Shown: positions 1 through 64,000 of the stretch, one piece after another | How the letters are laid out: each line of letters begins with the position of its first letter | Numbering within the stretch: position 1 is the stretch's first letter | Assembly: GCF_041321155.1 (NCBI RefSeq) | Contig: NZ_JBGGWB010000001.1 | Coordinates: 558,001-622,000 of the forward strand | Direction: 5' to 3' | Source of the DNA: Sphingomonas sp. IW22 | GTDB lineage: Bacteria; Pseudomonadota; Alphaproteobacteria; Sphingomonadales; Sphingomonadaceae | DNA length: 64,000 nt | Notes under the pieces: model-generated | What the model saw: only the letters and a program-made list of their open reading frames with translations | Database searches by the model: none | Told to the model about the DNA's origin: nothing | Made by a program: the position numbers and the translations under genes

Positions 1-1
1 G

Positions 2-991
2 GTCGGCGAAGCACCTGACGGGCCGGTCGAGAACATGCTGGCGGTGCGCGGATCGGGCGGACCGCACTTCGCCTTTGCCGGGCATGTCGATGTCGTGCCC
101 GCCGGCAGCGGGTGGAGCGCGGGGCCGTTCGACCCGGTGGTCCGCGGCGACATGCTGTACGGGCGCGGCGCGGTCGACATGAAGGGTGCGATCGGCGCGT
201 TCGTGGCCGCCGCCGCCACCATCCAGCCGCGCGGCACGCTGAGCCTGATCATCACCGGCGATGAGGAAGGCCCGGCGGTTTACGGCACCCGTGCGCTGAT
301 CGACCGGATGGCGGCGCGCGACCTGAAGCCCGACCTGTGCCTGGTGGGGGAGCCGACATCGGTCAACCGGCTGGGCGACATGATCAAGATCGGGCGGCGC
401 GGGTCAGTCAATATCTGGATCGACGTGCCGGGGCGGCAGGGGCATGTCGCCTATCCCCATCTGGCCGATAACCCGATCCCCCGGTTGATTGCCGCGCTGT
501 CGGAAATCGACGGCATCGTTCTGGATGAAGGGACCGACTGGTTTCAACCGTCGAATATCGAGGTCACCGACCTGCATGTCGGCAATGGCGCGACCAACAT
601 CATCCCCGCCATGGCATCGGCGCGGCTGAGCATTCGCTTCAACGACATGCATCGCGGGGCGGAACTCGGCGCGCGGATTGCGGGCGTGGTGCACCGCCAT
701 GCCCCCGAAGCAACCGTGCGGCCCGTGGTGTCGGGGGAAGCGTTCCTGACCGAACCCGGCGCCTTTTCAACGATGATCGGCGATGCGATCGAAGCAGCAA
801 CCGGCCTGCGCCCCGAATTGTCGACCAGCGGCGGTACATCCGACGCGCGTTTCCTCTCACGGCTGTGCCCGGTGGTGGAGTTCGGCCTGCTGAACGCGAC
901 GATGCACAAGGGGGACGAGGCAGTGGCGATTGCCGATCTGATCAAGCTCGCCGAAATCTATCGCGACATCATCCGCCGCGCGCTCGCCTGA
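2..991 (+). CDS. dapE: Succinyl-diaminopimelate desuccinylase, 5' truncated
   Basis: M20-family metallopeptidase fold that hydrolyses N-succinyl-LL-2,6-diaminopimelate to succinate and LL-diaminopimelate in the lysine and peptidoglycan precursor pathway (cytoplasmic). The reading frame is open to the window edge, so about 45 N-terminal residues are missing; the first internal ATG at 35 is not the true start. Visible zinc-site motifs are HVDVVPAG, GRGAVDMKG and TGDEEG, followed by the lid region with VGEPTS and IGRRGSVN, and a late STSGGTSDAR segment carrying the usual C-terminal part of the site. The 329 visible residues fit a family length of about 375. Its 3' end overlaps the convergent smr gene by 23 bases. 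Identification is secure. Confidence 0.95.
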   Translation, partial: VGEAPDGPVENMLAVRGSGGPHFAFAGHVDVVPAGSGWSAGPFDPVVRGDMLYGRGAVDMKGAIGAFVAAAATIQPRGTLSLIITGDEEGPAVYGTRALIDRMAARDLKPDLCLVGEPTSVNRLGDMIKIGRRGSVNIWIDVPGRQGHVAYPHLADNPIPRLIAALSEIDGIVLDEGTDWFQPSNIEVTDLHVGNGATNIIPAMASARLSIRFNDMHRGAELGARIAGVVHRHAPEATVRPVVSGEAFLTEPGAFSTMIGDAIEAATGLRPELSTSGGTSDARFLSRLCPVVEFGLLNATMHKGDEAVAIADLIKLAEIYRDIIRRALA

Positions 992-1526
992 ACACGATAT
1001 ACAGCGCGCCCGTCCCGCCATGGCGCGGATGCGCCTGACGGATGGCGGCGATGCGCTCGGCATGGCGCGACGCGGCGATCCAGTCGGCCACGGCCGCGCG
1101 AATGGCGCCGCGCGCATAGGGGCGTTCCGCCTCTGGCCGGGGCGGCTTGCCGGTGACGAGCAGCAGCACCCGGTCGCCGCGCGCGATGGCGCGGCTCAAC
1201 CCGGCATCCAGCATCGCATGCGCGCTGGTCAGAGTATGGCCGTGCAGGTCGAGACTGGCCTCTGGCGCGACCAACCCGCGCGACAGCCGCTTCTCCCACC
1301 CGCCATCCAGATCGACGCCGATGGGGCGCAGTGCCGGCTTTGGCAGCGCCTTTGCGCGCGGCAGCGGCGGCACGGCGCGTGACGGTTTCGCAGGGGCGGC
1401 GGCGGGCGGCGCGGCGACGGGCGCGGGCGGCGGCGCGGGGCGGCTGCGTCCCGGCAGCGGCTGCACCGTCGCGACCACCCGCGCCCACAGCGCGGCTTCT
1501 TCAGGGCCGAGCCGGCGCCCGGCCAT
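969..1526 (-). CDS. Smr/MutS2-type nuclease-domain protein
   Basis: A 185-residue protein with a Pro/Ala-rich linker (about residues 25-65) followed by an Smr domain. The domain shows the LDLHGHT motif near residue 93, a VTGKPP segment and the C-terminal GGTGALYIVFRR strand. Stand-alone Smr proteins are putative DNA or RNA nicking enzymes; the substrate here is unknown. It is the last gene of a minus-strand run timA-mltA-smr, and its start overlaps the mltA stop by 26 bases, which suggests translational coupling. The same order is, to my knowledge, common in sphingomonads and other alphaproteobacteria. Confidence 0.88.
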   Translation of the reverse strand: MAGRRLGPEEAALWARVVATVQPLPGRSRPAPPPAPVAAPPAAAPAKPSRAVPPLPRAKALPKPALRPIGVDLDGGWEKRLSRGLVAPEASLDLHGHTLTSAHAMLDAGLSRAIARGDRVLLLVTGKPPRPEAERPYARGAIRAAVADWIAASRHAERIAAIRQAHPRHGGTGALYIVFRRARGG

Positions 1527-2799
1527 TGGCAGTCGTGGAAAGCCGCGCCAGCGTCCCGCGCGGGACCAGCAGAAATGCGGTGCCGCGCGCGCTCATGCCC
1601 CCGGCGATGGCACGCGCATCATCGCCCGCCCCCCAGAAGGTGTCGAATCGGTTGGCGCCCTTGATCGCGCCGCCGGTATCCTGGGCGATCCAGATGCCAT
1701 TGGCGTCGGCACGGTCCATCGACAGAAAGACTGGCGCGCCCAGGGGCACGAAGCGCGGATCGGCGGCGACGCTGGTCTGGCCCACGACCGGCACGCCCAT
1801 CGCGCCCAGTGGGCCCGGCCCGGTCAGCTCGCGGAAAAAGACCACGCTCTTGTTCTCGCGCATGATCGCCCGCCCCTCTTCCGGGTGCGCGCGCAGCCAC
1901 GCCATGATGCCCTGCATCGACGCCTGGCCCGGCGCCAGCAGGCCGCGGTCGCGCATCAGCGCGCCGATGCCGGTATAGGCGCGGCCATTCTGCCCCGCAT
2001 AACCGATCCGCATCACCCCGCCATCGGGCAGGCGCAGACGGCCCGAACCCTGAACCTGAAGGAAGAACAGCTCGATCGGATCGGCGGCATAGGCGATTTC
2101 CAGCCCACGCCCGGCCAGCGCGCCTTGCTCGATCGCGGCGCGGTCGGGATAGGGGACGAAACGCCGCCCCTCCACCCGGCCCCGGATCTTGCGACCTGCC
2201 AGATCGCTGGCAAAGGGGGTCAGGTCGACTTCGACCAGATCGTCGGGCAGGCCATAGACCGGCACCTCATATCCCGGCCGCCGCGTCCGGCTGCCCGCAA
2301 TTTCGGGCTCGTAATAGCCGGTGGCGAACGCCTTTCCTTCACCGATCTGGATCGTTTCGAACTGATCGCGAAAGAAGCGCGCGGCGTCATCGGCTCCGGC
2401 CGCAGCGGCGCAGGCGGGCGCCCAGTCGGCGCCGCGCGTCAACCCGGTGGCGTCAGTACGCCGCTGCAGCGAGGGGCAGCTGGTGCGAAACGCTGCCAGC
2501 GCCCGCTCAGCCGCGGCGGGTTCGATGGGCAAGGCGGTGATGGACGGTCCGGCGACCCATCCGGCTGCAATCGCGCTCGTCGCATCGGCGGGCGGCGCAA
2601 CAACGGCGACAGGCGCGATCGGGGTGGCGGGCGCTCCCACCTTTACGCCCGGCATCGTCGGCGCGGTGGTGGACGGGGCGGCGCGCTGTGGCGGCGGGGC
2701 GCCCCGGTCGACGCCCGCAGGCACGATCGTACTCGAACAGGCGCCCGTCAGCAGCGCCAGCGCCAAACCGCCAAAGCGGCGCCCCACGGTCCCGCGCAT
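1501..2799 (-). CDS. mltA: Membrane-bound lytic murein transglycosylase A
   Basis: Cleaves the MurNAc-GlcNAc glycosidic bond of peptidoglycan to give 1,6-anhydro ends, acting from the inner face of the outer membrane. The 432-residue product starts at the ATG at 2799, chosen because it gives a clean lipoprotein signal (hydrophobic GLALALLTGACSS, acylated Cys near residue 21). A Pro/Ala/Thr-rich linker follows, then the MltA domain with FATGYYEPEI, the double-psi-barrel region and a C-terminal 3D-like motif (IWIAQDTGGAIKG, RFDTFWG) carrying the catalytic Asp. It lies 10 bases downstream of the Tim44-domain gene, and smr overlaps its 3' end. Identification is firm. Confidence 0.95.
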   Translation of the reverse strand: MRGTVGRRFGGLALALLTGACSSTIVPAGVDRGAPPPQRAAPSTTAPTMPGVKVGAPATPIAPVAVVAPPADATSAIAAGWVAGPSITALPIEPAAAERALAAFRTSCPSLQRRTDATGLTRGADWAPACAAAAGADDAARFFRDQFETIQIGEGKAFATGYYEPEIAGSRTRRPGYEVPVYGLPDDLVEVDLTPFASDLAGRKIRGRVEGRRFVPYPDRAAIEQGALAGRGLEIAYAADPIELFFLQVQGSGRLRLPDGGVMRIGYAGQNGRAYTGIGALMRDRGLLAPGQASMQGIMAWLRAHPEEGRAIMRENKSVVFFRELTGPGPLGAMGVPVVGQTSVAADPRFVPLGAPVFLSMDRADANGIWIAQDTGGAIKGANRFDTFWGAGDDARAIAGGMSARGTAFLLVPRGTLARLSTTANGRAPARP

Positions 2800-2809
2800 C
2801 AACGGCCCC

Positions 2810-3457
2810 TTACGCTTCGTCGGTTTCGGCGAGCTTCCAGTTCGGATCGTCGCTGCGCAGACGGCGCGAGAAGGTCCAGACATCGTGCGTCTCGACCGCG
2901 TCGCTGAGCGAACCGGCAATGACGTTGCCGTCGGCATCACGTGTGACCGCCGCGATATCCGCGTCGAAACGAACGGCAATGCGGGCCACTGCGCCTTCGA
3001 GCGAAGCATCGACGATCGTCGCGCGCTCAATGGCGACCAGCCGGTTTTCCAGCGTGTGGCCGGCAGCCTCCCGCTCGTCGATGGCGCTTTCGAATGCGGC
3101 CTTCACATCGTCTTCGGCCAGCCATGCCAGCGTTTCGCGGTCGCCCTTCCAGAATGCTTCCAGGATCATGCGATACGCGCTTTTGGCGCCGTCGACGAAC
3201 TGGGCGACGTCGAAGCTGGAGTCGGCGGCGATCAGCGCGCGCACGCCGCCTTCCGCCTTGCTGTCGATGGCGCGCATCTGCGGCTCGCGCGCTTCGGCGG
3301 GCATGTCGATCGTCCGCGCCTGTGGCCGCGCGACGGCGGCCCCATCTTCCGCCGCGCGAGGCAACGGTTGATGATGGCCGGTGCGCTTACCGAGCACCGA
3401 ATAAAGCCGCAGCGCCAGAAAGGCCGCGATCATCGCAAGAACTATGACGTAGAGCAC
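2810..3457 (-). CDS. Tim44/TimA-domain membrane-anchored protein
   Basis: A 215-residue protein with one N-terminal membrane segment (about residues 1-18, LYVIVLAMIAAFLAL), a polar linker, and a C-terminal Tim44-like domain (about 75-212) with the pattern FVDGAKSAYRMILEAFWKGD and a following alpha/beta region ending in WTFSRRLRSDDPNWKL. It resembles the alphaproteobacterial homologue of mitochondrial Tim44 (TimA), which sits at the inner membrane; its bacterial role is not settled. It is first in the timA-mltA-smr run and diverges from secB across 167 bases, which must hold both promoters. The secB neighbourhood fits an envelope or protein-export context, but that is inference. Confidence 0.87.
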   Translation of the reverse strand: MLYVIVLAMIAAFLALRLYSVLGKRTGHHQPLPRAAEDGAAVARPQARTIDMPAEAREPQMRAIDSKAEGGVRALIAADSSFDVAQFVDGAKSAYRMILEAFWKGDRETLAWLAEDDVKAAFESAIDEREAAGHTLENRLVAIERATIVDASLEGAVARIAVRFDADIAAVTRDADGNVIAGSLSDAVETHDVWTFSRRLRSDDPNWKLAETDEA

Positions 3458-3624
3458 CGGACCTCCGCTGGTTCATCACCGAACATAGGCGTGCCGTGCC
3501 ATTCTTTCAAATGCCCTGCGAAACAGGATGGCCGGTCGTTGAACTGACACGCCGCCGCTGCTAGTCGCCGCGGTTCATCGGGCAGCGGCCCTGCCCTGCC
3601 CCACCCGATTTCGACGAGGACGAC

Positions 3625-4134
3625 ATGGACGCAAACGAACAGGGCTTCGACATGGGCGCCGCACCCAATGGCGAGGATACGGCACCGGCCGCCAACGTGC
3701 TTTCGCAATATGTGAAGGACCTGTCGTTCGAGAACCCGAACGCACCCGCCATCTATCAGTCGCAGGGCGCGCCCAAGCTGGACGTTCAGTTCAACATCGG
3801 CGCCGCGCAGGTCGGCGAGGATGTGCACGAAGTCGTACTGAAGGTCGAAGCGCGCGGCGAGATCGACGGTCGCGTCATGTATCTGTGCGAACTGAGCTAT
3901 GCCGGGCTGTTCGGCCTGCGCAACATCCCGGCAGAGCATCTGCAGCCGTTCCTGCTGGGTGAAGCGCCGCGCATCCTGTTCCCCTTCGCGCGCCGCGTGC
4001 TGGCCGATGCGGTCCGCGACGGTGGTTTCCCGCCGCTGCTGCTTGAGCCGATCGACTTCAACGCGCTGTATTTCGCCCAATCGGCGGCCGCCGCCGAACA
4101 GGGTCAGATCAGCGGCGACATCGGCAACGCCTGA
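3625..4134 (+). CDS. secB: Protein-export chaperone SecB
   Basis: Tetrameric cytosolic chaperone that keeps precursor proteins unfolded and delivers them to SecA. The 169 residues include the conserved YVKDLSFENP segment near residue 30, the central LCELSYAGLF region, and RILFPFARRVLADAVRDGGFPPLLLEPIDF, here described only by its parts RILFPFARR and DGGFPPLLL. The C-terminal tail after the domain is Ala/Glu-rich, as in many alphaproteobacterial SecB proteins, and lacks an obvious zinc-SecA motif. An upstream GAGGA-like ribosome site precedes the ATG at 3625. It is transcribed away from timA and is followed 38 bases later by murJ. Confidence 0.96.
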   Translation: MDANEQGFDMGAAPNGEDTAPAANVLSQYVKDLSFENPNAPAIYQSQGAPKLDVQFNIGAAQVGEDVHEVVLKVEARGEIDGRVMYLCELSYAGLFGLRNIPAEHLQPFLLGEAPRILFPFARRVLADAVRDGGFPPLLLEPIDFNALYFAQSAAAAEQGQISGDIGNA

Positions 4135-4172
4135 ACCCACGTCCGTGACCGGGCGCGCGGGCGCATGACAGC

Positions 4173-5735
4173 ATGAACCTTGTCCGCGCGCTGGGGTCGG
4201 TCGGCGGACTGACCCTGGCCAGCCGCATCCTGGCGCTGGGCCGCGATACGTTGCAGGCGGCGTTCGTCGGCGCGGGCTTTGCGTCCGACGCCTTCCTCGT
4301 CGCCTTTCGCCTGCCCAACATGTTCCGCGCCTTTTTTGCCGAAGGCGCATTCAACGCCGCCTTCACCCCGCTGTTCAACAAGAAGGTCGGCGCGGATCAC
4401 GACTATCCTGCCGCGTTCGATTTTGCCGAACGCGCGCTGGCGGTGCTGTTCCCGATCCTGGTCGTGTTCACCGCCGCCATGCTGATCGCGGCGGAGCCGA
4501 TCACCTGGGCGCTGTCGGGCGGCTTCGACAATCCGACAGCTGCGCAATTCGCCTTCGCGGTCACCCTGTCGCGCATCACCATCCCCTATCTGGCGCTGAT
4601 GTCGCTGGTGTCGCTGCTGGGCGGCATCCTGACTTCGCTCGAGCGGTTCTGGGTCAATGCCGCGGCGCCGGTGCTGCTGAACATCGCGATGATCGTGGCA
4701 CTGGTCTTTTTCCACGGCGACAACCCCTATGAAACCGCACGCGCTCAAGCGGTGGCGGTGACGGCGGGCGGCGCGTTGCAGCTGGGCTGGCTGATCATCG
4801 CGTGCCGGGGCGCGGGGGTGAAGTTGCGGCTTCGGATGCCGCGCATCGACAATGACCTGCGCGAACTGGGACGGCTGGTGCTGCCCGCCGCGATCGGCGC
4901 GGGTGCGACGCAGATCAACCTGCTGGTGTCCACCGCGCTGGCGGGCGGGCTGCTGGATGCGGGGTCGATCAGCTATATCTATTATGCCGACCGGCTGAAC
5001 CAGTTGCCGCTGGGGATGATCGGCATCGGCCTTGGCACCATCCTGCTTCCCACCCTGTCGCGGCTGCTGGCGGCGAAGGATGATGCGGCGGCGATGGCGA
5101 CGCAGAATCGCGGCATTGAACTCGCGCTGTTCCTGACGCTGCCCGCGACGGTTGCCTTTCTGGTCGTCGCCGAACCGATCGTGCGCGGCCTGTTCCAGCA
5201 CGGGGCCTTTACCGCCGAGGATGCCGCGCGCTGCGCGATGGCGCTGGCGGCGTTTTCGATCGGGCTTCCCGCCTATGTGCTGATCAAGGTGCTGGCCCCC
5301 GCCTTTTACGCGCGCGGCGACACGAAAACGCCCGCCCGTTTTGCGATGATCGCGGTGGCGGTGAACCTGGTCGGCAATCTGATCCTGATCCCCACCATCG
5401 CCCATGTCGGCCCGCCGCTGGCGACCGCGCTGGCGGCGCTGGTCAATGTGGGGTTGCTCGCAGGCACATTGATGAAGCGCGGGCATTTCGCCATCGACGC
5501 GCGGTTGCGGCGGCGCCTGCCCCGGCTGGCGCTGGCGGCGGTGGCGATGGGGGCCGCGCTGTTGGGGCTGGCGCCGCTGCTCGACCCGTGGCTGAGCGGC
5601 CCGGTCATCCACCGGGCAGGCGCGCTCATCGCGCTGGTCGCGGGCGGCGGGCTGGTCTATGCGGTCGCCTGTTTCGCGACGGGCGCCTATCGCCCCGCCG
5701 ATCTCAAGGCGCTTCGGCGCACCAAAACGAATTAA
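4173..5735 (+). CDS. murJ: Lipid II flippase MurJ
   Basis: A 520-residue polytopic inner-membrane protein of the MVF/MurJ family that moves lipid II to the periplasmic face for peptidoglycan synthesis. It shows about 14 hydrophobic segments and the family signatures SRILALGRD near the N terminus, AFRLPNMFRAFFAEGAFN after the first helix, and YYADRLNQLPLGMIGIGLGT in the middle (cited in parts). Length fits the family. trpS begins 9 bases after its stop, so the two are probably cotranscribed. Confidence 0.96.
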   Translation: MNLVRALGSVGGLTLASRILALGRDTLQAAFVGAGFASDAFLVAFRLPNMFRAFFAEGAFNAAFTPLFNKKVGADHDYPAAFDFAERALAVLFPILVVFTAAMLIAAEPITWALSGGFDNPTAAQFAFAVTLSRITIPYLALMSLVSLLGGILTSLERFWVNAAAPVLLNIAMIVALVFFHGDNPYETARAQAVAVTAGGALQLGWLIIACRGAGVKLRLRMPRIDNDLRELGRLVLPAAIGAGATQINLLVSTALAGGLLDAGSISYIYYADRLNQLPLGMIGIGLGTILLPTLSRLLAAKDDAAAMATQNRGIELALFLTLPATVAFLVVAEPIVRGLFQHGAFTAEDAARCAMALAAFSIGLPAYVLIKVLAPAFYARGDTKTPARFAMIAVAVNLVGNLILIPTIAHVGPPLATALAALVNVGLLAGTLMKRGHFAIDARLRRRLPRLALAAVAMGAALLGLAPLLDPWLSGPVIHRAGALIALVAGGGLVYAVACFATGAYRPADLKALRRTKTN

Positions 5736-5743
5736 GGACCGAC

Positions 5744-6751
5744 ATGCGTATCGTCTCCGGCATCCAGACCACCGGCAACCTGCACCTGGGCAACTATCTG
5801 GGCGCGATCCGGCAATGGGTGGCGATGCAGGACACGTTGCAGCCGGGCGACGATTGCCTGTTCTTCCTGGCCGACCTGCACGCGCTGACGGTGCATCAGG
5901 ATCCCAAGGCACTGGCGGCCGCCACGATCGAGCTGGCGGCGACGCTGATGGCGGCGGGCATCGACACCGACCGGTCGATCCTGTTCAACCAGGCGCGCGT
6001 CCCCGCTCATTCGGAACTCAGCTGGATCCTGGGCGGCACGGCGCGCGTCGGCTGGCTGAACCGCATGACCCAGTGGAAGGACAAGGCGGGCAAGAACCGG
6101 GAGGGCGCGAGCGTCGGCCTGTTCACCTATCCCGTGCTTCAGGCCGCCGACGTGCTGGTCTATCAGGCGACGCACGTGCCGGTGGGTGAGGACCAGAAGC
6201 AGCATCTGGAGCTGGCGCGCGACATCGCGACCAAGTTCAACACCGATTTCGGCGTCGAGCTGTTCCCGCTGCCCGAACCGATTATCCCGGCGGAAGCGCC
6301 CAGAATCATGAGCCTGCGCGACGGATCGGCCAAGATGTCGAAGTCCGATCCCAGCGACATGAGCCGAATCAACCTGATCGACGATGACGACGCCATCGCG
6401 TCCAAGATCCGCAAGGCCAAGACCGATCCCGAACCCCTGCCCGACACGATGGACGCGCTGGCCGACCGGGCAGAGGCGCGCAATCTGGTCACCATCTATG
6501 CCGCACTGGACGGTCGCACGCGCGACGCGGTGCTGAGCGAGTTTGCGGGCCAGGGCTTTGGCGCGTTCAAGCCGCGCCTTGCCGATCTGGCCGTGGCAAA
6601 GCTCGGTCCGATTCGCGACCGGCTGACCCGTCTGCTGGACGACCGTGCCGAAGTCGCCGCCCGGCTTCGCAAGGGCGCGGACAAGGCACAGGCACTCGCC
6701 GCACCCACCCTGCGCGCGGCGCAGGATGCGGTGGGATTGCAGGTCGACTGA
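5744..6751 (+). CDS. trpS: Tryptophanyl-tRNA synthetase
   Basis: Class I aminoacyl-tRNA synthetase that charges tRNA-Trp in the cytoplasm. The ATG at 5744 gives a 335-residue protein with a typical N terminus (MRIVSGIQTTGNLHLGNYLG). The HIGH-like motif is GNLHLGNY, and the second ATP site is the canonical KMSKS near residue 200. It is only 9 bases after murJ, so the pair likely forms one transcript. The frame stays open upstream into murJ, but that extension has no family similarity and is rejected. Confidence 0.97.
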   Translation: MRIVSGIQTTGNLHLGNYLGAIRQWVAMQDTLQPGDDCLFFLADLHALTVHQDPKALAAATIELAATLMAAGIDTDRSILFNQARVPAHSELSWILGGTARVGWLNRMTQWKDKAGKNREGASVGLFTYPVLQAADVLVYQATHVPVGEDQKQHLELARDIATKFNTDFGVELFPLPEPIIPAEAPRIMSLRDGSAKMSKSDPSDMSRINLIDDDDAIASKIRKAKTDPEPLPDTMDALADRAEARNLVTIYAALDGRTRDAVLSEFAGQGFGAFKPRLADLAVAKLGPIRDRLTRLLDDRAEVAARLRKGADKAQALAAPTLRAAQDAVGLQVD

Positions 6752-6855
6752 TCCCTCCTGAGGTCGCGGCGTTCGGCCAGCCATAGCGGAACACCCCGGC
6801 CCGCCCCCTGTTGTCCATCCATATCGCCGCGCCTGCGGCCTTATGGGTGGTTGCG

Positions 6856-7371
6856 ATGATCTTCGACAATTGGACCGGGCTGATCCGCGTTCTGGTGCTG
6901 GCACCGCTGGCCTATGGGGCGCTGGTCCTGTTGTTGCGGGTCAGCGGCAAGCGCACATTGGCGAAACTCAACGCCTTTGACCTGGTCGTCACCGTCGCAC
7001 TGGGTTCGACGCTGGCGACGATCACCCTGACCGGCAATGTCGCTTTGGTCGAAGGCGTGCTGGGCCTGATCCTGTTGATCGGCCTGCAATATCTGATCGC
7101 AACCGCGTCGGTCCGGTGGCGCAGCGTCGAGCGCTGGGTCAAGGCGGAACCACGCCTGTTGCTGAGCGACGGCACTTTCGACGAACGGGCGATGCGCGAA
7201 GAGCGAATCACCCGCGACGAGTTGCTGGCGTCGGTGCGATCAAGCGGACTGGGCGATTTGTCGCTGGTGGCGGCGGTGGTGCTGGAGACCGACGGCTCGC
7301 TCAGCGTCGTTTCGCGGGACAAGGCTGGATCACGAAACGCGCTGCCCGGCAATCAGCGGCACCCTCAGTGA
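6856..7371 (+). CDS. DUF421 (YetF-like) membrane protein
   Basis: A 171-residue protein with three N-terminal membrane helices (about residues 8-95), the family hallmark LRVSGKRTLAKLNAFD and VTVALGSTLATI, and a cytosolic C-terminal domain with EERITRDELLASVRSSGL. The ATG at 6856 gives the standard N terminus; a TTG at 6811 in frame is possible but has no ribosome site. The biochemical function of the family is unknown. Its TGA overlaps the GTG start of the next small membrane gene, so the two are translationally coupled. Confidence 0.85.
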   Translation: MIFDNWTGLIRVLVLAPLAYGALVLLLRVSGKRTLAKLNAFDLVVTVALGSTLATITLTGNVALVEGVLGLILLIGLQYLIATASVRWRSVERWVKAEPRLLLSDGTFDERAMREERITRDELLASVRSSGLGDLSLVAAVVLETDGSLSVVSRDKAGSRNALPGNQRHPQ

Positions 7372-7748
7372 GCGACGAGCGGGAGGATCTGGCCGAGGAT
7401 CGCACCGATCTTGCCGAAGATCGCACGCTGCTGGCGCATGAGCGTAGCTATGCCGGGTGGGTGCGGACGGGCATGGCGTCCGTCGGCATCGGCCTGGGCT
7501 TCAACGCGCTGTTCGGCTCGATCGAGCCGTCATGGGTGCCCCGCGCATTGGCGACGGCATTTCTGGCAGTGGCGGCGTTCGTGTTCATCACCGCCGAACG
7601 CCGCGCGCGGCGCGGGCTGGCCCGGCTGAAGTCGCACAAGGTGGCAACGCTTCAGCCGATGCGGATGCGGCTGCTCAGCTGGACGCTGGTCGCGATAACC
7701 GGCGCCGTCGCCGCAGCACTGTGGCTGCTAAGCGCCGACCCCGGCTAA
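7368..7748 (+). CDS. DUF202 (YidH-type) small membrane protein
   Basis: A 126-residue protein starting at a GTG that overlaps the preceding stop (GTGA). It carries the DUF202 signature LAEDRTLLAHERSYAGWVRT followed by three membrane segments (about residues 35-55, 62-80 and 103-121). Function in the family is unknown. The N terminus contains the seven residues DLAEDRT twice in tandem, encoded by diverged 21-base copies, which is more than the usual single copy. Coupled to the DUF421 gene and convergent with dnaA. Confidence 0.85.
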   Translation: MSDEREDLAEDRTDLAEDRTLLAHERSYAGWVRTGMASVGIGLGFNALFGSIEPSWVPRALATAFLAVAAFVFITAERRARRGLARLKSHKVATLQPMRMRLLSWTLVAITGAVAAALWLLSADPG

Positions 7749-7756
7749 GCGGCGGG

Positions 7757-9196
7757 TCAGCCCTCCAGCTGGCGCATCAGGTTGCGGACGGCGGTGTCGA
7801 TTTCACGATCCTTGCCGCGCAGATCCTCGATCCGCCGCACGGCGTGGATCACGGTCGAATGGTCGCGCCCACCGAACTTGCGGCCAATCTCCGGCAGGCT
7901 ACGAGTCGTCAGCCGCTTGGCGAGATACATGGCGATCTGGCGTGGACGGGCGATCGCCTGCGCGCGGCGGGCGGAGATCATGTCCATCTGCTTCAGTTCG
8001 AAGTGGGTGGAGACCGCCTTCTGGATGTCGTCGATCGTGACCCGCTTCTGCGGCCCTTTCAGCAATTCGCCAAGCGTCTGGAGCGCGAAGTCCATCGTCA
8101 CCGATTCGCCGATCAACTGGGCATAAGCGATCAGCCGGTTCAGCGCACCTTCCAGCTCGCGGATATTGTTGGTGATCCGCGTGGCCAGCAGTTCCAGCAC
8201 ATCTTCGGGCACCGCGACCTGCGGCATCTCGGCCAGCTTGGCGTCAAGGATGGCGCGGCGAAGGGCGTATTCAGGCGGGCGAATGTCGGCGATCAGGCCC
8301 GACGAGAGGCGTCCGACCAGCTTTGCCTCCACCCCTTCCAGCATATGCGGGCTGCGGTCGGCGCAGATGACCAGGCGCTTGCCCATCGTCATCAGCTCAT
8401 TGACGGTGTGGAAGCATTCTTCCTGCGTCGAATCCTTGCCCGCGATGAACTGAAGATCGTCGATGATGAACAGATCGACCGAGCGGAGACGCGATTTGAA
8501 GGCAAAGGTATCGCGTTCCCGCACCGCCTTCACGAACTCGAACATGAAGCGTTCGGCGGACATGTACAGCGCGCTGGCATGGGGGTGCGCATCCATGAAC
8601 GCATTGCCGATGGCATGCGCCAGATGCGTCTTTCCCTGCCCCGTCGCGCCGTGGAGATAGAGCGGGCTGAAACGCGCCGGCCCTTCGGCGGCCAGCATGC
8701 GCGCGGCGTTGAAGGCGACCTGATTCGACGCGTCCGACACAAACCGGTCGAAGGTGTAGCGCGGGTCGAACGCGAATCGCTCACCGTTGCCAGCCGGTCG
8801 CGCGGCGGGTGCCGAGAGCGGGCGGTCGAGCGTCAGTACGCGGGGCGCAGCAACCGGCTCGATCACGGGGGCTGCCGGCGCCTCGTCATTGGCGCCTGCC
8901 TGCTGGACCGAGCGAGTCGAGGTTTCGACCACCACCGAACGCACGCTGGGCAGCGCCTGGTGAAACTCCATCCGCAGCCGATCGCCGAAGTGGCTCTTCA
9001 CATAGTTCGTCATGAACGGAGACGGCAGGCCGATACGGACGGTTTCCGAATCAGACCCTTCGGCCAGAACCGCGGGCTTCAGCCATTGGTCGAACACCTT
9101 GGCACCGGATTGCGTGCGCAGATTGCGCCGCACCTGTGCCCAGGCGTCCGCGATCGCCGGTGTCGATCGAAGCGGTTCGGTACCGTACACGCGCAC
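7757..9196 (-). CDS. dnaA: Chromosomal replication initiator DnaA
   Basis: AAA+ initiator that binds DnaA boxes and opens the origin. The GTG start at 9196 is preferred because an AGGGAG ribosome site lies 5 bases upstream; an in-frame extension to 9304 lacks similarity. The 479 residues show an N-terminal DnaB/DiaA-interaction domain (about 10-85), a Pro/Ala linker, Walker A GATGQGKTH near 183-191, Walker B LFIIDDLQF near 243-251, and the DNA-binding signature GGRDHSTV near 442. The stop codon is 8 bases from the convergent DUF202 gene. The upstream region to the rpsT terminator has no visible DnaA-box cluster. Confidence 0.97.
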   Translation of the reverse strand: MRVYGTEPLRSTPAIADAWAQVRRNLRTQSGAKVFDQWLKPAVLAEGSDSETVRIGLPSPFMTNYVKSHFGDRLRMEFHQALPSVRSVVVETSTRSVQQAGANDEAPAAPVIEPVAAPRVLTLDRPLSAPAARPAGNGERFAFDPRYTFDRFVSDASNQVAFNAARMLAAEGPARFSPLYLHGATGQGKTHLAHAIGNAFMDAHPHASALYMSAERFMFEFVKAVRERDTFAFKSRLRSVDLFIIDDLQFIAGKDSTQEECFHTVNELMTMGKRLVICADRSPHMLEGVEAKLVGRLSSGLIADIRPPEYALRRAILDAKLAEMPQVAVPEDVLELLATRITNNIRELEGALNRLIAYAQLIGESVTMDFALQTLGELLKGPQKRVTIDDIQKAVSTHFELKQMDMISARRAQAIARPRQIAMYLAKRLTTRSLPEIGRKFGGRDHSTVIHAVRRIEDLRGKDREIDTAVRNLMRQLEG

Positions 9197-9553
9197 AAAT
9201 CTCCCTTGTTCCGCAAAGCACCACTTTGCGGCCCACCCTGAACCAAAACTCGAATGCCCCCACCCACCCTGTACAAGGGCCGGACGCCCGCGCGCCTTGA
9301 ACAAGGCACCATGCGGTCGATGCCGCTGCGGGAGGTCCGTTTTGGAAGCCTAATCGACAGCGATCAAGCCTCCCCCGGTCAACAAAATGAAATATAAAAT
9401 GCTTGACGCGGAAGCATGGGGCTTCGCCATGACTTTCCGTTCAAGCCGTTGTTTTTGCTATATTGTTTGCGGTCACAGCGTTGTTCACGCCGCGCGACTC
9501 GCGGAGTTTCCGTCGTTCCGCGAAAATGCCCGTTCCGGACGAATTTTGGACGC
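9197..9553. other. dnaA upstream region, no gene
   Basis: About 360 bases between the dnaA start and the rpsT terminator. It must contain the minus-strand dnaA promoter. It includes a short AT-rich stretch near 9385-9410 and another near 9450-9475, but no match to TTATNCACA on either strand and no convincing sigma-70 promoter by eye. Short open frames here have no ribosome sites or recognisable similarity. Confidence 0.6.
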
Positions 9554-9592
9554 AAAAAAAGCCCCGTCGGCGCATGCCGACAGGGCCTTTTC
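9554..9592 (-). terminator. Rho-independent terminator of rpsT
   Basis: On the minus strand an 11-base-pair stem (9561-9571 with 9576-9586, one mismatch) and a 4-base loop are followed by seven T residues. It lies 17 bases past the rpsT stop. Confidence 0.88.
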
Positions 9593-9608
9593 AACCGTCA
9601 GGTTCGGG

Positions 9609-9872
9609 TCAGGCGAGTGCCGAGAGGCGCTTCGTCAGACGCGAAAACTTGCGGGCAGCGGTGTTCTTGTGAACCACGCCCTTTGCAACGCCACGCGCGA
9701 GTTCAGGCTGAACCTCAGCCATCGCGGCGGTCGCAGCCGCCTTGTCGCCCGACGCAAGCGCCAGTTCCGCCTTCTTCACGAAGGTACGGATGCGGCTGAC
9801 CCGCGCGCCGTTCACTTCCGCGCGACGCTCGTTGCGCCGGATACGCTTCTTCGCCTGTGGCGTGTTCGCCAT
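9609..9872 (-). CDS. rpsT: 30S ribosomal protein S20
   Basis: An 87-residue basic protein that binds 16S rRNA. The ATG at 9872 gives the canonical start [17 protein letters not shown]; the rest shows [12 protein letters not shown] and the C-terminal [19 protein letters not shown]. Length matches the family. It has its own terminator (9554-9592) and is preceded by 91 noncoding bases after mutM, which probably hold its promoter. dnaA lies downstream on the same strand but behind the terminator. Confidence 0.97.
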
Positions 9873-9963
9873 GCCGTCCTCGAAACCTGTGATGTTGGAG
9901 AGCGCCGCTGGCAGCGCTCGGGAAAGCGCGCCCCTTAACGGGGAAGCGCGCAACGGTCAACCT

Positions 9964-10776
9964 TCAACGCTGACATTGCGGGCACCAGAAGGTCGAACGA
10001 CCGCCCTCTGCCCGGCGGCGAATCGGGGCGCCGCACCCGCAATCCTCTCCCTCCCGACCATAGACGCGCCATTGCTTGGAAAAATAGCCCAGTTCCCCGT
10101 CAGGCCGGGCATAGTCGCGCAGCGTCGACCCGCCCGCCTCGATCGCGGCCAGCAGCACGGCGCGAATCGCATCGACCAGCGGCTCCAGCCGCGCGGGGGC
10201 GATTCGCCCGCCCGCCCGGCTCGGCGCGATGCCCGCCATGTGCAGCGCCTCGCAAACATAGATGTTGCCCAGCCCCGCCACCACGCGCTGATCGAGCAGC
10301 AGCGCCTTTACCGGCGCCGCCCGCCCGGCGAATCGCGCCGCCAGATAACGCGCGTCGAACGCGTCGCTCAGCGGCTCCGGCCCCAGTGCCGCGAACGGGC
10401 CCCAATCGGCCAGCGCATCGGTTGCGACGATATCGACCGAGCCGAATCGCCGCGGGTCGTTGAGCGCCAGCCGCCGCCCCGCATCGGTTTCGATCAGCAG
10501 ATGGTCATGCGCCCATGGCTCTGCCGGATCGACGCGCCAGCGCCCCGACATGCCCAGGTGAAAGATCATCGTATCGCCGCGATCGGTGTGAATGAGGCCA
10601 TATTTGGCGCGCCGGCCCAGCCCCGTCACGCGCGCGCCTGTCATCCGCTGACCCAGGTCGACGGGCAGCGGGCGGCGCAGATCGGGGCGGTTTGCGACGA
10701 TGCGGGCGATGGTTCGCCCCTCCAGAACGGGGGCGAGCCCGCGCACGGTCGTCTCGACTTCGGGAAGCTCGGGCAT
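9964..10776 (-). CDS. mutM: Formamidopyrimidine-DNA glycosylase
   Basis: Bifunctional base-excision glycosylase/AP lyase that removes 8-oxoguanine and formamidopyrimidines. The ATG at 10776 gives PELPEVETTVRGL directly after Met, which is required because the N-terminal Pro is the catalytic nucleophile and Glu the acid. The 270 residues include the K of PVKALLLDQ, the helix-two-turn-helix with GLGNIYVCEAL, and a C-terminal zinc finger CGCGAPI...CPQC. It is divergent from ubiE, with 89 bases between the starts. Confidence 0.97.
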   Translation of the reverse strand: MPELPEVETTVRGLAPVLEGRTIARIVANRPDLRRPLPVDLGQRMTGARVTGLGRRAKYGLIHTDRGDTMIFHLGMSGRWRVDPAEPWAHDHLLIETDAGRRLALNDPRRFGSVDIVATDALADWGPFAALGPEPLSDAFDARYLAARFAGRAAPVKALLLDQRVVAGLGNIYVCEALHMAGIAPSRAGGRIAPARLEPLVDAIRAVLLAAIEAGGSTLRDYARPDGELGYFSKQWRVYGREGEDCGCGAPIRRRAEGGRSTFWCPQCQR

Positions 10777-10865
10777 ACGGACTTTGGAGCTAGTCGGCGC
10801 GAGATAGACCCGCAAGGGGACGCGAAACGCTTGGCAGCGCCCGCGCGAAAGGCCATGGGGTGGCC

Positions 10866-11597
10866 ATGACCGACACCGTATCCTTCGGCTATGAAGATGT
10901 GGCGCCTGCGGAAAAGACCGCGCGCGTGGGCGAAGTCTTCAAGAACGTCGCAAGCCGCTATGACCTGATGAACGACGCCATGTCGGCGGGCCTGCACCGG
11001 ATGTGGAAGGACGTGTTCGTGCGCCGGGTAAAACCGCGCGCGGGCGAACATATCCTCGACATGGCGGGCGGCACCGGCGACATCGCGTTCCGCATGGCGC
11101 CATCGGGCGCGGCGATCACCGTCGCAGACATCAATCCGGCGATGCTGGCAGTCGGCATGGAGCGCGCTGCCAAGCGCGGCATCGACGGCCTTGTCTGGAC
11201 CGAGGCGAATGCAGAGACGCTGCAATTCCCCGACCGTTTTTTCGATGCCTATACCATCGCCTTCGGCATCCGGAACGTCACCGACATTCCAGCCGCACTA
11301 CGCGAAGCGCACCGCGCGCTGAGGCGCGGCGGGCGGTTCTTCTGCCTGGAGTTCTCGACCACGCTGTGGCCCGGCTTTGCAGAGGTGTACGACGCCTATT
11401 CGCACCGGCTGGTCCCCAAGCTGGGTCAGGCGCTGGCCGGGGATGCCGACAGCTATCGCTATCTGATCGAATCGATCCGCCGCTTTCCCGATATGGCCCG
11501 GTTCGAGGCGATGATCGGCGAGGCGGGCTTTGTGCAGACGCGCGTCGAACCGATGCTGGGCGGGCTGGTCGCGATTCACAGCGGCTGGAAGATTTGA
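10866..11597 (+). CDS. ubiE: Ubiquinone/menaquinone C-methyltransferase UbiE
   Basis: SAM-dependent methyltransferase that methylates the benzoquinol ring in ubiquinone synthesis. The 243 residues contain the UbiE signatures SRYDLMND, the SAM-binding DMAGGTGDIAFR near residue 65, and ECLEFS-type region CLEFSTTLWPG. The ATG at 10866 has a GGGG ribosome site; an in-frame GTG two codons upstream is an alternative. ubiB follows 19 bases later, matching the common ubiE-ubiB pairing in alphaproteobacteria. Confidence 0.95.
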   Translation: MTDTVSFGYEDVAPAEKTARVGEVFKNVASRYDLMNDAMSAGLHRMWKDVFVRRVKPRAGEHILDMAGGTGDIAFRMAPSGAAITVADINPAMLAVGMERAAKRGIDGLVWTEANAETLQFPDRFFDAYTIAFGIRNVTDIPAALREAHRALRRGGRFFCLEFSTTLWPGFAEVYDAYSHRLVPKLGQALAGDADSYRYLIESIRRFPDMARFEAMIGEAGFVQTRVEPMLGGLVAIHSGWKI

Positions 11598-11616
11598 GCG
11601 GCGTGAGGATGCGCGC

Positions 11617-13149
11617 GTGACCGCACCCGCAATCCATTTGTGGCGCCTGCTGAAATGGGGGCGCACGCTTGCCCGCCACGGCGCGCTGACCGAGATCGAG
11701 CGCAGCCCGAACACGCCGCTGGCGGTGCGCCGCGTCGCGCGTCTTGCGCGCCTGGGCGCGCGCGTGCCCCGGCGCCCGGCCTATGCCGACGCGTTTCAGG
11801 CGATCGGCCCTGCGGCGATCAAGCTGGGCCAGACGCTGGCGACCCGCCCCGATCTGGTCGGGGACGAAGCCGCGCTGGACCTGATGCGCCTTCAGGACGC
11901 GTTGCCGCCTGTCCCGTTCGAAGATGTGCGCGCGGTCATGCAGGCCAGCTTTGGCCGCCCGCTGGAGACGCTGTTTACCGAGATCGAGCCGGTGCCGATC
12001 GGTGCCGCCTCCATCGCGCAGGTTCACCGCGCGACGACGACCGACGGCCGCCGCGTCGCCATCAAGGTCATTCGCCCCGGTGTCGAGGCCGAGTTCACGC
12101 GCGCCATCGACACCTATGAATGGGCCGCCGCCCAGATCGAGCAGATGGGCGGAGAGGCCGCGCGCCTGCGCCCGCGCCTGACCATCGACACGTTCAAGCG
12201 CTGGACGCTGCGCGAACTCGACCTGCGGCGCGAAGCGGCGTCCGCGTCGGAACTGGCACAGGGCATGACCGCCGAGCCGGATTTCGTCGTGCCCGCCATC
12301 GACTGGCAACGCACGACGGGCAAGGTGCTGACGCTGGAGTGGATCGACGGCATCAAGCTGTCCAACCGCGACGCGCTGATCGCGGCGGGTCACGACCTGC
12401 CCGCGCTGGCTTCCAAGCTAGTGCGCGCGTTCCTGCGACAGGCGATTGCCGACGGTTTCTTCCACGCCGACATGCATCAGGGCAATCTGTTCGCGCTGCC
12501 CGGCGGTCGAATCGCGGCGATCGATTTCGGCATCATGGGCCGCATCGACCGGCGCGCGCGGGTGTGGCTGGCGGAGATTCTCTACGGCCTGATCACCGGC
12601 AATTACCGCCGCGTGGCCGAAATCCATTTCGAGGCGGGCTATGTTCCGCCGCATCACAATGTCGCCGAATTCGCAACCGCCCTTCGCGCCGTGGGAGAGC
12701 CGGTGCGCGGCATGGCGACGAAGGACATGTCGGTCGGCATGATGCTGGACAGCCTGTTCAACATCACGCGCGATTTCGACATGCAGACCCAGCCGCATCT
12801 GCTGCTGCTGCAAAAGACGATGGTGATGGTTGAGGGCGTAGCGACCAGCCTGGACCCCGACGTCAACCTGTGGGACGTCGGCGCACCGTTCATCGGCGAA
12901 TGGCTGCGGACCGAATTGGGGCCGGAAGCCGCGATTGCCGACCGGCTGGTCGAGGATCTTCAGACCTTTGCCCGCCTGCCCCAGCTGATCCGCAACATCG
13001 AACGCCGTTATCCCAATCCGGGCGGCGCACCCCCTGCCCCGCCACTGCGTGAGATCGAGGTGATCCGCGTCGGCGGCGGCTGGCGCTATGCGGCGATGGC
13101 GCTGCTGGGCGCGGGCGTCGGCGTCGCGGGCGCGCTTTTCCTGGCGTGA
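11617..13149 (+). CDS. ubiB: UbiB/ABC1-type atypical kinase for ubiquinone synthesis
   Basis: Protein-kinase-like ATPase needed for ubiquinone biosynthesis, anchored in the inner membrane. The GTG start at 11617 has a GAGG site upstream and gives 510 residues. The KxGQ motif appears as AIKLGQTLATRPD, the Ala-rich nucleotide loop as GAASIAQVHRA, the catalytic loop as FFHADMHQGN and the metal motif as AIDFG. Two C-terminal hydrophobic stretches (about 480-508) are the expected membrane anchor. The stop overlaps the GTG of the next membrane protein (GTGA). Confidence 0.95.
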   Translation: MTAPAIHLWRLLKWGRTLARHGALTEIERSPNTPLAVRRVARLARLGARVPRRPAYADAFQAIGPAAIKLGQTLATRPDLVGDEAALDLMRLQDALPPVPFEDVRAVMQASFGRPLETLFTEIEPVPIGAASIAQVHRATTTDGRRVAIKVIRPGVEAEFTRAIDTYEWAAAQIEQMGGEAARLRPRLTIDTFKRWTLRELDLRREAASASELAQGMTAEPDFVVPAIDWQRTTGKVLTLEWIDGIKLSNRDALIAAGHDLPALASKLVRAFLRQAIADGFFHADMHQGNLFALPGGRIAAIDFGIMGRIDRRARVWLAEILYGLITGNYRRVAEIHFEAGYVPPHHNVAEFATALRAVGEPVRGMATKDMSVGMMLDSLFNITRDFDMQTQPHLLLLQKTMVMVEGVATSLDPDVNLWDVGAPFIGEWLRTELGPEAAIADRLVEDLQTFARLPQLIRNIERRYPNPGGAPPAPPLREIEVIRVGGGWRYAAMALLGAGVGVAGALFLA

Positions 13150-14252
13150 GGACGCAACCGCCCCTGTGGATGCGGCGGCCCAGCCGCTTCGCAGGGCTGT
13201 CGCGCAGCCATGCGCGCTGGATGCTGGCGCTGATGACCCTGCTGGTGCTGGCATCGTGGCAGGCGCTGTGGCTGGATTATGGTGCCGCTGCGGGCGAAGG
13301 TCCGCGGGGCGCGGGCGATCTGGCGCTGTATGACGGCATCGTGGCGGCGATGCGCGGCGGCGGCACCTATTACGAGGTCGCGGCGGACCAGCTGCGCGTG
13401 CTGGACTATCCGCTGCGCCCGTTCCTGACCTTTCGACTGCCGACGCTGGCAGTGGTGCAGACCGCGCTGCCGCCGCTGATGGTGCCGATCCTGATGCTGG
13501 CTTTGGCGCTGCTGACCGGGTTCGTGTGGCTGGCGCGGCTGATGGGCGATGCGCTGGCGCGGCCCGTACCGCTGGTCGCCGCGGCGACGCTGCTGGCGGC
13601 GGGGCTGGTCGCCTTTGTCCAGTGGCCGCTCTGGCCCTTTCACGAATTCTGGGCTGCACCGCTGGTTGCACTGTCTTTGGCGGTACGACGGCCGGGCCTG
13701 TGGGTCAGCGCGGCGGCCATCGGCCTGTCAGCGGCGCTGATCCGTGAAACGGCGGCGCTGTATCTGGTCGTCATGGCTGCCATCGCCTGGATCGAGGGCG
13801 ACCGGCCGGAAGCCACGGGCTGGATCGCGGCGCTGGGCGTGCTGGGTGTGGCGCTGGCGTGTCACGCCTGGGCCGCGTCGCATGTCACCGGCCCGCTGGA
13901 TGCCCAGTCGCCCGGATGGACGGGTCTGCACGGACCGGGCCTGTTCGCCCGTGCAGTGGTGCAGAGCAGCGCGCTGACCATCCTGCCGCTGGTCATCGGC
14001 GCGCCGCTGGTCGCGCTGGCGGCGTTCGGATGGGCCGGGTGGGCCGATCCGACGGGCACCCGCGTGGCTGCGACCATCGCCGCCTATGCCGTCGCGATGT
14101 CGCTGTTCGGGCGGCTCGACGCCGCTGACTGGGCGCTGATGGCGACGCCGCTGCTGCTGGTCGGGCTGGTGTTCCTGCCCGATGTGCTGCGTGACCTGTT
14201 CGCCGCCGCCATGGACACGCGCCGCGTGCGGGTGCAGAGGATCACGCGATGA
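13146..14252 (+). CDS. Polytopic membrane protein of unknown function
   Basis: I do not recognise this 368-residue protein. It has about eight to nine hydrophobic segments and a first periplasmic loop with DLALYDGIVAAMRGGGTYYEV, cited here as DLALYDGIV and GGGTYYEV, which loosely recalls GT-C glycosyltransferase membrane proteins (an acidic residue after the first helix). It begins with GTG overlapping the ubiB stop and ends by overlapping the coaBC start (ATGA), so it is translationally linked on both sides. No catalytic motif can be assigned with confidence. Confidence 0.8.
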   Translation: MRTQPPLWMRRPSRFAGLSRSHARWMLALMTLLVLASWQALWLDYGAAAGEGPRGAGDLALYDGIVAAMRGGGTYYEVAADQLRVLDYPLRPFLTFRLPTLAVVQTALPPLMVPILMLALALLTGFVWLARLMGDALARPVPLVAAATLLAAGLVAFVQWPLWPFHEFWAAPLVALSLAVRRPGLWVSAAAIGLSAALIRETAALYLVVMAAIAWIEGDRPEATGWIAALGVLGVALACHAWAASHVTGPLDAQSPGWTGLHGPGLFARAVVQSSALTILPLVIGAPLVALAAFGWAGWADPTGTRVAATIAAYAVAMSLFGRLDAADWALMATPLLLVGLVFLPDVLRDLFAAAMDTRRVRVQRITR

Positions 14253-15421
14253 AGCGCGTGTTGCTGATCGTCGGCGGCGGCATTGCCGCCTACAAGGTTT
14301 GCGAGCTGATCCGGTTGCTTCGGCGCTCGGGGATCGGCGTGCGGTGCGTCCTGACCGATGGCGGCGCGCAGTTCGTGACCCCCATGACCCTGGCCGCGCT
14401 CAGCGAAGCGCCCGTCCATACCAGCCTGTGGGACCTGAAGGACGAGGCGGAGATGGGGCACATCCAGCTCAGCCGCGAAGCCGATCTGGTCGTCGTCGCT
14501 CCCGCGACTGCCGACCTGCTGGCGCGGATGGCCGCCGGCATCGCCGACGATCTGGCGACCACCCTGCTGCTCGCCACCGACAAGCCCGTGCTGGCCGCTC
14601 CCGCAATGAACGTCCGTATGTGGCTGCACCCCGCCACCCGCCGCAATGTCGATCAATTGCGAGCCGATGGCGTCACGGTGATGACGCCCGATGAAGGCGC
14701 GATGGCGTGCGGCGAATATGGCCCCGGCCGCCTGCCCGAACCCGCCGCCATTGCCGACGCGATCATCGCCGCGCTCAATCCCGACCGCCGTCTGGCCGGA
14801 CGCCATATCCTGATTACCGCCGGACCGACGCATGAGCCGATCGACCCGGTGCGTTACATCGCCAACCGTTCGTCCGGGCGGCAGGGTTTCGAGATCGCCG
14901 CCGCCTGTGCCGCGATGGGCGCGCGCGTGACATTGGTCAGCGGCCCGGTGACGCTGCCCACCCCGCCCGGTGTCGAGCGGATCGACGTCGAAACCGCGCA
15001 GGAAATGGCCGATGCGGTTGCCGCCGCCCTGCCCGCCGATGTCGCGGTCATGGTCGCCGCCGTCGCCGACTGGCGCGTGGAGGCAGCCGCCGGGCAGAAG
15101 CTGAAAAAGGGGACGATGGCCCCCGGCCTGTCGTTGGTGCCCAATCCCGACATTCTTGCCACGCTGGGCCATTCGCCCGCCCGCCCCCGCCTGCTGATCG
15201 GGTTTGCCGCAGAGACCGAGCGCGTGGTCGAACATGCGTCGGCCAAGCGTGTGGCCAAGGGCGCGGACTGGATCGTTGCCAATGACGTGTCGGGCGATGT
15301 GATGGGTGGAGAGGCCAATGCCGTCCACATCGTCACCGCCGACGGCGTCGAAACCTGGCCGCGCGCCTCCAAGGTGGCGGTCGCGCGCCAACTTGCCGAA
15401 AGGATCGCCGATGCGCTTTAG
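14249..15421 (+). CDS. coaBC: Bifunctional phosphopantothenoylcysteine decarboxylase/synthase
   Basis: Two consecutive steps of coenzyme A synthesis. The N-terminal flavoprotein domain (about residues 1-180) has GGGIAAYK, the APAMN motif (AAPAMNVRMW) and a catalytic region ACGEYGPGRLPEP; the C-terminal ligase domain starts near 185 with ILITAGPTHEPIDPVRYI and contains NRSSGRQG and the KLKKG lysine. The 390 residues match the family. It overlaps the membrane gene upstream (4 bases) and the lipoprotein gene downstream (11 bases). Confidence 0.96.
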   Translation: MKRVLLIVGGGIAAYKVCELIRLLRRSGIGVRCVLTDGGAQFVTPMTLAALSEAPVHTSLWDLKDEAEMGHIQLSREADLVVVAPATADLLARMAAGIADDLATTLLLATDKPVLAAPAMNVRMWLHPATRRNVDQLRADGVTVMTPDEGAMACGEYGPGRLPEPAAIADAIIAALNPDRRLAGRHILITAGPTHEPIDPVRYIANRSSGRQGFEIAAACAAMGARVTLVSGPVTLPTPPGVERIDVETAQEMADAVAAALPADVAVMVAAVADWRVEAAAGQKLKKGTMAPGLSLVPNPDILATLGHSPARPRLLIGFAAETERVVEHASAKRVAKGADWIVANDVSGDVMGGEANAVHIVTADGVETWPRASKVAVARQLAERIADAL

Positions 15422-16214
15422 CCTGTTCGCGGCTGTCGGCGCCGCATGTCTGCTGGCCGGATGCGCCACGACGCAGACCGCCAGCGCGCCCGAACCGCCG
15501 CTGGCAACCGAAAGCTTCACCGCGCTCAAACCGTCAAAGGTCAGAACGCTGGTCGTGATCGTCCATGACGATCTGCGGAACGGCGCGCCGGTCGACTATG
15601 CCGATTTCGCGCAACAGGCCGCAACAGCGACGCAGGGCGCGGCGGTGGTCGTGATGCGGCCTGGCTATGGCGATGCCGATGGCCCGGTCAGCCCCGGCGT
15701 ACGCCCGCGCGACATCGGCGACGGATATGGTCCCGGTCAGGTACAGCTGCTGGGCCAGTCGGTTCAGGCGTTGCGCGCGCGTTATCGTCATGCGCGGACC
15801 ATTCTGGTCGGTCATGGCGGCGGCGCGGTGCTGGCGGCGAACCTTGCAGCAACGCGGCCGTTGCTGGTCGATGCGATGCTGCTGGTCGGGTGCCCATGCG
15901 CGTTGCCCGAATGGCGGCGGCACATGGCCCGACGCGACCGCGCCTTTGCCGAGCCGGTCGACAGCCTCGACCCGTTGCAGACGGTCGGCGGCATCGCTCC
16001 CACCGCGCGCGTCGGGATCGTTGTGGGGAACGAGAAGGCGCGCGTGCCGGCCCGAATCGCCCGCCTTTATGCAGAGGCGCTGGCGCTACGCGGGATCGCC
16101 GTCGATTACCGTCAGGTCGACGGCAGCGACGGCGAGTTGCTGAAAAGCAATGACGTAATCCAGTTACTTGCGCGACTTAGCAACGATGATGCACAGGGTG
16201 ATTCGCGCCCATGA
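15411..16214 (+). CDS. Lipoprotein with alpha/beta-hydrolase fold
   Basis: A 267-residue predicted lipoprotein. The start ATG at 15411 gives a signal with a perfect lipobox LLAGC (Cys about residue 17). The body has an alpha/beta-hydrolase look: [10 protein letters not shown] after the first strand, a nucleophile-elbow region [16 protein letters not shown] in which the position usually held by Ser appears as Gly (GHGGG), and a late [10 protein letters not shown] segment. The missing Ser makes esterase activity doubtful. It overlaps coaBC upstream and dut downstream. Confidence 0.75.
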
Positions 16215-16660
16215 CAGCTCCCGCCATCCAGATCGCCCTGAAGCGCCTGCCCCATGGCCAAGGTCTTCCCCTGCCCAGCTATGCCAGCCTGGGCGCCGCC
16301 GGACTTGATGTCGTTGCGGCAGAGGATCTGTTGCTGACGCCGGGCGCCCGCCACGCGGTGGCGACCGGCTTTGCCATAGCCATTCCCGCCGGGTTCGAAG
16401 TGCAGGTGCGGCCCCGGTCCGGGCTGGCGCTGAAACACGGCATCACCTGCCTCAACACACCGGGCACGATCGACAGCGACTATCGCGGTGAGGTGAAGGT
16501 CATCCTGGCCAATCTGGGCAGCGAGGCGTTCGAGGTGAAGCGCGGTGAGCGCATCGCCCAGTTGGTACCCGCCGCGGTCCAGCCCGCCCGCTTCGTCGAG
16601 GTGGAGACGCTGGACGACACCTCGCGCGGGGCCGGTGGTTTCGGGTCCACCGGGCGGTAA
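16211..16660 (+). CDS. dut: dUTP diphosphatase
   Basis: Trimeric dUTPase that hydrolyses dUTP to dUMP and keeps uracil out of DNA. The 149 residues show all five motifs: [39 protein letters not shown] and the C-terminal Gly-rich [10 protein letters not shown]. It starts by overlapping the preceding stop (ATGA), and its TAA shares a base with the next ATG. Coupling of dut with coaBC is common in bacteria. Confidence 0.97.
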
Positions 16661-17076
16661 TGCCGATGCTCCCCCTGATCGCGGCGGCGTTCCTGCAGGC
16701 GGCACCCCCGCCTGTTCCGCTGCCGTCGCGGCCGGGGCGGGTCATCGCCTGGGACAGCCTGCCGCCCGTCCCCTATCGCGCGGCACCGGCGGTGCAGCCG
16801 GAAATGAGCCGTTTCGTTGCAGGAGAGGTCGCCGCCGGGCGCTGTCGCCGCCCCGACGTGACCGGCGCGCGCGGCGTCATCACGATTGACGTGGCAATGC
16901 TGGTCACCCCTGATTTCGGCCCGCGCCTTACCATTCCGCGCGCCATCAACTGCCCCACGGTCGAGCAATATGCCGCCGGACTGGTGCTGAGCTTCACGCG
17001 CAACAACCTGCCTGAACGCGCCACGCTGGTGCCGCAATGGTATCGCGCGACGCTGCATTTCCAATGGCCGGACTGA
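16660..17076 (+). CDS. Secreted protein of unknown function (TonB C-terminal-like?)
   Basis: A 138-residue protein with a short hydrophobic leader ([18 protein letters not shown]). The remainder has a beta-rich sequence including GVITIDVAMLVTPDFGPRL, described by its parts GVITIDVAMLVTP and CPTVEQYAAGLV, and ends in WYRATLHFQWPD, which loosely recalls TonB C-terminal-type domains. Two Cys residues (in RCRRPD and NCPT) could form a disulfide. Sits between dut and the E1-like gene with overlapping ends. Function unknown. Confidence 0.7.
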   Translation: MPMLPLIAAAFLQAAPPPVPLPSRPGRVIAWDSLPPVPYRAAPAVQPEMSRFVAGEVAAGRCRRPDVTGARGVITIDVAMLVTPDFGPRLTIPRAINCPTVEQYAAGLVLSFTRNNLPERATLVPQWYRATLHFQWPD

Positions 17077-17819
17077 CCGACGCGCAACTGGACCGGTATG
17101 CGCGCCATATCGTGCTGCATGAACTGGGCGGGGGCGGGCAGGCGCGATTGCTGGCGGCGCATGTGGTGGTCATCGGCGCGGGCGGCATCGGATCACCGGC
17201 GATCCAGTATCTGGCGGCGGCGGGCGTCGGGCGGCTAACGATCATCGACGATGACCGCATCGACCGGTCGAACCTTCAGCGGCAAACGCTGTTCAGCGAC
17301 ACCGATATTGGCGCCGAAAAGGCGGTTCGCGCGGCGGAAGCGGCGATGCGGATCAACCCTGATGTCGACGCGCGCCCGGTTGTGCCGCGGATCGACGCGG
17401 ACAATGCCGCCGCGCTGATCGCCGGGGCCGACGCGGTGCTGGACGGGTGCGACAATTTCGCGACTCGCCTGATCGTGGCCGATGCCGCGCTGGCCGCGCG
17501 CATTCCGCTGGTGTCCGCAGCGGTCACGCAGTTTGAGGGACAGCTTGCCACCTATCGCGGGTGGGAATCGGATCGCCCCTGCTATCGCTGCGTCGTCGGC
17601 AGCGATCCCGACCGGCCCGGCACCAGTTGCGCCGAAGTCGGGGTGCTGGGCGCGATGGCGGGCGTCATCGGCAGCATGGCCGCGCTGGAGGCCATTCGAA
17701 CCATTGCCCCCTTTGGCGAGGATATGGCCGGCCGGCTGTTGATCGCCGACGGGCTGGCGATGCGGTTTCGCACGCTGTCGGTGCCAAAGGACCCCGGCTG
17801 CGCGGCCTGCGGGCCCTAA
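17064..17819 (+). CDS. ThiF/MoeB/HesA-family adenylyltransferase
   Basis: E1-like enzyme that adenylates the C terminus of a small sulfur carrier such as MoaD or ThiS. The 251 residues have the nucleotide motif VVIGAGGIGSPAIQYL near residue 35, the ATP-binding RSNLQRQTLF, DGCDNFATR, and a zinc site made of CYRC and CAAC. The ATG at 17064 gives the usual LTDAQLDRYARHI N terminus. No moaD or thiS gene is next to it, so MoeB versus ThiF cannot be resolved. Its 3' end overlaps the convergent M48 gene by 4 bases. Confidence 0.92.
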   Translation: MAGLTDAQLDRYARHIVLHELGGGGQARLLAAHVVVIGAGGIGSPAIQYLAAAGVGRLTIIDDDRIDRSNLQRQTLFSDTDIGAEKAVRAAEAAMRINPDVDARPVVPRIDADNAAALIAGADAVLDGCDNFATRLIVADAALAARIPLVSAAVTQFEGQLATYRGWESDRPCYRCVVGSDPDRPGTSCAEVGVLGAMAGVIGSMAALEAIRTIAPFGEDMAGRLLIADGLAMRFRTLSVPKDPGCAACGP

Positions 17820-18883
17820 TCCGCTTCGACCAGCAGCGCCTGCCAGTTTCCATCCAGCGGACGGTTGCGCGAAGCGATCAGCGCGGGCATCCGCCCCTCT
17901 GCCATTGCGGCGCGTGCGCGTGGCGCCTCTGCCATCATGGTCGCCACCCGGTCGCGCCATGCCGGGTGCGTGCGAAGCCGCAGTCCCCCGGCATAACGCG
18001 GGCCGAAGCTCTGCCAGAACCGGGCACCCAGTTCCGGGTCATAGCCCGCCCGCGCCAGCAGATGCACGGCCAGCACATCGGCCTCCACCTCGGTCTGGCG
18101 GAACAGGCCGACATTGCGGCCAAATCCGGCCAGCAGCCCGCGGCGCACACCCGCCTGATCCAGCCGCCGCCGATGGCTCAGCACATTGTGCGCCAGTTCA
18201 TGGGCCAGCAGCACGGCAACGCCCTCGTCATCCAGTTCCCCCAGCAGGCGTGAGCTGATCTGGACCAGCACGCCGTCGGCGCTGACATCGGCGTCATCGG
18301 CATCGCGCTGTTCGAAACGGGCGCGACATGCGGGGCGCGGCGTCGCTTCGCGCGCCATTACCGCCCCGGCGCGGCGCACTTCGATGGACAGCGGTGTTGC
18401 ATCGGGAAGCGTTGCGACAAAGCGGTCGAATGCCGCCAGCCGTGCGGTTGCGGCAGTGTCGTCGGGGCCGGGTGTAAGCGTGTCCACGCCCCGCCCCGCG
18501 ATGCTTACGATTGAATCATCGGCCTGCAACCCGGCCTTGTCTGCCGCGCCGCCCGGCACCGTGCCCGCAATGCCCAGCGGCGATGAAAAGGCGAAGTGCG
18601 CGATCGCGGCTGCCTTGGCATCGCCCAGATATTGGTCCGGCCCGTGCAGCGCGACGCCCAGCGCGGGCTGTCGCCGGTCGCACAGGGCGGCATTGGCGGT
18701 GGCCAGCCGCTCGCCAATCCGCTGCAACCGGATATCGGCGGCGCGCAGGGCCTCGAACGTCGCGCGATAATCGTCGGGCGCTACCGCGCCCTTGCTCGCA
18801 CCGCCCAGCGCTGCCGCCGCGACGATCGCCATCCCGCACTTGCGAAGCACCTGGCGGAACACCATAGACCCCTTCTGGCTCAT
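17816..18883 (-). CDS. M48 metalloprotease with PDZ domain
   Basis: A 355-residue exported protease. It has an N-terminal signal (about residues 8-35), a PDZ-like segment around 95-170 (GTVPGGAADKAGLQADD, DSIVSIAGRGV), then the M48 catalytic domain with the zinc motif HELAHN near residue 228 and a third ligand Glu in TEVEADVLAVHLL. The order PDZ then HELAH points to a periplasmic quality-control enzyme; the substrate is unknown. It converges with the E1-like gene and diverges from the phosphatase gene at 18975. Confidence 0.88.
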   Translation of the reverse strand: MSQKGSMVFRQVLRKCGMAIVAAAALGGASKGAVAPDDYRATFEALRAADIRLQRIGERLATANAALCDRRQPALGVALHGPDQYLGDAKAAAIAHFAFSSPLGIAGTVPGGAADKAGLQADDSIVSIAGRGVDTLTPGPDDTAATARLAAFDRFVATLPDATPLSIEVRRAGAVMAREATPRPACRARFEQRDADDADVSADGVLVQISSRLLGELDDEGVAVLLAHELAHNVLSHRRRLDQAGVRRGLLAGFGRNVGLFRQTEVEADVLAVHLLARAGYDPELGARFWQSFGPRYAGGLRLRTHPAWRDRVATMMAEAPRARAAMAEGRMPALIASRNRPLDGNWQALLVEAD

Positions 18884-18974
18884 CGCCCGTCCCTATCGGA
18901 GCCGGGCTTTCTGGTGAAGGGGTGCCGTCGTCCCCCCTGGGCGGGACCGGTCAACGGGAAGTTAGCGTACCGAC

Positions 18975-19796
18975 ATGCTCAAGCGCATCTTGAAGGCGAT
19001 TCAACCACGTGATGAAGTGCCGCCGGCGTCGGTGCCGGCTGGTGAGCGCGTCTATGCGATCGGCGACATCCACGGACGGCTGGATCGGTTCGACGAATTG
19101 CTGGCGATGATTGACGCCGACAATGCCGCGCGCGCGCCGGCTCGCACGCACCTGATCCTGCTGGGCGACCTGGTCGACCGCGGACCTGATTCGGCCGGCG
19201 TAATCCGGCGGGCGATGGAGCTGGCATCGACGCGCAGCGACGTCCGCTTCCTGCGCGGCAATCACGAGGAACTGTTCCTGACCGCGCTTGAGGGGCAGGC
19301 AAAGGCGATGCGGATTTTCTGCCAGGTCGGCGGTCGCGAGACCCTGTTGTCCTATGGCATGTCGCGGCGCGACTATGACAATGCGACGTTCGAAGCGCTG
19401 AAGGAAGCCGCCCCGTCGGTCGTACCGGCGGAGCATCTGGCGTTTCTGGCCGGGTTCGAGGATTCGATCGTCATCGGCGACTATGTCTTCGTCCATGCAG
19501 GCGTCCGTCCCGGCGTCGCGATCGAGGATCAGCTACCCAGCGACCTGCGCTGGATCCGGCGCGAATTCCTGGATCATCGCGGGCCGTTCGGAAAAATGGT
19601 GGTGCATGGCCATACCATCACTGCCGACGTCGACATGCGCCCGAACCGGATCGGTATCGACACCGGCGCCTATGCCAGCGGACGACTGACCGCCCTCGCG
19701 CTGGAAGATACGGCGCACTGGTTCCTCCAGACCAAAAAAGACGAATCGACCGATCGCAACGCGGGTGCGACGAATGCCACCATGGCGGCGCAATAA
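18975..19796 (+). CDS. Ser/Thr-type metallophosphatase
   Basis: A 273-residue calcineurin-like phosphoesterase of the lambda/PrpE type. Metal-binding motifs are in order: GDIHGRLDRF near residue 32, GDLVDRGPDS near 65, RGNHEEL near 95, and the late GHTI region VVHGHTIT near 213. It is predicted cytosolic with no signal peptide. Substrate unknown (protein phosphoserine/threonine or diadenosine tetraphosphate are family possibilities). Monocistronic by position. Confidence 0.9.
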   Translation: MLKRILKAIQPRDEVPPASVPAGERVYAIGDIHGRLDRFDELLAMIDADNAARAPARTHLILLGDLVDRGPDSAGVIRRAMELASTRSDVRFLRGNHEELFLTALEGQAKAMRIFCQVGGRETLLSYGMSRRDYDNATFEALKEAAPSVVPAEHLAFLAGFEDSIVIGDYVFVHAGVRPGVAIEDQLPSDLRWIRREFLDHRGPFGKMVVHGHTITADVDMRPNRIGIDTGAYASGRLTALALEDTAHWFLQTKKDESTDRNAGATNATMAAQ

Positions 19797-19927
19797 GGGT
19801 CTTCTCGCACTTGCAGCTAAATTTTGTCTGGGTTATTCGGGGTATGCACTATGTCCCCGGCTATGTATTCACGGCCGCCGGTACATAAGTGGCCGACGTG
19901 ATTACGTTGATAAAGGGAGTGCTGCTC

Positions 19928-20170
19928 ATGCGTTTGGCAAAGATTCTTGCAACTGCTGCTATGGTTTCGGCGACCGCCGCTCCGGCGATTGCAGCTGACT
20001 CGGCTTCGAAGCTCTCGGTCGCAAAGACCGTCCGCGCTTCGACCGCTTCGGAAGAAGCGAACAAGGCTGTCGGCACCGGCGCGATCGTTGGCGTCGTTGC
20101 AGCTGCTGCTGTCATCGGTGGCATCATCATCGCCACCGACGGCGACGACGACGATTCGGACAGCAACTAA
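19928..20170 (+). CDS. Small exported protein with acidic C-terminal tail
   Basis: An 80-residue protein I do not recognise. The ATG at 19928 has a strong AGGGAG ribosome site 8 to 9 bases upstream. It has a clear signal peptide (cleavage expected after AIA, about residue 21), a polar middle, a hydrophobic Gly/Ala/Ile segment (about 48-68), and an Asp/Ser-rich end (GDDDDSDSN). A good terminator follows 29 bases after the stop, so it is its own transcription unit. Similar tiny signal-plus-glycine-zipper proteins occur in sphingomonads without assigned function. Confidence 0.75.
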   Translation: MRLAKILATAAMVSATAAPAIAADSASKLSVAKTVRASTASEEANKAVGTGAIVGVVAAAAVIGGIIIATDGDDDDSDSN

Positions 20171-20198
20171 GCGTCCGACCCGTTGGGTTGAAAAGAGG

Positions 20199-20232
20199 GA
20201 GCGGCGGCCTTGGGTCGTCGCTCTTTTCTTTT
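20199..20232 (+). terminator. Rho-independent terminator
   Basis: An 11-base-pair stem (20199-20209 with 20213-20223, two G-U pairs), a 3-base loop and the tail TTTTCTTTT. It ends the transcript of the 80-residue exported protein. Confidence 0.85.
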
Positions 20233-20265
20233 GAGGATTTCGAACGTGCGGGTTCACACTGCACG

Positions 20266-20598
20266 ATGACGGTGCAACTGCAAATGAGCCGACCGCTGGT
20301 CTTGATCCTTTCCACCGACCAAGCCGATCGTGTGAAAATGGCGCTGGAACTGGTGTCAGCTCATGCCGCGCTTGGCGCGCTCACACACCTCCATTTCGAT
20401 ATGGGCGCGATCCGTTGCGTCGCCGCGCATCGATCGACGATTCGGGAGGCGCAGTCGCTTGGTGTCTCGGTGTCGATGTGCCCGACTGGGCTGGCCGATC
20501 ATGACATTGATCCGGCACTGATCGAGGGCGCCGAGTCCTATGGTCTGGTCGCGCTGTTGAGTTCGATCGACGATGCGGCGCGGCTGATCGTCATCTGA
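20266..20598 (+). CDS. DsrE-like protein
   Basis: A 110-residue protein (start ATG 20266, or 20284) with an alpha/beta pattern like the DsrE/DsrF family: LVLILSTDQADRVKMAL at the N terminus, then ALGALTHLHFDM, EAQSLGVSVSMCPTG and a final DDAARLIVI strand. Two Cys residues (IRCV and SMCP) are present. DsrE-fold proteins relay sulfur or have unknown roles; which applies here is not clear. The start has no strong ribosome site. crcB follows after 69 bases. Confidence 0.72.
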   Translation: MTVQLQMSRPLVLILSTDQADRVKMALELVSAHAALGALTHLHFDMGAIRCVAAHRSTIREAQSLGVSVSMCPTGLADHDIDPALIEGAESYGLVALLSSIDDAARLIVI

Positions 20599-20667
20599 TG
20601 ACCGGACCGGAACGAACGGCACGCCGACAGCCGTTCCCAATCGGCCTTCGTTAAGCTAGGGCGGGTC

Positions 20668-21042
20668 ATGGCATATATTCTGGTGATGCTGGGCGGGGCG
20701 ATCGGCTCGGCCGCTCGATTCGCGGTCGGGCGGATCGCGATGGGGCTGATGGGTCCGAACTGGCCGTGGGGCACGCTGGCCGTCAACCTGATCGGCGGGC
20801 TGGCCATGGGTCTGCTGGCAGGTTCGCTGGCGCGGATCGGCGATGGCGGCGAACATGTGCGGCTGTTGATCGGCGTCGGCGCGCTGGGCGGTTTCACCAC
20901 CTTTTCCGCCTTCACGCTTGAGTTGGTGACCATGCTGGAGCGGGGCGACCTGTTTATCGGCTTTGGCTATGCGCTGTTGTCGGTCGTCGGCGCTGCGGTT
21001 GCGCTGTTCGGTGGCCTGCTGATGATGCGGGCAATGCCATGA
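20668..21042 (+). CDS. crcB: Fluoride channel Fluc/CrcB
   Basis: Small dual-topology fluoride export channel in the inner membrane. The 124 residues make four membrane segments and show the hallmark GAIGSAARFAVG, the conserved Asn in NLIGGLAMG, and GFTTFSAFTLE with the pore Phe residues. No fluoride riboswitch sequence is visible upstream. The stop overlaps the ATG of the pseudouridine synthase gene. Confidence 0.95.
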   Translation: MAYILVMLGGAIGSAARFAVGRIAMGLMGPNWPWGTLAVNLIGGLAMGLLAGSLARIGDGGEHVRLLIGVGALGGFTTFSAFTLELVTMLERGDLFIGFGYALLSVVGAAVALFGGLLMMRAMP

Positions 21043-22136
21043 GCGAGAAATTGGAAGCACAGGTCCGCCAGTTCACCGTCGATGCCGATGACGACGGCAT
21101 TCGGCTGGACCGATGGTTCAAGCGCCATTTGCCGGATGCGAGTTTCAACCTTGTCTCGCGCTGGGCGCGGACCGGGCAGTTGCGCGTCGACGGCGCGCGG
21201 GCCGATCCGGGCGACCGCGTGGCGACGGGCCAGACCATCCGCGTCCCCCCGGCGGACACTGCCCCGCCCAGCGCGCGGCCGAAACGCGAACGCGCGCCGC
21301 TGACCGACGAACAGATCGAAATGGCGCAGGCGATGGTCATCCACCGCGACGCGCAGGCGATCGTGCTGAACAAGCTCCCCGGTCTGGCGACACAGGGCGG
21401 CACGCGCACCCATGACCATGTCGACGGGCTGCTCGACGCCCTGTCGTTCGAGCGGGAGGATCGGCCCAAGCTGGTCCACCGGCTGGACAAGGATACGTCG
21501 GGCGCGCTGCTGCTGGCGCGTACCGCGCGCGCAGCAGCATTCTTCTCGCGTCATTTCTCAGGCCGCTCGGCCAAGAAGGTCTATTGGGCGCTGGTCGTCG
21601 GCGTGCCCGATATTGCGGATGGCCTGATCGAACTGCCGCTCGCCAAGCAACCGGGAACCGGCGGCGAGAAGATGCATGTGGACGAGGAAAACGGTCAGCC
21701 CGCGCGTAGCCGTTACCGGGTGATCGAACGCGCGGGCAATCGCGCCGCCTGGGTCGAGCTGCAACCGCATACGGGCCGCACCCATCAGTTGCGCGTGCAC
21801 ATGGCGGCCATCGGTCACCCGATCGTCGGTGACGGCAAATATGGCGGACAGGCCGCGTTCCTGACCGGCGGCGTCAGCCGTAAGATGCACCTGCACGCCC
21901 GGCGCATCCGCATCGACCATCCCGATGGCGGCAAGCTGGACATCACCGCCGAACCGCCCGCGCATATCGCCGAAACGCTGGAGATGCTGGGTTTCGACCC
22001 GGCACTCGGCAATGTTCCGTTCGACGACAGTCCACCGCCGGCGACGCGCGAAGTGAAAAAGGCACGGGCCAAGGCGCACGCCAAGCAGGTGCGCAAGGAG
22101 CGGCGGGGCGAACGGCGCGGTCGGGGGAAGAGTTGA
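21039..22136 (+). CDS. RluA-family pseudouridine synthase (RluC-like)
   Basis: Converts specific uridines in rRNA (or tRNA) to pseudouridine. The 365 residues carry an N-terminal S4-like domain (about residues 12-70, RLDRWFKRHLPD), the catalytic motif HRLDKDTSGALLLART with the nucleophilic Asp near 150, and HTGRTHQLRVH in the second half. The C terminus is a Lys/Arg-rich tail of about 35 residues (EVKKARAKAHAKQ onward). The S4 plus catalytic layout fits RluC or RluD. It overlaps crcB upstream and the HAD gene downstream. Confidence 0.92.
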   Translation: MSEKLEAQVRQFTVDADDDGIRLDRWFKRHLPDASFNLVSRWARTGQLRVDGARADPGDRVATGQTIRVPPADTAPPSARPKRERAPLTDEQIEMAQAMVIHRDAQAIVLNKLPGLATQGGTRTHDHVDGLLDALSFEREDRPKLVHRLDKDTSGALLLARTARAAAFFSRHFSGRSAKKVYWALVVGVPDIADGLIELPLAKQPGTGGEKMHVDEENGQPARSRYRVIERAGNRAAWVELQPHTGRTHQLRVHMAAIGHPIVGDGKYGGQAAFLTGGVSRKMHLHARRIRIDHPDGGKLDITAEPPAHIAETLEMLGFDPALGNVPFDDSPPPATREVKKARAKAHAKQVRKERRGERRGRGKS

Positions 22137-22798
22137 GCAACCGGCTCGCGATTTTCGACTGTGATGGCACGTTGGTCGACAGTCAGGCGAATATCTGCAT
22201 CGCGATGGAGCAATGCTTCGCCGCGCATGGCCTACCCGCGCCCGATCGCGGCGACATTCGCCGCATCGTCGGACTGAGTCTGGTCGAAGCGATGTGCGCG
22301 CTGTTGCCCGATGCGTCCGACGAACAGCACCGAGCGATGGCGGAGGATTACAAGCGCGCCTTTCAGACGCTGCGCGGCAATGGTGGCCTGCTGGACGAAC
22401 CACTGTTCGACGGGATTGCCGAATCGCTCGACGCGCTGGAGGCCGATGGTTGGTTGTTAGGCGTGGCAACGGGGAAGTCGGATCGCGGACTATCCCTGAT
22501 CCTGGCACATCACGGCCTGTCGCGTCGCTTCGTCACGTTGCAGACCGCCGACCGGCATCCGTCCAAACCGCATCCGGCGATGGTCCACGCCGCCATCGCA
22601 GAGGCAGGCGCCACGCCGGAAACGTCGGTAATGATCGGCGACACGAGCTTCGATATGGCGATGGGCGCGGCGGCAGGGGTCAGGCCGATCGGGGTCGCGT
22701 GGGGCTACCACGCGCCGGATGAACTGCGCGACGCGGGCGCTCTGGTGGTAGCCGACCATGCCAGCGAACTGGCGCGGCTGGCGCGCGGCACCTATTAA
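22133..22798 (+). CDS. HAD-superfamily phosphatase (phosphoglycolate phosphatase-like)
   Basis: A 221-residue HAD hydrolase with a TTG start overlapping the upstream stop (TTGA). Motif I is FDCDGTLVDS, motif II a Ser/Thr region VATGKS, motif III KPHPAM and motif IV GDTSFDMAMG. The helical cap between about 15 and 80 fits the Gph-like subfamily, with substrates such as phosphoglycolate or FMN. The pseudouridine synthase-HAD pair is widespread, so these are likely cotranscribed. Confidence 0.9.
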   Translation: MSNRLAIFDCDGTLVDSQANICIAMEQCFAAHGLPAPDRGDIRRIVGLSLVEAMCALLPDASDEQHRAMAEDYKRAFQTLRGNGGLLDEPLFDGIAESLDALEADGWLLGVATGKSDRGLSLILAHHGLSRRFVTLQTADRHPSKPHPAMVHAAIAEAGATPETSVMIGDTSFDMAMGAAAGVRPIGVAWGYHAPDELRDAGALVVADHASELARLARGTY

Positions 22799-22804
22799 GG
22801 GCCG

Positions 22805-23026
22805 ATGAGCACTCCGCGCGATCCGGCGATGGGCCGTTATTACCTGATGGTGCTGGCGCGGATCGTGCCGGTGGCGGGCGCCCTGTTCGGGCTGGTCATA
22901 CTTGGCCGCGCCCAGCAATTGCCGCAGCAGATTTTGGGACTGGCCATCGTGCTGGCAGCCCTGTGGGTGATGGCAACGCTGCCGCGCGCGCTGGCGCGGC
23001 GCTGGCGGACGCCGCCGGCGCCATGA
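22805..23026 (+). CDS. Small two-helix membrane protein
   Basis: A 73-residue protein of unknown function with two membrane segments (about residues 15-36 and 42-60) and a basic C terminus (ARRWRTPP). It sits 6 bases after the HAD gene and its stop overlaps the ATG of the ATP12 gene, so it is expressed with them. The coupling on both sides supports it being real. Confidence 0.75.
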   Translation: MSTPRDPAMGRYYLMVLARIVPVAGALFGLVILGRAQQLPQQILGLAIVLAALWVMATLPRALARRWRTPPAP

Positions 23027-23736
23027 AGCGGTTCTGGAGCGACGTCGCGGTGGTGGCCGATAACGGCTATGGCATCGCGCTGGACCGGCAACCGGTCAGA
23101 ACGCCCGGTCGCGCGCCGCTGGCCCTGCCGACGCGGGCGCTGGCCGATGCCGTTGCGGCGGAGTGGAATGCGGTCGAGGGGCAAATCGACCCCCGCGCCA
23201 TGCCGCTGACGGGGCTGGCCAACGCCGCCATCGACCGGATCATGCCCGACTCCGCATTGTTTGCCGCCGGGCTTGCGCGATATGCCGAAAGCGACCTGCT
23301 ATGCTATCGCGCCGACACCCCTGCCCCGCTGGTCGAGCGACAGGCGGCGGCGTGGGACCCGCTGCTGGAATGGGCGCGCGGACGATATGATGTGCATTTC
23401 GAGATTACCGGCGGCGTGATGCACGTCGCGCAGCCGCCCGCGACCATCGCGCGGCTGAGCGAAGCCATTGCCGCGCGCGACGCGTTCGAGCTGGCGCCGT
23501 TATCGATCGTCACCACGATCACCGGGTCGCTGGTCATGGCGCTGGCATTGGCCGAGCGGGCGTTTGCGGCGGATACGCTCTGGCATGCCGCGCAGGTGGA
23601 TGAGGACTGGCAGCGCGAACAATGGGGCGAGGATGCGCTCGCCAACCAGACGCGCGAGAGCCGCCGGGCGGAATATGATGCCGCGGCGCGCTTTCTGGCG
23701 GCCAGCCAGACTAGGGACGCGCCAACCGATCCTTGA
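23023..23736 (+). CDS. ATP12-family F1-ATPase assembly chaperone
   Basis: A 237-residue homologue of mitochondrial ATP12, which helps assemble the F1 alpha subunit. Signature segments are MKRFWSDVAVV at the N terminus, LALPTRALADAVAAEWNA, PLTGLANAAIDRI, LCYRADTPAPLVERQ and the late HAAQVDEDWQREQWGED (cited in parts of up to 20). The family is typical of alphaproteobacteria and mitochondria. ATG at 23023 overlaps the preceding stop. Confidence 0.92.
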   Translation: MKRFWSDVAVVADNGYGIALDRQPVRTPGRAPLALPTRALADAVAAEWNAVEGQIDPRAMPLTGLANAAIDRIMPDSALFAAGLARYAESDLLCYRADTPAPLVERQAAAWDPLLEWARGRYDVHFEITGGVMHVAQPPATIARLSEAIAARDAFELAPLSIVTTITGSLVMALALAERAFAADTLWHAAQVDEDWQREQWGEDALANQTRESRRAEYDAAARFLAASQTRDAPTDP

Positions 23737-23771
23737 TTGCGCCGGCCGGCAGGAACGGCGACAGGCAGTAG

Positions 23772-24455
23772 ATGCACTGGTTCAAGCCGCTTCTCGCCGG
23801 CGCCACTTGGCGCGACCGGGCCATCGGGTGCGCAGGCGCGTGCATCTGCCTTGCGTTGACCATGATCGTCACGTCACGCACCGCGATTTCGGCAAGCGAC
23901 CTGCCCGCCATCGTTGCCCCGCTGGGAGCGTCAGCCGTGCTTGTCTTTGCGGTACCCAGCAGTCCGCTGGCCCAGCCCTGGCCCGTGATCGGCGGCAATG
24001 TGATCTCTACCCTGGTCGGCGTCGCGGTGGCGCAGGCGGTACCGCACGTCGCGGCCGCAGCGGGGGCGGCCGTGGGGCTGGCCATTCTGGTCATGTCACT
24101 GCTTCGCTGCCTGCACCCTCCCGGCGGTGCTGCGGCGTTGACTGCCGTGATCGGCGGTCAGGCGATCTACGAAGCGGGCTATGCCTTTGCGCTGGCGCCG
24201 GTCGGCATCAATTCGGTCGCGCTGGTATTGCTGGCAATATTCTTTCACCGAGCAACAGGCCGCAATTATCCGCACCGCCCGCCCGTCGTAACGCCGCAGA
24301 TCGAGGCGGCGGCGCTGGAGGACGCCGATATCGACGCGGCGCTGGCGGAAATGCACGACAGCTTCGACATTGCGCGCGACGATCTGGACCAGCTAGTCGC
24401 GCGGGCGCGGTTGCACGCCCGTGCGCGCGTCAGTTCTTCAGCATCGAACGGATAA
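23772..24455 (+). CDS. HPP-family integral membrane protein
   Basis: A 227-residue protein with four hydrophobic segments and the HPP hallmark LHPPGGAAALTAVIGG near residue 115, plus APLGASAVLVFAVP, typical of PF04982. Members have been linked to nitrite or other anion transport in chloroplasts; the bacterial role is unclear. The C-terminal 60 residues are a soluble acidic helical tail. Its end overlaps the convergent gmk gene by 26 bases. Confidence 0.85.
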   Translation: MHWFKPLLAGATWRDRAIGCAGACICLALTMIVTSRTAISASDLPAIVAPLGASAVLVFAVPSSPLAQPWPVIGGNVISTLVGVAVAQAVPHVAAAAGAAVGLAILVMSLLRCLHPPGGAAALTAVIGGQAIYEAGYAFALAPVGINSVALVLLAIFFHRATGRNYPHRPPVVTPQIEAAALEDADIDAALAEMHDSFDIARDDLDQLVARARLHARARVSSSASNG

Positions 24456-25083
24456 AGCCGATCAGCCCGGTCTGACGCGAACGCTTCAGGCGCTCGGCGG
24501 AAAGGATGGTGCGGACGCATTCATAGCAATGATCCACATCGTCGTTGACGAGCACATAGTCGTACCCGTCCCAGTGGCTGACCTCTGCCGCTGCGCGCGA
24601 CATACGGGCGTCGATCACTTCCGTGCTGTCGGTCGCGCGGGCCACCAGGCGGCGGTGAAGCTCCTCCATCGACGGCGGCAGGATGAACACGCGCACCACA
24701 TCGCCGCCCGCAATCTGGAACAGCTGCTGCGCTCCCTGCCAGTCGATGTCGAACAACACATCGCGGCCCGATGCCAGAATGTCCTCAACCTGCTGGCGCG
24801 GCGTGCCATAGCGATTGTCAAAGACATGGGCCCATTCGAGGAATTCATGATTCGAGACCATGGCCCGAAAGCGTTCGAGATCGACGAAATGATAATCGCG
24901 CCCGTCCACTTCGCCGGGGCGCATCGCACGGGTGGTGGCAGAAACCGACATTTGCAGGTCGGGGTCGTTCGCCAGCAGCTTTCGCGCAATGGTCGACTTG
25001 CCGGCGCCCGATGGCGACGACAACACGAACAGGACACCGCGTCGTTTCAGGCCATGCGGGTCGGATTCGGTCGTATGGGGCAT
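24430..25083 (-). CDS. gmk: Guanylate kinase
   Basis: Phosphorylates GMP to GDP with ATP. The 217 residues show the P-loop SSPSGAGKSTIARK near residue 22, the GMP-binding VSATTRAMRPGEVDGRDYHF region (SATTRAMRPGE, DYHFVD), and the FDIDWQGAQQL core. Length is typical. It runs towards the HPP gene and overlaps its last codons, so expression of the two is antagonistic at the ends. The two small membrane genes at 25144-25553 lie upstream on the same strand. Confidence 0.97.
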   Translation of the reverse strand: MPHTTESDPHGLKRRGVLFVLSSPSGAGKSTIARKLLANDPDLQMSVSATTRAMRPGEVDGRDYHFVDLERFRAMVSNHEFLEWAHVFDNRYGTPRQQVEDILASGRDVLFDIDWQGAQQLFQIAGGDVVRVFILPPSMEELHRRLVARATDSTEVIDARMSRAAAEVSHWDGYDYVLVNDDVDHCYECVRTILSAERLKRSRQTGLIGFIRSMLKN

Positions 25084-25143
25084 GGGCGCCTTTGGGCGCC
25101 CTAAGCGGGCAAGGTCAAGTCCCCTGCCCGCCGAAAGCGTCGA

Positions 25144-25341
25144 TCAAAGGCCGCGCTTGGCCTTGCGCCGGTCGTACATCTTCTTGCCGATATAGGCCGC
25201 GCCCAGCGCCGTGCCGACCGGTCCCATGCGGCGCAGCATGCTGCCCGCCGCCCAGCCCATGGCAGCGCCCTTTACGCCGCCCGAACCATCGCGCCGGTCG
25301 ATTTCGCGCCCGACAAGTGCACCGATAATCCGCTTCATCAT
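25144..25341 (-). CDS. Small glycine-rich protein of unknown function
   Basis: A 65-residue protein with a basic N terminus (MMKRIIGALVGREIDRRDG), a Gly/Ala-rich weakly hydrophobic centre (AAMGWAAGSMLRRMGPVG) and a basic C terminus (GKKMYDRRKAKRGL). The first ATG overlaps the stop of the preceding small gene (ATGA), which supports it as a coupled gene. No recognised family. Confidence 0.65.
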   Translation of the reverse strand: MMKRIIGALVGREIDRRDGSGGVKGAAMGWAAGSMLRRMGPVGTALGAAYIGKKMYDRRKAKRGL

Positions 25342-25553
25342 GCCTGTTCTTCCTTACCAGTAATCGCGTCGAAACCCATGCCGATCGCGTGAAGGACGGC
25401 CCAGCCGACCGCATAGGTCAGCACGACCGGCACTGCGACCTTGAGCACATTGGCCGTTACCGCACCGACAATCGCGCCGTCGCCAACGCCGTCATCGCCG
25501 CTCATTCCGTCAATCGCGGCGCCCACAACGGCGCCTATGCTGGTCGCACCCAT
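25338..25553 (-). CDS. Small membrane protein of unknown function
   Basis: A 71-residue protein. The ATG at 25553 was chosen for its AAGGA ribosome site about 8 bases upstream. It has a Gly/Asp-rich N-terminal half (DGMSGDDGVGDGAIVG) and one or two membrane segments (about residues 24-60). It is followed by the coupled 65-residue gene, so the pair forms a mini-operon upstream of gmk. Function unknown. Confidence 0.65.
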   Translation of the reverse strand: MGATSIGAVVGAAIDGMSGDDGVGDGAIVGAVTANVLKVAVPVVLTYAVGWAVLHAIGMGFDAITGKEEQA

Positions 25554-25614
25554 CACGCTGTCCTTCCCCGCGTTTCGATGGCGTATCAATCCGCGAATGG
25601 GCAAGCGGGTTCCG

Positions 25615-27009
<1,395 letters not shown>

Positions 27010-27082
27010 GCGCGCATCTCCATCGGGACTGGAGATGCGACATGCGGTGCCCCGGCGGGATTTCAACCGCCGGGCGACAGCA

Positions 27083-27568
27083 TCACTTCTTTCGCTTGAA
27101 ATCCACCGACACGACGTTCGACCCGTCCTCGACCGGGGTGGCGCGTGCGGTGTCGCCGTCATTTTCCGCCGGTTCGTGATCGGGTTCCTCGATCACGTCA
27201 TTGGCCTGGAAACGCAGCTCGAAGTTGACGGCGGGGTCGTGGAAGCCGGTGATCGCAGCGAACGGGATGTTCAGCATCGACGGCACCTGATTGAAGCTCA
27301 GCCCCACCGAAAAGCGGTTCTCATCGACCTTCAGGTCCCAGAAACGGTGCTGGAGGACGATGGTCATCTCATCCGGAAAGCGGTCCATCAGCCGCTGGGG
27401 GATGTCGACACCGGGAGCTTGGGTCTTGAAGGTGATGTAGAAATGATGGCCGCCGGGCAGTCCGCCCGTGGCCGCCACCGACCCCAAAACGCGGCCGACC
27501 ACGGCGCGCAGGGCTTCCTGCACGATTTCGTCATAGGGAATCATGCTGTCGGGAACATTGCCGGTCAT
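27083..27568 (-). CDS. sspB: SspB-type ClpXP adaptor protein
   Basis: Alpha-class SspB, which tethers ssrA-tagged and other substrates to ClpXP. The 161 residues open with [15 protein letters not shown], typical of the alphaproteobacterial form, include HHFYITFKT and [14 protein letters not shown], and end in [11 protein letters not shown], the C-terminal ClpX-binding tail, after an acidic linker. In Caulobacter-type bacteria ClpXP controls cell-cycle regulators. It diverges from hisB with 84 bases between the starts. Confidence 0.9.
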
Positions 27569-27652
27569 GCCCCCTTGCTAGCGCCCCCGCCCCCAGAATC
27601 AAGCGCGGGTGTTGAGATTGCATGGACGGCCCGAGCCGCTATGTGAGCGGGC

Positions 27653-28240
27653 ATGCGCACCGCCATTGTCAATCGCAACACCGCCGAGACGCGGATCGAG
27701 GTCGAAGTGAACCTCGACGGGACGGGTCAATATTCGATTCAGACCGGCGTCGGCTTTTTCGATCACATGCTCGAACAGCTATCGCGACACTCGCTGATCG
27801 ACATTCGCCTGAAATGCGACGGCGACCTGCACATCGACCAGCATCACACGGTCGAGGATTCGGCACTGGCGCTGGGTGAGGCAGTGGCCAAGGCGCTGGC
27901 CGACAAGCGCGGCATCCGCCGTTATGCCGACGCCCTCAGCCCGATGGACGAAACGCTGACGCGCGTGGCGGTCGATATTTCGGGCCGCCCGTGGCTGGTC
28001 TGGAAAACGCAGTTCAGCCAGACGCGACTGGGGGAAATGGATACCGAGCTGTTCCAGCACTGGTTCCACAGCTTTGCCCAGACCGCCGGCCTGACGCTGC
28101 ATGTCGAGACGCTGTACGGCGACAATAACCACCACATCGCCGAAAGCGCGTATAAGGGTCTGGCCCGCGCGCTGCGCGAAGCAATCGAGATCGACCCGCG
28201 CAAGGCCGATGCCATCCCCTCCACCAAGGGAGTGCTGTAA
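27653..28240 (+). CDS. hisB: Imidazoleglycerol-phosphate dehydratase
   Basis: Sixth step of histidine synthesis: dehydrates imidazole glycerol phosphate. The 195 residues include [11 protein letters not shown] at the N terminus, the manganese-binding motifs [11 protein letters not shown] and [16 protein letters not shown], and a second pair [10 protein letters not shown] and [18 protein letters not shown]. It is the monofunctional form without the phosphatase domain. It begins the cluster hisB-yciI-hisH-hisA-hisF-hisE-HIT. Confidence 0.97.
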
Positions 28241-28241
28241 C

Positions 28242-28550
28242 ATGGCCGTTCGCCCGATGGCGCCGTGCACATTGGTGCTGCTGACCTATGTAAAACCACT
28301 GGAAGAGATCGATCGGCTGCGCCCCGCGCATGTCGAATGGATCCAGCGCGCGATGGATGAGGGCGTGATGATCCTGGCCGGACGCCGCACATCGGCCACC
28401 GGCGGCGTGCTGCTGTTTCGCGGCACCGCCGATGCAGTCGGCCCGGTCGCAAACACCGACCCCTTCGTGATCGAAGGCGCCGCGACGTTCGAGCTGGTCG
28501 ATTTTACCGCCAGCCTCGCCGCCGACGCCATGGCCGACCTGTTCGAATGA
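28242..28550 (+). CDS. YciI-family protein
   Basis: A 102-residue ferredoxin-like-fold protein of the YCII family. It shows [23 protein letters not shown] near the N terminus (parts [11 protein letters not shown] and HVEWIQ), [10 protein letters not shown] and [16 protein letters not shown] near the end. YciI proteins act on unknown small molecules. It starts 1 base after hisB and overlaps hisH by 4, so it is expressed within the histidine operon even though its role there is unknown. Confidence 0.88.
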
Positions 28551-29149
28551 CGACCGCGCTGATCGATTACGGCGCGGGCAACCTTCATTCGGTCCACAAC
28601 GCGTTGCGCGCTGCCGGGGCGACTGACATCGCGATCACCGCCGACCCGGACGTTGTACGCCGCGCGGAGCGGATCGTGTTGCCGGGGGTCGGCGCATTCG
28701 CCGCATGCCGCGACGGACTGACCGCACTGCCCGGCATGGTGGAGGCGATGGAGGAACGCGCGCTGAAGGGTGGCGTGCCGTTTCTGGGCATCTGCGTCGG
28801 CATGCAGTTGATGGCGACGACGGGTGAGGAGATGGGCAGCCATTCGGGGCTTGGCTGGATCGACGGCACCGTTGCGCGCATCGCCGATGCGCCTGGCGTC
28901 CACGTGCCGCACATGGGCTGGAACGACGTTGTTCCCGCCTGCCCTCACCCGCTGATCGAGCCGGGCGAGGCCTATTTCCTGCACAGCTATGCCTTTACCG
29001 GCGCCAACGTGCTGGCGACCACCGATCATGGCGGCCCAGTGACGGCGGCGATCGGGCGCGACAACCTGATCGGTATTCAGTTCCACCCCGAAAAAAGTCA
29101 GCGCTATGGCATCGCGCTGCTCGAAAGGTTTCTTGCATGGCGGCCCTGA
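28547..29149 (+). CDS. hisH: Imidazole glycerol phosphate synthase, glutaminase subunit
   Basis: Glutamine amidotransferase subunit that supplies ammonia to HisF. The 200 residues have [21 protein letters not shown], the nucleophile elbow [11 protein letters not shown], and the catalytic His/Glu in [10 protein letters not shown]. It overlaps yciI upstream (ATGA) and hisA downstream by 13 bases. Confidence 0.97.
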
Positions 29150-29871
29150 CCATCTTTCCCGCGATCGACCTGAAGCGCGGACAGGTCGTGCGGCTGGCGG
29201 AGGGCGATATGGACCGGGCCACCGTCTATGGCGACGATCCGGCCGCACAGGCGCGCGCCTTTGCCGATGCGGGGGCCGACCATCTGCATGTCGTCGATCT
29301 GGACGGCGCCTTTGCCGGTAATTCGGTGAATGGCGATGCGGTGCGCGCCGCCGTCGCCGCCTTTCCGGGGCGAGTGCAACTGGGCGGCGGCATTCGTGAC
29401 ATGGCGGCGGTCGAGGCGTGGCTGGAAATCGGCGTCGCGCGCGTCGTCATCGGCACTGCTGCGCTGAAGGACCCCGAGTTCGTGAAGGCAGCGGCGCGGG
29501 CGCATCCCGAACGTATCGTCGTGGCGGTTGACGCGCGCGACGGCATGGTCGCGACCGCAGGCTGGGCCGATGTGTCCGACGTGACCGTCACCGATCTGGC
29601 CCGCCGGTTCGAGGATGCGGGCGTCGCCGCCCTGCTGTTTACCGACGTGGGCCGCGACGGCCTGTTGAAGGGGTGCAATGTCGAGGCGACGGTCGCGCTG
29701 GCAAAGACCGTGTCGATCCCCGTCATCGCATCTGGCGGGGTCGCGGGTATCGAGGACATTCAGGCACTTGCCCCACATGTCTCCGACGGTGTGTCGGGCG
29801 TCATCACTGGCCGCGCGCTGTATGACGGGCGCCTCGACCTGGGCGAAGCCATCCGGGTCGCCGCCGCATGA
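29137..29871 (+). CDS. hisA: Phosphoribosylformimino-AICAR-phosphate isomerase
   Basis: TIM-barrel isomerase of histidine synthesis. The 244 residues begin [19 protein letters not shown] (catalytic Asp in AIDL), include [17 protein letters not shown] region [34 protein letters not shown] and [13 protein letters not shown]. It overlaps hisH by 13 bases and hisF by 4, implying translational coupling. Confidence 0.97.
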
Positions 29872-30635
29872 GCGTTCGCGCGCGTGTCATCCCCTGTCTC
29901 GACGTCGCCAATGGCCGCGTGGTCAAGGGCGTCAATTTCGTCGACCTGAAGGACGCGGGCGACCCGGTGGAGCAGGCCCGCGCCTATGACGCGGCGGGCG
30001 CGGATGAGCTGTGCTTCCTCGACATCACCGCCAGTCACGAGGCCCGCGGCACCATTTTGGACGTGGTGCGGCGCACGGCAGAGGTGTGCTTCATGCCGCT
30101 GACCGTTGGCGGCGGGGTGCGATCGGCCGCGGATGCGCGCGCGCTGTTGCTGGCGGGTGCGGACAAGGTTGCGGTCAATTCCGCCGCCGTCTCCCGCCCC
30201 GAAGTCGTCGCCGAAATCGCCGAGCGGTTCGGCAGCCAGTGCGTTGTCGCTTCGGTCGATGCGCGGCGGACCGATGGGCGCTGGGAAGTCTTCACCCATG
30301 GCGGGCGCAAGCCGACGGGACTGGACGCGGTCGAACATGCGCTGCGGCTAGTCGAGCTGGGCGCGGGCGAATTGCTGGTCACGTCGATGGACCGCGACGG
30401 CACGCGCGACGGCTATGACCTCGACCTGATCCGTACGATTGCCGATCAGGTGCAGGTGCCGGTCGTCGCCAGCGGCGGGGTCGGCAATCTCGATCACCTG
30501 GTCGCCGGCGTGCGTGACGGACATGCCAGCGCCGTGCTGGCCGCGTCGATCTTTCACTTTGGCGAGGCGAGTGTCGCCGACGCGCACCGCGCGCTGGCGG
30601 CGGCCGGAATTCCCGTCCGCACGCCCGTCGCCTGA
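29868..30635 (+). CDS. hisF: Imidazole glycerol phosphate synthase, cyclase subunit
   Basis: TIM-barrel cyclase partner of HisH that forms imidazole glycerol phosphate and AICAR. The 255 residues start [19 protein letters not shown] (catalytic Asp in CLDV), with [22 protein letters not shown] and [15 protein letters not shown] carrying the second catalytic Asp. It overlaps hisA (ATGA). Sixty-eight bases separate it from hisE and contain a 9-base-pair inverted repeat. Confidence 0.97.
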
Positions 30636-30703
30636 CGCCCGCGTAACCAGACAGGGCCGCGCGGGCGTTGACAAGCGCCCCTTCCCGCGCCCAGCGAAGG
30701 GCC

Positions 30704-31204
30704 ATGAGCTACACCGATCCGCTCGACGCGCTGGAAGCCGTCATCCGCAGCCGCCGCGGCGGCGATCCCAATGCCAGCTACGTCGCCCGCTTGTTCGAAA
30801 AGGGCCGCGCCAAGATCGCGCAGAAGGTGGGCGAGGAAGCGGTCGAGGCCGCCATCGCCGCCGTGCAGGGTGACCGCGCGGGGTTGAAGGGCGAAGCCGC
30901 TGATCTGATGTTCCACCTGATCGTGCTGCTGGTCGATTCGGGCCTTCGACTGGACGATGTGCGTGCCGAACTGGTGCGGCGGGAGGGCCTGTCGGGTTTG
31001 ACCGAAAAGGCTGCCCGCGCCGAGGCAGTGCCACCGCCGCCCCCTGCTCCGGAACCGGCAGAACCCGTCGGCGCAGATCGCCCCGCCACCGAACCGCTGC
31101 CGCTGGGCGCCGACGATGCGCCCGGTAATGTGCCGCTTCGCCCGGTCGGCCCGCCGCCGCCGGGACGCCCGCGCCCGCTTCCCACCGCTCGCGAGGAGTT
31201 CTGA
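30704..31204 (+). CDS. hisE: Phosphoribosyl-ATP pyrophosphatase with Pro-rich C-terminal extension
   Basis: Hydrolyses phosphoribosyl-ATP to phosphoribosyl-AMP in histidine synthesis. Residues 1-103 form a normal all-alpha HisE domain: [35 protein letters not shown] and [17 protein letters not shown]. The protein then continues for about 60 residues that are Pro/Ala-rich ([23 protein letters not shown]), where HisE usually ends at about 105-110. The cyclohydrolase partner HisI is not in the window. HIT follows 3 bases after the stop. Confidence 0.94.
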
Positions 31205-31207
31205 TCC

Positions 31208-31579
31208 GTGCCGATCGACGCCACCCAGCCCTATGACGACGCCAATATCTTTGCGAAGATCCTGCGCGGTGAGATCCCGTCGAAGAAGGTGTATGAGGAC
31301 GACTTCGCCTTTGCCTTTCACGACATCGCTCCGCAGGCGCCGGTGCATGTGCTGGTGATCCCCAAGGGCCCGTATGTGTCGTGGGACGATTTCAGCGCAC
31401 GGGGCAGCGATGCGGAAATCGCGGGCTTTGTCCGCGCTGTCGGCCATGTGGCGCGAGATCATGTCGGGCCGGGTTATCGACTGCTGGCCAATGTCGGTGG
31501 CGATGCCGGACAGGAAGTGCCGCATCTGCACGTTCATGTCTTTGCCGGTGCGCCACTAGGGCCGATGCTGGCGCGCTGA
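31208..31579 (+). CDS. HIT-family (HINT-type) hydrolase
   Basis: A 123-residue histidine-triad protein with a GTG start. It shows IFAKILRGEIPSKKVYEDD, FHDIAPQAPVHVLVIPK and the triad HLHVHVFAG near residue 106. Such proteins hydrolyse nucleoside phosphoramidates. It sits directly after hisE, an association seen in other alphaproteobacteria. Confidence 0.93.
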   Translation: MPIDATQPYDDANIFAKILRGEIPSKKVYEDDFAFAFHDIAPQAPVHVLVIPKGPYVSWDDFSARGSDAEIAGFVRAVGHVARDHVGPGYRLLANVGGDAGQEVPHLHVHVFAGAPLGPMLAR

Positions 31580-31606
31580 AGGCCAAAACCTGTTGCCGAA
31601 CGGCGT

Positions 31607-31641
31607 CACTTGGCCCCGGCGGGACAAGTGGCACGATTTTT
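31607..31641 (+). terminator. Possible weak terminator after the HIT gene
   Basis: CACTTG at 31607-31612 pairs with CAAGTG at 31625-31630, with inner CCC/GGG pairing and one mismatch; a run of five T begins at 31637, six bases past the stem. The gap before the T run makes it weak. The remaining bases to the permease start show no other recognised element. Confidence 0.35.
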
Positions 31642-31728
31642 GGCGGTTGCAGATGGAACTTTTGCGGCTAGGCTCCCGCCTTTCGTAACGTACGCGGCGA
31701 CAACAGGCCGCACCTAGGGGACAGCTCA

Positions 31729-33297
31729 ATGCTATTCGGGCGCGTGAAGCCTCTCGACGCCATATTGGCGACCGCCGAAAAGAAATCGCTCACCCGGACG
31801 CTGGGGGCCTTTCAACTGACGATGCTGGGCATCGGCGCTGTGATCGGCACCGGCATTTTCGTTCTGACCGCTGAAGCCGCGCAGAAGGCCGGGCCGGGCA
31901 TGATGATTTCCTTCGTCATCGCCGGTCTGGTCTGCGCCTTTGCCGCGCTTTGCTATGCCGAAATGGCGTCGATGGTGCCGGTTTCGGGATCGGCCTATAC
32001 GTACAGCTACGCCGTGATGGGCGAGGTGATCGCATGGATGGTCGGCTGGGCGCTGATCCTTGAATATGCGGTCGCAGCCGGGGCCGTTTCGGTCGGCTGG
32101 TCGGGCTATATGGTCGGTTACATCGAACATAGCTTCGGGATCGACATACCAAGCACGCTGGTGCTCGGGCCGCTGGACGGCGGGATGATCAACCTGCCCG
32201 CGATGCTGATCGCCGGGCTGGTGACGTGGCTGCTGGTGATCGGCACCAAGGAATCGGCAACGATCAACGCCATTCTGGTGGCGATCAAGGTCATCGCGCT
32301 GACGCTGTTCATCATCCTGGCCATTCCGGTCATGCGGATGGAGCAGTTCGAGCCGTTCTCGCCGCTCGGCTTTGGCGGCATCTCTGCCGCTGCCGCCTCG
32401 ATCTTTTTTGCTTATGTCGGCTTCGACGCAGTTTCGACCGCGGCTGAGGAAACCAAGAACCCCCAGCGCAACATGCCCATCGGCCTGATCGGTAGCCTTG
32501 GTTTCTGCACCATCTTCTACATTCTGGTGTCCGCAGGCGTCATCGGCGCGCCGGGCGTCAGCGCCCAACCAGTGATGAGCGCGCTGGGCGGCATCCTCGA
32601 GCCGGGCAGCACCGATCTGGCCCAGCAATGCGCCGCACGCGCGGCCGAAGGCGCCAAGGACGTGGTGTGCTCGAAGGAAGCACTGGCCTATGTCCTGCGT
32701 GAGATCGGCTGGCCGGCGATCGGCAATCTGGTCGGTCTGGCGGCGATCCTGGCCCTCCCCTCGGTCATTCTGATGATGATGTTCGGCCAGACGCGCATCT
32801 TCTTCACCATGAGCCGCGACGGGCTGCTGCCCGCGATGTTCAGCCGCATCCACCCCAAGTTCAACACGCCGCACGTCATCACCGTCATCACCGGCATCGC
32901 CGTCGCATTGTTCGCGGCGTTCTTTCCGGTGGGCGCGCTGGCCAACATCTCGAACTCGGGCACGCTGTTCGCCTTTGCCGCGGTGTCGGTCGCGGTGCTG
33001 GTGCTGCGTCGCACGGATCCCAGCCGCAAGCGGCCGTTCCGCACGCCGTTCATCATGCTGACGGCGCCGATTTCGATCCTGGGTTGTATCTATCTGTTCT
33101 TCAGCCTCGATTCGCACAGCATCATGCTGTTCGGGGCCTGGGCCGCGCTCGGCTTCATCGTGTATTTTGCATATAGCCGTTCGCGCAGCCATGTCGGCCA
33201 GGGCATCGTCGATGTGCATGAAGACGACCCCGACGCCCCGCCCCAGCCGGTCCCGCCGCTGCCAGGCGCGCCGACCCCGGGTTACAAGGACGCCTGA
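31729..33297 (+). CDS. APC-superfamily amino acid permease (cationic amino acid transporter-like)
   Basis: A 522-residue inner-membrane transporter with about 12-14 helices. The first helix holds GIGAVIGTGIFVLTA, the usual substrate-binding unwound segment; helix 6 region reads FFAYVGFDAVSTAAEETKNP, the CAT-family stamp, and helix 8 region MMFGQTRIFFTMSRDGLLP. It has a soluble, Pro-rich C terminus. Substrate is probably an amino acid but cannot be fixed. An AGGGGA ribosome site precedes the ATG. A bidirectional terminator separates it from the convergent TonB receptor. Confidence 0.9.
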   Translation: MLFGRVKPLDAILATAEKKSLTRTLGAFQLTMLGIGAVIGTGIFVLTAEAAQKAGPGMMISFVIAGLVCAFAALCYAEMASMVPVSGSAYTYSYAVMGEVIAWMVGWALILEYAVAAGAVSVGWSGYMVGYIEHSFGIDIPSTLVLGPLDGGMINLPAMLIAGLVTWLLVIGTKESATINAILVAIKVIALTLFIILAIPVMRMEQFEPFSPLGFGGISAAAASIFFAYVGFDAVSTAAEETKNPQRNMPIGLIGSLGFCTIFYILVSAGVIGAPGVSAQPVMSALGGILEPGSTDLAQQCAARAAEGAKDVVCSKEALAYVLREIGWPAIGNLVGLAAILALPSVILMMMFGQTRIFFTMSRDGLLPAMFSRIHPKFNTPHVITVITGIAVALFAAFFPVGALANISNSGTLFAFAAVSVAVLVLRRTDPSRKRPFRTPFIMLTAPISILGCIYLFFSLDSHSIMLFGAWAALGFIVYFAYSRSRSHVGQGIVDVHEDDPDAPPQPVPPLPGAPTPGYKDA

Positions 33298-33320
33298 TCC
33301 TATCCGGTTAACGGGCACAA

Positions 33321-33364
33321 AAATGGCCCCCGCCGCTGGATTGCGGCGGGGGCCTTTCCTTTTG
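33321..33364. terminator. Bidirectional Rho-independent terminator
   Basis: A perfect 12-base-pair stem (33325-33336 with 33343-33354) and a 6-base loop, followed by TTTCCTTTT on the plus strand and, on the minus strand, by TTTTT. It lies between the convergent permease and TonB-receptor genes and can serve both. Confidence 0.92.
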
Positions 33365-33371
33365 TCCGTGA

Positions 33372-35720
33372 TCAGAAGCGCGCGGTCAGCTGGCCGCCAT
33401 AGAAGCGCGGCTCGGCCGGGATGAAGGTCGGGATGCCGAACCCGCCACCGGTGTTACCTGCGTCGAGCAGATAATCCTCGTCAAAGGCGTTGCGGATGAA
33501 GCCCGCCAGTTCGAACCGTTCGTCGGCAAAGCTGACGCCCGCGCGCGCATTGACCAGCGTGACCGGCCCTTGCGAGATGGCGGGATTGTTCGGCACTTCG
33601 AAGAAGATGCGGCTGCGATGCGTGACGGTCGGCGTCGCAAAGAAGCGCATGCCACCGCCCAGCGGCGCGTCGATGGTGAAACCGCCAGCCGCCTGCCATT
33701 CGGGCTGAAGGCGGAAGCGATTGCCCGCAAAGCGGCCATTGGCAGGATCGTCGTCGATGCCGCCCTCGATATAGCCGACATTGCCGAACAGGCTGAGCCA
33801 GCGCGTCGGGCGCACGGTCAGTTCGGCTTCGACACCCAGATTGCTGGCGCTGCCAACACTTTGCGTACGCGTGACACCGTCAGCGCCGACGACGCTGACC
33901 TGAAAGCCGTCATATTTCTGATAATAGACACCCAACGAACCCGACGCGATGCCGACACTGCCCTTCAGACCGCCTTCGTAATTCCAGACGATTTCTTCGG
34001 GCACCAGTTGCAGGCGCGGGCTGACCAGCGAACTGCCCGCGCCGGTTGTGGCGCGCTGTGCATCGAGCTGGACGACGGGCGAACGACGGCCCTTCGACAC
34101 CGTGGCAAAGACGTTGATGTCGTTCGACAGGCGGAACAGCGCGTTAAAGCGCGGCAGCACGGCCGCATAGCTTTCCTGACGCCAGAAGGTCTGGCCCGCC
34201 GTGTCGGTCTGGTTCGGGATCAGCGAGAAGGCGGTCGGGTTCAGCACCGGGCGCGGCACGCGGGTGGTGTAGCCCGACTTGCGCTGTTCGATCAGCACGC
34301 GAACACCAGCGGTCAGCTCCAGCGCGGGCACCGGGATCCAGGTCGTGTCGGCGAACACAGAATAGGCGTCGTTCTGCCCGATGTTCTTGAATTCCGAGCT
34401 GTAGGGCACTTGGGTAAGACGCCCGCCCGTTAGCCGCGACGTCGCCTGGGCGGCTTCGACAACACCGGCGGCGTTGACGCAGCCCAGGCCGGAAACCAGC
34501 GGGTTGCCCGCCAGCGCGCTGGCGCATTGCAGGAACGTGCCTTCTTCGCTGGAGAAGGGCACGCGCTGGAAATTGTCCTCTACGAACACGTTCCAGCCGA
34601 ACTGCGCGCGCCAGCTGGGATCGACATAGCTGAAACGGCCTTCATGGCTGGCCTGCCAGCCGCGCGAATCCTCGCCAAACTCAAGGAACCAGGCGGCGGA
34701 GCCGTCGGCGTCGAACACTTCGTTGCTGTCGAACTTGCGATAGCCGTTGACGGTTGTGAAGTTCCAGCCGTCGGCAAAGCCCCACGACGCGGTCAGGTTG
34801 ACGTCATACACGTCACGCGTCAGGCCAAGTTGGTCGTCGCCCAGCACCTCGGCTGACACGGGCGAGCCGCCCAGATTGGCGCGGCCGAACGGGTTGCCCG
34901 GTCCATCCTCGGTCGGTAGGCGGCGCGACACGAACGGGGTGCCGCCATTGCGCTGACGGTCATAGGTGCCCATCAGGTCGACCGTCAGATCCTCGGTCGG
35001 GGTGAAGCGCAGCGAGGCGCGGACGCCAAGCTGATCCTGCGCGTACAGTTCGTCTTCCTGGCTGACGGCGAGGTTTTCGACATAGCCGTCGCGCTTCTTC
35101 CATTCGAAGGCGATGCGCCCGGCAACCTTGTCGCTGCCCGCATTCAGGAAACCCGACAGCAGCGTCTGGTCGAAATTGCCGTAACCGCCGGTCAGCGAGC
35201 CCGAAAAGCCCTCACGCGGGCGGGCCGACGTCAGGCTGACCGCGCCGATCGCGCTGGCGGTGCCGAACAGGGTCGCCTGCGGGCCCTTGATGACTTCCAC
35301 GCGCTCGAGGTCGTAGATCGCCTGATAGGACCCACGCGACCGCGAGATGTCGACGCCGTTGTAATAAAGCGTGACGCGCGGACCCTGCTGTGCCGAACCC
35401 GAATCGGACGTGATGCCGCGGATGACGATGCCGGGGTTATTGGCGCTTTGTTCCTGGATGTTCAGGCCCGGGATATAGCTGGACAATTCGTCCAGATCGC
35501 CGACGCCCAGATCCTTGATCCGCTCACCCGTGACGGCGGAAATGGTGATGGGCACGTCGACCGCACGCTGTTCGATCTTTTGCGCGGTGACGAGGATTTC
35601 GTTCGAATCGGTCGCACCCTGATCGGGCGTTGCCGCCGGGTCCTGCACCGACGACTGGGCCAGTGCGGGAACGGCAACCGAGCAGAGCAGCATCGCTGCG
35701 GCAGAAAGGCGCAACATCAT
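33372..35720 (-). CDS. TonB-dependent outer-membrane receptor
   Basis: A 782-residue receptor. It has a signal peptide (cleavage after ALAQ, about residue 22), a TonB-box-like NEILVTAQK near residue 40, the plug domain (about 50-165, with VPITISAVTGERI and VEVIKGPQATLFGT), and a 22-strand barrel ending in the aromatic residue F (GGQLTARF). The class resembles the large sphingomonad families for plant-derived or xenobiotic compounds rather than classical siderophore receptors. No substrate-utilisation genes are adjacent, so the ligand is unknown. The leader contains a hairpin that may cover the ribosome site. Confidence 0.93.
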   Translation of the reverse strand: MMLRLSAAAMLLCSVAVPALAQSSVQDPAATPDQGATDSNEILVTAQKIEQRAVDVPITISAVTGERIKDLGVGDLDELSSYIPGLNIQEQSANNPGIVIRGITSDSGSAQQGPRVTLYYNGVDISRSRGSYQAIYDLERVEVIKGPQATLFGTASAIGAVSLTSARPREGFSGSLTGGYGNFDQTLLSGFLNAGSDKVAGRIAFEWKKRDGYVENLAVSQEDELYAQDQLGVRASLRFTPTEDLTVDLMGTYDRQRNGGTPFVSRRLPTEDGPGNPFGRANLGGSPVSAEVLGDDQLGLTRDVYDVNLTASWGFADGWNFTTVNGYRKFDSNEVFDADGSAAWFLEFGEDSRGWQASHEGRFSYVDPSWRAQFGWNVFVEDNFQRVPFSSEEGTFLQCASALAGNPLVSGLGCVNAAGVVEAAQATSRLTGGRLTQVPYSSEFKNIGQNDAYSVFADTTWIPVPALELTAGVRVLIEQRKSGYTTRVPRPVLNPTAFSLIPNQTDTAGQTFWRQESYAAVLPRFNALFRLSNDINVFATVSKGRRSPVVQLDAQRATTGAGSSLVSPRLQLVPEEIVWNYEGGLKGSVGIASGSLGVYYQKYDGFQVSVVGADGVTRTQSVGSASNLGVEAELTVRPTRWLSLFGNVGYIEGGIDDDPANGRFAGNRFRLQPEWQAAGGFTIDAPLGGGMRFFATPTVTHRSRIFFEVPNNPAISQGPVTLVNARAGVSFADERFELAGFIRNAFDEDYLLDAGNTGGGFGIPTFIPAEPRFYGGQLTARF

Positions 35721-35846
35721 TCAACCCCCTTGTTATGGTTGGGGGCGCGTTGCGCGCGGCACGTGAACGCTGCGCTGCAATATGATGACGACGCCGTTAC
35801 GACGTGCGGTTATTCACAACTTAACACTGCAACATGGCGTCGCGGG

Positions 35847-37769
35847 TCAGGCGCGCGCGTCGGCCACGCTCTCACTGTTATGGCGCAGCGCCTTCAGCAC
35901 AGTGTCGACGATGTGGGGGGCGTTCAGGCCGGCTTCGTCATACTGTACTTCCGGCTTGTCCTGATCCTGGAACAGGTCGGGCAGACGCATCGTGCGGAGC
36001 TTCAGCCCCGCGTCGATCAGCCCCTGATCGCTGGCCAGTGTCAGCACATGCGCGCCAAGGCCGCCGATCGCATTTTCCTCGATCGTCACGGCGACTTCGT
36101 GCGTGGCAAGCAGGCGGCGGATCAGCGCCTCGTCCAGCGGTTTGGCGAAACGCAGGTCGGCGACGGTGGTCGACAGCCCCTTTGCCTCCAGCGTTTCGGC
36201 AGCCTTCAACGCTTCGCCAAGACGCGTACCGAGCGACAGGATGGCGACGGTCTTGCCTTCCCGAACGACGCGGCCCTTGCCGATTTCCAGCTTCTGCGGA
36301 ACGTCGGGGATCGCCACACCCGTGCCGTTGCCGCGCGGATAACGCACCGCGATCGGCCCGCTGTCATGTTCGGCGGCAGTATAGGTCATGTGGACCAGCT
36401 CTGCCTCATCCGCGGCGGCCATCACCACGAAGTTCGGCAGGCTGGCCAGATAGGTGACGTCGAAACTGCCCGCATGGGTCGCGCCATCGGCCCCGACCAG
36501 CCCGGCGCGGTCGATGGCGAAGCGAACCGGCAGGTTCTGGATCGCCACATCATGCACGACCTGATCATAGGCGCGCTGAAGGAAGGTGGAGTAGATCGCG
36601 CAGAAGGGCCGCATCCCCTGCGCCGCCAAACCGGCGGCAAAGGTGACGGCATGCTGCTCTGCAATGCCCACGTCGAACGCGCGGTCGGGGTGCGCCTGAG
36701 CGAATTTGTCAACGCCCGTGCCCGACGGCATGGCGGCGGTAATGGCGCAGATGCGGCTGTCGGTATCGGCCAGCTTGGCCAGCGTTTCGCCGAACACATT
36801 CTGGTAGGATGGCGGCCCCGGCGGCGCCTTTGCCTGAGCGCCGGTGATCACGTCGAACTTCTGGACGCCGTGATATTTGTCGGCCGCCTTTTCGGCGGGG
36901 GCGTACCCCTTACCCTTTTTGGTCACGACATGGACCAGGATCGGCCCTTCCTCCGCATCGCGGACGTTTTCGAGGACCGGGATCAGATGGTCGAGATTAT
37001 GGCCGTCGATCGGGCCGACATAATAAAAACCCAGCTCCTCGAACAACGTCCCGCCCATGGTCATGCCACGGGCGAATTCGTCGGTCTTGCGTGCGGCGGT
37101 GTGCATCGGGCGCGGCAGGCGGCGGGCGAATTTCTTCAGCGTCTCGCGCAGGCCCAGAAACTCGCGGCTGGACACGATGCGGCTGAGATAGGCCGACAGC
37201 CCGCCCACCGGCGGCGCAATCGACATGTCATTGTCGTTCAGGATGACGACCAGCCGATTCCCCGCCTGCTCGGCATTGTTCATGGCTTCATAGGCCATGC
37301 CCGCTGACATCGCGCCGTCGCCGATCACGGCAATCCCCTTGCCGGGTGCGCCCGTCAGCTTGTTGGCAACGGCAAAGCCCAGCGCCGCCGAGATCGAGGT
37401 CGAACTGTGCGCCGCGCCGAACGGGTCATATTCGCTTTCGCTGCGCTTGGTGAAGCCCGATAGCCCCCCGCCCTGGCGTAGCGTGCGGATGCGGTCGCGG
37501 CGGCCGGTCAGGATCTTGTGCGGATAGCATTGGTGCCCGACGTCCCAGACCAGCCGATCGTCAGGCGTATTGAACACATAATGGATGGCAACGGTCAGCT
37601 CGACCACGCCAAGACCCGATCCCAGATGTCCGCCGGTCGTACCAACCGCCGAAATTGTTTCTTCGCGCAGTTCGTCGGCAAGTTGACGAAGCTGGCCGGG
37701 GTTTAGGCGCCGCAGTTCGTCAGGGGTGCGAACCGTATCGAGCAGCGGCGTATCGGGAAGCTGAACCAT
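35847..37769 (-). CDS. dxs: 1-deoxy-D-xylulose-5-phosphate synthase
   Basis: Thiamine-diphosphate enzyme that joins pyruvate and glyceraldehyde 3-phosphate, first step of the MEP isoprenoid pathway. The 640 residues contain [19 protein letters not shown] near 45, [17 protein letters not shown] and LNDNDMSI for cofactor binding, and the transketolase-type [15 protein letters not shown] near 430. Length is normal. The upstream neighbour on the same strand is the Zur-like regulator, 64 bases away. Confidence 0.97.
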
Positions 37770-37833
37770 CGCCCCGCTCTATCGCATCAGAAAACCCGTG
37801 TCGATTGCGACCGGGCTGGACTTTGGCAGGGGA

Positions 37834-38304
37834 TCAGCGGTTCGCAGCCGCACAATCGGGGCACAGGCCGCGCACCTCGACAATCGGGCGCTGCGCCACG
37901 AATCCCGCCTCCTCGGCCACGGCGCGGACCATCGACGTCACCTTGTCGGCATCGACATGGCGGGCGTCTCCGCACCGGTCGCACACCAGAAAGATACAGT
38001 CGTGCAGGCAATTCGGGTGCGTATTGGCGACATAGGCATTGGCGCTTTCCACCCGCCGCGCCAGATTCGCGCCGACGAACAGGTCCAGGATGCGATAGAC
38101 GCTGTTGGCGGCAACCCGGCGCCCGACATCCTTCGACACGGCTTCGGCAATGTCATAGGCGCTGGCCGGCTTTTCAAAGCCAGCCAGTGCTTCGAACACA
38201 TTGGCGCGCATGGGCGTCCACTGCTCGCCCGCTGTTTCCAGCGCGGCGCGCGCGGCGTCGGTCAATGCGGGGCCGCGATCGTCGTGATGATGGTGGGTGG
38301 CCAT
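37834..38304 (-). CDS. Fur-family metal regulator, probably Zur
   Basis: A 156-residue winged-helix repressor. The DNA-binding domain is about residues 20-90 (WTPMRANVFEAL, AYDIAEAVSKD, ANSVYRILDLF), followed by a dimerisation domain with two Cys pairs, CDRCGD and CPDC, that fit a structural zinc site. The N terminus contains HHHHDD, an extra potential zinc ligand. The late Cys pair and the lack of oxidative-stress features favour Zur over Fur or PerR. It is the second gene of a minus-strand operon with the MerC-type gene, 45 bases away, whose promoter carries a Zur-like site. Confidence 0.85.
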   Translation of the reverse strand: MATHHHHDDRGPALTDAARAALETAGEQWTPMRANVFEALAGFEKPASAYDIAEAVSKDVGRRVAANSVYRILDLFVGANLARRVESANAYVANTHPNCLHDCIFLVCDRCGDARHVDADKVTSMVRAVAEEAGFVAQRPIVEVRGLCPDCAAANR

Positions 38305-38348
38305 AACGTGGATTTAAGGAGCCCGGCACCACCGGGCAAGCGGTGTGC

Positions 38349-38744
38349 TCAGCGGCGGCGCGCGGCGCGCTGATTCAGCCAGTGGCCAAGGGCCAGGAGA
38401 AGGACGCCGATAACGGTCACCCCCACCTCACCCGGCCCGTGCGGCAACAGGATGTCGAGCGCCATCAGTACCAGACCGACCGATCCGACGACCAGCGGCA
38501 AGCGGCGCCCGTGCTGGCGCAGACCCCGGCCCAGCGCCACCGCGCCCAGGACCACGGCAATGCCCAGCCCGACCTCATGCACGCGGTCGTCCAGCAGCGG
38601 ACCCGCGAACGACGCGAACAGCGCCAGCACGATCGCGCTGGCCAGGCAATGCGCTACGCACAGTGCCGACAGCGCAATAGCGATTCGGTCGAGCCGATTG
38701 CGCGGACGGCGCGTAGAGGCGGCAGAGCAGATCACGATCGCCAT
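38349..38744 (-). CDS. MerC-domain membrane protein
   Basis: A 131-residue protein with four predicted helices and the Cys-containing motif LCVAHCLASA in the first helix, plus HEVGLGIAVVLGAVALGRG and GHWLNQRAARR, typical of the MerC family (mercuric or other metal ion transport). No mercury resistance genes are present, so a general metal role, perhaps zinc, is more likely. It is first in an operon with the Zur-like regulator; a good promoter lies just upstream, but the ATG has no obvious ribosome site. Confidence 0.8.
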   Translation of the reverse strand: MAIVICSAASTRRPRNRLDRIAIALSALCVAHCLASAIVLALFASFAGPLLDDRVHEVGLGIAVVLGAVALGRGLRQHGRRLPLVVGSVGLVLMALDILLPHGPGEVGVTVIGVLLLALGHWLNQRAARRR

Positions 38745-38763
38745 CTAGGGCCAAGCATTCGAG

Positions 38764-38800
38764 GTTACAACATTACATTCGACTTTTTTGCATATGGCAA
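38764..38800 (-). promoter_or_regulatory. merC-zur promoter with Zur-like operator
   Basis: On the minus strand TTGCCA (38795-38800), a 17-base spacer and TGTAAT (38772-38777) give a near-consensus sigma-70 promoter, 27 bases before the merC start. Overlapping the -10 box is GTAATGTTGTAAC (38764-38776), which matches 8 of 10 fixed positions of the alphaproteobacterial Zur pattern GTTATNNNATAAC as I recall it. Repression by binding over the -10 is plausible. Confidence 0.55.
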
Positions 38801-38845
38801 TTCGTCCCATCGACGGCCGGTCCGCGGCATCCTAAACAGCCGCGC

Positions 38846-39901
38846 GTGACAACAAGTGCTGCTTCCACCCCCGCGCCCCGCCCCCGTTCGGGCACCGATC
38901 GTCCGCGCGCCATTGCCCTTTGGCTCTGGTTCGTGGCCGCGCTGATCGTTCTGATGGTCGCGGTGGGCGGCATCACCCGGCTGACCGAATCGGGCCTGTC
39001 GATTACCGAATGGAAGCCGGTTTCGGGCACCATCCCGCCGCTTTCGGATGCCGACTGGCAGGTGGCGTTCGCCAAATATCAGGCAACGCCCGAATATCAG
39101 CAGATCAACGCCGGCATGAGCCTGTCGGATTTCAAGTTCATCTATTTCTGGGAGTGGTTTCACCGGCTGCTGGGGCGGTTGATCGGCATCGCCTTTGCGC
39201 TGCCGCTGCTGTGGTTCTGGGTGCGCGGGCAGATTCCGGCAGGGTATCGCCCTCGCTTGCTGGCGCTGCTGGCACTGGGCGCCGCACAGGGGGCGGTCGG
39301 CTGGTGGATGGTCGCGTCCGGCCTGGTCGACCGCACCGATGTCAGCCATTTCCGACTGGCCGCGCATCTGATGCTGGCATTGTTCATTCTGGGCGGGCTT
39401 GCGTGGACCGCACGCGACCTGACCGCGCTGGCCCACAATACGTCTGAGCGTCCCGCCCGGTTGCGCCCGGTCGCTGTCGTCGCGCTGGCCGTGCTGGCGG
39501 TGCAGATCATGTTCGGTGCCTTTACCGCCGGGCTGAATGCGGGGCTGGTCACCGATGAGTGGCCGCTGATGAACGGGCGCCTGATCCCGCAGGCGAACTG
39601 GTCCGACGGTGTGTTCGCCGCGGTCCTGAACGATCCGTTCGCCATCCACTTCGTCCATCGCTGGTGGGCCTTTGTCGCGCTGGCGGCGCTGATCGTGCTG
39701 GCACGTGCGTCGAAGCGTGCCGGGGATCGGCGCGCTGCCATCGCCATTCACGCTGCAGTCGGCATCCAGATTCTGCTGGGCATCGTCACCGTCATTAGCG
39801 GCGTGGCGTTCCACCCCGCGCTGACCCATCAGGTCGTCGGCGCGCTGCTGGTCATCGCCGCCGTATCCGCGGCCCACGCCGTTGGCAGGAGCCCCGCATG
39901 A
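38846..39901 (+). CDS. ctaA: Heme A synthase (COX15/CtaA)
   Basis: Oxidises the heme O methyl group to formyl to make heme A for aa3-type oxidase, in the inner membrane. The 351 residues (GTG start) form eight helices in two four-helix halves, with the heme-ligand motifs GGITRLTESGLSITEWKP (cited as GGITRLTES and GLSITEWKP), EWFHRLLGR and HRWWAFVA. Length and layout are the proteobacterial/mitochondrial type. Overlaps cutA (ATGA). Confidence 0.95.
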   Translation: MTTSAASTPAPRPRSGTDRPRAIALWLWFVAALIVLMVAVGGITRLTESGLSITEWKPVSGTIPPLSDADWQVAFAKYQATPEYQQINAGMSLSDFKFIYFWEWFHRLLGRLIGIAFALPLLWFWVRGQIPAGYRPRLLALLALGAAQGAVGWWMVASGLVDRTDVSHFRLAAHLMLALFILGGLAWTARDLTALAHNTSERPARLRPVAVVALAVLAVQIMFGAFTAGLNAGLVTDEWPLMNGRLIPQANWSDGVFAAVLNDPFAIHFVHRWWAFVALAALIVLARASKRAGDRRAAIAIHAAVGIQILLGIVTVISGVAFHPALTHQVVGALLVIAAVSAAHAVGRSPA

Positions 39902-40215
39902 GTGACATCGCGATGCTGCACGTAACCTTCGGCACGACCGAGGAGGCGGAGGCGATTGCACGCGCCGTGGTCGAGGAACGGCTGGCCGCCTGTGCCAATG
40001 TCATGGCGTCCTGCACCTCCGTCTATCGCTGGCGCGATACGGTGGAGAGCGAGATCGAGACGCCCGTGCTGTTCAAGACCAGCATGTCCCGCGCCCTGGC
40101 GCTGCGCGACCGGATCGTCGAGCTGCACAGCTATGATTTGCCCATCATCGAATTGTGGCCCGCCGCCGCCACCGATCAGGGGCTGACGTGGATCGAGGAA
40201 AGCACGCGCGACTGA
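39898..40215 (+). CDS. cutA: CutA1 divalent-cation tolerance protein
   Basis: Small trimeric protein of the CutA1 family. The 105 residues include ARAVVEERLAACANV and SVYRWRDTVESEIE, then HSYDLPIIELWP near the end, all standard signatures. Role in metal tolerance or copper binding is reported for homologues but not certain. It overlaps ctaA by 4 bases. rplM follows 159 bases later with its own likely promoter. Confidence 0.95.
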   Translation: MSDIAMLHVTFGTTEEAEAIARAVVEERLAACANVMASCTSVYRWRDTVESEIETPVLFKTSMSRALALRDRIVELHSYDLPIIELWPAAATDQGLTWIEESTRD

Positions 40216-40374
40216 CGCTATTTGGCTCGTTTTCAGCCCATGGTATCCTGATACCCGTCAGCAAAGCCGCCCGGAAGCTTGACTTACAGCGGCCCCCGCG
40301 TCATTGGGCGCACCACGCACGCCGCCTTTTACCGGGCGGCGTTCCGTTTTCCCTATCAGAAGGTCGATAGAGCC

Positions 40375-40854
40375 ATGAAGGCCCTCATGAAGACCACCAA
40401 GTCGGTCAAGCCCGCCGAGGTGGAAAAGAAGTGGCATATCGTCGATGCCGACGGCCTGGTGGTCGGTCGTGCAGCGACGATCATCGCCAATGTCCTGCGC
40501 GGCAAGCACAAGACCAGCTTCACCCCGCACGTCGATTGCGGTGACAATGTCATCGTCATCAACGCCGACAAGGTTCGCTTCACCGGCAAGAAGCTGGCGC
40601 AGAAGACCTATTACAAGCACACCGGCTATGCCGGCGGCATCAAGGAAGTGACCGCAGCCAAGGTGCTGGACGGCCGTTTCCCGGAACGCGTGCTGGAAAA
40701 GGCAATCGAGCGCATGATCCCGCGCGGCCCGCTGGGCCGTCAGCAGATGCGCAACCTGCGCATCTACAAGGGTACCGAGCATCCGCACGAAGCGCAGAAC
40801 CCCGAAGTCCTCGACATCGCGTCGATGAACCGCAAGAACAAGGTGGGCGCATAA
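40375..40854 (+). CDS. rplM: 50S ribosomal protein L13
   Basis: Early-assembly large-subunit protein. The ATG at 40375 gives the usual sphingomonad N terminus [10 protein letters not shown], and the 159 residues contain [25 protein letters not shown] region [30 protein letters not shown] and [12 protein letters not shown]. Its last base overlaps the rpsI ATG, so L13 and S9 are made together, as in most bacteria. Confidence 0.97.
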
Positions 40855-41414
40855 TGTCCGACAACCGCCAGTCCCTCTCCGATCTGGCCGCGCTGACCCA
40901 GGGTCAGCCGCAGGGTGAGACCCAGCAGGCCGCCGCCGCTGCCGAAGCCGATGCACCGGAAGCGGGTGCCGCTCCCGTCCAGCCCGCCGCGCCGACGATG
41001 CCGCTGCGTGAGCAGGAAGTCGACGCCTATGGCCGCTCCTATGCGACCGGCCGCCGCAAGGACGCCGTCGCACGCGTCTGGCTGAAGCCGGGTTCGGGCA
41101 AGATCACGATCAACGGTCGCGATCAGGAAGTCTATTTCGCGCGTCCGACGCTGCGTCTCGTCATCAACCAGCCGTTCGGCGTTGCCGAGCGCGAAGGTCA
41201 GTATGACGTCGTCTGCACCGTCAAGGGCGGTGGCCTGTCGGGCCAGGCGGGCGCCGTGAAGCACGGCATCGCGCAGGCGCTGACCCGTTACGAACCGGTG
41301 CTGCGCGCGCCGGTCAAGGCGGCCGGCTTCCTGACCCGCGACAGCCGCGCGGTCGAGCGTAAGAAGTACGGTAAGGCCAAGGCCCGCCGCAGCTTCCAGT
41401 TCTCGAAGCGCTGA
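40854..41414 (+). CDS. rpsI: 30S ribosomal protein S9 with N-terminal extension
   Basis: Small-subunit protein that contacts P-site tRNA with its C-terminal tail. The core (about residues 57-186) has [32 protein letters not shown] and the end RRSFQFSKR. It is preceded by about 55 Ala/Gln/Pro-rich residues not present in the 130-residue E. coli S9, an extension also seen in other sphingomonads. Ends with a strong terminator. Confidence 0.97.
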
Positions 41415-41438
41415 TCGTCCTTACGACGACGAAATTGG

Positions 41439-41466
41439 GGCGGTCCGGCAACGGGCCGCCCTTTTT
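41439..41466 (+). terminator. Rho-independent terminator of rplM-rpsI
   Basis: A GC-rich 10-base-pair stem (one G-U pair) with a GCAA tetraloop is followed by TTTTT, 25 bases after the rpsI stop. Confidence 0.9.
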
Positions 41467-41534
41467 CGTGCCCGCGCCGTCGAACCCGGTGCGGCAGCAC
41501 GGAACATGGGAGACGCGTCGGGGATAGAGCGGCA

Positions 41535-42017
41535 ATGCATGTCCGCGCCCGCCCCCTGTCGGGGATCCCCTCTGTCCTTTGCCTGTGCCTATCCGCATGC
41601 GGCGCGCCGCAATTGGCCACCCCGGCGGACGACGTGCCGGTTCCAGCGGAGCCGGTCGGCCTGCGCCCGCTGCTTCCCGAAACGGTCGAAGCCGCTGGTC
41701 TGACGGGCGAGCTGGCATGCAGCTTTACCGCCCGCAACGAAATGCTGCTGCTGGCGCGTGGCAACGTCGCCGCCGCCGGTCCCGCCAATGCGCTGATCCG
41801 CAGCGATGCGGGGCCGGTACGCCTGCAACGCCCCGGCGGTTTCGATGCGATGATCGACGGCGGCCGTTTCGAAGGGTCCGGCGCGCGCGTCCACATCGCG
41901 CTGACCGGCCCTGCAGTAGCACCAGGCGAATCACCGCCGCGACCCGCGACCCTGGCGCTCGAACGAAGCGGCACCTCACCCTGGCGCGTGGCCGGTGAGT
42001 GGACCTGCGGCCCTTGA
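41535..42017 (+). CDS. Lipoprotein of unknown function
   Basis: A 160-residue predicted lipoprotein with a perfect lipobox (LSAC, Cys about residue 22). The rest shows ELACSFTARNEMLLLARGNV and repeated beta-type segments (AGPANALIRSDAGPVRL, VAGEWTCGP) with two further Cys residues that could bond. No recognised family. It is a single gene between the rpsI terminator and the methyltransferase-like gene. Confidence 0.75.
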   Translation: MHVRARPLSGIPSVLCLCLSACGAPQLATPADDVPVPAEPVGLRPLLPETVEAAGLTGELACSFTARNEMLLLARGNVAAAGPANALIRSDAGPVRLQRPGGFDAMIDGGRFEGSGARVHIALTGPAVAPGESPPRPATLALERSGTSPWRVAGEWTCGP

Positions 42018-42078
42018 TCGCAGCGCTCTGTCGCAAGATGCTTGACCTTACCCCCTTGGCCCGCTTCACCGCCCGCCC

Positions 42079-42828
42079 ATGACAACCCGCCACGCGACCG
42101 GCTTTCTGCCGCGCAACGACGTCCGCCTTGGCCCCGATGGCTGGCGCCAGACCCTGCGCGACCGCGCCTTCACCATCGCGTGGGGCGCGATCCAGTGGCC
42201 GTGGCTTGCCCGCAGCCTGTCGGGCGGACGGCCCAGCGACAAACGGGCGCTGCTCGACCGACTGTCCCTGCCCCATGACGCCCTGCCCAATCTGGGCAGC
42301 TGGAAGGCCGATACGGGGTTGCTGCGCCTGATCGTGCACGAGATCGAGGCGCGTCGCCCGCAGGTCGTGGTCGAACTGGGCGCGGGCGCATCCAGCCTGA
42401 TCGTTGCGCGCGCGCTGCAACTGCATGGCGGCGGCCGGCTGCACAGTCTGGACCAGCATGCCGATTTCGTCGCGGGCACGCATGAATGGCTGAACGAACA
42501 CGGGCTGGATGCCGACATGCGCGCCGCGCCGCTAATCCCCGCGCCCGAAGGCTGGCCGGGTCTGTGGTATGACATCGCCGGGCTGCCCGACCGGATCGAC
42601 CTGCTGGTGATCGACGGGCCGCCATGGACCATCCACCCGTTCGTGCGCGGTGCTGCGGAGGTGTTGTTCGAGCGGCTGTCGGTTGGCGGCACAATCATGC
42701 TGGACGACGGCGCCCGCCCCGGCGAGCGGGTGGTGGCGTCGCGCTGGCGGCGGAACTGGCCGAACTTCTCGTTCGAGCTGGCGACCGACGGGACCAAGGG
42801 CACGTTGATCGGCCGCCGCCTGCGCTGA
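42079..42828 (+). CDS. Class I SAM-dependent methyltransferase-like protein
   Basis: A 249-residue protein with a Rossmann methyltransferase fold: motif I VVVELGAGASSLIVARAL near residue 93, LHSLDQHADFV (acidic after beta2) and LLVIDGPPW near 175, close to Methyltransf_24 enzymes. Substrate unknown. It converges with the phosphoesterase gene at 42840. Confidence 0.82.
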   Translation: MTTRHATGFLPRNDVRLGPDGWRQTLRDRAFTIAWGAIQWPWLARSLSGGRPSDKRALLDRLSLPHDALPNLGSWKADTGLLRLIVHEIEARRPQVVVELGAGASSLIVARALQLHGGGRLHSLDQHADFVAGTHEWLNEHGLDADMRAAPLIPAPEGWPGLWYDIAGLPDRIDLLVIDGPPWTIHPFVRGAAEVLFERLSVGGTIMLDDGARPGERVVASRWRRNWPNFSFELATDGTKGTLIGRRLR

Positions 42829-42839
42829 TTATCGGCGCG

Positions 42840-43586
42840 TCAGACCTTGTGGTCGGGCGCGTCCATGATGCGGGCGATGGTTTCGAACTCCCGCCCCACG
42901 ACGCGGATTTCGTTGAAGGACGGCCGCGTTTCGCGGACCCGTTCGGACAGGGTGCCCGCCCCGATCAGGCGGACGGTGCGCCCGTCCACCTCATGTTCGA
43001 TGTCGAAGGGGTCATGGACATGGCCCGTCAGCACCGCATGAGCGCCCGCGCGGGCCAGTTCGGACAATGCGCGCCGCCCGCCCCGCGTCCGTGCGTCGGT
43101 GCGCGTGCCTGCCTCGATCAGGGGATGGTGCGCGGTAACGAACACCAGATCGTCCGCCGATGCCGATTCGACCAGCCGCACCGTGTGCGCCAGCCGCTGC
43201 GGCGTGACATTGCCCTTTGACCAGTTGAAGCGCATCTGCACCCGCGCCGTGGTTCGCAGCGGCGCGATGGTCACGCCCTTTACGTCCAGCGGCCGCGCGA
43301 TCATCCGCTCCAGCGTCTTGTAGCGGCGATAGGGCAGGAACAGGCGCCGCAGCGGGTTATAGACGGGCAGGTCGTGATTGCCGACCTCTACCGTCGTCGG
43401 CCGGTCCAGCGATTCGAGCCACTGGGCCGCCGCCTCGAACTCTCCGGAACGCGCGCTTTGGGTCAGGTCGCCGGTCATCAGAATGGCGTCCGGCGACTCT
43501 TCGCGGACGATCGAGGCGAACCACGCAAGCGCCGCCTTGTCCTCCGCTCCGAAATGCAGGTCGCTGACATGGAACAGCCGGATCAT
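42840..43586 (-). CDS. Metallophosphoesterase
   Basis: A 248-residue calcineurin-like phosphoesterase (start ATG 43586). Metal motifs in order: HVSDLHFG near residue 7, GDLTQSARSGEF near 40, VGNHD, TAHHPL and TGHVHDP. Similar to small Icc/CpdA-type enzymes. Its ATG overlaps the stop of the lipid kinase gene, so the two are coupled. A role in cyclic nucleotide or phospholipid phosphate turnover is possible but not shown. Confidence 0.9.
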   Translation of the reverse strand: MIRLFHVSDLHFGAEDKAALAWFASIVREESPDAILMTGDLTQSARSGEFEAAAQWLESLDRPTTVEVGNHDLPVYNPLRRLFLPYRRYKTLERMIARPLDVKGVTIAPLRTTARVQMRFNWSKGNVTPQRLAHTVRLVESASADDLVFVTAHHPLIEAGTRTDARTRGGRRALSELARAGAHAVLTGHVHDPFDIEHEVDGRTVRLIGAGTLSERVRETRPSFNEIRVVGREFETIARIMDAPDHKV

Positions 43587-44416
43587 GCCGCCTCCCTCCG
43601 GGTTGAAACAAAGCGCGGCTCGCTCATGCCGCCGGTGATGCGCGTGCCGCGTTCCAGCCGTTCGGGTTCGCCGTCGAACAGCGCCAGTACGGGGCGGCGG
43701 CTTTCGATCACCAGATGACGCGTCAGTGTGTGCGTGACCGACCGCGCATCGACCCACTCACCCGACACCCAGTTCCAGCCCAGCTCCACGATGGAGCGCC
43801 ATTCGCGCGCGTCAATGCCTGCCACGTCCAGCCCGCGCCGGTCGGGCTTGACCAGCACCGCCTGATATCGCCGCCGCAGTCGGATCGAGCCGGAAACGCG
43901 CACCCCCTTGCCGAACGTCCGCCCCCATGCGTGGCGAAGCGCCCGCAGCAGCGACAGGAACCGGCGCTGGCGCACCGCTTCCCGCGCGCGGAACCACTGC
44001 GCGGCGGGGCCGATGATCACCCCAACAAAGGCGCGGTGCGGGCCTGCTTCGACAAAGGGCATGGCGATCGTGCGGTAATCTTCATGCGCGGCATGGATGA
44101 TCGCATGGGGATCGACACTGTCGTGCAGTTCGCGCGCCAGCAGGTTCATCGTGCCGCCCGGCAGGATCAGGAAGCGCCCATCCCAATCGGCCAGCGCACA
44201 CAGCGCCGCGTTGATCGTGCCGTCCCCTGCGAACAGCACCAGCGTATCCGCCTGCGCGCGGGTCAGCGTGTCGATGTCGGGCAGCGATTCGTCGGGAAAG
44301 CCGGTGCGCCCGACCAGCGTCAGTCCGCGTTCCTCGAACACAGCCTCGATCGCGTCGCATTTCTCCTGCGTGGCCGAACCCGAATTGGGATTGGTCACGA
44401 ACCACAGATTCCGCAT
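43583..44416 (-). CDS. Diacylglycerol/lipid kinase family protein
   Basis: A 277-residue protein of the DAGK-catalytic superfamily (YegS, sphingosine kinase, DgkB relatives). It opens with [20 protein letters not shown], then the glycine-rich [15 protein letters not shown] and [15 protein letters not shown], the ATP-binding signature. A GGGGG site favours the ATG at 44416 over the adjacent one at 44419. Lipid substrate is unknown. Coupled to the phosphoesterase (ATGA overlap) and divergent from mntH. Confidence 0.88.
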
Positions 44417-44560
44417 CATTTCCCCCGTAGGACGGATCGACAACGAACCGATCGAATGAAGGATGCAGCCAAGCGGCCGCAACATGGTTATGGGTGGCCA
44501 GAGCAATGTGCGAAGGGGACCGCGCCGATCATGGCACCGCCACCAGCCGCCGGGGGATTG

Positions 44561-45874
44561 ATGGACGGCGATATTCGAACGCCCAGCTTGCCCGAAAGCT
44601 ATCGCAGCGTACCCGTGCCGCCGGCGGGCAGCGGCCAGTTCTGGCGCAAGCTGGGGGCATTTGCCGGGCCGGGTTATCTGGTCGCGGTGGGTTATATGGA
44701 CCCCGGCAACTGGGCCACCGATCTGGCCGGCGGATCGGCGTTCGGATACACGCTGCTTTCGGTCATCCTGCTGTCGAACCTGATGGCGATGGTTCTGCAA
44801 TCGCTGTCGGCCAAGCTGGGTATCGTCGCGGGCCGCGATCTGGCACAGGCCTGTGCCGAGCAATATGGGCCGGCCGCGCGCTGGGTGCTGTGGGCGTTGT
44901 GCGAGCTGGCGATCATCGCCTGCGATCTGGCCGAGGTGATCGGCACGGCCATCGCGCTGCAATTGCTGTTCGGTATTCCGCTGGTCGCGGGCATTGCGAT
45001 CACGGCGGTCGACGTGATGCTGATCCTGGCGCTGCAACGCTTTGGCTTTCGCAAGCTGGAGGCGTTCATCATTGCGCTGCTGGTCATCATCGCGGCCTGC
45101 TTCGCGGTCGAGCTGGCGCTGGCCCAGCCCGATTTCGCCGCCGTTGCACGCGGGCTGGTCCCCTCACCCCAGATCGTCACCAATCCTGCGATGCTGTATA
45201 TCGCCATCGGCATTCTGGGCGCGACGGTGATGCCCCATAACCTGTATCTGCACAGCTCGATCGTCCAGACGCGGTCGTTCGTTCAGGATGAGGCGGGCAA
45301 GCGCGACGCGCTGAAACTGGCGACCATCGATTCGACCGTGGCGTTGGCGCTGGCCTTTTGCATCAACGCGTCGATCCTGATCCTGGCGGCTGCGACCTTT
45401 CACACCGCCGGGCGCAACGACATTGCCGAGATACAGGACGCGTACCAGCTGCTGACCCCGATGCTGGGCGCCGGGCTCGCCAGCACGCTGTTCGCGGTCG
45501 CGCTGCTGGCCTCGGGACAGAATTCGACGATCACCGGGACACTGGCCGGGCAGATCGTGATGGAGGGGTTCCTGCACCTGCGCATGCCGGTGTGGCTGCG
45601 CCGGATCGTTACCCGCCTGATCGCCATCGTGCCCGCGGCAGTAGTGGCGGCGCTTTACGGCGAAAGCGGCACCGCGCGGCTGCTGGTGTTGAGCCAGGTG
45701 GTCCTCAGCCTGCAATTGCCCTTTGCCGTCTGGCCGCTGGTTCAGTTCACCAGCGACCGCAAGCTGATGGGCGGTTTCGTCAACGGCCCGGCGCTTAAGG
45801 TCATTGCGTGGGGCATCTGTTTCGCGGTGATCGGGCTAAATCTGACGCTGCTGTTCCAGACCTTCGCCGGTTAA
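44561..45874 (+). CDS. mntH: NRAMP-family divalent metal transporter
   Basis: Proton-coupled manganese (or iron) importer in the inner membrane. The ATG at 44561 has a GGGGG site and gives 437 residues; 44531 is an alternative. The first-helix metal site is [17 protein letters not shown] with the DPGN motif, and helix 6 has the [10 protein letters not shown] motif. Eleven helices are predicted. No MntR or Mur operator could be recognised in the 140-base divergent region. Its stop overlaps the convergent regulator gene by 4 bases. Confidence 0.94.
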
Positions 45875-47256
45875 TCGGGGGCAAAGACGAACGGGCTCAG
45901 CCCCGCGTCGCGATCGTTGACGATGCGGGTGCGTCCGGTGGGCGGCGCGCTGCGCTGGGGACAGTTGGGGCGGGTACAGGCGGTGCAGCCAAGCCCGATC
46001 GGTGTCGCCCGCCCGGCAAGATCCAGCCCCCGTGCCGCCGCCAGCGACCCTGCTTCGGCAGCGGCGACGCCGACCACCACGGCAAAGCGCCCGCGCACGC
46101 CGCCGATGCGCGCCGAATGCGGCTGAACACTGCGCGCCATCGTCAGCCAGCGGGCGCCGTCTTCAGTCTCCACCAATTGCGTCAGCAACTCGCCGGGTCG
46201 GGCCAGCGCCTCGAACACGTCCCATAACGGGCATAATCCGCCCTCTACCAGCGGCGCGGCACTGGCCCCGGCATAGCGTTTTGACACCTGCCCCGCCCGA
46301 TCGACGCGCAGCATGAAGAAGGACAGCCCGCGCGAGCCGACGCGTTGCAGCGTGGTCAGCCTGTGGGCGACCTGTTCGAAGCCCGCCCCGAAGCGGCGCT
46401 GGAGCAATTCGATGTCATATCCCGTCGCCTCGCACGCGCGCAGGAACCGGGCATAGGGCATCATCACCGCCGCCGCGAAATAGCCGGTGACGTGCCGCCG
46501 GAACAGGCGCTCAGCCACCCGGTCGGCAAAGGCGGCGCCGCGGACCAGTGCGTCCACTTCCCCCTGCGCCTCAGCCGCCAGCCGTTCGGCCATCGCAAAC
46601 ACGCGGCTGGCGGGGTCGAGAAGTTCGGACAGCTGAAGCTGGCGCGCGTGCAGGTCCAGCCGCCGCAGCCGGTCGGGCATCACGTCCACCGGCAGGATAC
46701 GGACGGACAGCTGGTGGCGGCTTCGCAACCGGTCGGCAATCGCCTGTCCCAGATCGCCGCTGCCCAGCCGCAGCTCATCGGCCAGCGCCTCCGCCGCCAG
46801 ATCCAGATCGGCGAAGTGATTGCGCCAATGTTCGATGGCACGACGCACATCATGCGCGACGCGGTGATTCGCGTCGTCGGCACCGCCGCCCCCGCCCGCG
46901 CGGCGCGAATCGAATGCGCGGGCAAATGCCTCTGCACCGCCGGGCGCGCCCGCCAGCCATTCCTCCAGCTCGGCCCGGTCGATGTCGAGGTCGGCGAACA
47001 TCGGATCGGCCAGCCGCCGCCGCATTGCCGCCGCGCCGCCCCCCGGCTCTCCCGCCGCCAGCGCGCGCGCGTCGAAATCGAACCGCTCGGCCAGACGCAC
47101 CAGCAATGTTGCCGACACGGGACGCTGATTGCGCTCCACCAGATTGAGATAGCTGGGCGAGATGTCGAGCGCCTCCGCCATGGCGGCCTGGGTCAGCCCG
47201 GCCTGTCGACGCACGCGGCGCACCGCATGTCCGGCGATCAGCTTGCGTTCGGCCAT
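45871..47256 (-). CDS. ScfR/RamB-like transcriptional regulator
   Basis: A 461-residue regulator. The N terminus has an XRE helix-turn-helix (about residues 7-62, [35 protein letters not shown]), then an ImmA/IrrE-like domain without the HExxH zinc motif, a long middle domain, and a C-terminal DUF2083-type domain with [12 protein letters not shown]. This layout is that of short-chain fatty-acid metabolism regulators in actinobacteria and alphaproteobacteria (RamB, ScfR), which control the glyoxylate or propionate pathways. No such target genes are nearby. A 24-base inverted repeat lies 46 bases upstream. Confidence 0.85.
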
Positions 47257-47301
47257 GGATCGGTCCCCTTCCCGTGACGAAGCTGACCCGGCGGGCGGTT
47301 G

Positions 47302-47325
47302 TGGTCAATTCTTACCGGATGACCA
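47302..47325. promoter_or_regulatory. Inverted repeat, possible operator
   Basis: TGGTCA (47302-47307) and TGACCA (47320-47325) form a 6-base-pair inverted repeat with a 12-base spacer in the divergent region between the ScfR-like regulator and the PRC-barrel gene. It is a candidate operator; it does not match the RamB consensus I know. Confidence 0.35.
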
Positions 47326-47382
47326 TTTGGAACGACGCCGCCACAGCCCGCGTTCAGGCGCCGCAACTGGACAGGAACGCTT

Positions 47383-47970
47383 ATGCCGCTTGCCGAACTT
47401 GCGGGATGGATCGCGCCGGCCGCGACGATGATCGCTGCGATGATGACTGCCGCCAATCTGGGCGCACGCGTGACCGGATGGGGCTTTGTCGTGTTCTCGG
47501 TCGGGTCGGTGGCGTGGTCGATCGTGGGACTGACATCGGGGCAGACCAATTTGTTGCTGACCAACGGTTTCCTCACCTTCGTCAATGCCGTCGGCATCTG
47601 GCGCTGGCTGGGTCGGCAGGCGCGATACGATCGGGGTGGTGAGCGTGCGCAGCAGCGCAGCGCGCGCGAACACGGGCAGGACAAGTTCGCAATGGGCCAG
47701 GTCGCCGGCGCCAAGGTTGTCGACGAAAGCGGTGAAGCCATCGGCCATGTGGTCGACGCGATGCTCGGCTGTCAGGATCATGCCATCGAATATCTGGTCG
47801 TCAGCTGCGGCGGGTTGGGCGGCGTGGGAGAGACGCTGCACGCCGTCGAACCCGCGCGCGTGCGTTTTGCCGCCGATGCCATCACGTTTAATGGGGATCG
47901 CGGCGCGCTATGTGCGCTTCCCGAACTGAAGGCTGATGATTGGCCGGGCCATTTGCCGCGCGCGGCCTGA
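47383..47970 (+). CDS. Membrane-anchored PRC-barrel domain protein
   Basis: A 195-residue protein with three hydrophobic segments (about residues 4-24, 33-50 and 57-75) and, after a charged linker, a C-terminal PRC-barrel (GQVAGAKVVDESGEAIGHVVDAMLG; HAIEYLVVSCGGLGG, cited in short parts). PRC-barrels bind proteins or RNA. An AGGAA ribosome site precedes the ATG. Divergent from the ScfR-like gene. Function unknown. Confidence 0.8.
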   Translation: MPLAELAGWIAPAATMIAAMMTAANLGARVTGWGFVVFSVGSVAWSIVGLTSGQTNLLLTNGFLTFVNAVGIWRWLGRQARYDRGGERAQQRSAREHGQDKFAMGQVAGAKVVDESGEAIGHVVDAMLGCQDHAIEYLVVSCGGLGGVGETLHAVEPARVRFAADAITFNGDRGALCALPELKADDWPGHLPRAA

Positions 47971-48135
47971 ATCGCCCGCACGATCGCCAACAACTCACCG
48001 CAAGAGCCGTGCCGTTGTCGGCAAGGCGTGGCCTCAATACGGCAAGAGGCCGGAACACGCGCGCCAATGCACCGAAAAGCAACCCTTTTCATGCTATAGC
48101 GGTGCCATGCTTCGAACATCGACCAAGCCTGCCGC

Positions 48136-48852
48136 ATGGTGAACGACGTGTTGAACACTCCCGCATCCCGCCGACGGATGCTCCGCGCCGGTGGCATCAC
48201 CGCCGCCGCGCTTTTCGTCCCCGGCTGTATGCGCGAGCCGCTGCAACAGGTCAGCAGCGTCGCCGACAAGGCCCCGCCGCCGCCCGTCGCACCCCGGCCC
48301 GCGCCAGTCCCGGCACAGCCGGCGCCCGCGCCGCGCATCGCCGGTGTGTCGCAGCCGCTGCTGGACCGCGCGCTTGCCGCGCTGGATGCAAAGGGCAACC
48401 AGCTTCGCCAGCGCGACCGGATCGCCATCGTCGACTTTACGCCCGCATCCTATCGCTCGCGACTGGCGCTGATCGACATTGCCAATGGCCGCATCGACAA
48501 GCTGCTGGTCGCGCACGGCATTGGGTCAGACCCCGGCCACACCGCCTTTCTTCAGCAGTTCTCGAACGAGAACGGGTCTGAAGCGACGTGCGAGGGCGCG
48601 TTCATCGCCAGCAACTATTATGTCGGTCAGCATGGTCGATCGCAGCGGCTGATCGGGCTGGACCCCACCAATTCCAATGCGATGGACCGCGCGATCGTGA
48701 TTCACGGCGCATGGTATGCCAACAAGGACATGCTGAGCCGCCACGGCAAGCTTGGCCGCAGCCAGGGCTGTTTCGCGGTCGGCGAAACCGAACTGGCGCG
48801 CGTGTTCGATCATCTGGGTGAAGGCGCGCTGCTTTACGCGGCAAAGGGCTGA
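48136..48852 (+). CDS. Murein L,D-transpeptidase-type catalytic domain protein
   Basis: A 238-residue exported protein. The leader RRRMLRAGGITAAALFVPGC has a Tat-like Arg run and a Cys that could be lipidated; a Pro-rich linker follows (about 45-70). The C-terminal domain has AIVIHGAWYANKDMLSRHGK and GRSQGCFAV, the YkuD_2 pattern with catalytic His and Cys. Such proteins cross-link or modify peptidoglycan in the periplasm. Single gene; the upstream 166 bases contain an AT-rich stretch near 48080-48110 but no clear promoter. Confidence 0.85.
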   Translation: MVNDVLNTPASRRRMLRAGGITAAALFVPGCMREPLQQVSSVADKAPPPPVAPRPAPVPAQPAPAPRIAGVSQPLLDRALAALDAKGNQLRQRDRIAIVDFTPASYRSRLALIDIANGRIDKLLVAHGIGSDPGHTAFLQQFSNENGSEATCEGAFIASNYYVGQHGRSQRLIGLDPTNSNAMDRAIVIHGAWYANKDMLSRHGKLGRSQGCFAVGETELARVFDHLGEGALLYAAKG

Positions 48853-48913
48853 TCGAGCGCGGATAACCTGCGTCTATTGGCGAAGCGCCTGCCCGCCCCT
48901 TAAACCGGCGGGC

Positions 48914-49426
48914 ATGAGCGAAACCGAAACCCTGTCACCCGTCCTGCCCGACGATATCGAGGCGATGGCACGCCGCGTCCTGAAACGCGCATGCGACACC
49001 GAACGCGCGCTGGCGACGGCGGAAAGCTGTACCGGCGGCCTGCTGGCATCGCTGTTGACCGATGTGGAGGGGTGTTCGTCGGCGTTCGAACGTGGGTTCG
49101 TCACCTATTCGCATGACGCCAAGTGCGAATTGCTGGGGCTGGCGCGCGACATGGTCGAGCAGTGCCATGCCGTCAGCCGCGAGGTGGCCGTGGCGATGGC
49201 GCAGGGGGCGCTGAACGCCAGTCATGCCGATGTCGCGGTCGCCGTTACCGGTTTTGCCGGGCGTGGCGCGCCGGAGGACGAGCCGGGCCTCGTCCATTTC
49301 GGCTGTGCGCGGCGCGACGGCGAAACGATCCACCGCGAGGAGCATTTCGGTGATATCGGTCGCGGCCCGACGCGCATCGCCGCGATCCGCGTCGCACTGG
49401 AATTGTTCGAGGAGGCGCTTTCTTGA
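48914..49426 (+). CDS. pncC: CinA C-terminal-type nicotinamide-nucleotide amidohydrolase
   Basis: Deamidates nicotinamide mononucleotide for NAD recycling. The 170 residues show the catalytic Ser/Lys motifs LATAESCTGGLLASLLTD and FVTYSHDAKCELLG (cited in parts), and VAVTGFAGRGAPEDEPGLV. It is a stand-alone form; the N-terminal CinA-like half is a separate gene at 62635. Its stop overlaps the TTG of nadE, so two NAD-metabolism genes are coupled. Confidence 0.92.
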   Translation: MSETETLSPVLPDDIEAMARRVLKRACDTERALATAESCTGGLLASLLTDVEGCSSAFERGFVTYSHDAKCELLGLARDMVEQCHAVSREVAVAMAQGALNASHADVAVAVTGFAGRGAPEDEPGLVHFGCARRDGETIHREEHFGDIGRGPTRIAAIRVALELFEEALS

Positions 49427-51474
49427 CGCATCGTTTCTGGTCGCATCACGCTCATGGCTTTGTCCGCGTCGCCGCCGCGACGCCGCCGGGCGTGGTCGGC
49501 GATCCCGCCAGCGCGGCCGATCACGCAATCGAACTGGCCCGTCACGCCGACGCACAGTCTATCGACCTGGTGGTGTTCCCCGAACTGAACCTCAGCGGCT
49601 ATGCCATTGACGACCTGCATCTGCAGGACGCGCTGCTGTCGGGCGTGGAGGCGGCACTGATGCGCGTGATCGAGGCCAGCGCCGCGCTGCGCCCCGTCCT
49701 GTTGCTGGGCGCACCGGTGCGCCGCAATGGCCGCATCTATAACTGCGCCGTCGCCGTCGCGCGCGGTCGGGTGCTGGGCGTCGTGCCCAAAAGCTTCCTG
49801 CCGAATTACCGCGAATATTACGAGAAGCGCTGGTTCGCGCCGGGCGTCGGGCTGACCGGGCTGGACATTGTGGTCGCGGGACAGGTGGCGCCGTTCGGCA
49901 CCGACCTGATCTTTGCCGCGTCGGACGTGCCCGACTTCATCTTTCATGCCGAAATCTGTGAGGATTACTGGGCGCCGCTGCCGCCATCGACGGCGGGCGC
50001 GCTGGCCGGGGCGCTGATCTGCGGCAACCTGTCGGCATCGAATATCGTCATCGGCAAGGCGCGGGAGCGCATGGCGCTGTCGTCGGCGCAATCGGTGCGG
50101 GGCCTGTGCGCCTATGTCTATTCGGCGACGGGTCCGGGGGAAAGCACCACCGACCTTGCCTGGGACGGGCAAGGCATGATCCACGAGCTGGGCGATCTGC
50201 TGGCCATATCCGACCGCTTCGACCTGGCGGGGGAGCTGGTGGTGGCCGATGTCGATGCCGGGCGATTGCGGCTGGAGCGCGCGCGGACCGGCACGTTCAA
50301 CGATTGCGCGGCGGCGAACGGCCATCCCGAAGTTCGCTTTCGCCGGATCGGTTTCGACCATCAGCCTGATTTCGCCGATGTGGGTCTGCGCCGGACGGTC
50401 CACCGCTACCCCTTCGTCCCCGAAGCTGTCGAAACGCTGGACGCCGACTGTTACGAGGCGTTCAACATTCAGGTCGAGGGCTTGAGAAAGCGCCTGACCG
50501 CCGCCGGCGCCAAGCGGCTGGTGATCGGCGTGTCGGGCGGGCTGGATTCGACCCACGCGCTGCTGGTCGCGGCCAAGGCGTTCGACCGGCTGGGCCGCCC
50601 CCGCAGCGACATTCTGGGCTTCACCATGCCAGGCTTTGCCACGGGAGAGGCGACCAAGGCCAGCGCATGGGGCCTGATGCGGGCGCTGGGCATCACCGGC
50701 GACGAAATCGATATCCGCCCCGCCGCGCGCCAGATGCTGGGCGACATGGGCCACGCCTTTGCGGCGGGTGAGCCGCAATACGACGTCACGTTCGAAAATG
50801 TGCAGGCCGGGCTTCGCACCGATTATCTGTTCCGGCTGGCCAATCAGCGGGAGGGGATCGTGCTGGGCACGGGCGACCTGTCCGAACTGGCGCTGGGCTG
50901 GTGCACTTACGGCGTCGGCGACCAGATGAGCCATTATGCGGTCAATGCCGGCGTGCCCAAAACGCTGATCCAGCACCTGATCCGCTGGACCATCGCCAGC
51001 GGCCAATATGACGATGCGGTCGCCGCCGTGCTCGAGACGATCCTGTCGACGGAAATCAGCCCCGAACTGATCCCCGCCGACGATACGGGCGCGATGCAGT
51101 CGACCGAGGGTCGGATCGGCCCCTATGCGCTGCACGATTTCTTTCTGCACCATATCGTGCGGCAGGGGCTGGCACCGTCGAAGATCGCGTTTCTGGCGTG
51201 GCACGCATGGGCCGATGCGGCGGCGGGGCACTGGCCCGCCAACCTGCCCGACGATGCGCGCGGCGCCTATGACCTGCCGACGATCGTCAAGTGGCTGGAA
51301 AGCTTTCTCGACCGGTTTTTCCGCACCAGCCAGTTCAAGCGGTCGGCCATACCCAACGGGCCAAAGGTCGCGGCGGCGGGTGCGCTTTCGCCACGCGGCG
51401 ACTGGCGCGCGCCGTCGGACGGTACGGCGCGGGCGTGGATCGAAGAATTGCGCGCGGCAGTCCCGCCAATGTGA
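49423..51474 (+). CDS. nadE: Glutamine-dependent NAD+ synthetase
   Basis: Final step of NAD synthesis: amidates deamido-NAD using glutamine. The 683-residue long form has an N-terminal nitrilase-type glutaminase (about residues 10-280; catalytic FPELNLSGY, PKSFLPNYREYYEKRWF, HAEICEDYW) and a C-terminal synthetase with the PP-loop GVSGGLDSTHALL near 370. TTG start overlaps the pncC stop. Length fits the fused family. Confidence 0.96.
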   Translation: MTHRFWSHHAHGFVRVAAATPPGVVGDPASAADHAIELARHADAQSIDLVVFPELNLSGYAIDDLHLQDALLSGVEAALMRVIEASAALRPVLLLGAPVRRNGRIYNCAVAVARGRVLGVVPKSFLPNYREYYEKRWFAPGVGLTGLDIVVAGQVAPFGTDLIFAASDVPDFIFHAEICEDYWAPLPPSTAGALAGALICGNLSASNIVIGKARERMALSSAQSVRGLCAYVYSATGPGESTTDLAWDGQGMIHELGDLLAISDRFDLAGELVVADVDAGRLRLERARTGTFNDCAAANGHPEVRFRRIGFDHQPDFADVGLRRTVHRYPFVPEAVETLDADCYEAFNIQVEGLRKRLTAAGAKRLVIGVSGGLDSTHALLVAAKAFDRLGRPRSDILGFTMPGFATGEATKASAWGLMRALGITGDEIDIRPAARQMLGDMGHAFAAGEPQYDVTFENVQAGLRTDYLFRLANQREGIVLGTGDLSELALGWCTYGVGDQMSHYAVNAGVPKTLIQHLIRWTIASGQYDDAVAAVLETILSTEISPELIPADDTGAMQSTEGRIGPYALHDFFLHHIVRQGLAPSKIAFLAWHAWADAAAGHWPANLPDDARGAYDLPTIVKWLESFLDRFFRTSQFKRSAIPNGPKVAAAGALSPRGDWRAPSDGTARAWIEELRAAVPPM

Positions 51475-51478
51475 ACGG

Positions 51479-52135
51479 TCAGCGTAGCCGATCGCGTTCG
51501 GCGGGTTCGGTCGCCAGCACCCGCCGCGCATCCGCAACGGTGCGCGGCTTTCCACTATTGTCGGCGGCGGCATCAAGAACGCGGTTCAACAATGCCCGCC
51601 CCGCCGCCCAACCGCCGATGTCGCTTGCGGCGTTCAGATGACCCTTTGGACCCGCATCGACGAAGTGGCTGCACCACTGGCTGGCCAGATCACGTGCGCG
51701 CTCGATTTCGATCCATGGATCGTCGCTGGAGGCAACGACGATCGACGGAAAGGGAAGCGGCCGGCGCGGTGACGGCTTGAATGAGAGCAGATCAGGATGC
51801 GCGCCGCTGCGATCGACATCCGGCGGCGCCACCAGCAACGCTCCCGCGACGGGCCCGCGAAAGGGCCGGGGCGCCCCCATGGCCCACCACGCGACCGCCA
51901 GACAGCCCAGGCTGTGCGCCCCCAGCACCACCGGCGCGCGCGCGTCGCAAATGGACTGGTTCAATCTGGTGACCCACGCATTTCGCTCCGGCTTGTCCCA
52001 CATGCCAAGCTCGGCCCTGTGCGTGTCGGGAATGTCCTGTTCCCACAGCGTCTGCCAATGGGTCGGTCCCGAACCGCCCAGCCCTGGCACCGTCAAGATG
52101 ACAGGGCGATTGGGGGCATCGGTAAAGATTGTCAT
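51479..52135 (-). CDS. RBBP9/YdeN-family serine hydrolase
   Basis: A 218-residue alpha/beta hydrolase. The nucleophile elbow is LGAHSLGCLAVAWWA, the acid is in ASSDDPWIE and the His in GPKGHLN, all in family positions; the N terminus has the glycine-rich TVPGLGGSGPTHWQ. Substrate unknown. It converges with nadE (4-base gap). Confidence 0.88.
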   Translation of the reverse strand: MTIFTDAPNRPVILTVPGLGGSGPTHWQTLWEQDIPDTHRAELGMWDKPERNAWVTRLNQSICDARAPVVLGAHSLGCLAVAWWAMGAPRPFRGPVAGALLVAPPDVDRSGAHPDLLSFKPSPRRPLPFPSIVVASSDDPWIEIERARDLASQWCSHFVDAGPKGHLNAASDIGGWAAGRALLNRVLDAAADNSGKPRTVADARRVLATEPAERDRLR

Positions 52136-52308
52136 CGCCTGTCCTTTTCTAATCGGTGACGGGACGCGGCTGGCCAGATCGTACTAGGGACACGCCGGGC
52201 ACAACCGGCCCCGTCGCCGCTTATCTAATCCCTATCGGGTTGATGGACAATATGGCGTTACTCGTGTCTGGCCCTTTTGCGACGGACGCCCGGTGGTTAT
52301 GAGCGGCA

Positions 52309-53052
52309 ATGCCAAAAAAGCGCCTGGACCAATTGATCGTCGACCGCGGCCTTGCTGAAAGCCGAACCCGCGCGCAGGCGCTGGTGATGGCGGGGCTGGT
52401 CTTTTCCGGCACGCGCAAGCTGGACAAGCCGGGCCAGTCGCTGGCCGAGGATGCAGAGATTGAGGTGCGCGGGCGCGATCACCCATGGGTGTCGCGTGGC
52501 GGGATCAAGCTGGACCACGCGCTCGGCCAATTCGGATGGGACGTGACCGGGGCCGTCGCCATCGACGTCGGCTCATCGACCGGCGGCTTTACCGACGTGC
52601 TTCTGACGCGCGGCGCCGCGCGGGTTTATGCCGTCGATTCGGGGACCAATCAGCTCGCGTGGAAATTGCGGCAGGACGCACGCGTCATCGTTCACGAACA
52701 GACCAGCGCCCGCGTCCTGACCGACGCGCACATCCCCGAACCCGTCGATCTGGTGGTATGCGACGCCAGCTTCATCGGGCTGGCCAAGGTGCTGGAGCAG
52801 CCGCTGTCCTTTGTCGCGGCCGGCGGTCGGCTGATGGCGCTGATCAAGCCGCAGTTCGAGGCGGGCCGTGATGAGGTCGGCAAGGGCGGCGTCGTGCGCG
52901 ATCCCGCCGTCCATGCCCGTGTGTGTGAAGAGGTTCGCGACTGGCTGACTGGGATCGGCTGGACTGTGGAGGGCGTTACCGAAAGCCCGATCACCGGGCC
53001 GGAGGGCAATGTCGAATTCCTGATCGCCGCGCATCGAGCCGCACAGGATTGA
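52309..53052 (+). CDS. tlyA: TlyA-family rRNA methyltransferase
   Basis: A 247-residue protein with an N-terminal S4 RNA-binding domain (KRLDQLIVDRGLAESRTRAQ, cited as KRLDQLIVDRGLAE) and a FtsJ-like methyltransferase with DVGSSTGGFTDVLLTRGA near residue 85, VVCDASFIGL and MALIKPQFEAGRD. TlyA 2'-O-methylates 16S and 23S rRNA in mycobacteria; the old hemolysin name is misleading. The upstream 170 bases hold its promoter. Confidence 0.93.
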   Translation: MPKKRLDQLIVDRGLAESRTRAQALVMAGLVFSGTRKLDKPGQSLAEDAEIEVRGRDHPWVSRGGIKLDHALGQFGWDVTGAVAIDVGSSTGGFTDVLLTRGAARVYAVDSGTNQLAWKLRQDARVIVHEQTSARVLTDAHIPEPVDLVVCDASFIGLAKVLEQPLSFVAAGGRLMALIKPQFEAGRDEVGKGGVVRDPAVHARVCEEVRDWLTGIGWTVEGVTESPITGPEGNVEFLIAAHRAAQD

Positions 53053-53117
53053 TGCCGCGCGCGCCGCAAGCTAGGGCGGGATGCCATTTCGGGCACCATT
53101 AAAGCATAAGGGTTGCG

Positions 53118-53672
53118 ATGCGCGAGATCGCGTCAAAGGGCCAATTGCGGCGTTCGCTGGCCCGCCGCATCGCGGTGACTGTGCCAATTATCCTGCTGCT
53201 CGGCTTTCTGTCAGGCCGGTCGGCACCGTCGGGCGACGAAAACCAATGGTATCTGGCACTGGCCAAGCCCGAATGGCAGCCGCCGGGCTGGGCGTTTCCG
53301 GTCGCGTGGACGCTGCTCTACGCACTGATGGGCGTGGCGCTGGCCCTGATCCTGAACGCCCGAGGCGCACGCGGTCGCAATGTCGCGATCGGCCTGTTCG
53401 TCGCCCAGTTGCTGCTCAACTTCGCATGGACGCCGGTGTTTTTCGGGCTGCACCTAGTGAGCATGTCGGCGGTGCTGATCCTCGCCATCTTGGCGCTCGC
53501 GATTGCCACCACATTTGCATTTGCCCGCGTGCGGCGCGCGGCGGCGTGGTTGATGGTCCCCTATCTGGCGTGGCTCAGCTTCGCGTCGTTGCTGGCCTGG
53601 GACATCGACCGCCGCAACCCTGCGGGGGAGACCCTTGTTCCTTCGGGGACGACCACCCAAATTCGCCTTTGA
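53118..53672 (+). CDS. tspO: TspO/MBR-family protein
   Basis: A 184-residue membrane protein with five helices and the TspO motifs WYLALAKPEWQPPGWAFPVAWT (cited as KPEWQPPGWAF and WTLLYALMG), NFAWTPVFF and PYLAWLSFAS. Binds porphyrins and tryptophan-derived ligands in homologues and may link redox state to photosynthesis or stress genes. It is longer at the C terminus than many TspO proteins. ubiK follows 35 bases after. Confidence 0.93.
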   Translation: MREIASKGQLRRSLARRIAVTVPIILLLGFLSGRSAPSGDENQWYLALAKPEWQPPGWAFPVAWTLLYALMGVALALILNARGARGRNVAIGLFVAQLLLNFAWTPVFFGLHLVSMSAVLILAILALAIATTFAFARVRRAAAWLMVPYLAWLSFASLLAWDIDRRNPAGETLVPSGTTTQIRL

Positions 53673-53707
53673 CCCTATCGCTTCGGCTCCAAACGGATTT
53701 TCAGCAC

Positions 53708-53974
53708 ATGCAGACCGAGAACCGCATTTTCGACGACTTCGCCAAGCTGCTGAACGGCGCTGCGGGTACGCTGGCCGGCATGGGCCGCGAGGCTGAATCG
53801 GCGGCGCGGGAACGTGCGCGCGAATGGATCGGCGGGCTGGATTTCGTGGCGCGTGAGGAATTCGAAGCGGTAAAGGCGATGGCTGCTGCTGCGCGCGACG
53901 AAAATGACGCGCTGAAGGCCCGTATCGCCGCGCTCGAAGCCAAGCTGGCAAGCAATCCGACCAGCGCGGTCTGA
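53708..53974 (+). CDS. ubiK: UbiK-family ubiquinone biosynthesis accessory factor
   Basis: An 88-residue coiled-coil protein (BMFP/YqiC family) that helps the UbiJ-bound ubiquinone complex. It shows FDDFAKLLNGAAGTLAGMG, ARERAREWIGGLDFVAREEF and a leucine/alanine heptad helix DENDALKARIAALEAKL. A coding start at 53708 is clear. The nearby window genes ubiE and ubiB belong to the same pathway. Confidence 0.92.
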   Translation: MQTENRIFDDFAKLLNGAAGTLAGMGREAESAARERAREWIGGLDFVAREEFEAVKAMAAAARDENDALKARIAALEAKLASNPTSAV

Positions 53975-54046
53975 TCCGCGACGGGCCGTGCGACCCACGG
54001 CCCCGCCCGGCTGGACGGGCCTTACCGCAAGTGCGAAGGACGCACC

Positions 54047-54400
54047 ATGACCCAGATGGTGATGCGCATCCTGTTCGTGGTGGCGGCCGCGGGGGTTACC
54101 TTTTTCGCCCTGGTGCCCGGTTCATTGGGCATGATCATCGAATCGGGTGAGCAGCGCCACATCCTGGCTTTTGCCGTTTTGCCCGCCATCAGCGCCTTTG
54201 CGTGGCCGCGGATCGGTCCGTTCGTTCAGTGGCTGGGTTACGCGCTGTTCGGTGCGGCTATCGAGCTGGTTCAAGGCTGGATGGCGGTGGGGCGGGCCGC
54301 CGAGATGAACGACTGGTTGGTCGACATCGCCGCCGCCGCCCTGTCGCTTCTGGCCGCGCAGATGATTCGCGCGCGCCCTGCGGCGGTACCAGCGGTCTGA
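54047..54400 (+). CDS. VanZ-like membrane protein
   Basis: A 117-residue protein with three to four hydrophobic segments and the pattern HILAFAVLPAISAFAWP, ALFGAAIELVQGWMAVGR, EMNDWLVDIAAAAL, which resembles the VanZ family. Its role is unknown. An AAGGA site precedes the ATG. Located between ubiK and wecB. Confidence 0.8.
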   Translation: MTQMVMRILFVVAAAGVTFFALVPGSLGMIIESGEQRHILAFAVLPAISAFAWPRIGPFVQWLGYALFGAAIELVQGWMAVGRAAEMNDWLVDIAAAALSLLAAQMIRARPAAVPAV

Positions 54401-54443
54401 CACGATCCGGGCGTCGCGAGCGATGCCATGATACAGGCGGGTA

Positions 54444-55568
54444 ATGACCCGCATTCTCGTCGTATTCGGCACCCGCCCCGAAGCCATCAAGATGTTTCCC
54501 GTGATCGCCGCCTTACGCGCGAAGCCTGAACTGGACGTGCGTGTCTGCGTCACGGCGCAGCATCGCGGGCTGCTGGATCAGGTGCTCGAAATTGCCGGGT
54601 TGCGGCCCGACATCGACCTCGACCTGATGGAGCCCGGCCAGTCGCTCGACCGGCTGACGGCACGCTTGCTGACCGGCCTGGGCGAGGTTTTGGACGCAGA
54701 CCGACCCGCGCGGGTCGTGGTGCAGGGGGATACCGCGACCGCCATGGCCGGTGCGCTCGCTGCCTATTATCGCAAGCTACCGGTCGCGCATGTGGAGGCA
54801 GGCCTGCGGTCGGGAGATATCCACCACCCCTGGCCAGAGGAAGTGAACCGGCGGCTGATCGCACCGATTGCCGACCTTCATTTCGCGCCGACCGAGACGG
54901 CGGCGCAGGCGCTGCGGCGCGAGAATGTCGACCCGGCCGCCATTCATGTGACCGGCAACACCGTGATCGACGCGCTGCAATGGACACGCGCGCGCCTTGC
55001 CGAGCGCCCCGCCCTTTCGGCGGAGATGGACGCGTTGGCAGAGCGATTCGCGGGCAAGCGCATCGTGCTGGTGACGACGCATCGGCGTGAGAATTTCGGG
55101 GACGGCATGGCGGGGATCGCGCGCGCCATTGATGGCCTGGCCACGCGGTCCGATGTGGCGGTGGTGTTCCCCTGCCACCCCAATCCGGCGGTGCGATCGG
55201 TCATGGACGCGGCGCTGGGCGACCGGCCCAATGTCGCGCGCGTCGAACCACTCGATTATCCCAACTTCATTCGTGCGCTGGACCTGTCGACAATCGTTCT
55301 GACCGATTCGGGCGGCGTGCAGGAAGAGGCACCGGCATTAGGCAAACCGGTGCTGGTCATGCGCGAGACAACCGAACGATCCGAAGCCGTGGCGGCAGGC
55401 ACTGCGCGATTGGTCGGGACCGAGCCCGGCCGCATCCTATCAGAATGCGTCCGGCTGCTGGACGACCCTGCCGCTTATGCCGCGATGGCGCGGGCGCATA
55501 ATCCGTTCGGAGACGGTCATGCCGCGCCGCGAATCGCGACATTGATTGCGAACGCGCACCGGCGATGA
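54444..55568 (+). CDS. wecB: UDP-N-acetylglucosamine 2-epimerase (non-hydrolysing)
   Basis: Interconverts UDP-GlcNAc and UDP-ManNAc for surface polysaccharides. The 374 residues include VFGTRPEAIKMFPVI, CVTAQHRGLLDQVL, VQGDTATAMAGALAAYY, HVEAGLRSGDIHHPWPEEVNR (cited as HVEAGLRSGD and PWPEEVNR) and LTDSGGVQEEAPALGKPVLV (cited in two parts). No other capsule or ECA genes are near. Single gene. Confidence 0.95.
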   Translation: MTRILVVFGTRPEAIKMFPVIAALRAKPELDVRVCVTAQHRGLLDQVLEIAGLRPDIDLDLMEPGQSLDRLTARLLTGLGEVLDADRPARVVVQGDTATAMAGALAAYYRKLPVAHVEAGLRSGDIHHPWPEEVNRRLIAPIADLHFAPTETAAQALRRENVDPAAIHVTGNTVIDALQWTRARLAERPALSAEMDALAERFAGKRIVLVTTHRRENFGDGMAGIARAIDGLATRSDVAVVFPCHPNPAVRSVMDAALGDRPNVARVEPLDYPNFIRALDLSTIVLTDSGGVQEEAPALGKPVLVMRETTERSEAVAAGTARLVGTEPGRILSECVRLLDDPAAYAAMARAHNPFGDGHAAPRIATLIANAHRR

Positions 55569-55626
55569 ACCGGTGTGCGGATCGCTGGTCGAGAGAAATC
55601 GCGGAGGCAGCACGCCCCGCGCGTAA

Positions 55627-56256
55627 TCAGCGCTGCGGCGCTGCGCCTTCGGGAGCGCCCTGACCCGGAGCACCGCCCTCGCCCTGGGACTGCATCATCT
55701 GCTGCATCTGCATCTGGCGAATCACCGCTTCAGGCATGAAATCGACCATCTCGATGTCGAACACGAGCAGCGAGTCGGCCGGGATCACTTCCTGCCCGGT
55801 TTGCGGGTTGGTCTGGGCCGACGCGCCATAGGCCAGTTCGGGCTTCATCCAGACACGATACTTGGCGCCCTTGGGCATCAGCTTCAGCGCCTCGGCAAAG
55901 CCGGGGACGACGCCCTTGGGCGACAGGGGCGTCGGCTGACGGCTCTCGTCGAACACCGTGCCGTCGCGCAGCTTGCCCGAATAATTGACCAGAACCAGGT
56001 CCGCATCGGTGGGCGTCGCGCCGCCCTGCCCGGCTTCAAGCACCCGATATTGCAGGCCGCTCTCGGTCTCGACGACGCCGGGCTGACCGGCGTTATAGGA
56101 CAGGAACTGGGCGTTGGTGCCGGTTTCGGCGACCACGCCGGCCGTCCCCTTCCACGCAAGCGCGAAGGACAGGACCAACGCGGCGGCGATGGCGACCCAC
56201 AACCAGACGACATAACCGCGCTTGACGGGCTGAATCGGCACGGCGGTGATCGACAT
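55627..56256 (-). CDS. Membrane-anchored FKBP-type peptidyl-prolyl isomerase
   Basis: A 209-residue protein with one N-terminal membrane segment (about 15-34) and an FKBP domain (about 65-175). The domain has LQYRVLEAGQGGATPTDADL, VLVNYSGKLRDGTVFDES, KGVVPGFAEALKLMPKGAKY and YGASAQTNPQTGQEVIPADS (each cited within limits). It faces the periplasm and folds exported proteins. A Met/Gln-rich tail (MQMQQMMQSQ) follows. Convergent with wecB; rpsU lies upstream on the same strand. Confidence 0.92.
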   Translation of the reverse strand: MSITAVPIQPVKRGYVVWLWVAIAAALVLSFALAWKGTAGVVAETGTNAQFLSYNAGQPGVVETESGLQYRVLEAGQGGATPTDADLVLVNYSGKLRDGTVFDESRQPTPLSPKGVVPGFAEALKLMPKGAKYRVWMKPELAYGASAQTNPQTGQEVIPADSLLVFDIEMVDFMPEAVIRQMQMQQMMQSQGEGGAPGQGAPEGAAPQR

Positions 56257-56320
56257 GATGCGCGGTCCTAGTACTGGCGCGCGGGCATCAAGCGCCCGGC
56301 CGCCCGGTCAGTAATGTTCA

Positions 56321-56353
56321 GAAAACGAACGGCCGGCCCAAGGGGACCGGCCG
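56321..56353 (-). terminator. Rho-independent terminator of rpsU
   Basis: On the minus strand a 10-base-pair GC-rich stem (56330-56339 with 56344-56353, one G-U pair) is followed by a short T-rich tract (TTCGTTTTC), 11 bases after the rpsU stop. The weak T run makes it less certain. Confidence 0.6.
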
Positions 56354-56363
56354 GTCGGGCACC

Positions 56364-56570
56364 TTAACGGGCGCCGTCGCGCTCCAGGCGCTTACGCTCC
56401 AGCTTGCGCGCGCGGCGGACCGCGGCGGCGCGCTCACGCGCACGCTTTTCGCTAGGCTTTTCATAGTGACGGCGCAGCTTCATCTCGCGATAGACGCCCT
56501 CACGCTGCAGCTTCTTCTTGAGCGCCCGCAGCGCCTGGTCGACATTGTTGTCGCGAACGATGATTTGCAT
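56364..56570 (-). CDS. rpsU: 30S ribosomal protein S21
   Basis: A 68-residue basic ribosomal protein that promotes initiation. It shows the start [20 protein letters not shown] and the [14 protein letters not shown] stretch, ending in [15 protein letters not shown]. Length is normal. Followed by a terminator and the FKBP gene. Confidence 0.96.
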
Positions 56571-56724
56571 AAGGCCGTCTGACTCCGATCTTCTAGCGCA
56601 ATGAAACAGGGGTCGCCGAAGGGCACCCCTCGCACGTTGCCCGCGCCCTACGCCCGATGGCCGCCGATTTCAAGCCCGGATACCGCGCTTTGCGGCGGAA
56701 CGGTGCTGGCCTAGAAGCATCGGG

Positions 56725-58014
56725 ATGGCAGATGCGACCCCTCCCGGCCGGGCAATGCGGCTTCGTTCGATCATTGGCGGATCGGCCGGCAATCTGGTCG
56801 AATGGTATGACTGGTACGCCTATGCGGCCTTCACCCTGTATTTCGCGCCGCATTTCTTTCCCTCTGGCGACCCGACGGTCGAATTGCTTCAGGCGGCGGC
56901 CGTATTTGCCCTGGGCTTTTTCATGCGACCCATCGGCGGGTGGCTGATGGGCGTCTATTCCGACCGGCACGGGCGCAAGGCGGGGCTGACCCTGTCGGTC
57001 GCACTGATGTGCGCGGGGTCGCTGATCATCGCGGTCGCGCCGACCTATGCCACGGCAGGCGTGCTGGCGCCGGCGCTGTTGCTGGCGGCGCGGTTGCTCC
57101 AGGGGTTGTCGGTCGGCGGCGAATACGGCGCCAGCGCGACCTATTTGTCCGAGATGGCGGGACGTGGCCGCCGGGGTTTTTTCGCCAGCTTCCAATATGT
57201 CACGTTGATTTCGGGGCAGTTGCTGGCGCTGGGCGTGCTGCTGGTGCTCCAGATGGTGATGAGCGAGGCCGCGCTCGATGCCTGGGGCTGGCGCATTCCC
57301 TTTGCAATCGGCGGGTTGCTGGCGGTCAGCGTCTTCTGGTTGCGACGCGGGCTGCTGGAGACGCAGAGCTTTCACAATATCGGCAAGGACGGCCCCCGAT
57401 CGGGCTTTTGGACCTTATGGGCGCAGCACCCGCGTGAGAGTGTGACGGTGCTGCTGCTGACGGCGGGCGGCACGCTCGCCTTCTATGCCTATTCGATCTA
57501 CATGCAGAAATTCCTCGTGAACACGGCGGGGTTCGCCCGCGAAACCGCATCGGCAATCATCGCAGGCGCGCTGTTCGTGTTCATGGCCATTCAGCCGATG
57601 GCCGGTGCCCTTTCGGACCGGATCGGGCGAAAGCCGCTGATGGTCGGCTTTGGCGTGATGGGCGTGCTGTTCACCTATCCCATCTTCACCACGCTGGCGG
57701 GCACACGCGATCCGTGGGCGGCGTTCGCCATCTGTGTCGGCGCGCTGGTGATCGTCAGTGGGTACAGCGCGATTTCGGGCGTGGTGAAGGCCGAGATGTA
57801 CCCCGCCCATATCCGCACGCTTGGCGTCGCCCTGCCCTATGCCATCGCCAACGCGGTGTTCGGCGGGACGGCCGAATATATCGCGCTATGGTTCAAGAAT
57901 GCCGGGAATGAGGCCGGTTTCTACTGGTATGTCACCGGCATGATCGGCGTGTCGCTCATCACCTATCTGATGATGCGCGACACCCGCGACCACACATTGA
58001 TTGCCGAGGATTGA
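56725..58014 (+). CDS. MFS transporter, metabolite:H+ symporter family
   Basis: A 429-residue MFS protein with 12 helices. The first loop motif is GNLVEWYDWYAYAAFTLYFAP, typical of the MHS family (alpha-ketoglutarate, shikimate, dicarboxylate permeases), and the loop after helix 2 is MGVYSDRHGRKAGL. QGLSVGGEYGAS further supports the family. Substrate unknown. It converges with the receiver gene (6-base gap). Confidence 0.9.
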   Translation: MADATPPGRAMRLRSIIGGSAGNLVEWYDWYAYAAFTLYFAPHFFPSGDPTVELLQAAAVFALGFFMRPIGGWLMGVYSDRHGRKAGLTLSVALMCAGSLIIAVAPTYATAGVLAPALLLAARLLQGLSVGGEYGASATYLSEMAGRGRRGFFASFQYVTLISGQLLALGVLLVLQMVMSEAALDAWGWRIPFAIGGLLAVSVFWLRRGLLETQSFHNIGKDGPRSGFWTLWAQHPRESVTVLLLTAGGTLAFYAYSIYMQKFLVNTAGFARETASAIIAGALFVFMAIQPMAGALSDRIGRKPLMVGFGVMGVLFTYPIFTTLAGTRDPWAAFAICVGALVIVSGYSAISGVVKAEMYPAHIRTLGVALPYAIANAVFGGTAEYIALWFKNAGNEAGFYWYVTGMIGVSLITYLMMRDTRDHTLIAED

Positions 58015-58020
58015 GCCCGG

Positions 58021-58413
58021 TCAGAGGATAAGGTCGGATTCGCCGGCCCGTGCGGCAAGGATGCGGCCAATCGCGTCGAACAGCGCATCCATCGCCACGG
58101 GTTTGAACAGCACCTCGTCCGCGCCCAGCCGCTTGCATCGTTCGGTGAGGTCGGGCGCGGTGTCTGCCGTCACGACGATAATGGGCAGTTCGCCCTTTGC
58201 GTCGGGACGCGCACGGATGCGCTCGACCGTTTCGAACCCATCGATGCCGGGCATTCGCAGATCGACGAGGATCACGTCGAAATCCTCCGCATCGATGCGG
58301 CGAAGCCCCTCTTCGGCTCGATCCGCCTCGGCCATCGTGGCTCCGGCAACGTCAAGCATGTCCCTGACGACGCGACGGTTCATCGCATCGTCTTCAATGA
58401 ATAGAACGTTCAT
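58021..58413 (-). CDS. Stand-alone response regulator receiver
   Basis: A 130-residue single-domain receiver. It has the full acidic pocket (FIEDDAMN, D8/D9), the phosphorylation Asp 51 (ILVDLRMPG), Thr 82 (VVTAD) and Lys 104 (LFKPV). No output domain is attached. It lies 63 bases downstream of the hybrid kinase on the same strand, so it is the likely partner. A GGAGA site precedes the ATG. Confidence 0.94.
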   Translation of the reverse strand: MNVLFIEDDAMNRRVVRDMLDVAGATMAEADRAEEGLRRIDAEDFDVILVDLRMPGIDGFETVERIRARPDAKGELPIIVVTADTAPDLTERCKRLGADEVLFKPVAMDALFDAIGRILAARAGESDLIL

Positions 58414-58476
58414 CGCCGGTTCTCCGACTGATGTCCGTTACGGATAAGGTTTGCGACCATGGGGCCTGCTATCCGA

Positions 58477-60921
58477 TCATGCGGCATGCGAGGCAAGGGG
58501 CAGTTCACCTTCAGCCTTCCTCTCGAAAAGGCGCGCGGCCAGCGCGGGCCCTGCAATCGGTTTTTCGATCAATGTCACACGGTTGGACCGGGCGAGCCAT
58601 TGAAGGACAGCTTCTGTCGGCTGTTTCCACAAAATGAAGGTCGCGACCGACCATTCGGCCGCTGCGCCGGAAAGCGTGGCAAGCGCCAGCAAACGCGAAT
58701 CGTCATCGTCACCGATGGACGCGAAATCGGCCAAAATCCGCGTCGCGCCGTCCATCGCGGCGATCGCCGCTTCGATCGTGGTGACTGCCACGACCTCTCC
58801 CACGCGAGGCGCCAGCAGCGTGCGCAACATGCTGCGCGCGATCGGGTTCGCCTCCAGCAGGATCAGCGCATCGTCGTTCCGCGCGGTCGGCAAATCCGCG
58901 GGCGCCTGTGCCACAATCAGGGGCAGGCGAACCGTGAACACGGCGCCGGTGCCCACATCGCTCGCCAAAGAAATGTCGCCACCCAGTGCCCGCGCCAGAT
59001 TGCGGCAGATGGTAAGGCCCAGCCCGGTGCCGCCATATTGCCGAGTCGTGGTCGAATCGGCCTGCTTGAACGACTCGAAGATTTCGCCGTGCTTGTGAGT
59101 CGGAATGCCGATGCCGGTATCGCGAACCGAAATGCTGAAGTGCCGGCCATCCTCCTCAACCATGGCACTCAGCCCGATCGACCCCGATTCGGTGAACTTC
59201 AGTGCATTGGACAGCAGGTTCGACACCAGCTGGCGCACACGGCCAGCATCGGTTTCGATCCAGCGGGGGGCCGATTCCAGCGCGCATTCGAACGTCAGCC
59301 CCTTGGCGCGGACCTGTTCCTCCCACATGCGCGCGACGTCGGTCAGGGCAGCACGCAGGTCGGCGGGTTCCGGCGCGACCGTCAGATTGCCATTCTCCAT
59401 CTTGGCCACATCAAGGATGTCGTCGACCAACGCCCGCATCGTCAGGCCCGCCCCGTGCACGACCTGAACCCGATCACGTTGCGCGAGCGGCAAGGCGCGG
59501 TCGGCCAGCATCACCTGGGTCATGCCGAGAATGCCATTCAGGGGGGTGCGAATCTCGTGGCTGGTCGTCGCAAGGAATTCGGTCTTGGCAGCGAGCGCCT
59601 TGGCGAGCGCATGGTTGCTCCGCTCCAGTTCGACATTGGCCGCGGCAACCTGATTGCGGCTGCGGCGGATGGTCACCAAGCCAAAGCTGAGCAAGCCGAC
59701 GATCACCGCCGCACCACCCGCCACCGCGAACAACAGGGTGCGCTGGAAGCGCGCGCGTGAACGTTCAAGTTCCACACTGGCGCTCAGTTCATCGGCCTTG
59801 AGCCGGGCGATCCGAAGTTCCTGATTCGCGAAATCGAACTGCGCCGCCATCAGCGCGGTGTTGGTCGACGCCGCCAGTCGCGTCTCTTCGTCGGTTAGCC
59901 GCCGGAGCGCCTCAAGATGCGCCAGCGCGCGCGCGTCGTCGCCAGTTGTCTTGTAAAGGTCGACCGCCGCGACATGCGCCTGCCGAAACGCCGCATTCGT
60001 TTCATCAGGATCGACATTCGTAAAGACCGCTTCGAGCCATCGGCGAGCTTCGGCGATATTGCCACGCGCAAGCGCCAGTCGCGCTGCGACGGTTTCAACC
60101 TGCAGACGCGCCGCTCGACCGCCTGGTCTGGCCCGCATCGACAATGCCTGACTAAGATTGCGCTGCGCAATATCCAGCTTGCCAAGCTCAATGTTCGCGT
60201 TGACTATATTTCCCAGGATCCGTGCCTGCAGCGGTATCAGGTTTCGCGCGCGAGCAATGCGAAGCGCTCGGTCATACTCGGTGATCGCGTCGGCGTAACG
60301 CTCCTGACCATAAAGCCCGGTAGCCCGGTTATTGTAGAGCGCCAGAGCGAGCATATCGTCGCTGTCATAGGCGTCTTCAGCCTGCTGGAAATATCGGTCA
60401 GCGCGTGCGAAATCGCGTCCGTCAATGTAAAGGTTTGCAATGCTTTGCAGGGCGATCGCCTGTCCGCGTCGGTCGCCTGCCGCAATGAAGGCGCGGTGCG
60501 CCTGCTGGTATGTTCGCAACGCATCGGCGGCCCGCACCTGTTGGGCATAGATGCTACCACGCGCGAGCAGGATGTCGCCATAAAGCTTCGGCTTGCCTGC
60601 CAAACGCGCCAAAAGGGCACCACTTTCGGTGAGCGGCAGGGCCGCACCTCCATGGCCATTGCGAACCAGTGCCTCGCTACCTAACCAGCGCGCACTGGCA
60701 AGTGCCTCGCGCCGAATTCTGGTATCGCCAATCGACAACGCCTGTCGCTCGGCTAGAGCAGCCTGAGCGAACGCGGCGTTCGTATCGGCAAGCATCAAGT
60801 CGCGGGATCGGCCCAGCGTGGTTGCGACGGGTTCGGGAATGGGGCTGCCGGAGTCGGCATATGCCCCCGCAAGCGCAACCAAGGCGCAGAGGCCGAACGC
60901 AAATCGGGCAAGGGGTCTCAT
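58477..60921 (-). CDS. TPR-sensor hybrid histidine kinase with degenerate receiver
   Basis: An 814-residue sensor kinase (ATG 60921; a GTG at 60930 is an alternative). N-terminal signal/anchor (about 4-22), a periplasmic TPR-rich region (about 30-390, [24 protein letters not shown] repeats), a membrane segment near 396-418, then HisKA with [18 protein letters not shown] (His about 455), HATPase_c (N of LLSNALKF, G1 DTGIGIP, G2 GGTGLGL), and a C-terminal receiver-like domain. In the latter the first acidic pair is replaced (LLEAN) while the Asp (ILADF) and Lys (IEKPI) remain. Downstream of the EAL gene, upstream of the receiver. Confidence 0.92.
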
Positions 60922-60977
60922 CAGCCACACATCCCCACCCTGGCACGCGAAGGTTTATTTCGCGTCAACGAAACCGC

Positions 60978-62303
60978 TCAGGCACGCTTCCAGAAACTTT
61001 CCGGCCGACCGAAACTGGGCCGCGTAACGGCCGTCGCGCTCAAATGACGTTCCTCGTCGAGGAACTGCAGAAGCGCCTGGATCGCGATTGGGCGGCTGAT
61101 CAGGAAGCCCTGCGCCACGTCACAACCCATCACCCCCAACAACGCCAGCGCGGCAGGCGTTTCGACACCCTCCGCCGTGACTTCCATGTCAAGCGCATGG
61201 GCCAAGTCGATCGTCGAGCGAACGATCAGCGGGTCACGGTTGCTGCTGGTCAGTTCCAGCACAAACATCTTGTCGATCTTCAGCTCGCGCGCAGGCAATT
61301 GCTTGAGATAGGCAAGGCTCGACAACCCGGCTCCATAATCGTCTATCGCCAGGGTGATGCCGATCTCGTCAAACATGCGCAGATGCCGGATCGCACTCTC
61401 AGGATCGCGAATTACAGCCGTTTCGGTGATTTCGAAGCCGATCCTGACGGACACGCCGTCCATCATCCGGCACACTTCTTCAACGAAATCGCTATCTGCT
61501 AGCAGCAAGCCAGAGATGTTGACGAAAACCGGGATATCATGGCCGCCCGCCGCCAGCAGCAACTGATCGATCATCGCCTGCCGGATGGTCCAGAGCGTCA
61601 GGGCGCGTATCTTGTTCGATTCCTCGGCCAGCGCGATGAATTCGCCCGGCATGATCAACCCGCGTTCGGGATGCTGCCAGCGCACCAGCGCCTCGACGCT
61701 GACGATCTCCTGCCGGCGCAGATGCACCTTCGGCTGGTACTGAAGAAACACTTCCCCATTGCCGATGGCGACGGACAGGTCCCGCATCAACGTCATGCGG
61801 TCATAACAAATCTGCGCCCGGCTTAGGTCGTGGACAACCGGCTTCTCTTCAGCGCGAGCTTCCTCGAGTGCCGCTTCGGCACCCTCGGCGAAGCGGACCT
61901 CGTCACATTCATGACTGGGAATGGCGGCACCCGCCAACATCAGTTCGACCGCATGCCCTTCCCCGTCAACTTCAAATGGCGCCGCGAATCGAGCGGCGAT
62001 GACGTCGATCGTCGCATCCGCATCGGTGGGCAAAGCGCCTTCGAATGCGATTTCAATCAAGGCGCGGCCGACACAGATCACTTGGGCGTTCGGCAGTAAC
62101 TCGCGCACGCTGGCCGCGATATCGTTGATCAGCATATCGGCCCGCCGACATCCCAGAACGCGACGCAAGGCGGGGAAATTGCAGACCTCGGCCAGGATCA
62201 TCAGCCGCCATGGCGCCAGCGCGCGCTGCACCAAACATGGCGTCGCCGACGCACGCGGCGCGTCATTAGGAATCGGATCGAGCGAAGGCACATCCAGCGA
62301 CAT
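60978..62303 (-). CDS. EAL-domain c-di-GMP phosphodiesterase
   Basis: A 441-residue protein (ATG 62303; an in-frame TTG at 62312 is possible, neither has a strong ribosome site). The N-terminal half (about 30-165) resembles a degenerate GGDEF-type fold without a GGDEF motif. The C-terminal EAL domain (about 170-435) keeps the catalytic set: EAL/VRW (residue about 205), NIS, EITETA (two Glu), IDDYGAG (two Asp), KIDK and AEGVET. It should hydrolyse c-di-GMP. It is first in a minus-strand cassette with the hybrid kinase (56-base gap) and receiver. A CtrA-type palindrome lies 99 bases upstream. Confidence 0.9.
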   Translation of the reverse strand: MSLDVPSLDPIPNDAPRASATPCLVQRALAPWRLMILAEVCNFPALRRVLGCRRADMLINDIAASVRELLPNAQVICVGRALIEIAFEGALPTDADATIDVIAARFAAPFEVDGEGHAVELMLAGAAIPSHECDEVRFAEGAEAALEEARAEEKPVVHDLSRAQICYDRMTLMRDLSVAIGNGEVFLQYQPKVHLRRQEIVSVEALVRWQHPERGLIMPGEFIALAEESNKIRALTLWTIRQAMIDQLLLAAGGHDIPVFVNISGLLLADSDFVEEVCRMMDGVSVRIGFEITETAVIRDPESAIRHLRMFDEIGITLAIDDYGAGLSSLAYLKQLPARELKIDKMFVLELTSSNRDPLIVRSTIDLAHALDMEVTAEGVETPAALALLGVMGCDVAQGFLISRPIAIQALLQFLDEERHLSATAVTRPSFGRPESFWKRA

Positions 62304-62401
62304 TGTGTCCAATCGCTAATCGCAAGCTCTTTCGAAGCGGTTAACTGCGCCTTTCCGGCACAACGGATTATCGCAAGGCAGCGACCTGCATCTTGTATCG
62401 A

Positions 62402-62420
62402 GGTTAATTTCGAATTAACC
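62402..62420. promoter_or_regulatory. Full CtrA-type binding site (palindrome)
   Basis: GGTTAATTTCGAATTAACC reads TTAA-N7-TTAAC, the full CtrA consensus, on the plus strand, and equally on the minus strand because it is an 8-base-pair inverted repeat with a 3-base spacer. The plus-strand continuation TTAACCAT also matches the 8-base CtrA half-site of Caulobacter. It lies 40 bases before the small ORF start and 99 bases before the EAL start, and is the only such site I saw in this window. Confidence 0.75.
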
Positions 62421-62459
62421 ATCTCTTCCGAGGCTTTGTTGCCTCTCAGGAGAAAAAAT

Positions 62460-62513
62460 ATGTTCGACGTCCTGTTCCGGGAAACGTACAACGAGACGAT
62501 CCGTCCGTTCTGA
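62460..62513 (+). CDS. Candidate 17-residue small protein or leader peptide
   Basis: An ATG at 62460 opens a 17-codon frame, MFDVLFRETYNETIRPF, ending in TGA at 62513. The ribosome site AGGAG at 62448-62452 with a 7-base A-rich spacer is one of the strongest in the window. Upstream are a small GAGGC/GCCTC hairpin (62430-62445) and the CtrA-type box; downstream a 13-base-pair hairpin and a terminator. No plus-strand gene follows before the terminator, so it is not an attenuator leader of a visible operon. It is too short to assign to a family. Confidence 0.55.
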   Translation: MFDVLFRETYNETIRPF

Positions 62514-62522
62514 TTGCCACGG

Positions 62523-62558
62523 TCCGGATTGGCCGCGCGAACGCTCGGCCAATCCGGA
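62523..62558 (+). ncRNA. Stable hairpin, possible small-RNA structure
   Basis: Thirteen perfect base pairs (62523-62535 with 62546-62558) and a 10-base loop, 10 bases after the 17-codon ORF. There is no T run directly after it, so it is not itself the terminator; it may stabilise the transcript or be part of a structured RNA. Confidence 0.5.
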
Positions 62559-62580
62559 TCTCTAGTGACGCACGAAGACG

Positions 62581-62607
62581 AGCCCCCGCCCTGCGGGTGG
62601 CTTTTTT
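62581..62607 (+). terminator. Rho-independent terminator of the small unit
   Basis: AGCC-CCCGC pairs with GCGGG-GGCT around a 3-base loop with one bulged T, followed by TTTTTT (62602-62607). It ends the plus-strand small transcript; the minus-strand orientation lacks a T run. Confidence 0.8.
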
Positions 62608-62634
62608 GTTGTCCGCCGCTTTCGATGGAGCCGA

Positions 62635-63408
62635 TCAGATCCCGTCGGAGCCGACTGCGTAGCCGGCAACCTTCAGCCGTTCGGTCAGATCACTAAGGCA
62701 CCGATCGACCGCGTCGGGATCGGCCCCGCGCACGACGAAATTGGCACCCACCCGCCCTTCGCGGAAAAAGGGATAGCTGCCGATCGCGACAGCCGCATCG
62801 CAGCTCTCCCCGCGATGCTCCCGCTCAACCGCGCGCAGCAAATCTGCCACTTCGCTTTCCGGCACCCAGCAACCGACCGTGCGGCTGACAAGTGGCCGCC
62901 CCCCTTCCAGCGTGCCGGTCAGTGCTTCCAGCATGCCAGCGGTGATGTGGGGAACGCCAGCGAGAATGAAGATATTGCCGTGCCGGATTCCCGGCGCGCC
63001 CGACATGCGATTCGGGATCAGGCCCGCCCCCTGCGGCACGCGCGCCATGCGAAGCCGCGCGTCGGTCAGGCCGCCGCGCGTTTCATAATGCGCTTCCAGC
63101 ATGGCGCGCGCCTCAGGGTGGACGACTACGGGCACGCCCAGCCCCTCGGCAATCGCATCGACAGTGATGTCGTCATGCGTCGGGCCGATCCCGCCGGTGG
63201 TGAAGCAATAGTCATATCGCGTGCGAAGCGTGTTCACCGCTTCGACAATGGCGGACGTCCGGTCGGCCACCATCCGCACCTCGGACAAGCGAATCCCCTG
63301 GACGTTCAGCCACACCGCCAACTGGGCGACATTCTTGTCCTGTGTCCGGCCGGACAGGATCTCATCGCCGATAACCGCAAGGCCGGCGGTCCAGATGCGT
63401 TCGCTCAT
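62635..63408 (-). CDS. Molybdopterin-binding/CinA N-terminal-like protein
   Basis: A 257-residue protein of the MoCF_biosynth family (COG1058). It shows AGLAVIGDEILSGRTQDKN, FTTGGIGPTHDD and IFILAGVPHI. In many bacteria this is the N-terminal half of CinA (ADP-ribose pyrophosphatase/competence-damage protein); here the C-terminal half is the separate pncC gene at 48914. The start ATG at 63408 (or 63420) is uncertain. It diverges from map across 64 bases. Confidence 0.87.
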   Translation of the reverse strand: MSERIWTAGLAVIGDEILSGRTQDKNVAQLAVWLNVQGIRLSEVRMVADRTSAIVEAVNTLRTRYDYCFTTGGIGPTHDDITVDAIAEGLGVPVVVHPEARAMLEAHYETRGGLTDARLRMARVPQGAGLIPNRMSGAPGIRHGNIFILAGVPHITAGMLEALTGTLEGGRPLVSRTVGCWVPESEVADLLRAVEREHRGESCDAAVAIGSYPFFREGRVGANFVVRGADPDAVDRCLSDLTERLKVAGYAVGSDGI

Positions 63409-63472
63409 GGCAAGGGGCATAGCGTGCGCCCCGGCCCTCGCAAAGTCCCGGCCAAAAGGCTATGTCACGGCG

Positions 63473-64000
63473 ATGACCGACTATGTGACCGTATCCCCCG
63501 ACGCCCCGCTGTCGCGCAGCGGCGCGATCCACCTTTATGGCCGCGATGCATTCGACGGTATGCACCGCGCGGGCCGTCTGGCCGCCCGGATCCTTGATGA
63601 AATCGTCCCGCTAATGGTGCCCGGCACCGAAACGCGCGTGATCGACGACGTGATCCGTGACAAGATGCTGGCGGGCGGCGCCGTGCCCGCGACGCTGGGC
63701 TATCGCGGCTATACGCACAGCTCGTGCATCTCGATCAATCATGTCGTCTGCCACGGAATTCCGTCGGACCGCGTGCTGAAGGACGGCGACATCGTGAATG
63801 TCGACGTGACCCCGCTGCTTGACGGGTGGCACGGCGACACCAGCCGCATGTACCTGATCGGGGATGTCGGGCTGAAAGCGCGGCGGCTGGTCGAGGTGAC
63901 ATATGAATGCCTGATGCTTGGTATCGAGCAGGCACGACCCGGCAATACGATGGGCGATGTCGCACATGCCATTCAGCGTCATGCCGAAAAGCACCGTTAT
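63473..64000 (+). CDS. map: Methionine aminopeptidase, 3' truncated
   Basis: Removes N-terminal Met from new proteins. The frame from ATG 63473 stays open to the window end (176 codons). It shows GAIHLYGRDAFDGMHRAGRL-like N terminus (cited as AGRLAARILDEI), GYRGYTHSSCISINHVVCHG, and the first metal-ligand region NVDVTPLLDGWHGDTSRMY (ligand Asp residues in VDVT and GDTS). Type I form without a long extension. About 95 C-terminal residues lie outside. Confidence 0.95.
   Translation, partial: MTDYVTVSPDAPLSRSGAIHLYGRDAFDGMHRAGRLAARILDEIVPLMVPGTETRVIDDVIRDKMLAGGAVPATLGYRGYTHSSCISINHVVCHGIPSDRVLKDGDIVNVDVTPLLDGWHGDTSRMYLIGDVGLKARRLVEVTYECLMLGIEQARPGNTMGDVAHAIQRHAEKHRY

Follow-up and report, generated by a model that had tools for sequence, protein, structure and literature searches.

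A putative CtrA-gated micropeptide gene conserved in Sphingomonas opposite an EAL-domain gene

The unit and its surroundings

The window, by which we mean the whole stretch of 64,000 nucleotides from Sphingomonas sp. IW22 that was analyzed, contains near its right end a short plus-strand unit that is transcriptionally divergent from a gene for an EAL-domain protein. The features of this region, in the coordinates of the window, are as follows.

60978..62312, minus strand: divergent EAL-domain gene, cyclic-di-GMP phosphodiesterase-like (PF00563, E 5e-65), starting at 62312 (TTG) or 62303 (ATG)
62393-62607, plus strand: whole unit, comprising promoter-like hexamers and box, 5' hairpin, AGGAG, 17-codon ORF, 3' hairpin and terminator
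62393..62398, plus strand: -35-like hexamer TTGTAT, with the TTG/TAA spacing kept across copies
62404..62418, plus strand: CtrA-type box TTAA-N7-TTAA, between and over the promoter-like hexamers, seen in GGTTAATTTCGAATTAACC
62416..62421, plus strand: -10-like hexamer TAACCA, overlapping the second TTAA at a 17-nt spacer from the -35-like hexamer (column profile of 111 distinct copies)
62430..62445, plus strand: 5' hairpin GAGGC/GCCTC, directly before the ribosome-binding site (RNA fold)
62448..62452, plus strand: ribosome-binding site AGGAG (sequence)
62460..62513, plus strand: 17-codon ORF, MFDVLFRETYNETIRPF and stop, with ATG at 62460 and TGA at 62511-62513; in-frame pN/pS 0.39
62521..62560, plus strand: 3' hairpin with a 15-pair stem that includes one G-U pair, its first paired base 8 nt past the stop codon (RNA fold)
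62585..62607, plus strand: terminator-like hairpin and T run, taken as an intrinsic terminator (sequence)

A first-pass annotation of this DNA had listed the CtrA-type box, the ribosome-binding site, the 17-residue ORF and the terminator, and each of these could be located in the sequence; the hairpin that it gave as 13 base pairs is also present, its 13 pairs falling within the 15-pair stem at 62521-62560. The -35-like TTGTAT, the -10-like TAACCA and the 5' hairpin are parts that it did not contain. Its statement that no plus-strand gene follows the unit was borne out over 960 bases counted from the stop codon. A long frame comes next at 62635-63420, on the minus strand, and not until 63473 does a candidate gene begin on the plus strand, which we take to encode methionine aminopeptidase. 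On the other side, the minus strand carries a gene for a TPR-containing histidine kinase (58477-60930; Pfam HisKA, HATPase_c and TPR) beside the EAL gene.

The unit stands out from its genomic background in several respects. Its RNA has a more stable predicted fold than shuffled sequences of the same dinucleotide content (z -4.2), and the motif TTAA-N7-TTAAC occurs at only one palindromic place in the 64-kb window, the unit's box, where 0.01 would be expected. A survey of both strands of 464 kb (the window and 400 kb of the same genome) yielded 39 ORFs of 15-21 codons that are preceded by a ribosome-binding site; among these, both the box and an ending in any residue, Pro, an aromatic or aliphatic residue and stop were found only at the unit's ORF. 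No description of the element was found in the open-access literature searched, a search that leaves most subscription journals outside.

Distribution and synteny in Sphingomonas

We collected 122 copies of the unit, the window's included, which encode 103 distinct peptides and all come from Sphingomonas. The sphingomonad element suggested in the first-pass annotation is a genus-wide one. Loci L001, L002, L004, L051-L054 and L058 were dropped as repeats of other loci, and L003, L015, L017 and L023-L043 have no unit and were not counted; a scan of L105 and L111 likewise found none. L102, L112, L115 and L116 carry the unit and stand outside the 122 and all derived counts, and L275, L276, L277 and L278 also carry units outside the 122. 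The 122 copies are not all independent, because L161 and L118, which share a peptide, are probably one genome.

When 61 genomes, G000 among them, were searched with the DNA, the unit was recovered elsewhere only in G027, where the peptide is kept and the hairpin has a different sequence; the match in G060 was to the region of a single hairpin arm, on the opposite strand. The translated search proposed in the first-pass annotation was run with the 17 residues. At an E limit of 10 it gave matches in 13 of 121 genomes of the genus, and 11 of these, the window's included, have the unit. A 16-row profile matched 87 of 295 genus genomes at E up to 0.1, and a 51-row profile matched 227 of the 295 at E up to 0.5 with weak matches included, about 191 of them at 0.01 or below. 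Beyond the genus, an order-wide profile of 11 peptides matched 285 of 296 genomes at E up to 1, with all matches of E 0.0045 or better in the same genus; among eight translations of its weak matches, L029 and L042 show the stretch ALFGEKYG(D/E)EVR of a long protein, presumably alanyl-tRNA synthetase. In the family, the 51-row profile matched 3 of 199 genomes, all of the same genus. These searches of the order (296 genomes) and the family (199 genomes) thus gave no trusted match outside the genus, and a diverged unit could escape them. A mobile element was set aside as an explanation, since the window's 221-base unit, the one copy queried, had no match in plasmid and phage collections.

An EAL match lies divergently upstream of 78 of the 78 copies found by their peptide, and 283 of 295 genus genomes contain such a match when the E limit is set at 1e-60. 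Of the 12 that do not, 10 do not figure among the matches of the 51-row profile either, and the others are G484 and G510; in G510, the contig breaks off on the unit's EAL side. We also approached the locus from the EAL gene, with no peptide required. Starting with the best EAL matches, we took 40 upstream regions from genomes without a real peptide hit of the 16-row profile (G528 and G452 were skipped, with no recorded reason), and 39 were evaluable because L137 stopped at a contig end. All 39 hold a copy of the unit, with a ribosome-binding site before its short ORF. In 36 the short ORF was found by a script that accepted ATG only, and in L139, L142 and L146 it was found by eye with a GTG start. 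The script made no demand for Pro, yet every one of the 39 ORFs has the ending Pro-x-stop, with Pro-Trp in 35. The first-pass annotation had named two outcomes that would speak against a peptide, broken codons beside a kept hairpin or nothing conserved at all, and neither was seen in these regions, which all hold an intact short ORF.

A further 25 EAL matches were scanned upstream, of which 5 gave additional copies (L157-L161, including Sphingomonas naasensis and strains Leaf339 and Leaf343) and 20 were without the unit, among them L174, an uncultured Sphingomonas with a partial match of 42%. In G517, contig 45 carries a second copy of the unit (L277:1100-1150, and L278) with an identical peptide and DNA that is 95% identical over 99 nt. 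This extra copy has another 3' hairpin, and no EAL match was found in the 3.5 kb fetched around L277, of which 2.35 kb extend towards the EAL side. The paralogue could separate the function of the peptide from that of the EAL protein.

Coding selection, hairpins and competing explanations

To assess selection on the ORF, we compared 44 disjoint close pairs of copies. The in-frame ratio given above reflects 122.5 synonymous changes on 533 sites and 154.5 nonsynonymous changes on 1741 sites, with changes at the three codon positions numbering 67/49/161, whereas pN/pS in the other two frames was 1.34 and 1.97 (binomial p 2e-14). The changes are not synonymous only, a pattern that the first-pass annotation had suggested looking for; its question of frameshifts was answered by a 35-row alignment in which all gaps inside the ORF are three bases long. 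The ORF therefore combines the properties of a small-protein gene, namely purifying selection in one frame, a start codon and a ribosome-binding site (GGGAGA in 110 of 122 copies). Because the frame is under purifying selection, a peptide product, one of the possibilities named in the first-pass annotation, is strongly favoured, and an element that acts as RNA only is made unlikely by the same test. A 17-codon ORF can thus be supported as coding by comparison alone.

The peptides are 16-21 residues long and consist of a hydrophobic N-terminal part followed by a C-terminal [IL]-[RK]-P-[W/F]. The penultimate residue is Pro in all 103 distinct peptides, some of which were found with a pattern that required it, although the 39 chosen by EAL were not. 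It is preceded by Arg in 91 of the 103 and by Lys in 7, and it is followed by a terminal Trp (49), Phe (35), Ile (8), Leu (6), Val (3) or Tyr (2). The stop codon is TAA in 73 of the 122 copies and TGA in 49, and TAG does not occur.

The ORF is flanked by structures that are kept as well. A helix of 9 bp or more was found within 80 nt of the stop codon in 113 of 122 copies, compared to 8.7% of shuffles, and the longest helix begins at a median of 10 nt past the stop. Covariation was examined in the FAF clade with 35 of 36 distinct rows (L152 was excluded as outside the clade); against a structure derived from folds of the same sequences, both partners change in 14 of 27 pairs, versus 5.7 when shuffled and 6-10 when slid, and in the inner 3' helix they do so in all 8 pairs. 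The 3' hairpin covaries, then, in the one clade tested. Of two other groups that were folded, MYD gave no consensus stem and MLK proved to be mixed with rows of another clade. The 5' hairpin was judged across clades because its helix is nearly invariant in the FAF clade: stems of 6 bp or more are present in 74 of 111 distinct regions, compared to 16.5% of mononucleotide shuffles, and stems of 5 bp or more comprise 82 different arm pairs. A T run follows within 260 nt of the stop codon in 89 of 122 copies, versus 18.4 in shuffles, which makes the terminator a frequent but not a constant part of the unit.

Since the hairpins are conserved as structure, an added role of the RNA is possible. A dual-function or mainly structural small RNA, in which the RNA with its two hairpins would be the regulator and the peptide would be secondary, fits hairpins that persist while their sequence changes and a terminator that so often follows. 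We nevertheless consider it unlikely, because selection is confined to one reading frame, and the arm sequences differ between clades with no common base-pairing seed seen by eye. Nor did the window contain any Rfam family above its gathering score; the best match, RcsR1 at 62519-62607 (17.1 bits versus a cut-off of 60), is probably due to chance.

The end of the ORF also bears on an element that pauses termination, in which the penultimate Pro would delay termination as the ribosome stands against the hairpin, and would thereby control the mRNA or its ribosomes. The invariant Pro, the stop codon usage without TAG and the distance of the helix from the stop speak for such an element, but there is no constant downstream gene to control and selection spans the whole ORF too, which makes this reading improbable.

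A short ORF, a hairpin and a terminator in series are likewise what a leader peptide for a transcription attenuator would show. In the 122 fetched loci, a Ugd-like gene (presumably UDP-glucose-dehydrogenase-like) lies on the unit's strand in at least 53, a CysD-like gene in at least 16 and a CinA-like gene in at least 3. We scored the Ugd-like and CysD-like neighbours by presence and strand in the fetched flank only, and these counts, with the CinA-like one, are lower bounds because the flanks of L117-L156 are short. In the window, however, the 960 bases mentioned above are free of plus-strand candidates and an antisense gene comes next; the longest frames after the unit in L158-L161 are on the minus strand and unrelated; and the unit looks alike whichever neighbour is downstream. 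Because the downstream genes differ and the same regulated gene was not found after the unit, a general attenuator for a Ugd-like or CysD-like gene was rejected, and we give attenuation very little credence. The Ugd-like gene on the unit's strand, for example in L008 and L009, is by itself a possible link to exopolysaccharide.

Last, a type I toxin of a toxin-antitoxin pair, although suggested by the very short product and its hydrophobic N-terminal part in some clades, is hardly credible given a hydrophobic stretch that is short by eye, a charged C-terminal part, a fixed syntenic place within the genus and the absence of plasmid and phage matches to the window's unit.

The putative promoter, the CtrA box and a proposed function

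Upstream of the 5' hairpin, a profile of 111 distinct copies anchored on the box showed TTG 11 nt before the box and TAAC.A at its end. The spacing TTG-N20-TAA, which resembles the -35/-10 pair of a sigma70 promoter, occurs in 108 of 116 distinct upstream regions, while 12 other spacings occur in at most 13 each. Among the 108, the in-register box has 8/8 bases in 88 copies, 7/8 in 15 and 6/8 in 5. Of the 8 copies without TTG-N20-TAA, 6 have the box slid towards a TTG (L129, L131, L140, L143, L148 and L151), and in five of these (not L140) a TAT, read by eye, stands 16-17 nt after the -35-like hexamer. In L012, L016, L047, L048 and L159, one TTAA half has decayed (6/8 bases left) with the TTG and TAA spacing intact, so CtrA control is not universal. 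For comparison, bases 1-400000 of contig 1 of G000, the window's genome, contain TTAA-N7-TTAA at one palindromic place, without a TTG, which shows how rare the box is there; as a single control box, it is uninformative on how general the TTG is.

We infer that the hexamers are a promoter and that the box lies inside it. A gene for CtrA is present in the genome (421 bits to NF045991, against a cut-off of 350), so that on sequence the unit has the two attributes of a CtrA-regulon member, a box in the promoter region and the regulator itself in the genome. Counted from the predicted start site, the box would begin near -24 and overlap the -10-like hexamer. In Caulobacter, according to a published report (PMC4287350), full boxes that start near -35 (-39 in one example) go with activation, and sites over the -10 (-14 in one example), mostly half sites, go with repression. 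On balance we prefer the reading in which CtrA represses the putative promoter, while activation is a less likely alternative that still deserves some weight; it is kept because the -10-like TAACnA is not canonical, the repressing examples are for the most part half sites, and -24 lies between -39 and -14.

Altogether, the evidence probably reflects a stand-alone micropeptide gene that is gated by CtrA and whose selected peptide acts on a protein. According to this explanation, a sigma70-type promoter (TTG..., 17-nt spacer, TAACnA) would produce a short mRNA that starts near its 5' hairpin and carries a strong ribosome-binding site, the frame for a peptide of 16-21 residues, a stable hairpin just past the stop codon and, in many species, a terminator. 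Because the box sits inside the promoter, phosphorylated CtrA would most likely block RNA polymerase, and expression would be expected in cells or phases with little active CtrA. The peptide most likely binds a protein through its C-terminus. Synteny suggests the product of the divergent EAL gene, or the pathway of that protein, as the first candidate target.

More tentatively, the units may be genus-wide CtrA-gated micropeptides that use [IL]RP[W/F] as a C-terminal recognition motif, bind the EAL phosphodiesterase next to them or its pathway and modulate it, and so link CtrA to cyclic-di-GMP turnover; we regard this extension as possible and rather doubtful. The unit is a strongly constrained peptide gene below the standard annotation size, spread through a widely studied environmental genus; its position links it to a cyclic-di-GMP gene, and its putative promoter links it to the regulator CtrA. 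If the extension is true, whether a 17-residue peptide carries information between CtrA and cyclic-di-GMP can be tested directly.

Three known systems are close enough for comparison. The leader peptide peTrpL of Sinorhizobium meliloti is an alphaproteobacterial leader peptide reported to act in trans (PMC7298713). The likeness is only in how it works: peTrpL stems from a transcription attenuator, whereas no constant gene lies downstream of the Sphingomonas unit, which is equipped with a box and promoter-like hexamers of its own. CcnA of Caulobacter is described as a CtrA-regulated RNA of 182 nt that needs CtrA for its expression, is noncoding and lies at the replication origin (PMC8959179), while the Sphingomonas unit has a selected ORF and adjoins an EAL gene. 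With the CtrA-regulated promoters of Caulobacter (PMC4287350), the unit shares a TTAA-N7-TTAA box in its putative promoter, but, if the predicted start is right, this box lies between the activating and the repressing positions.
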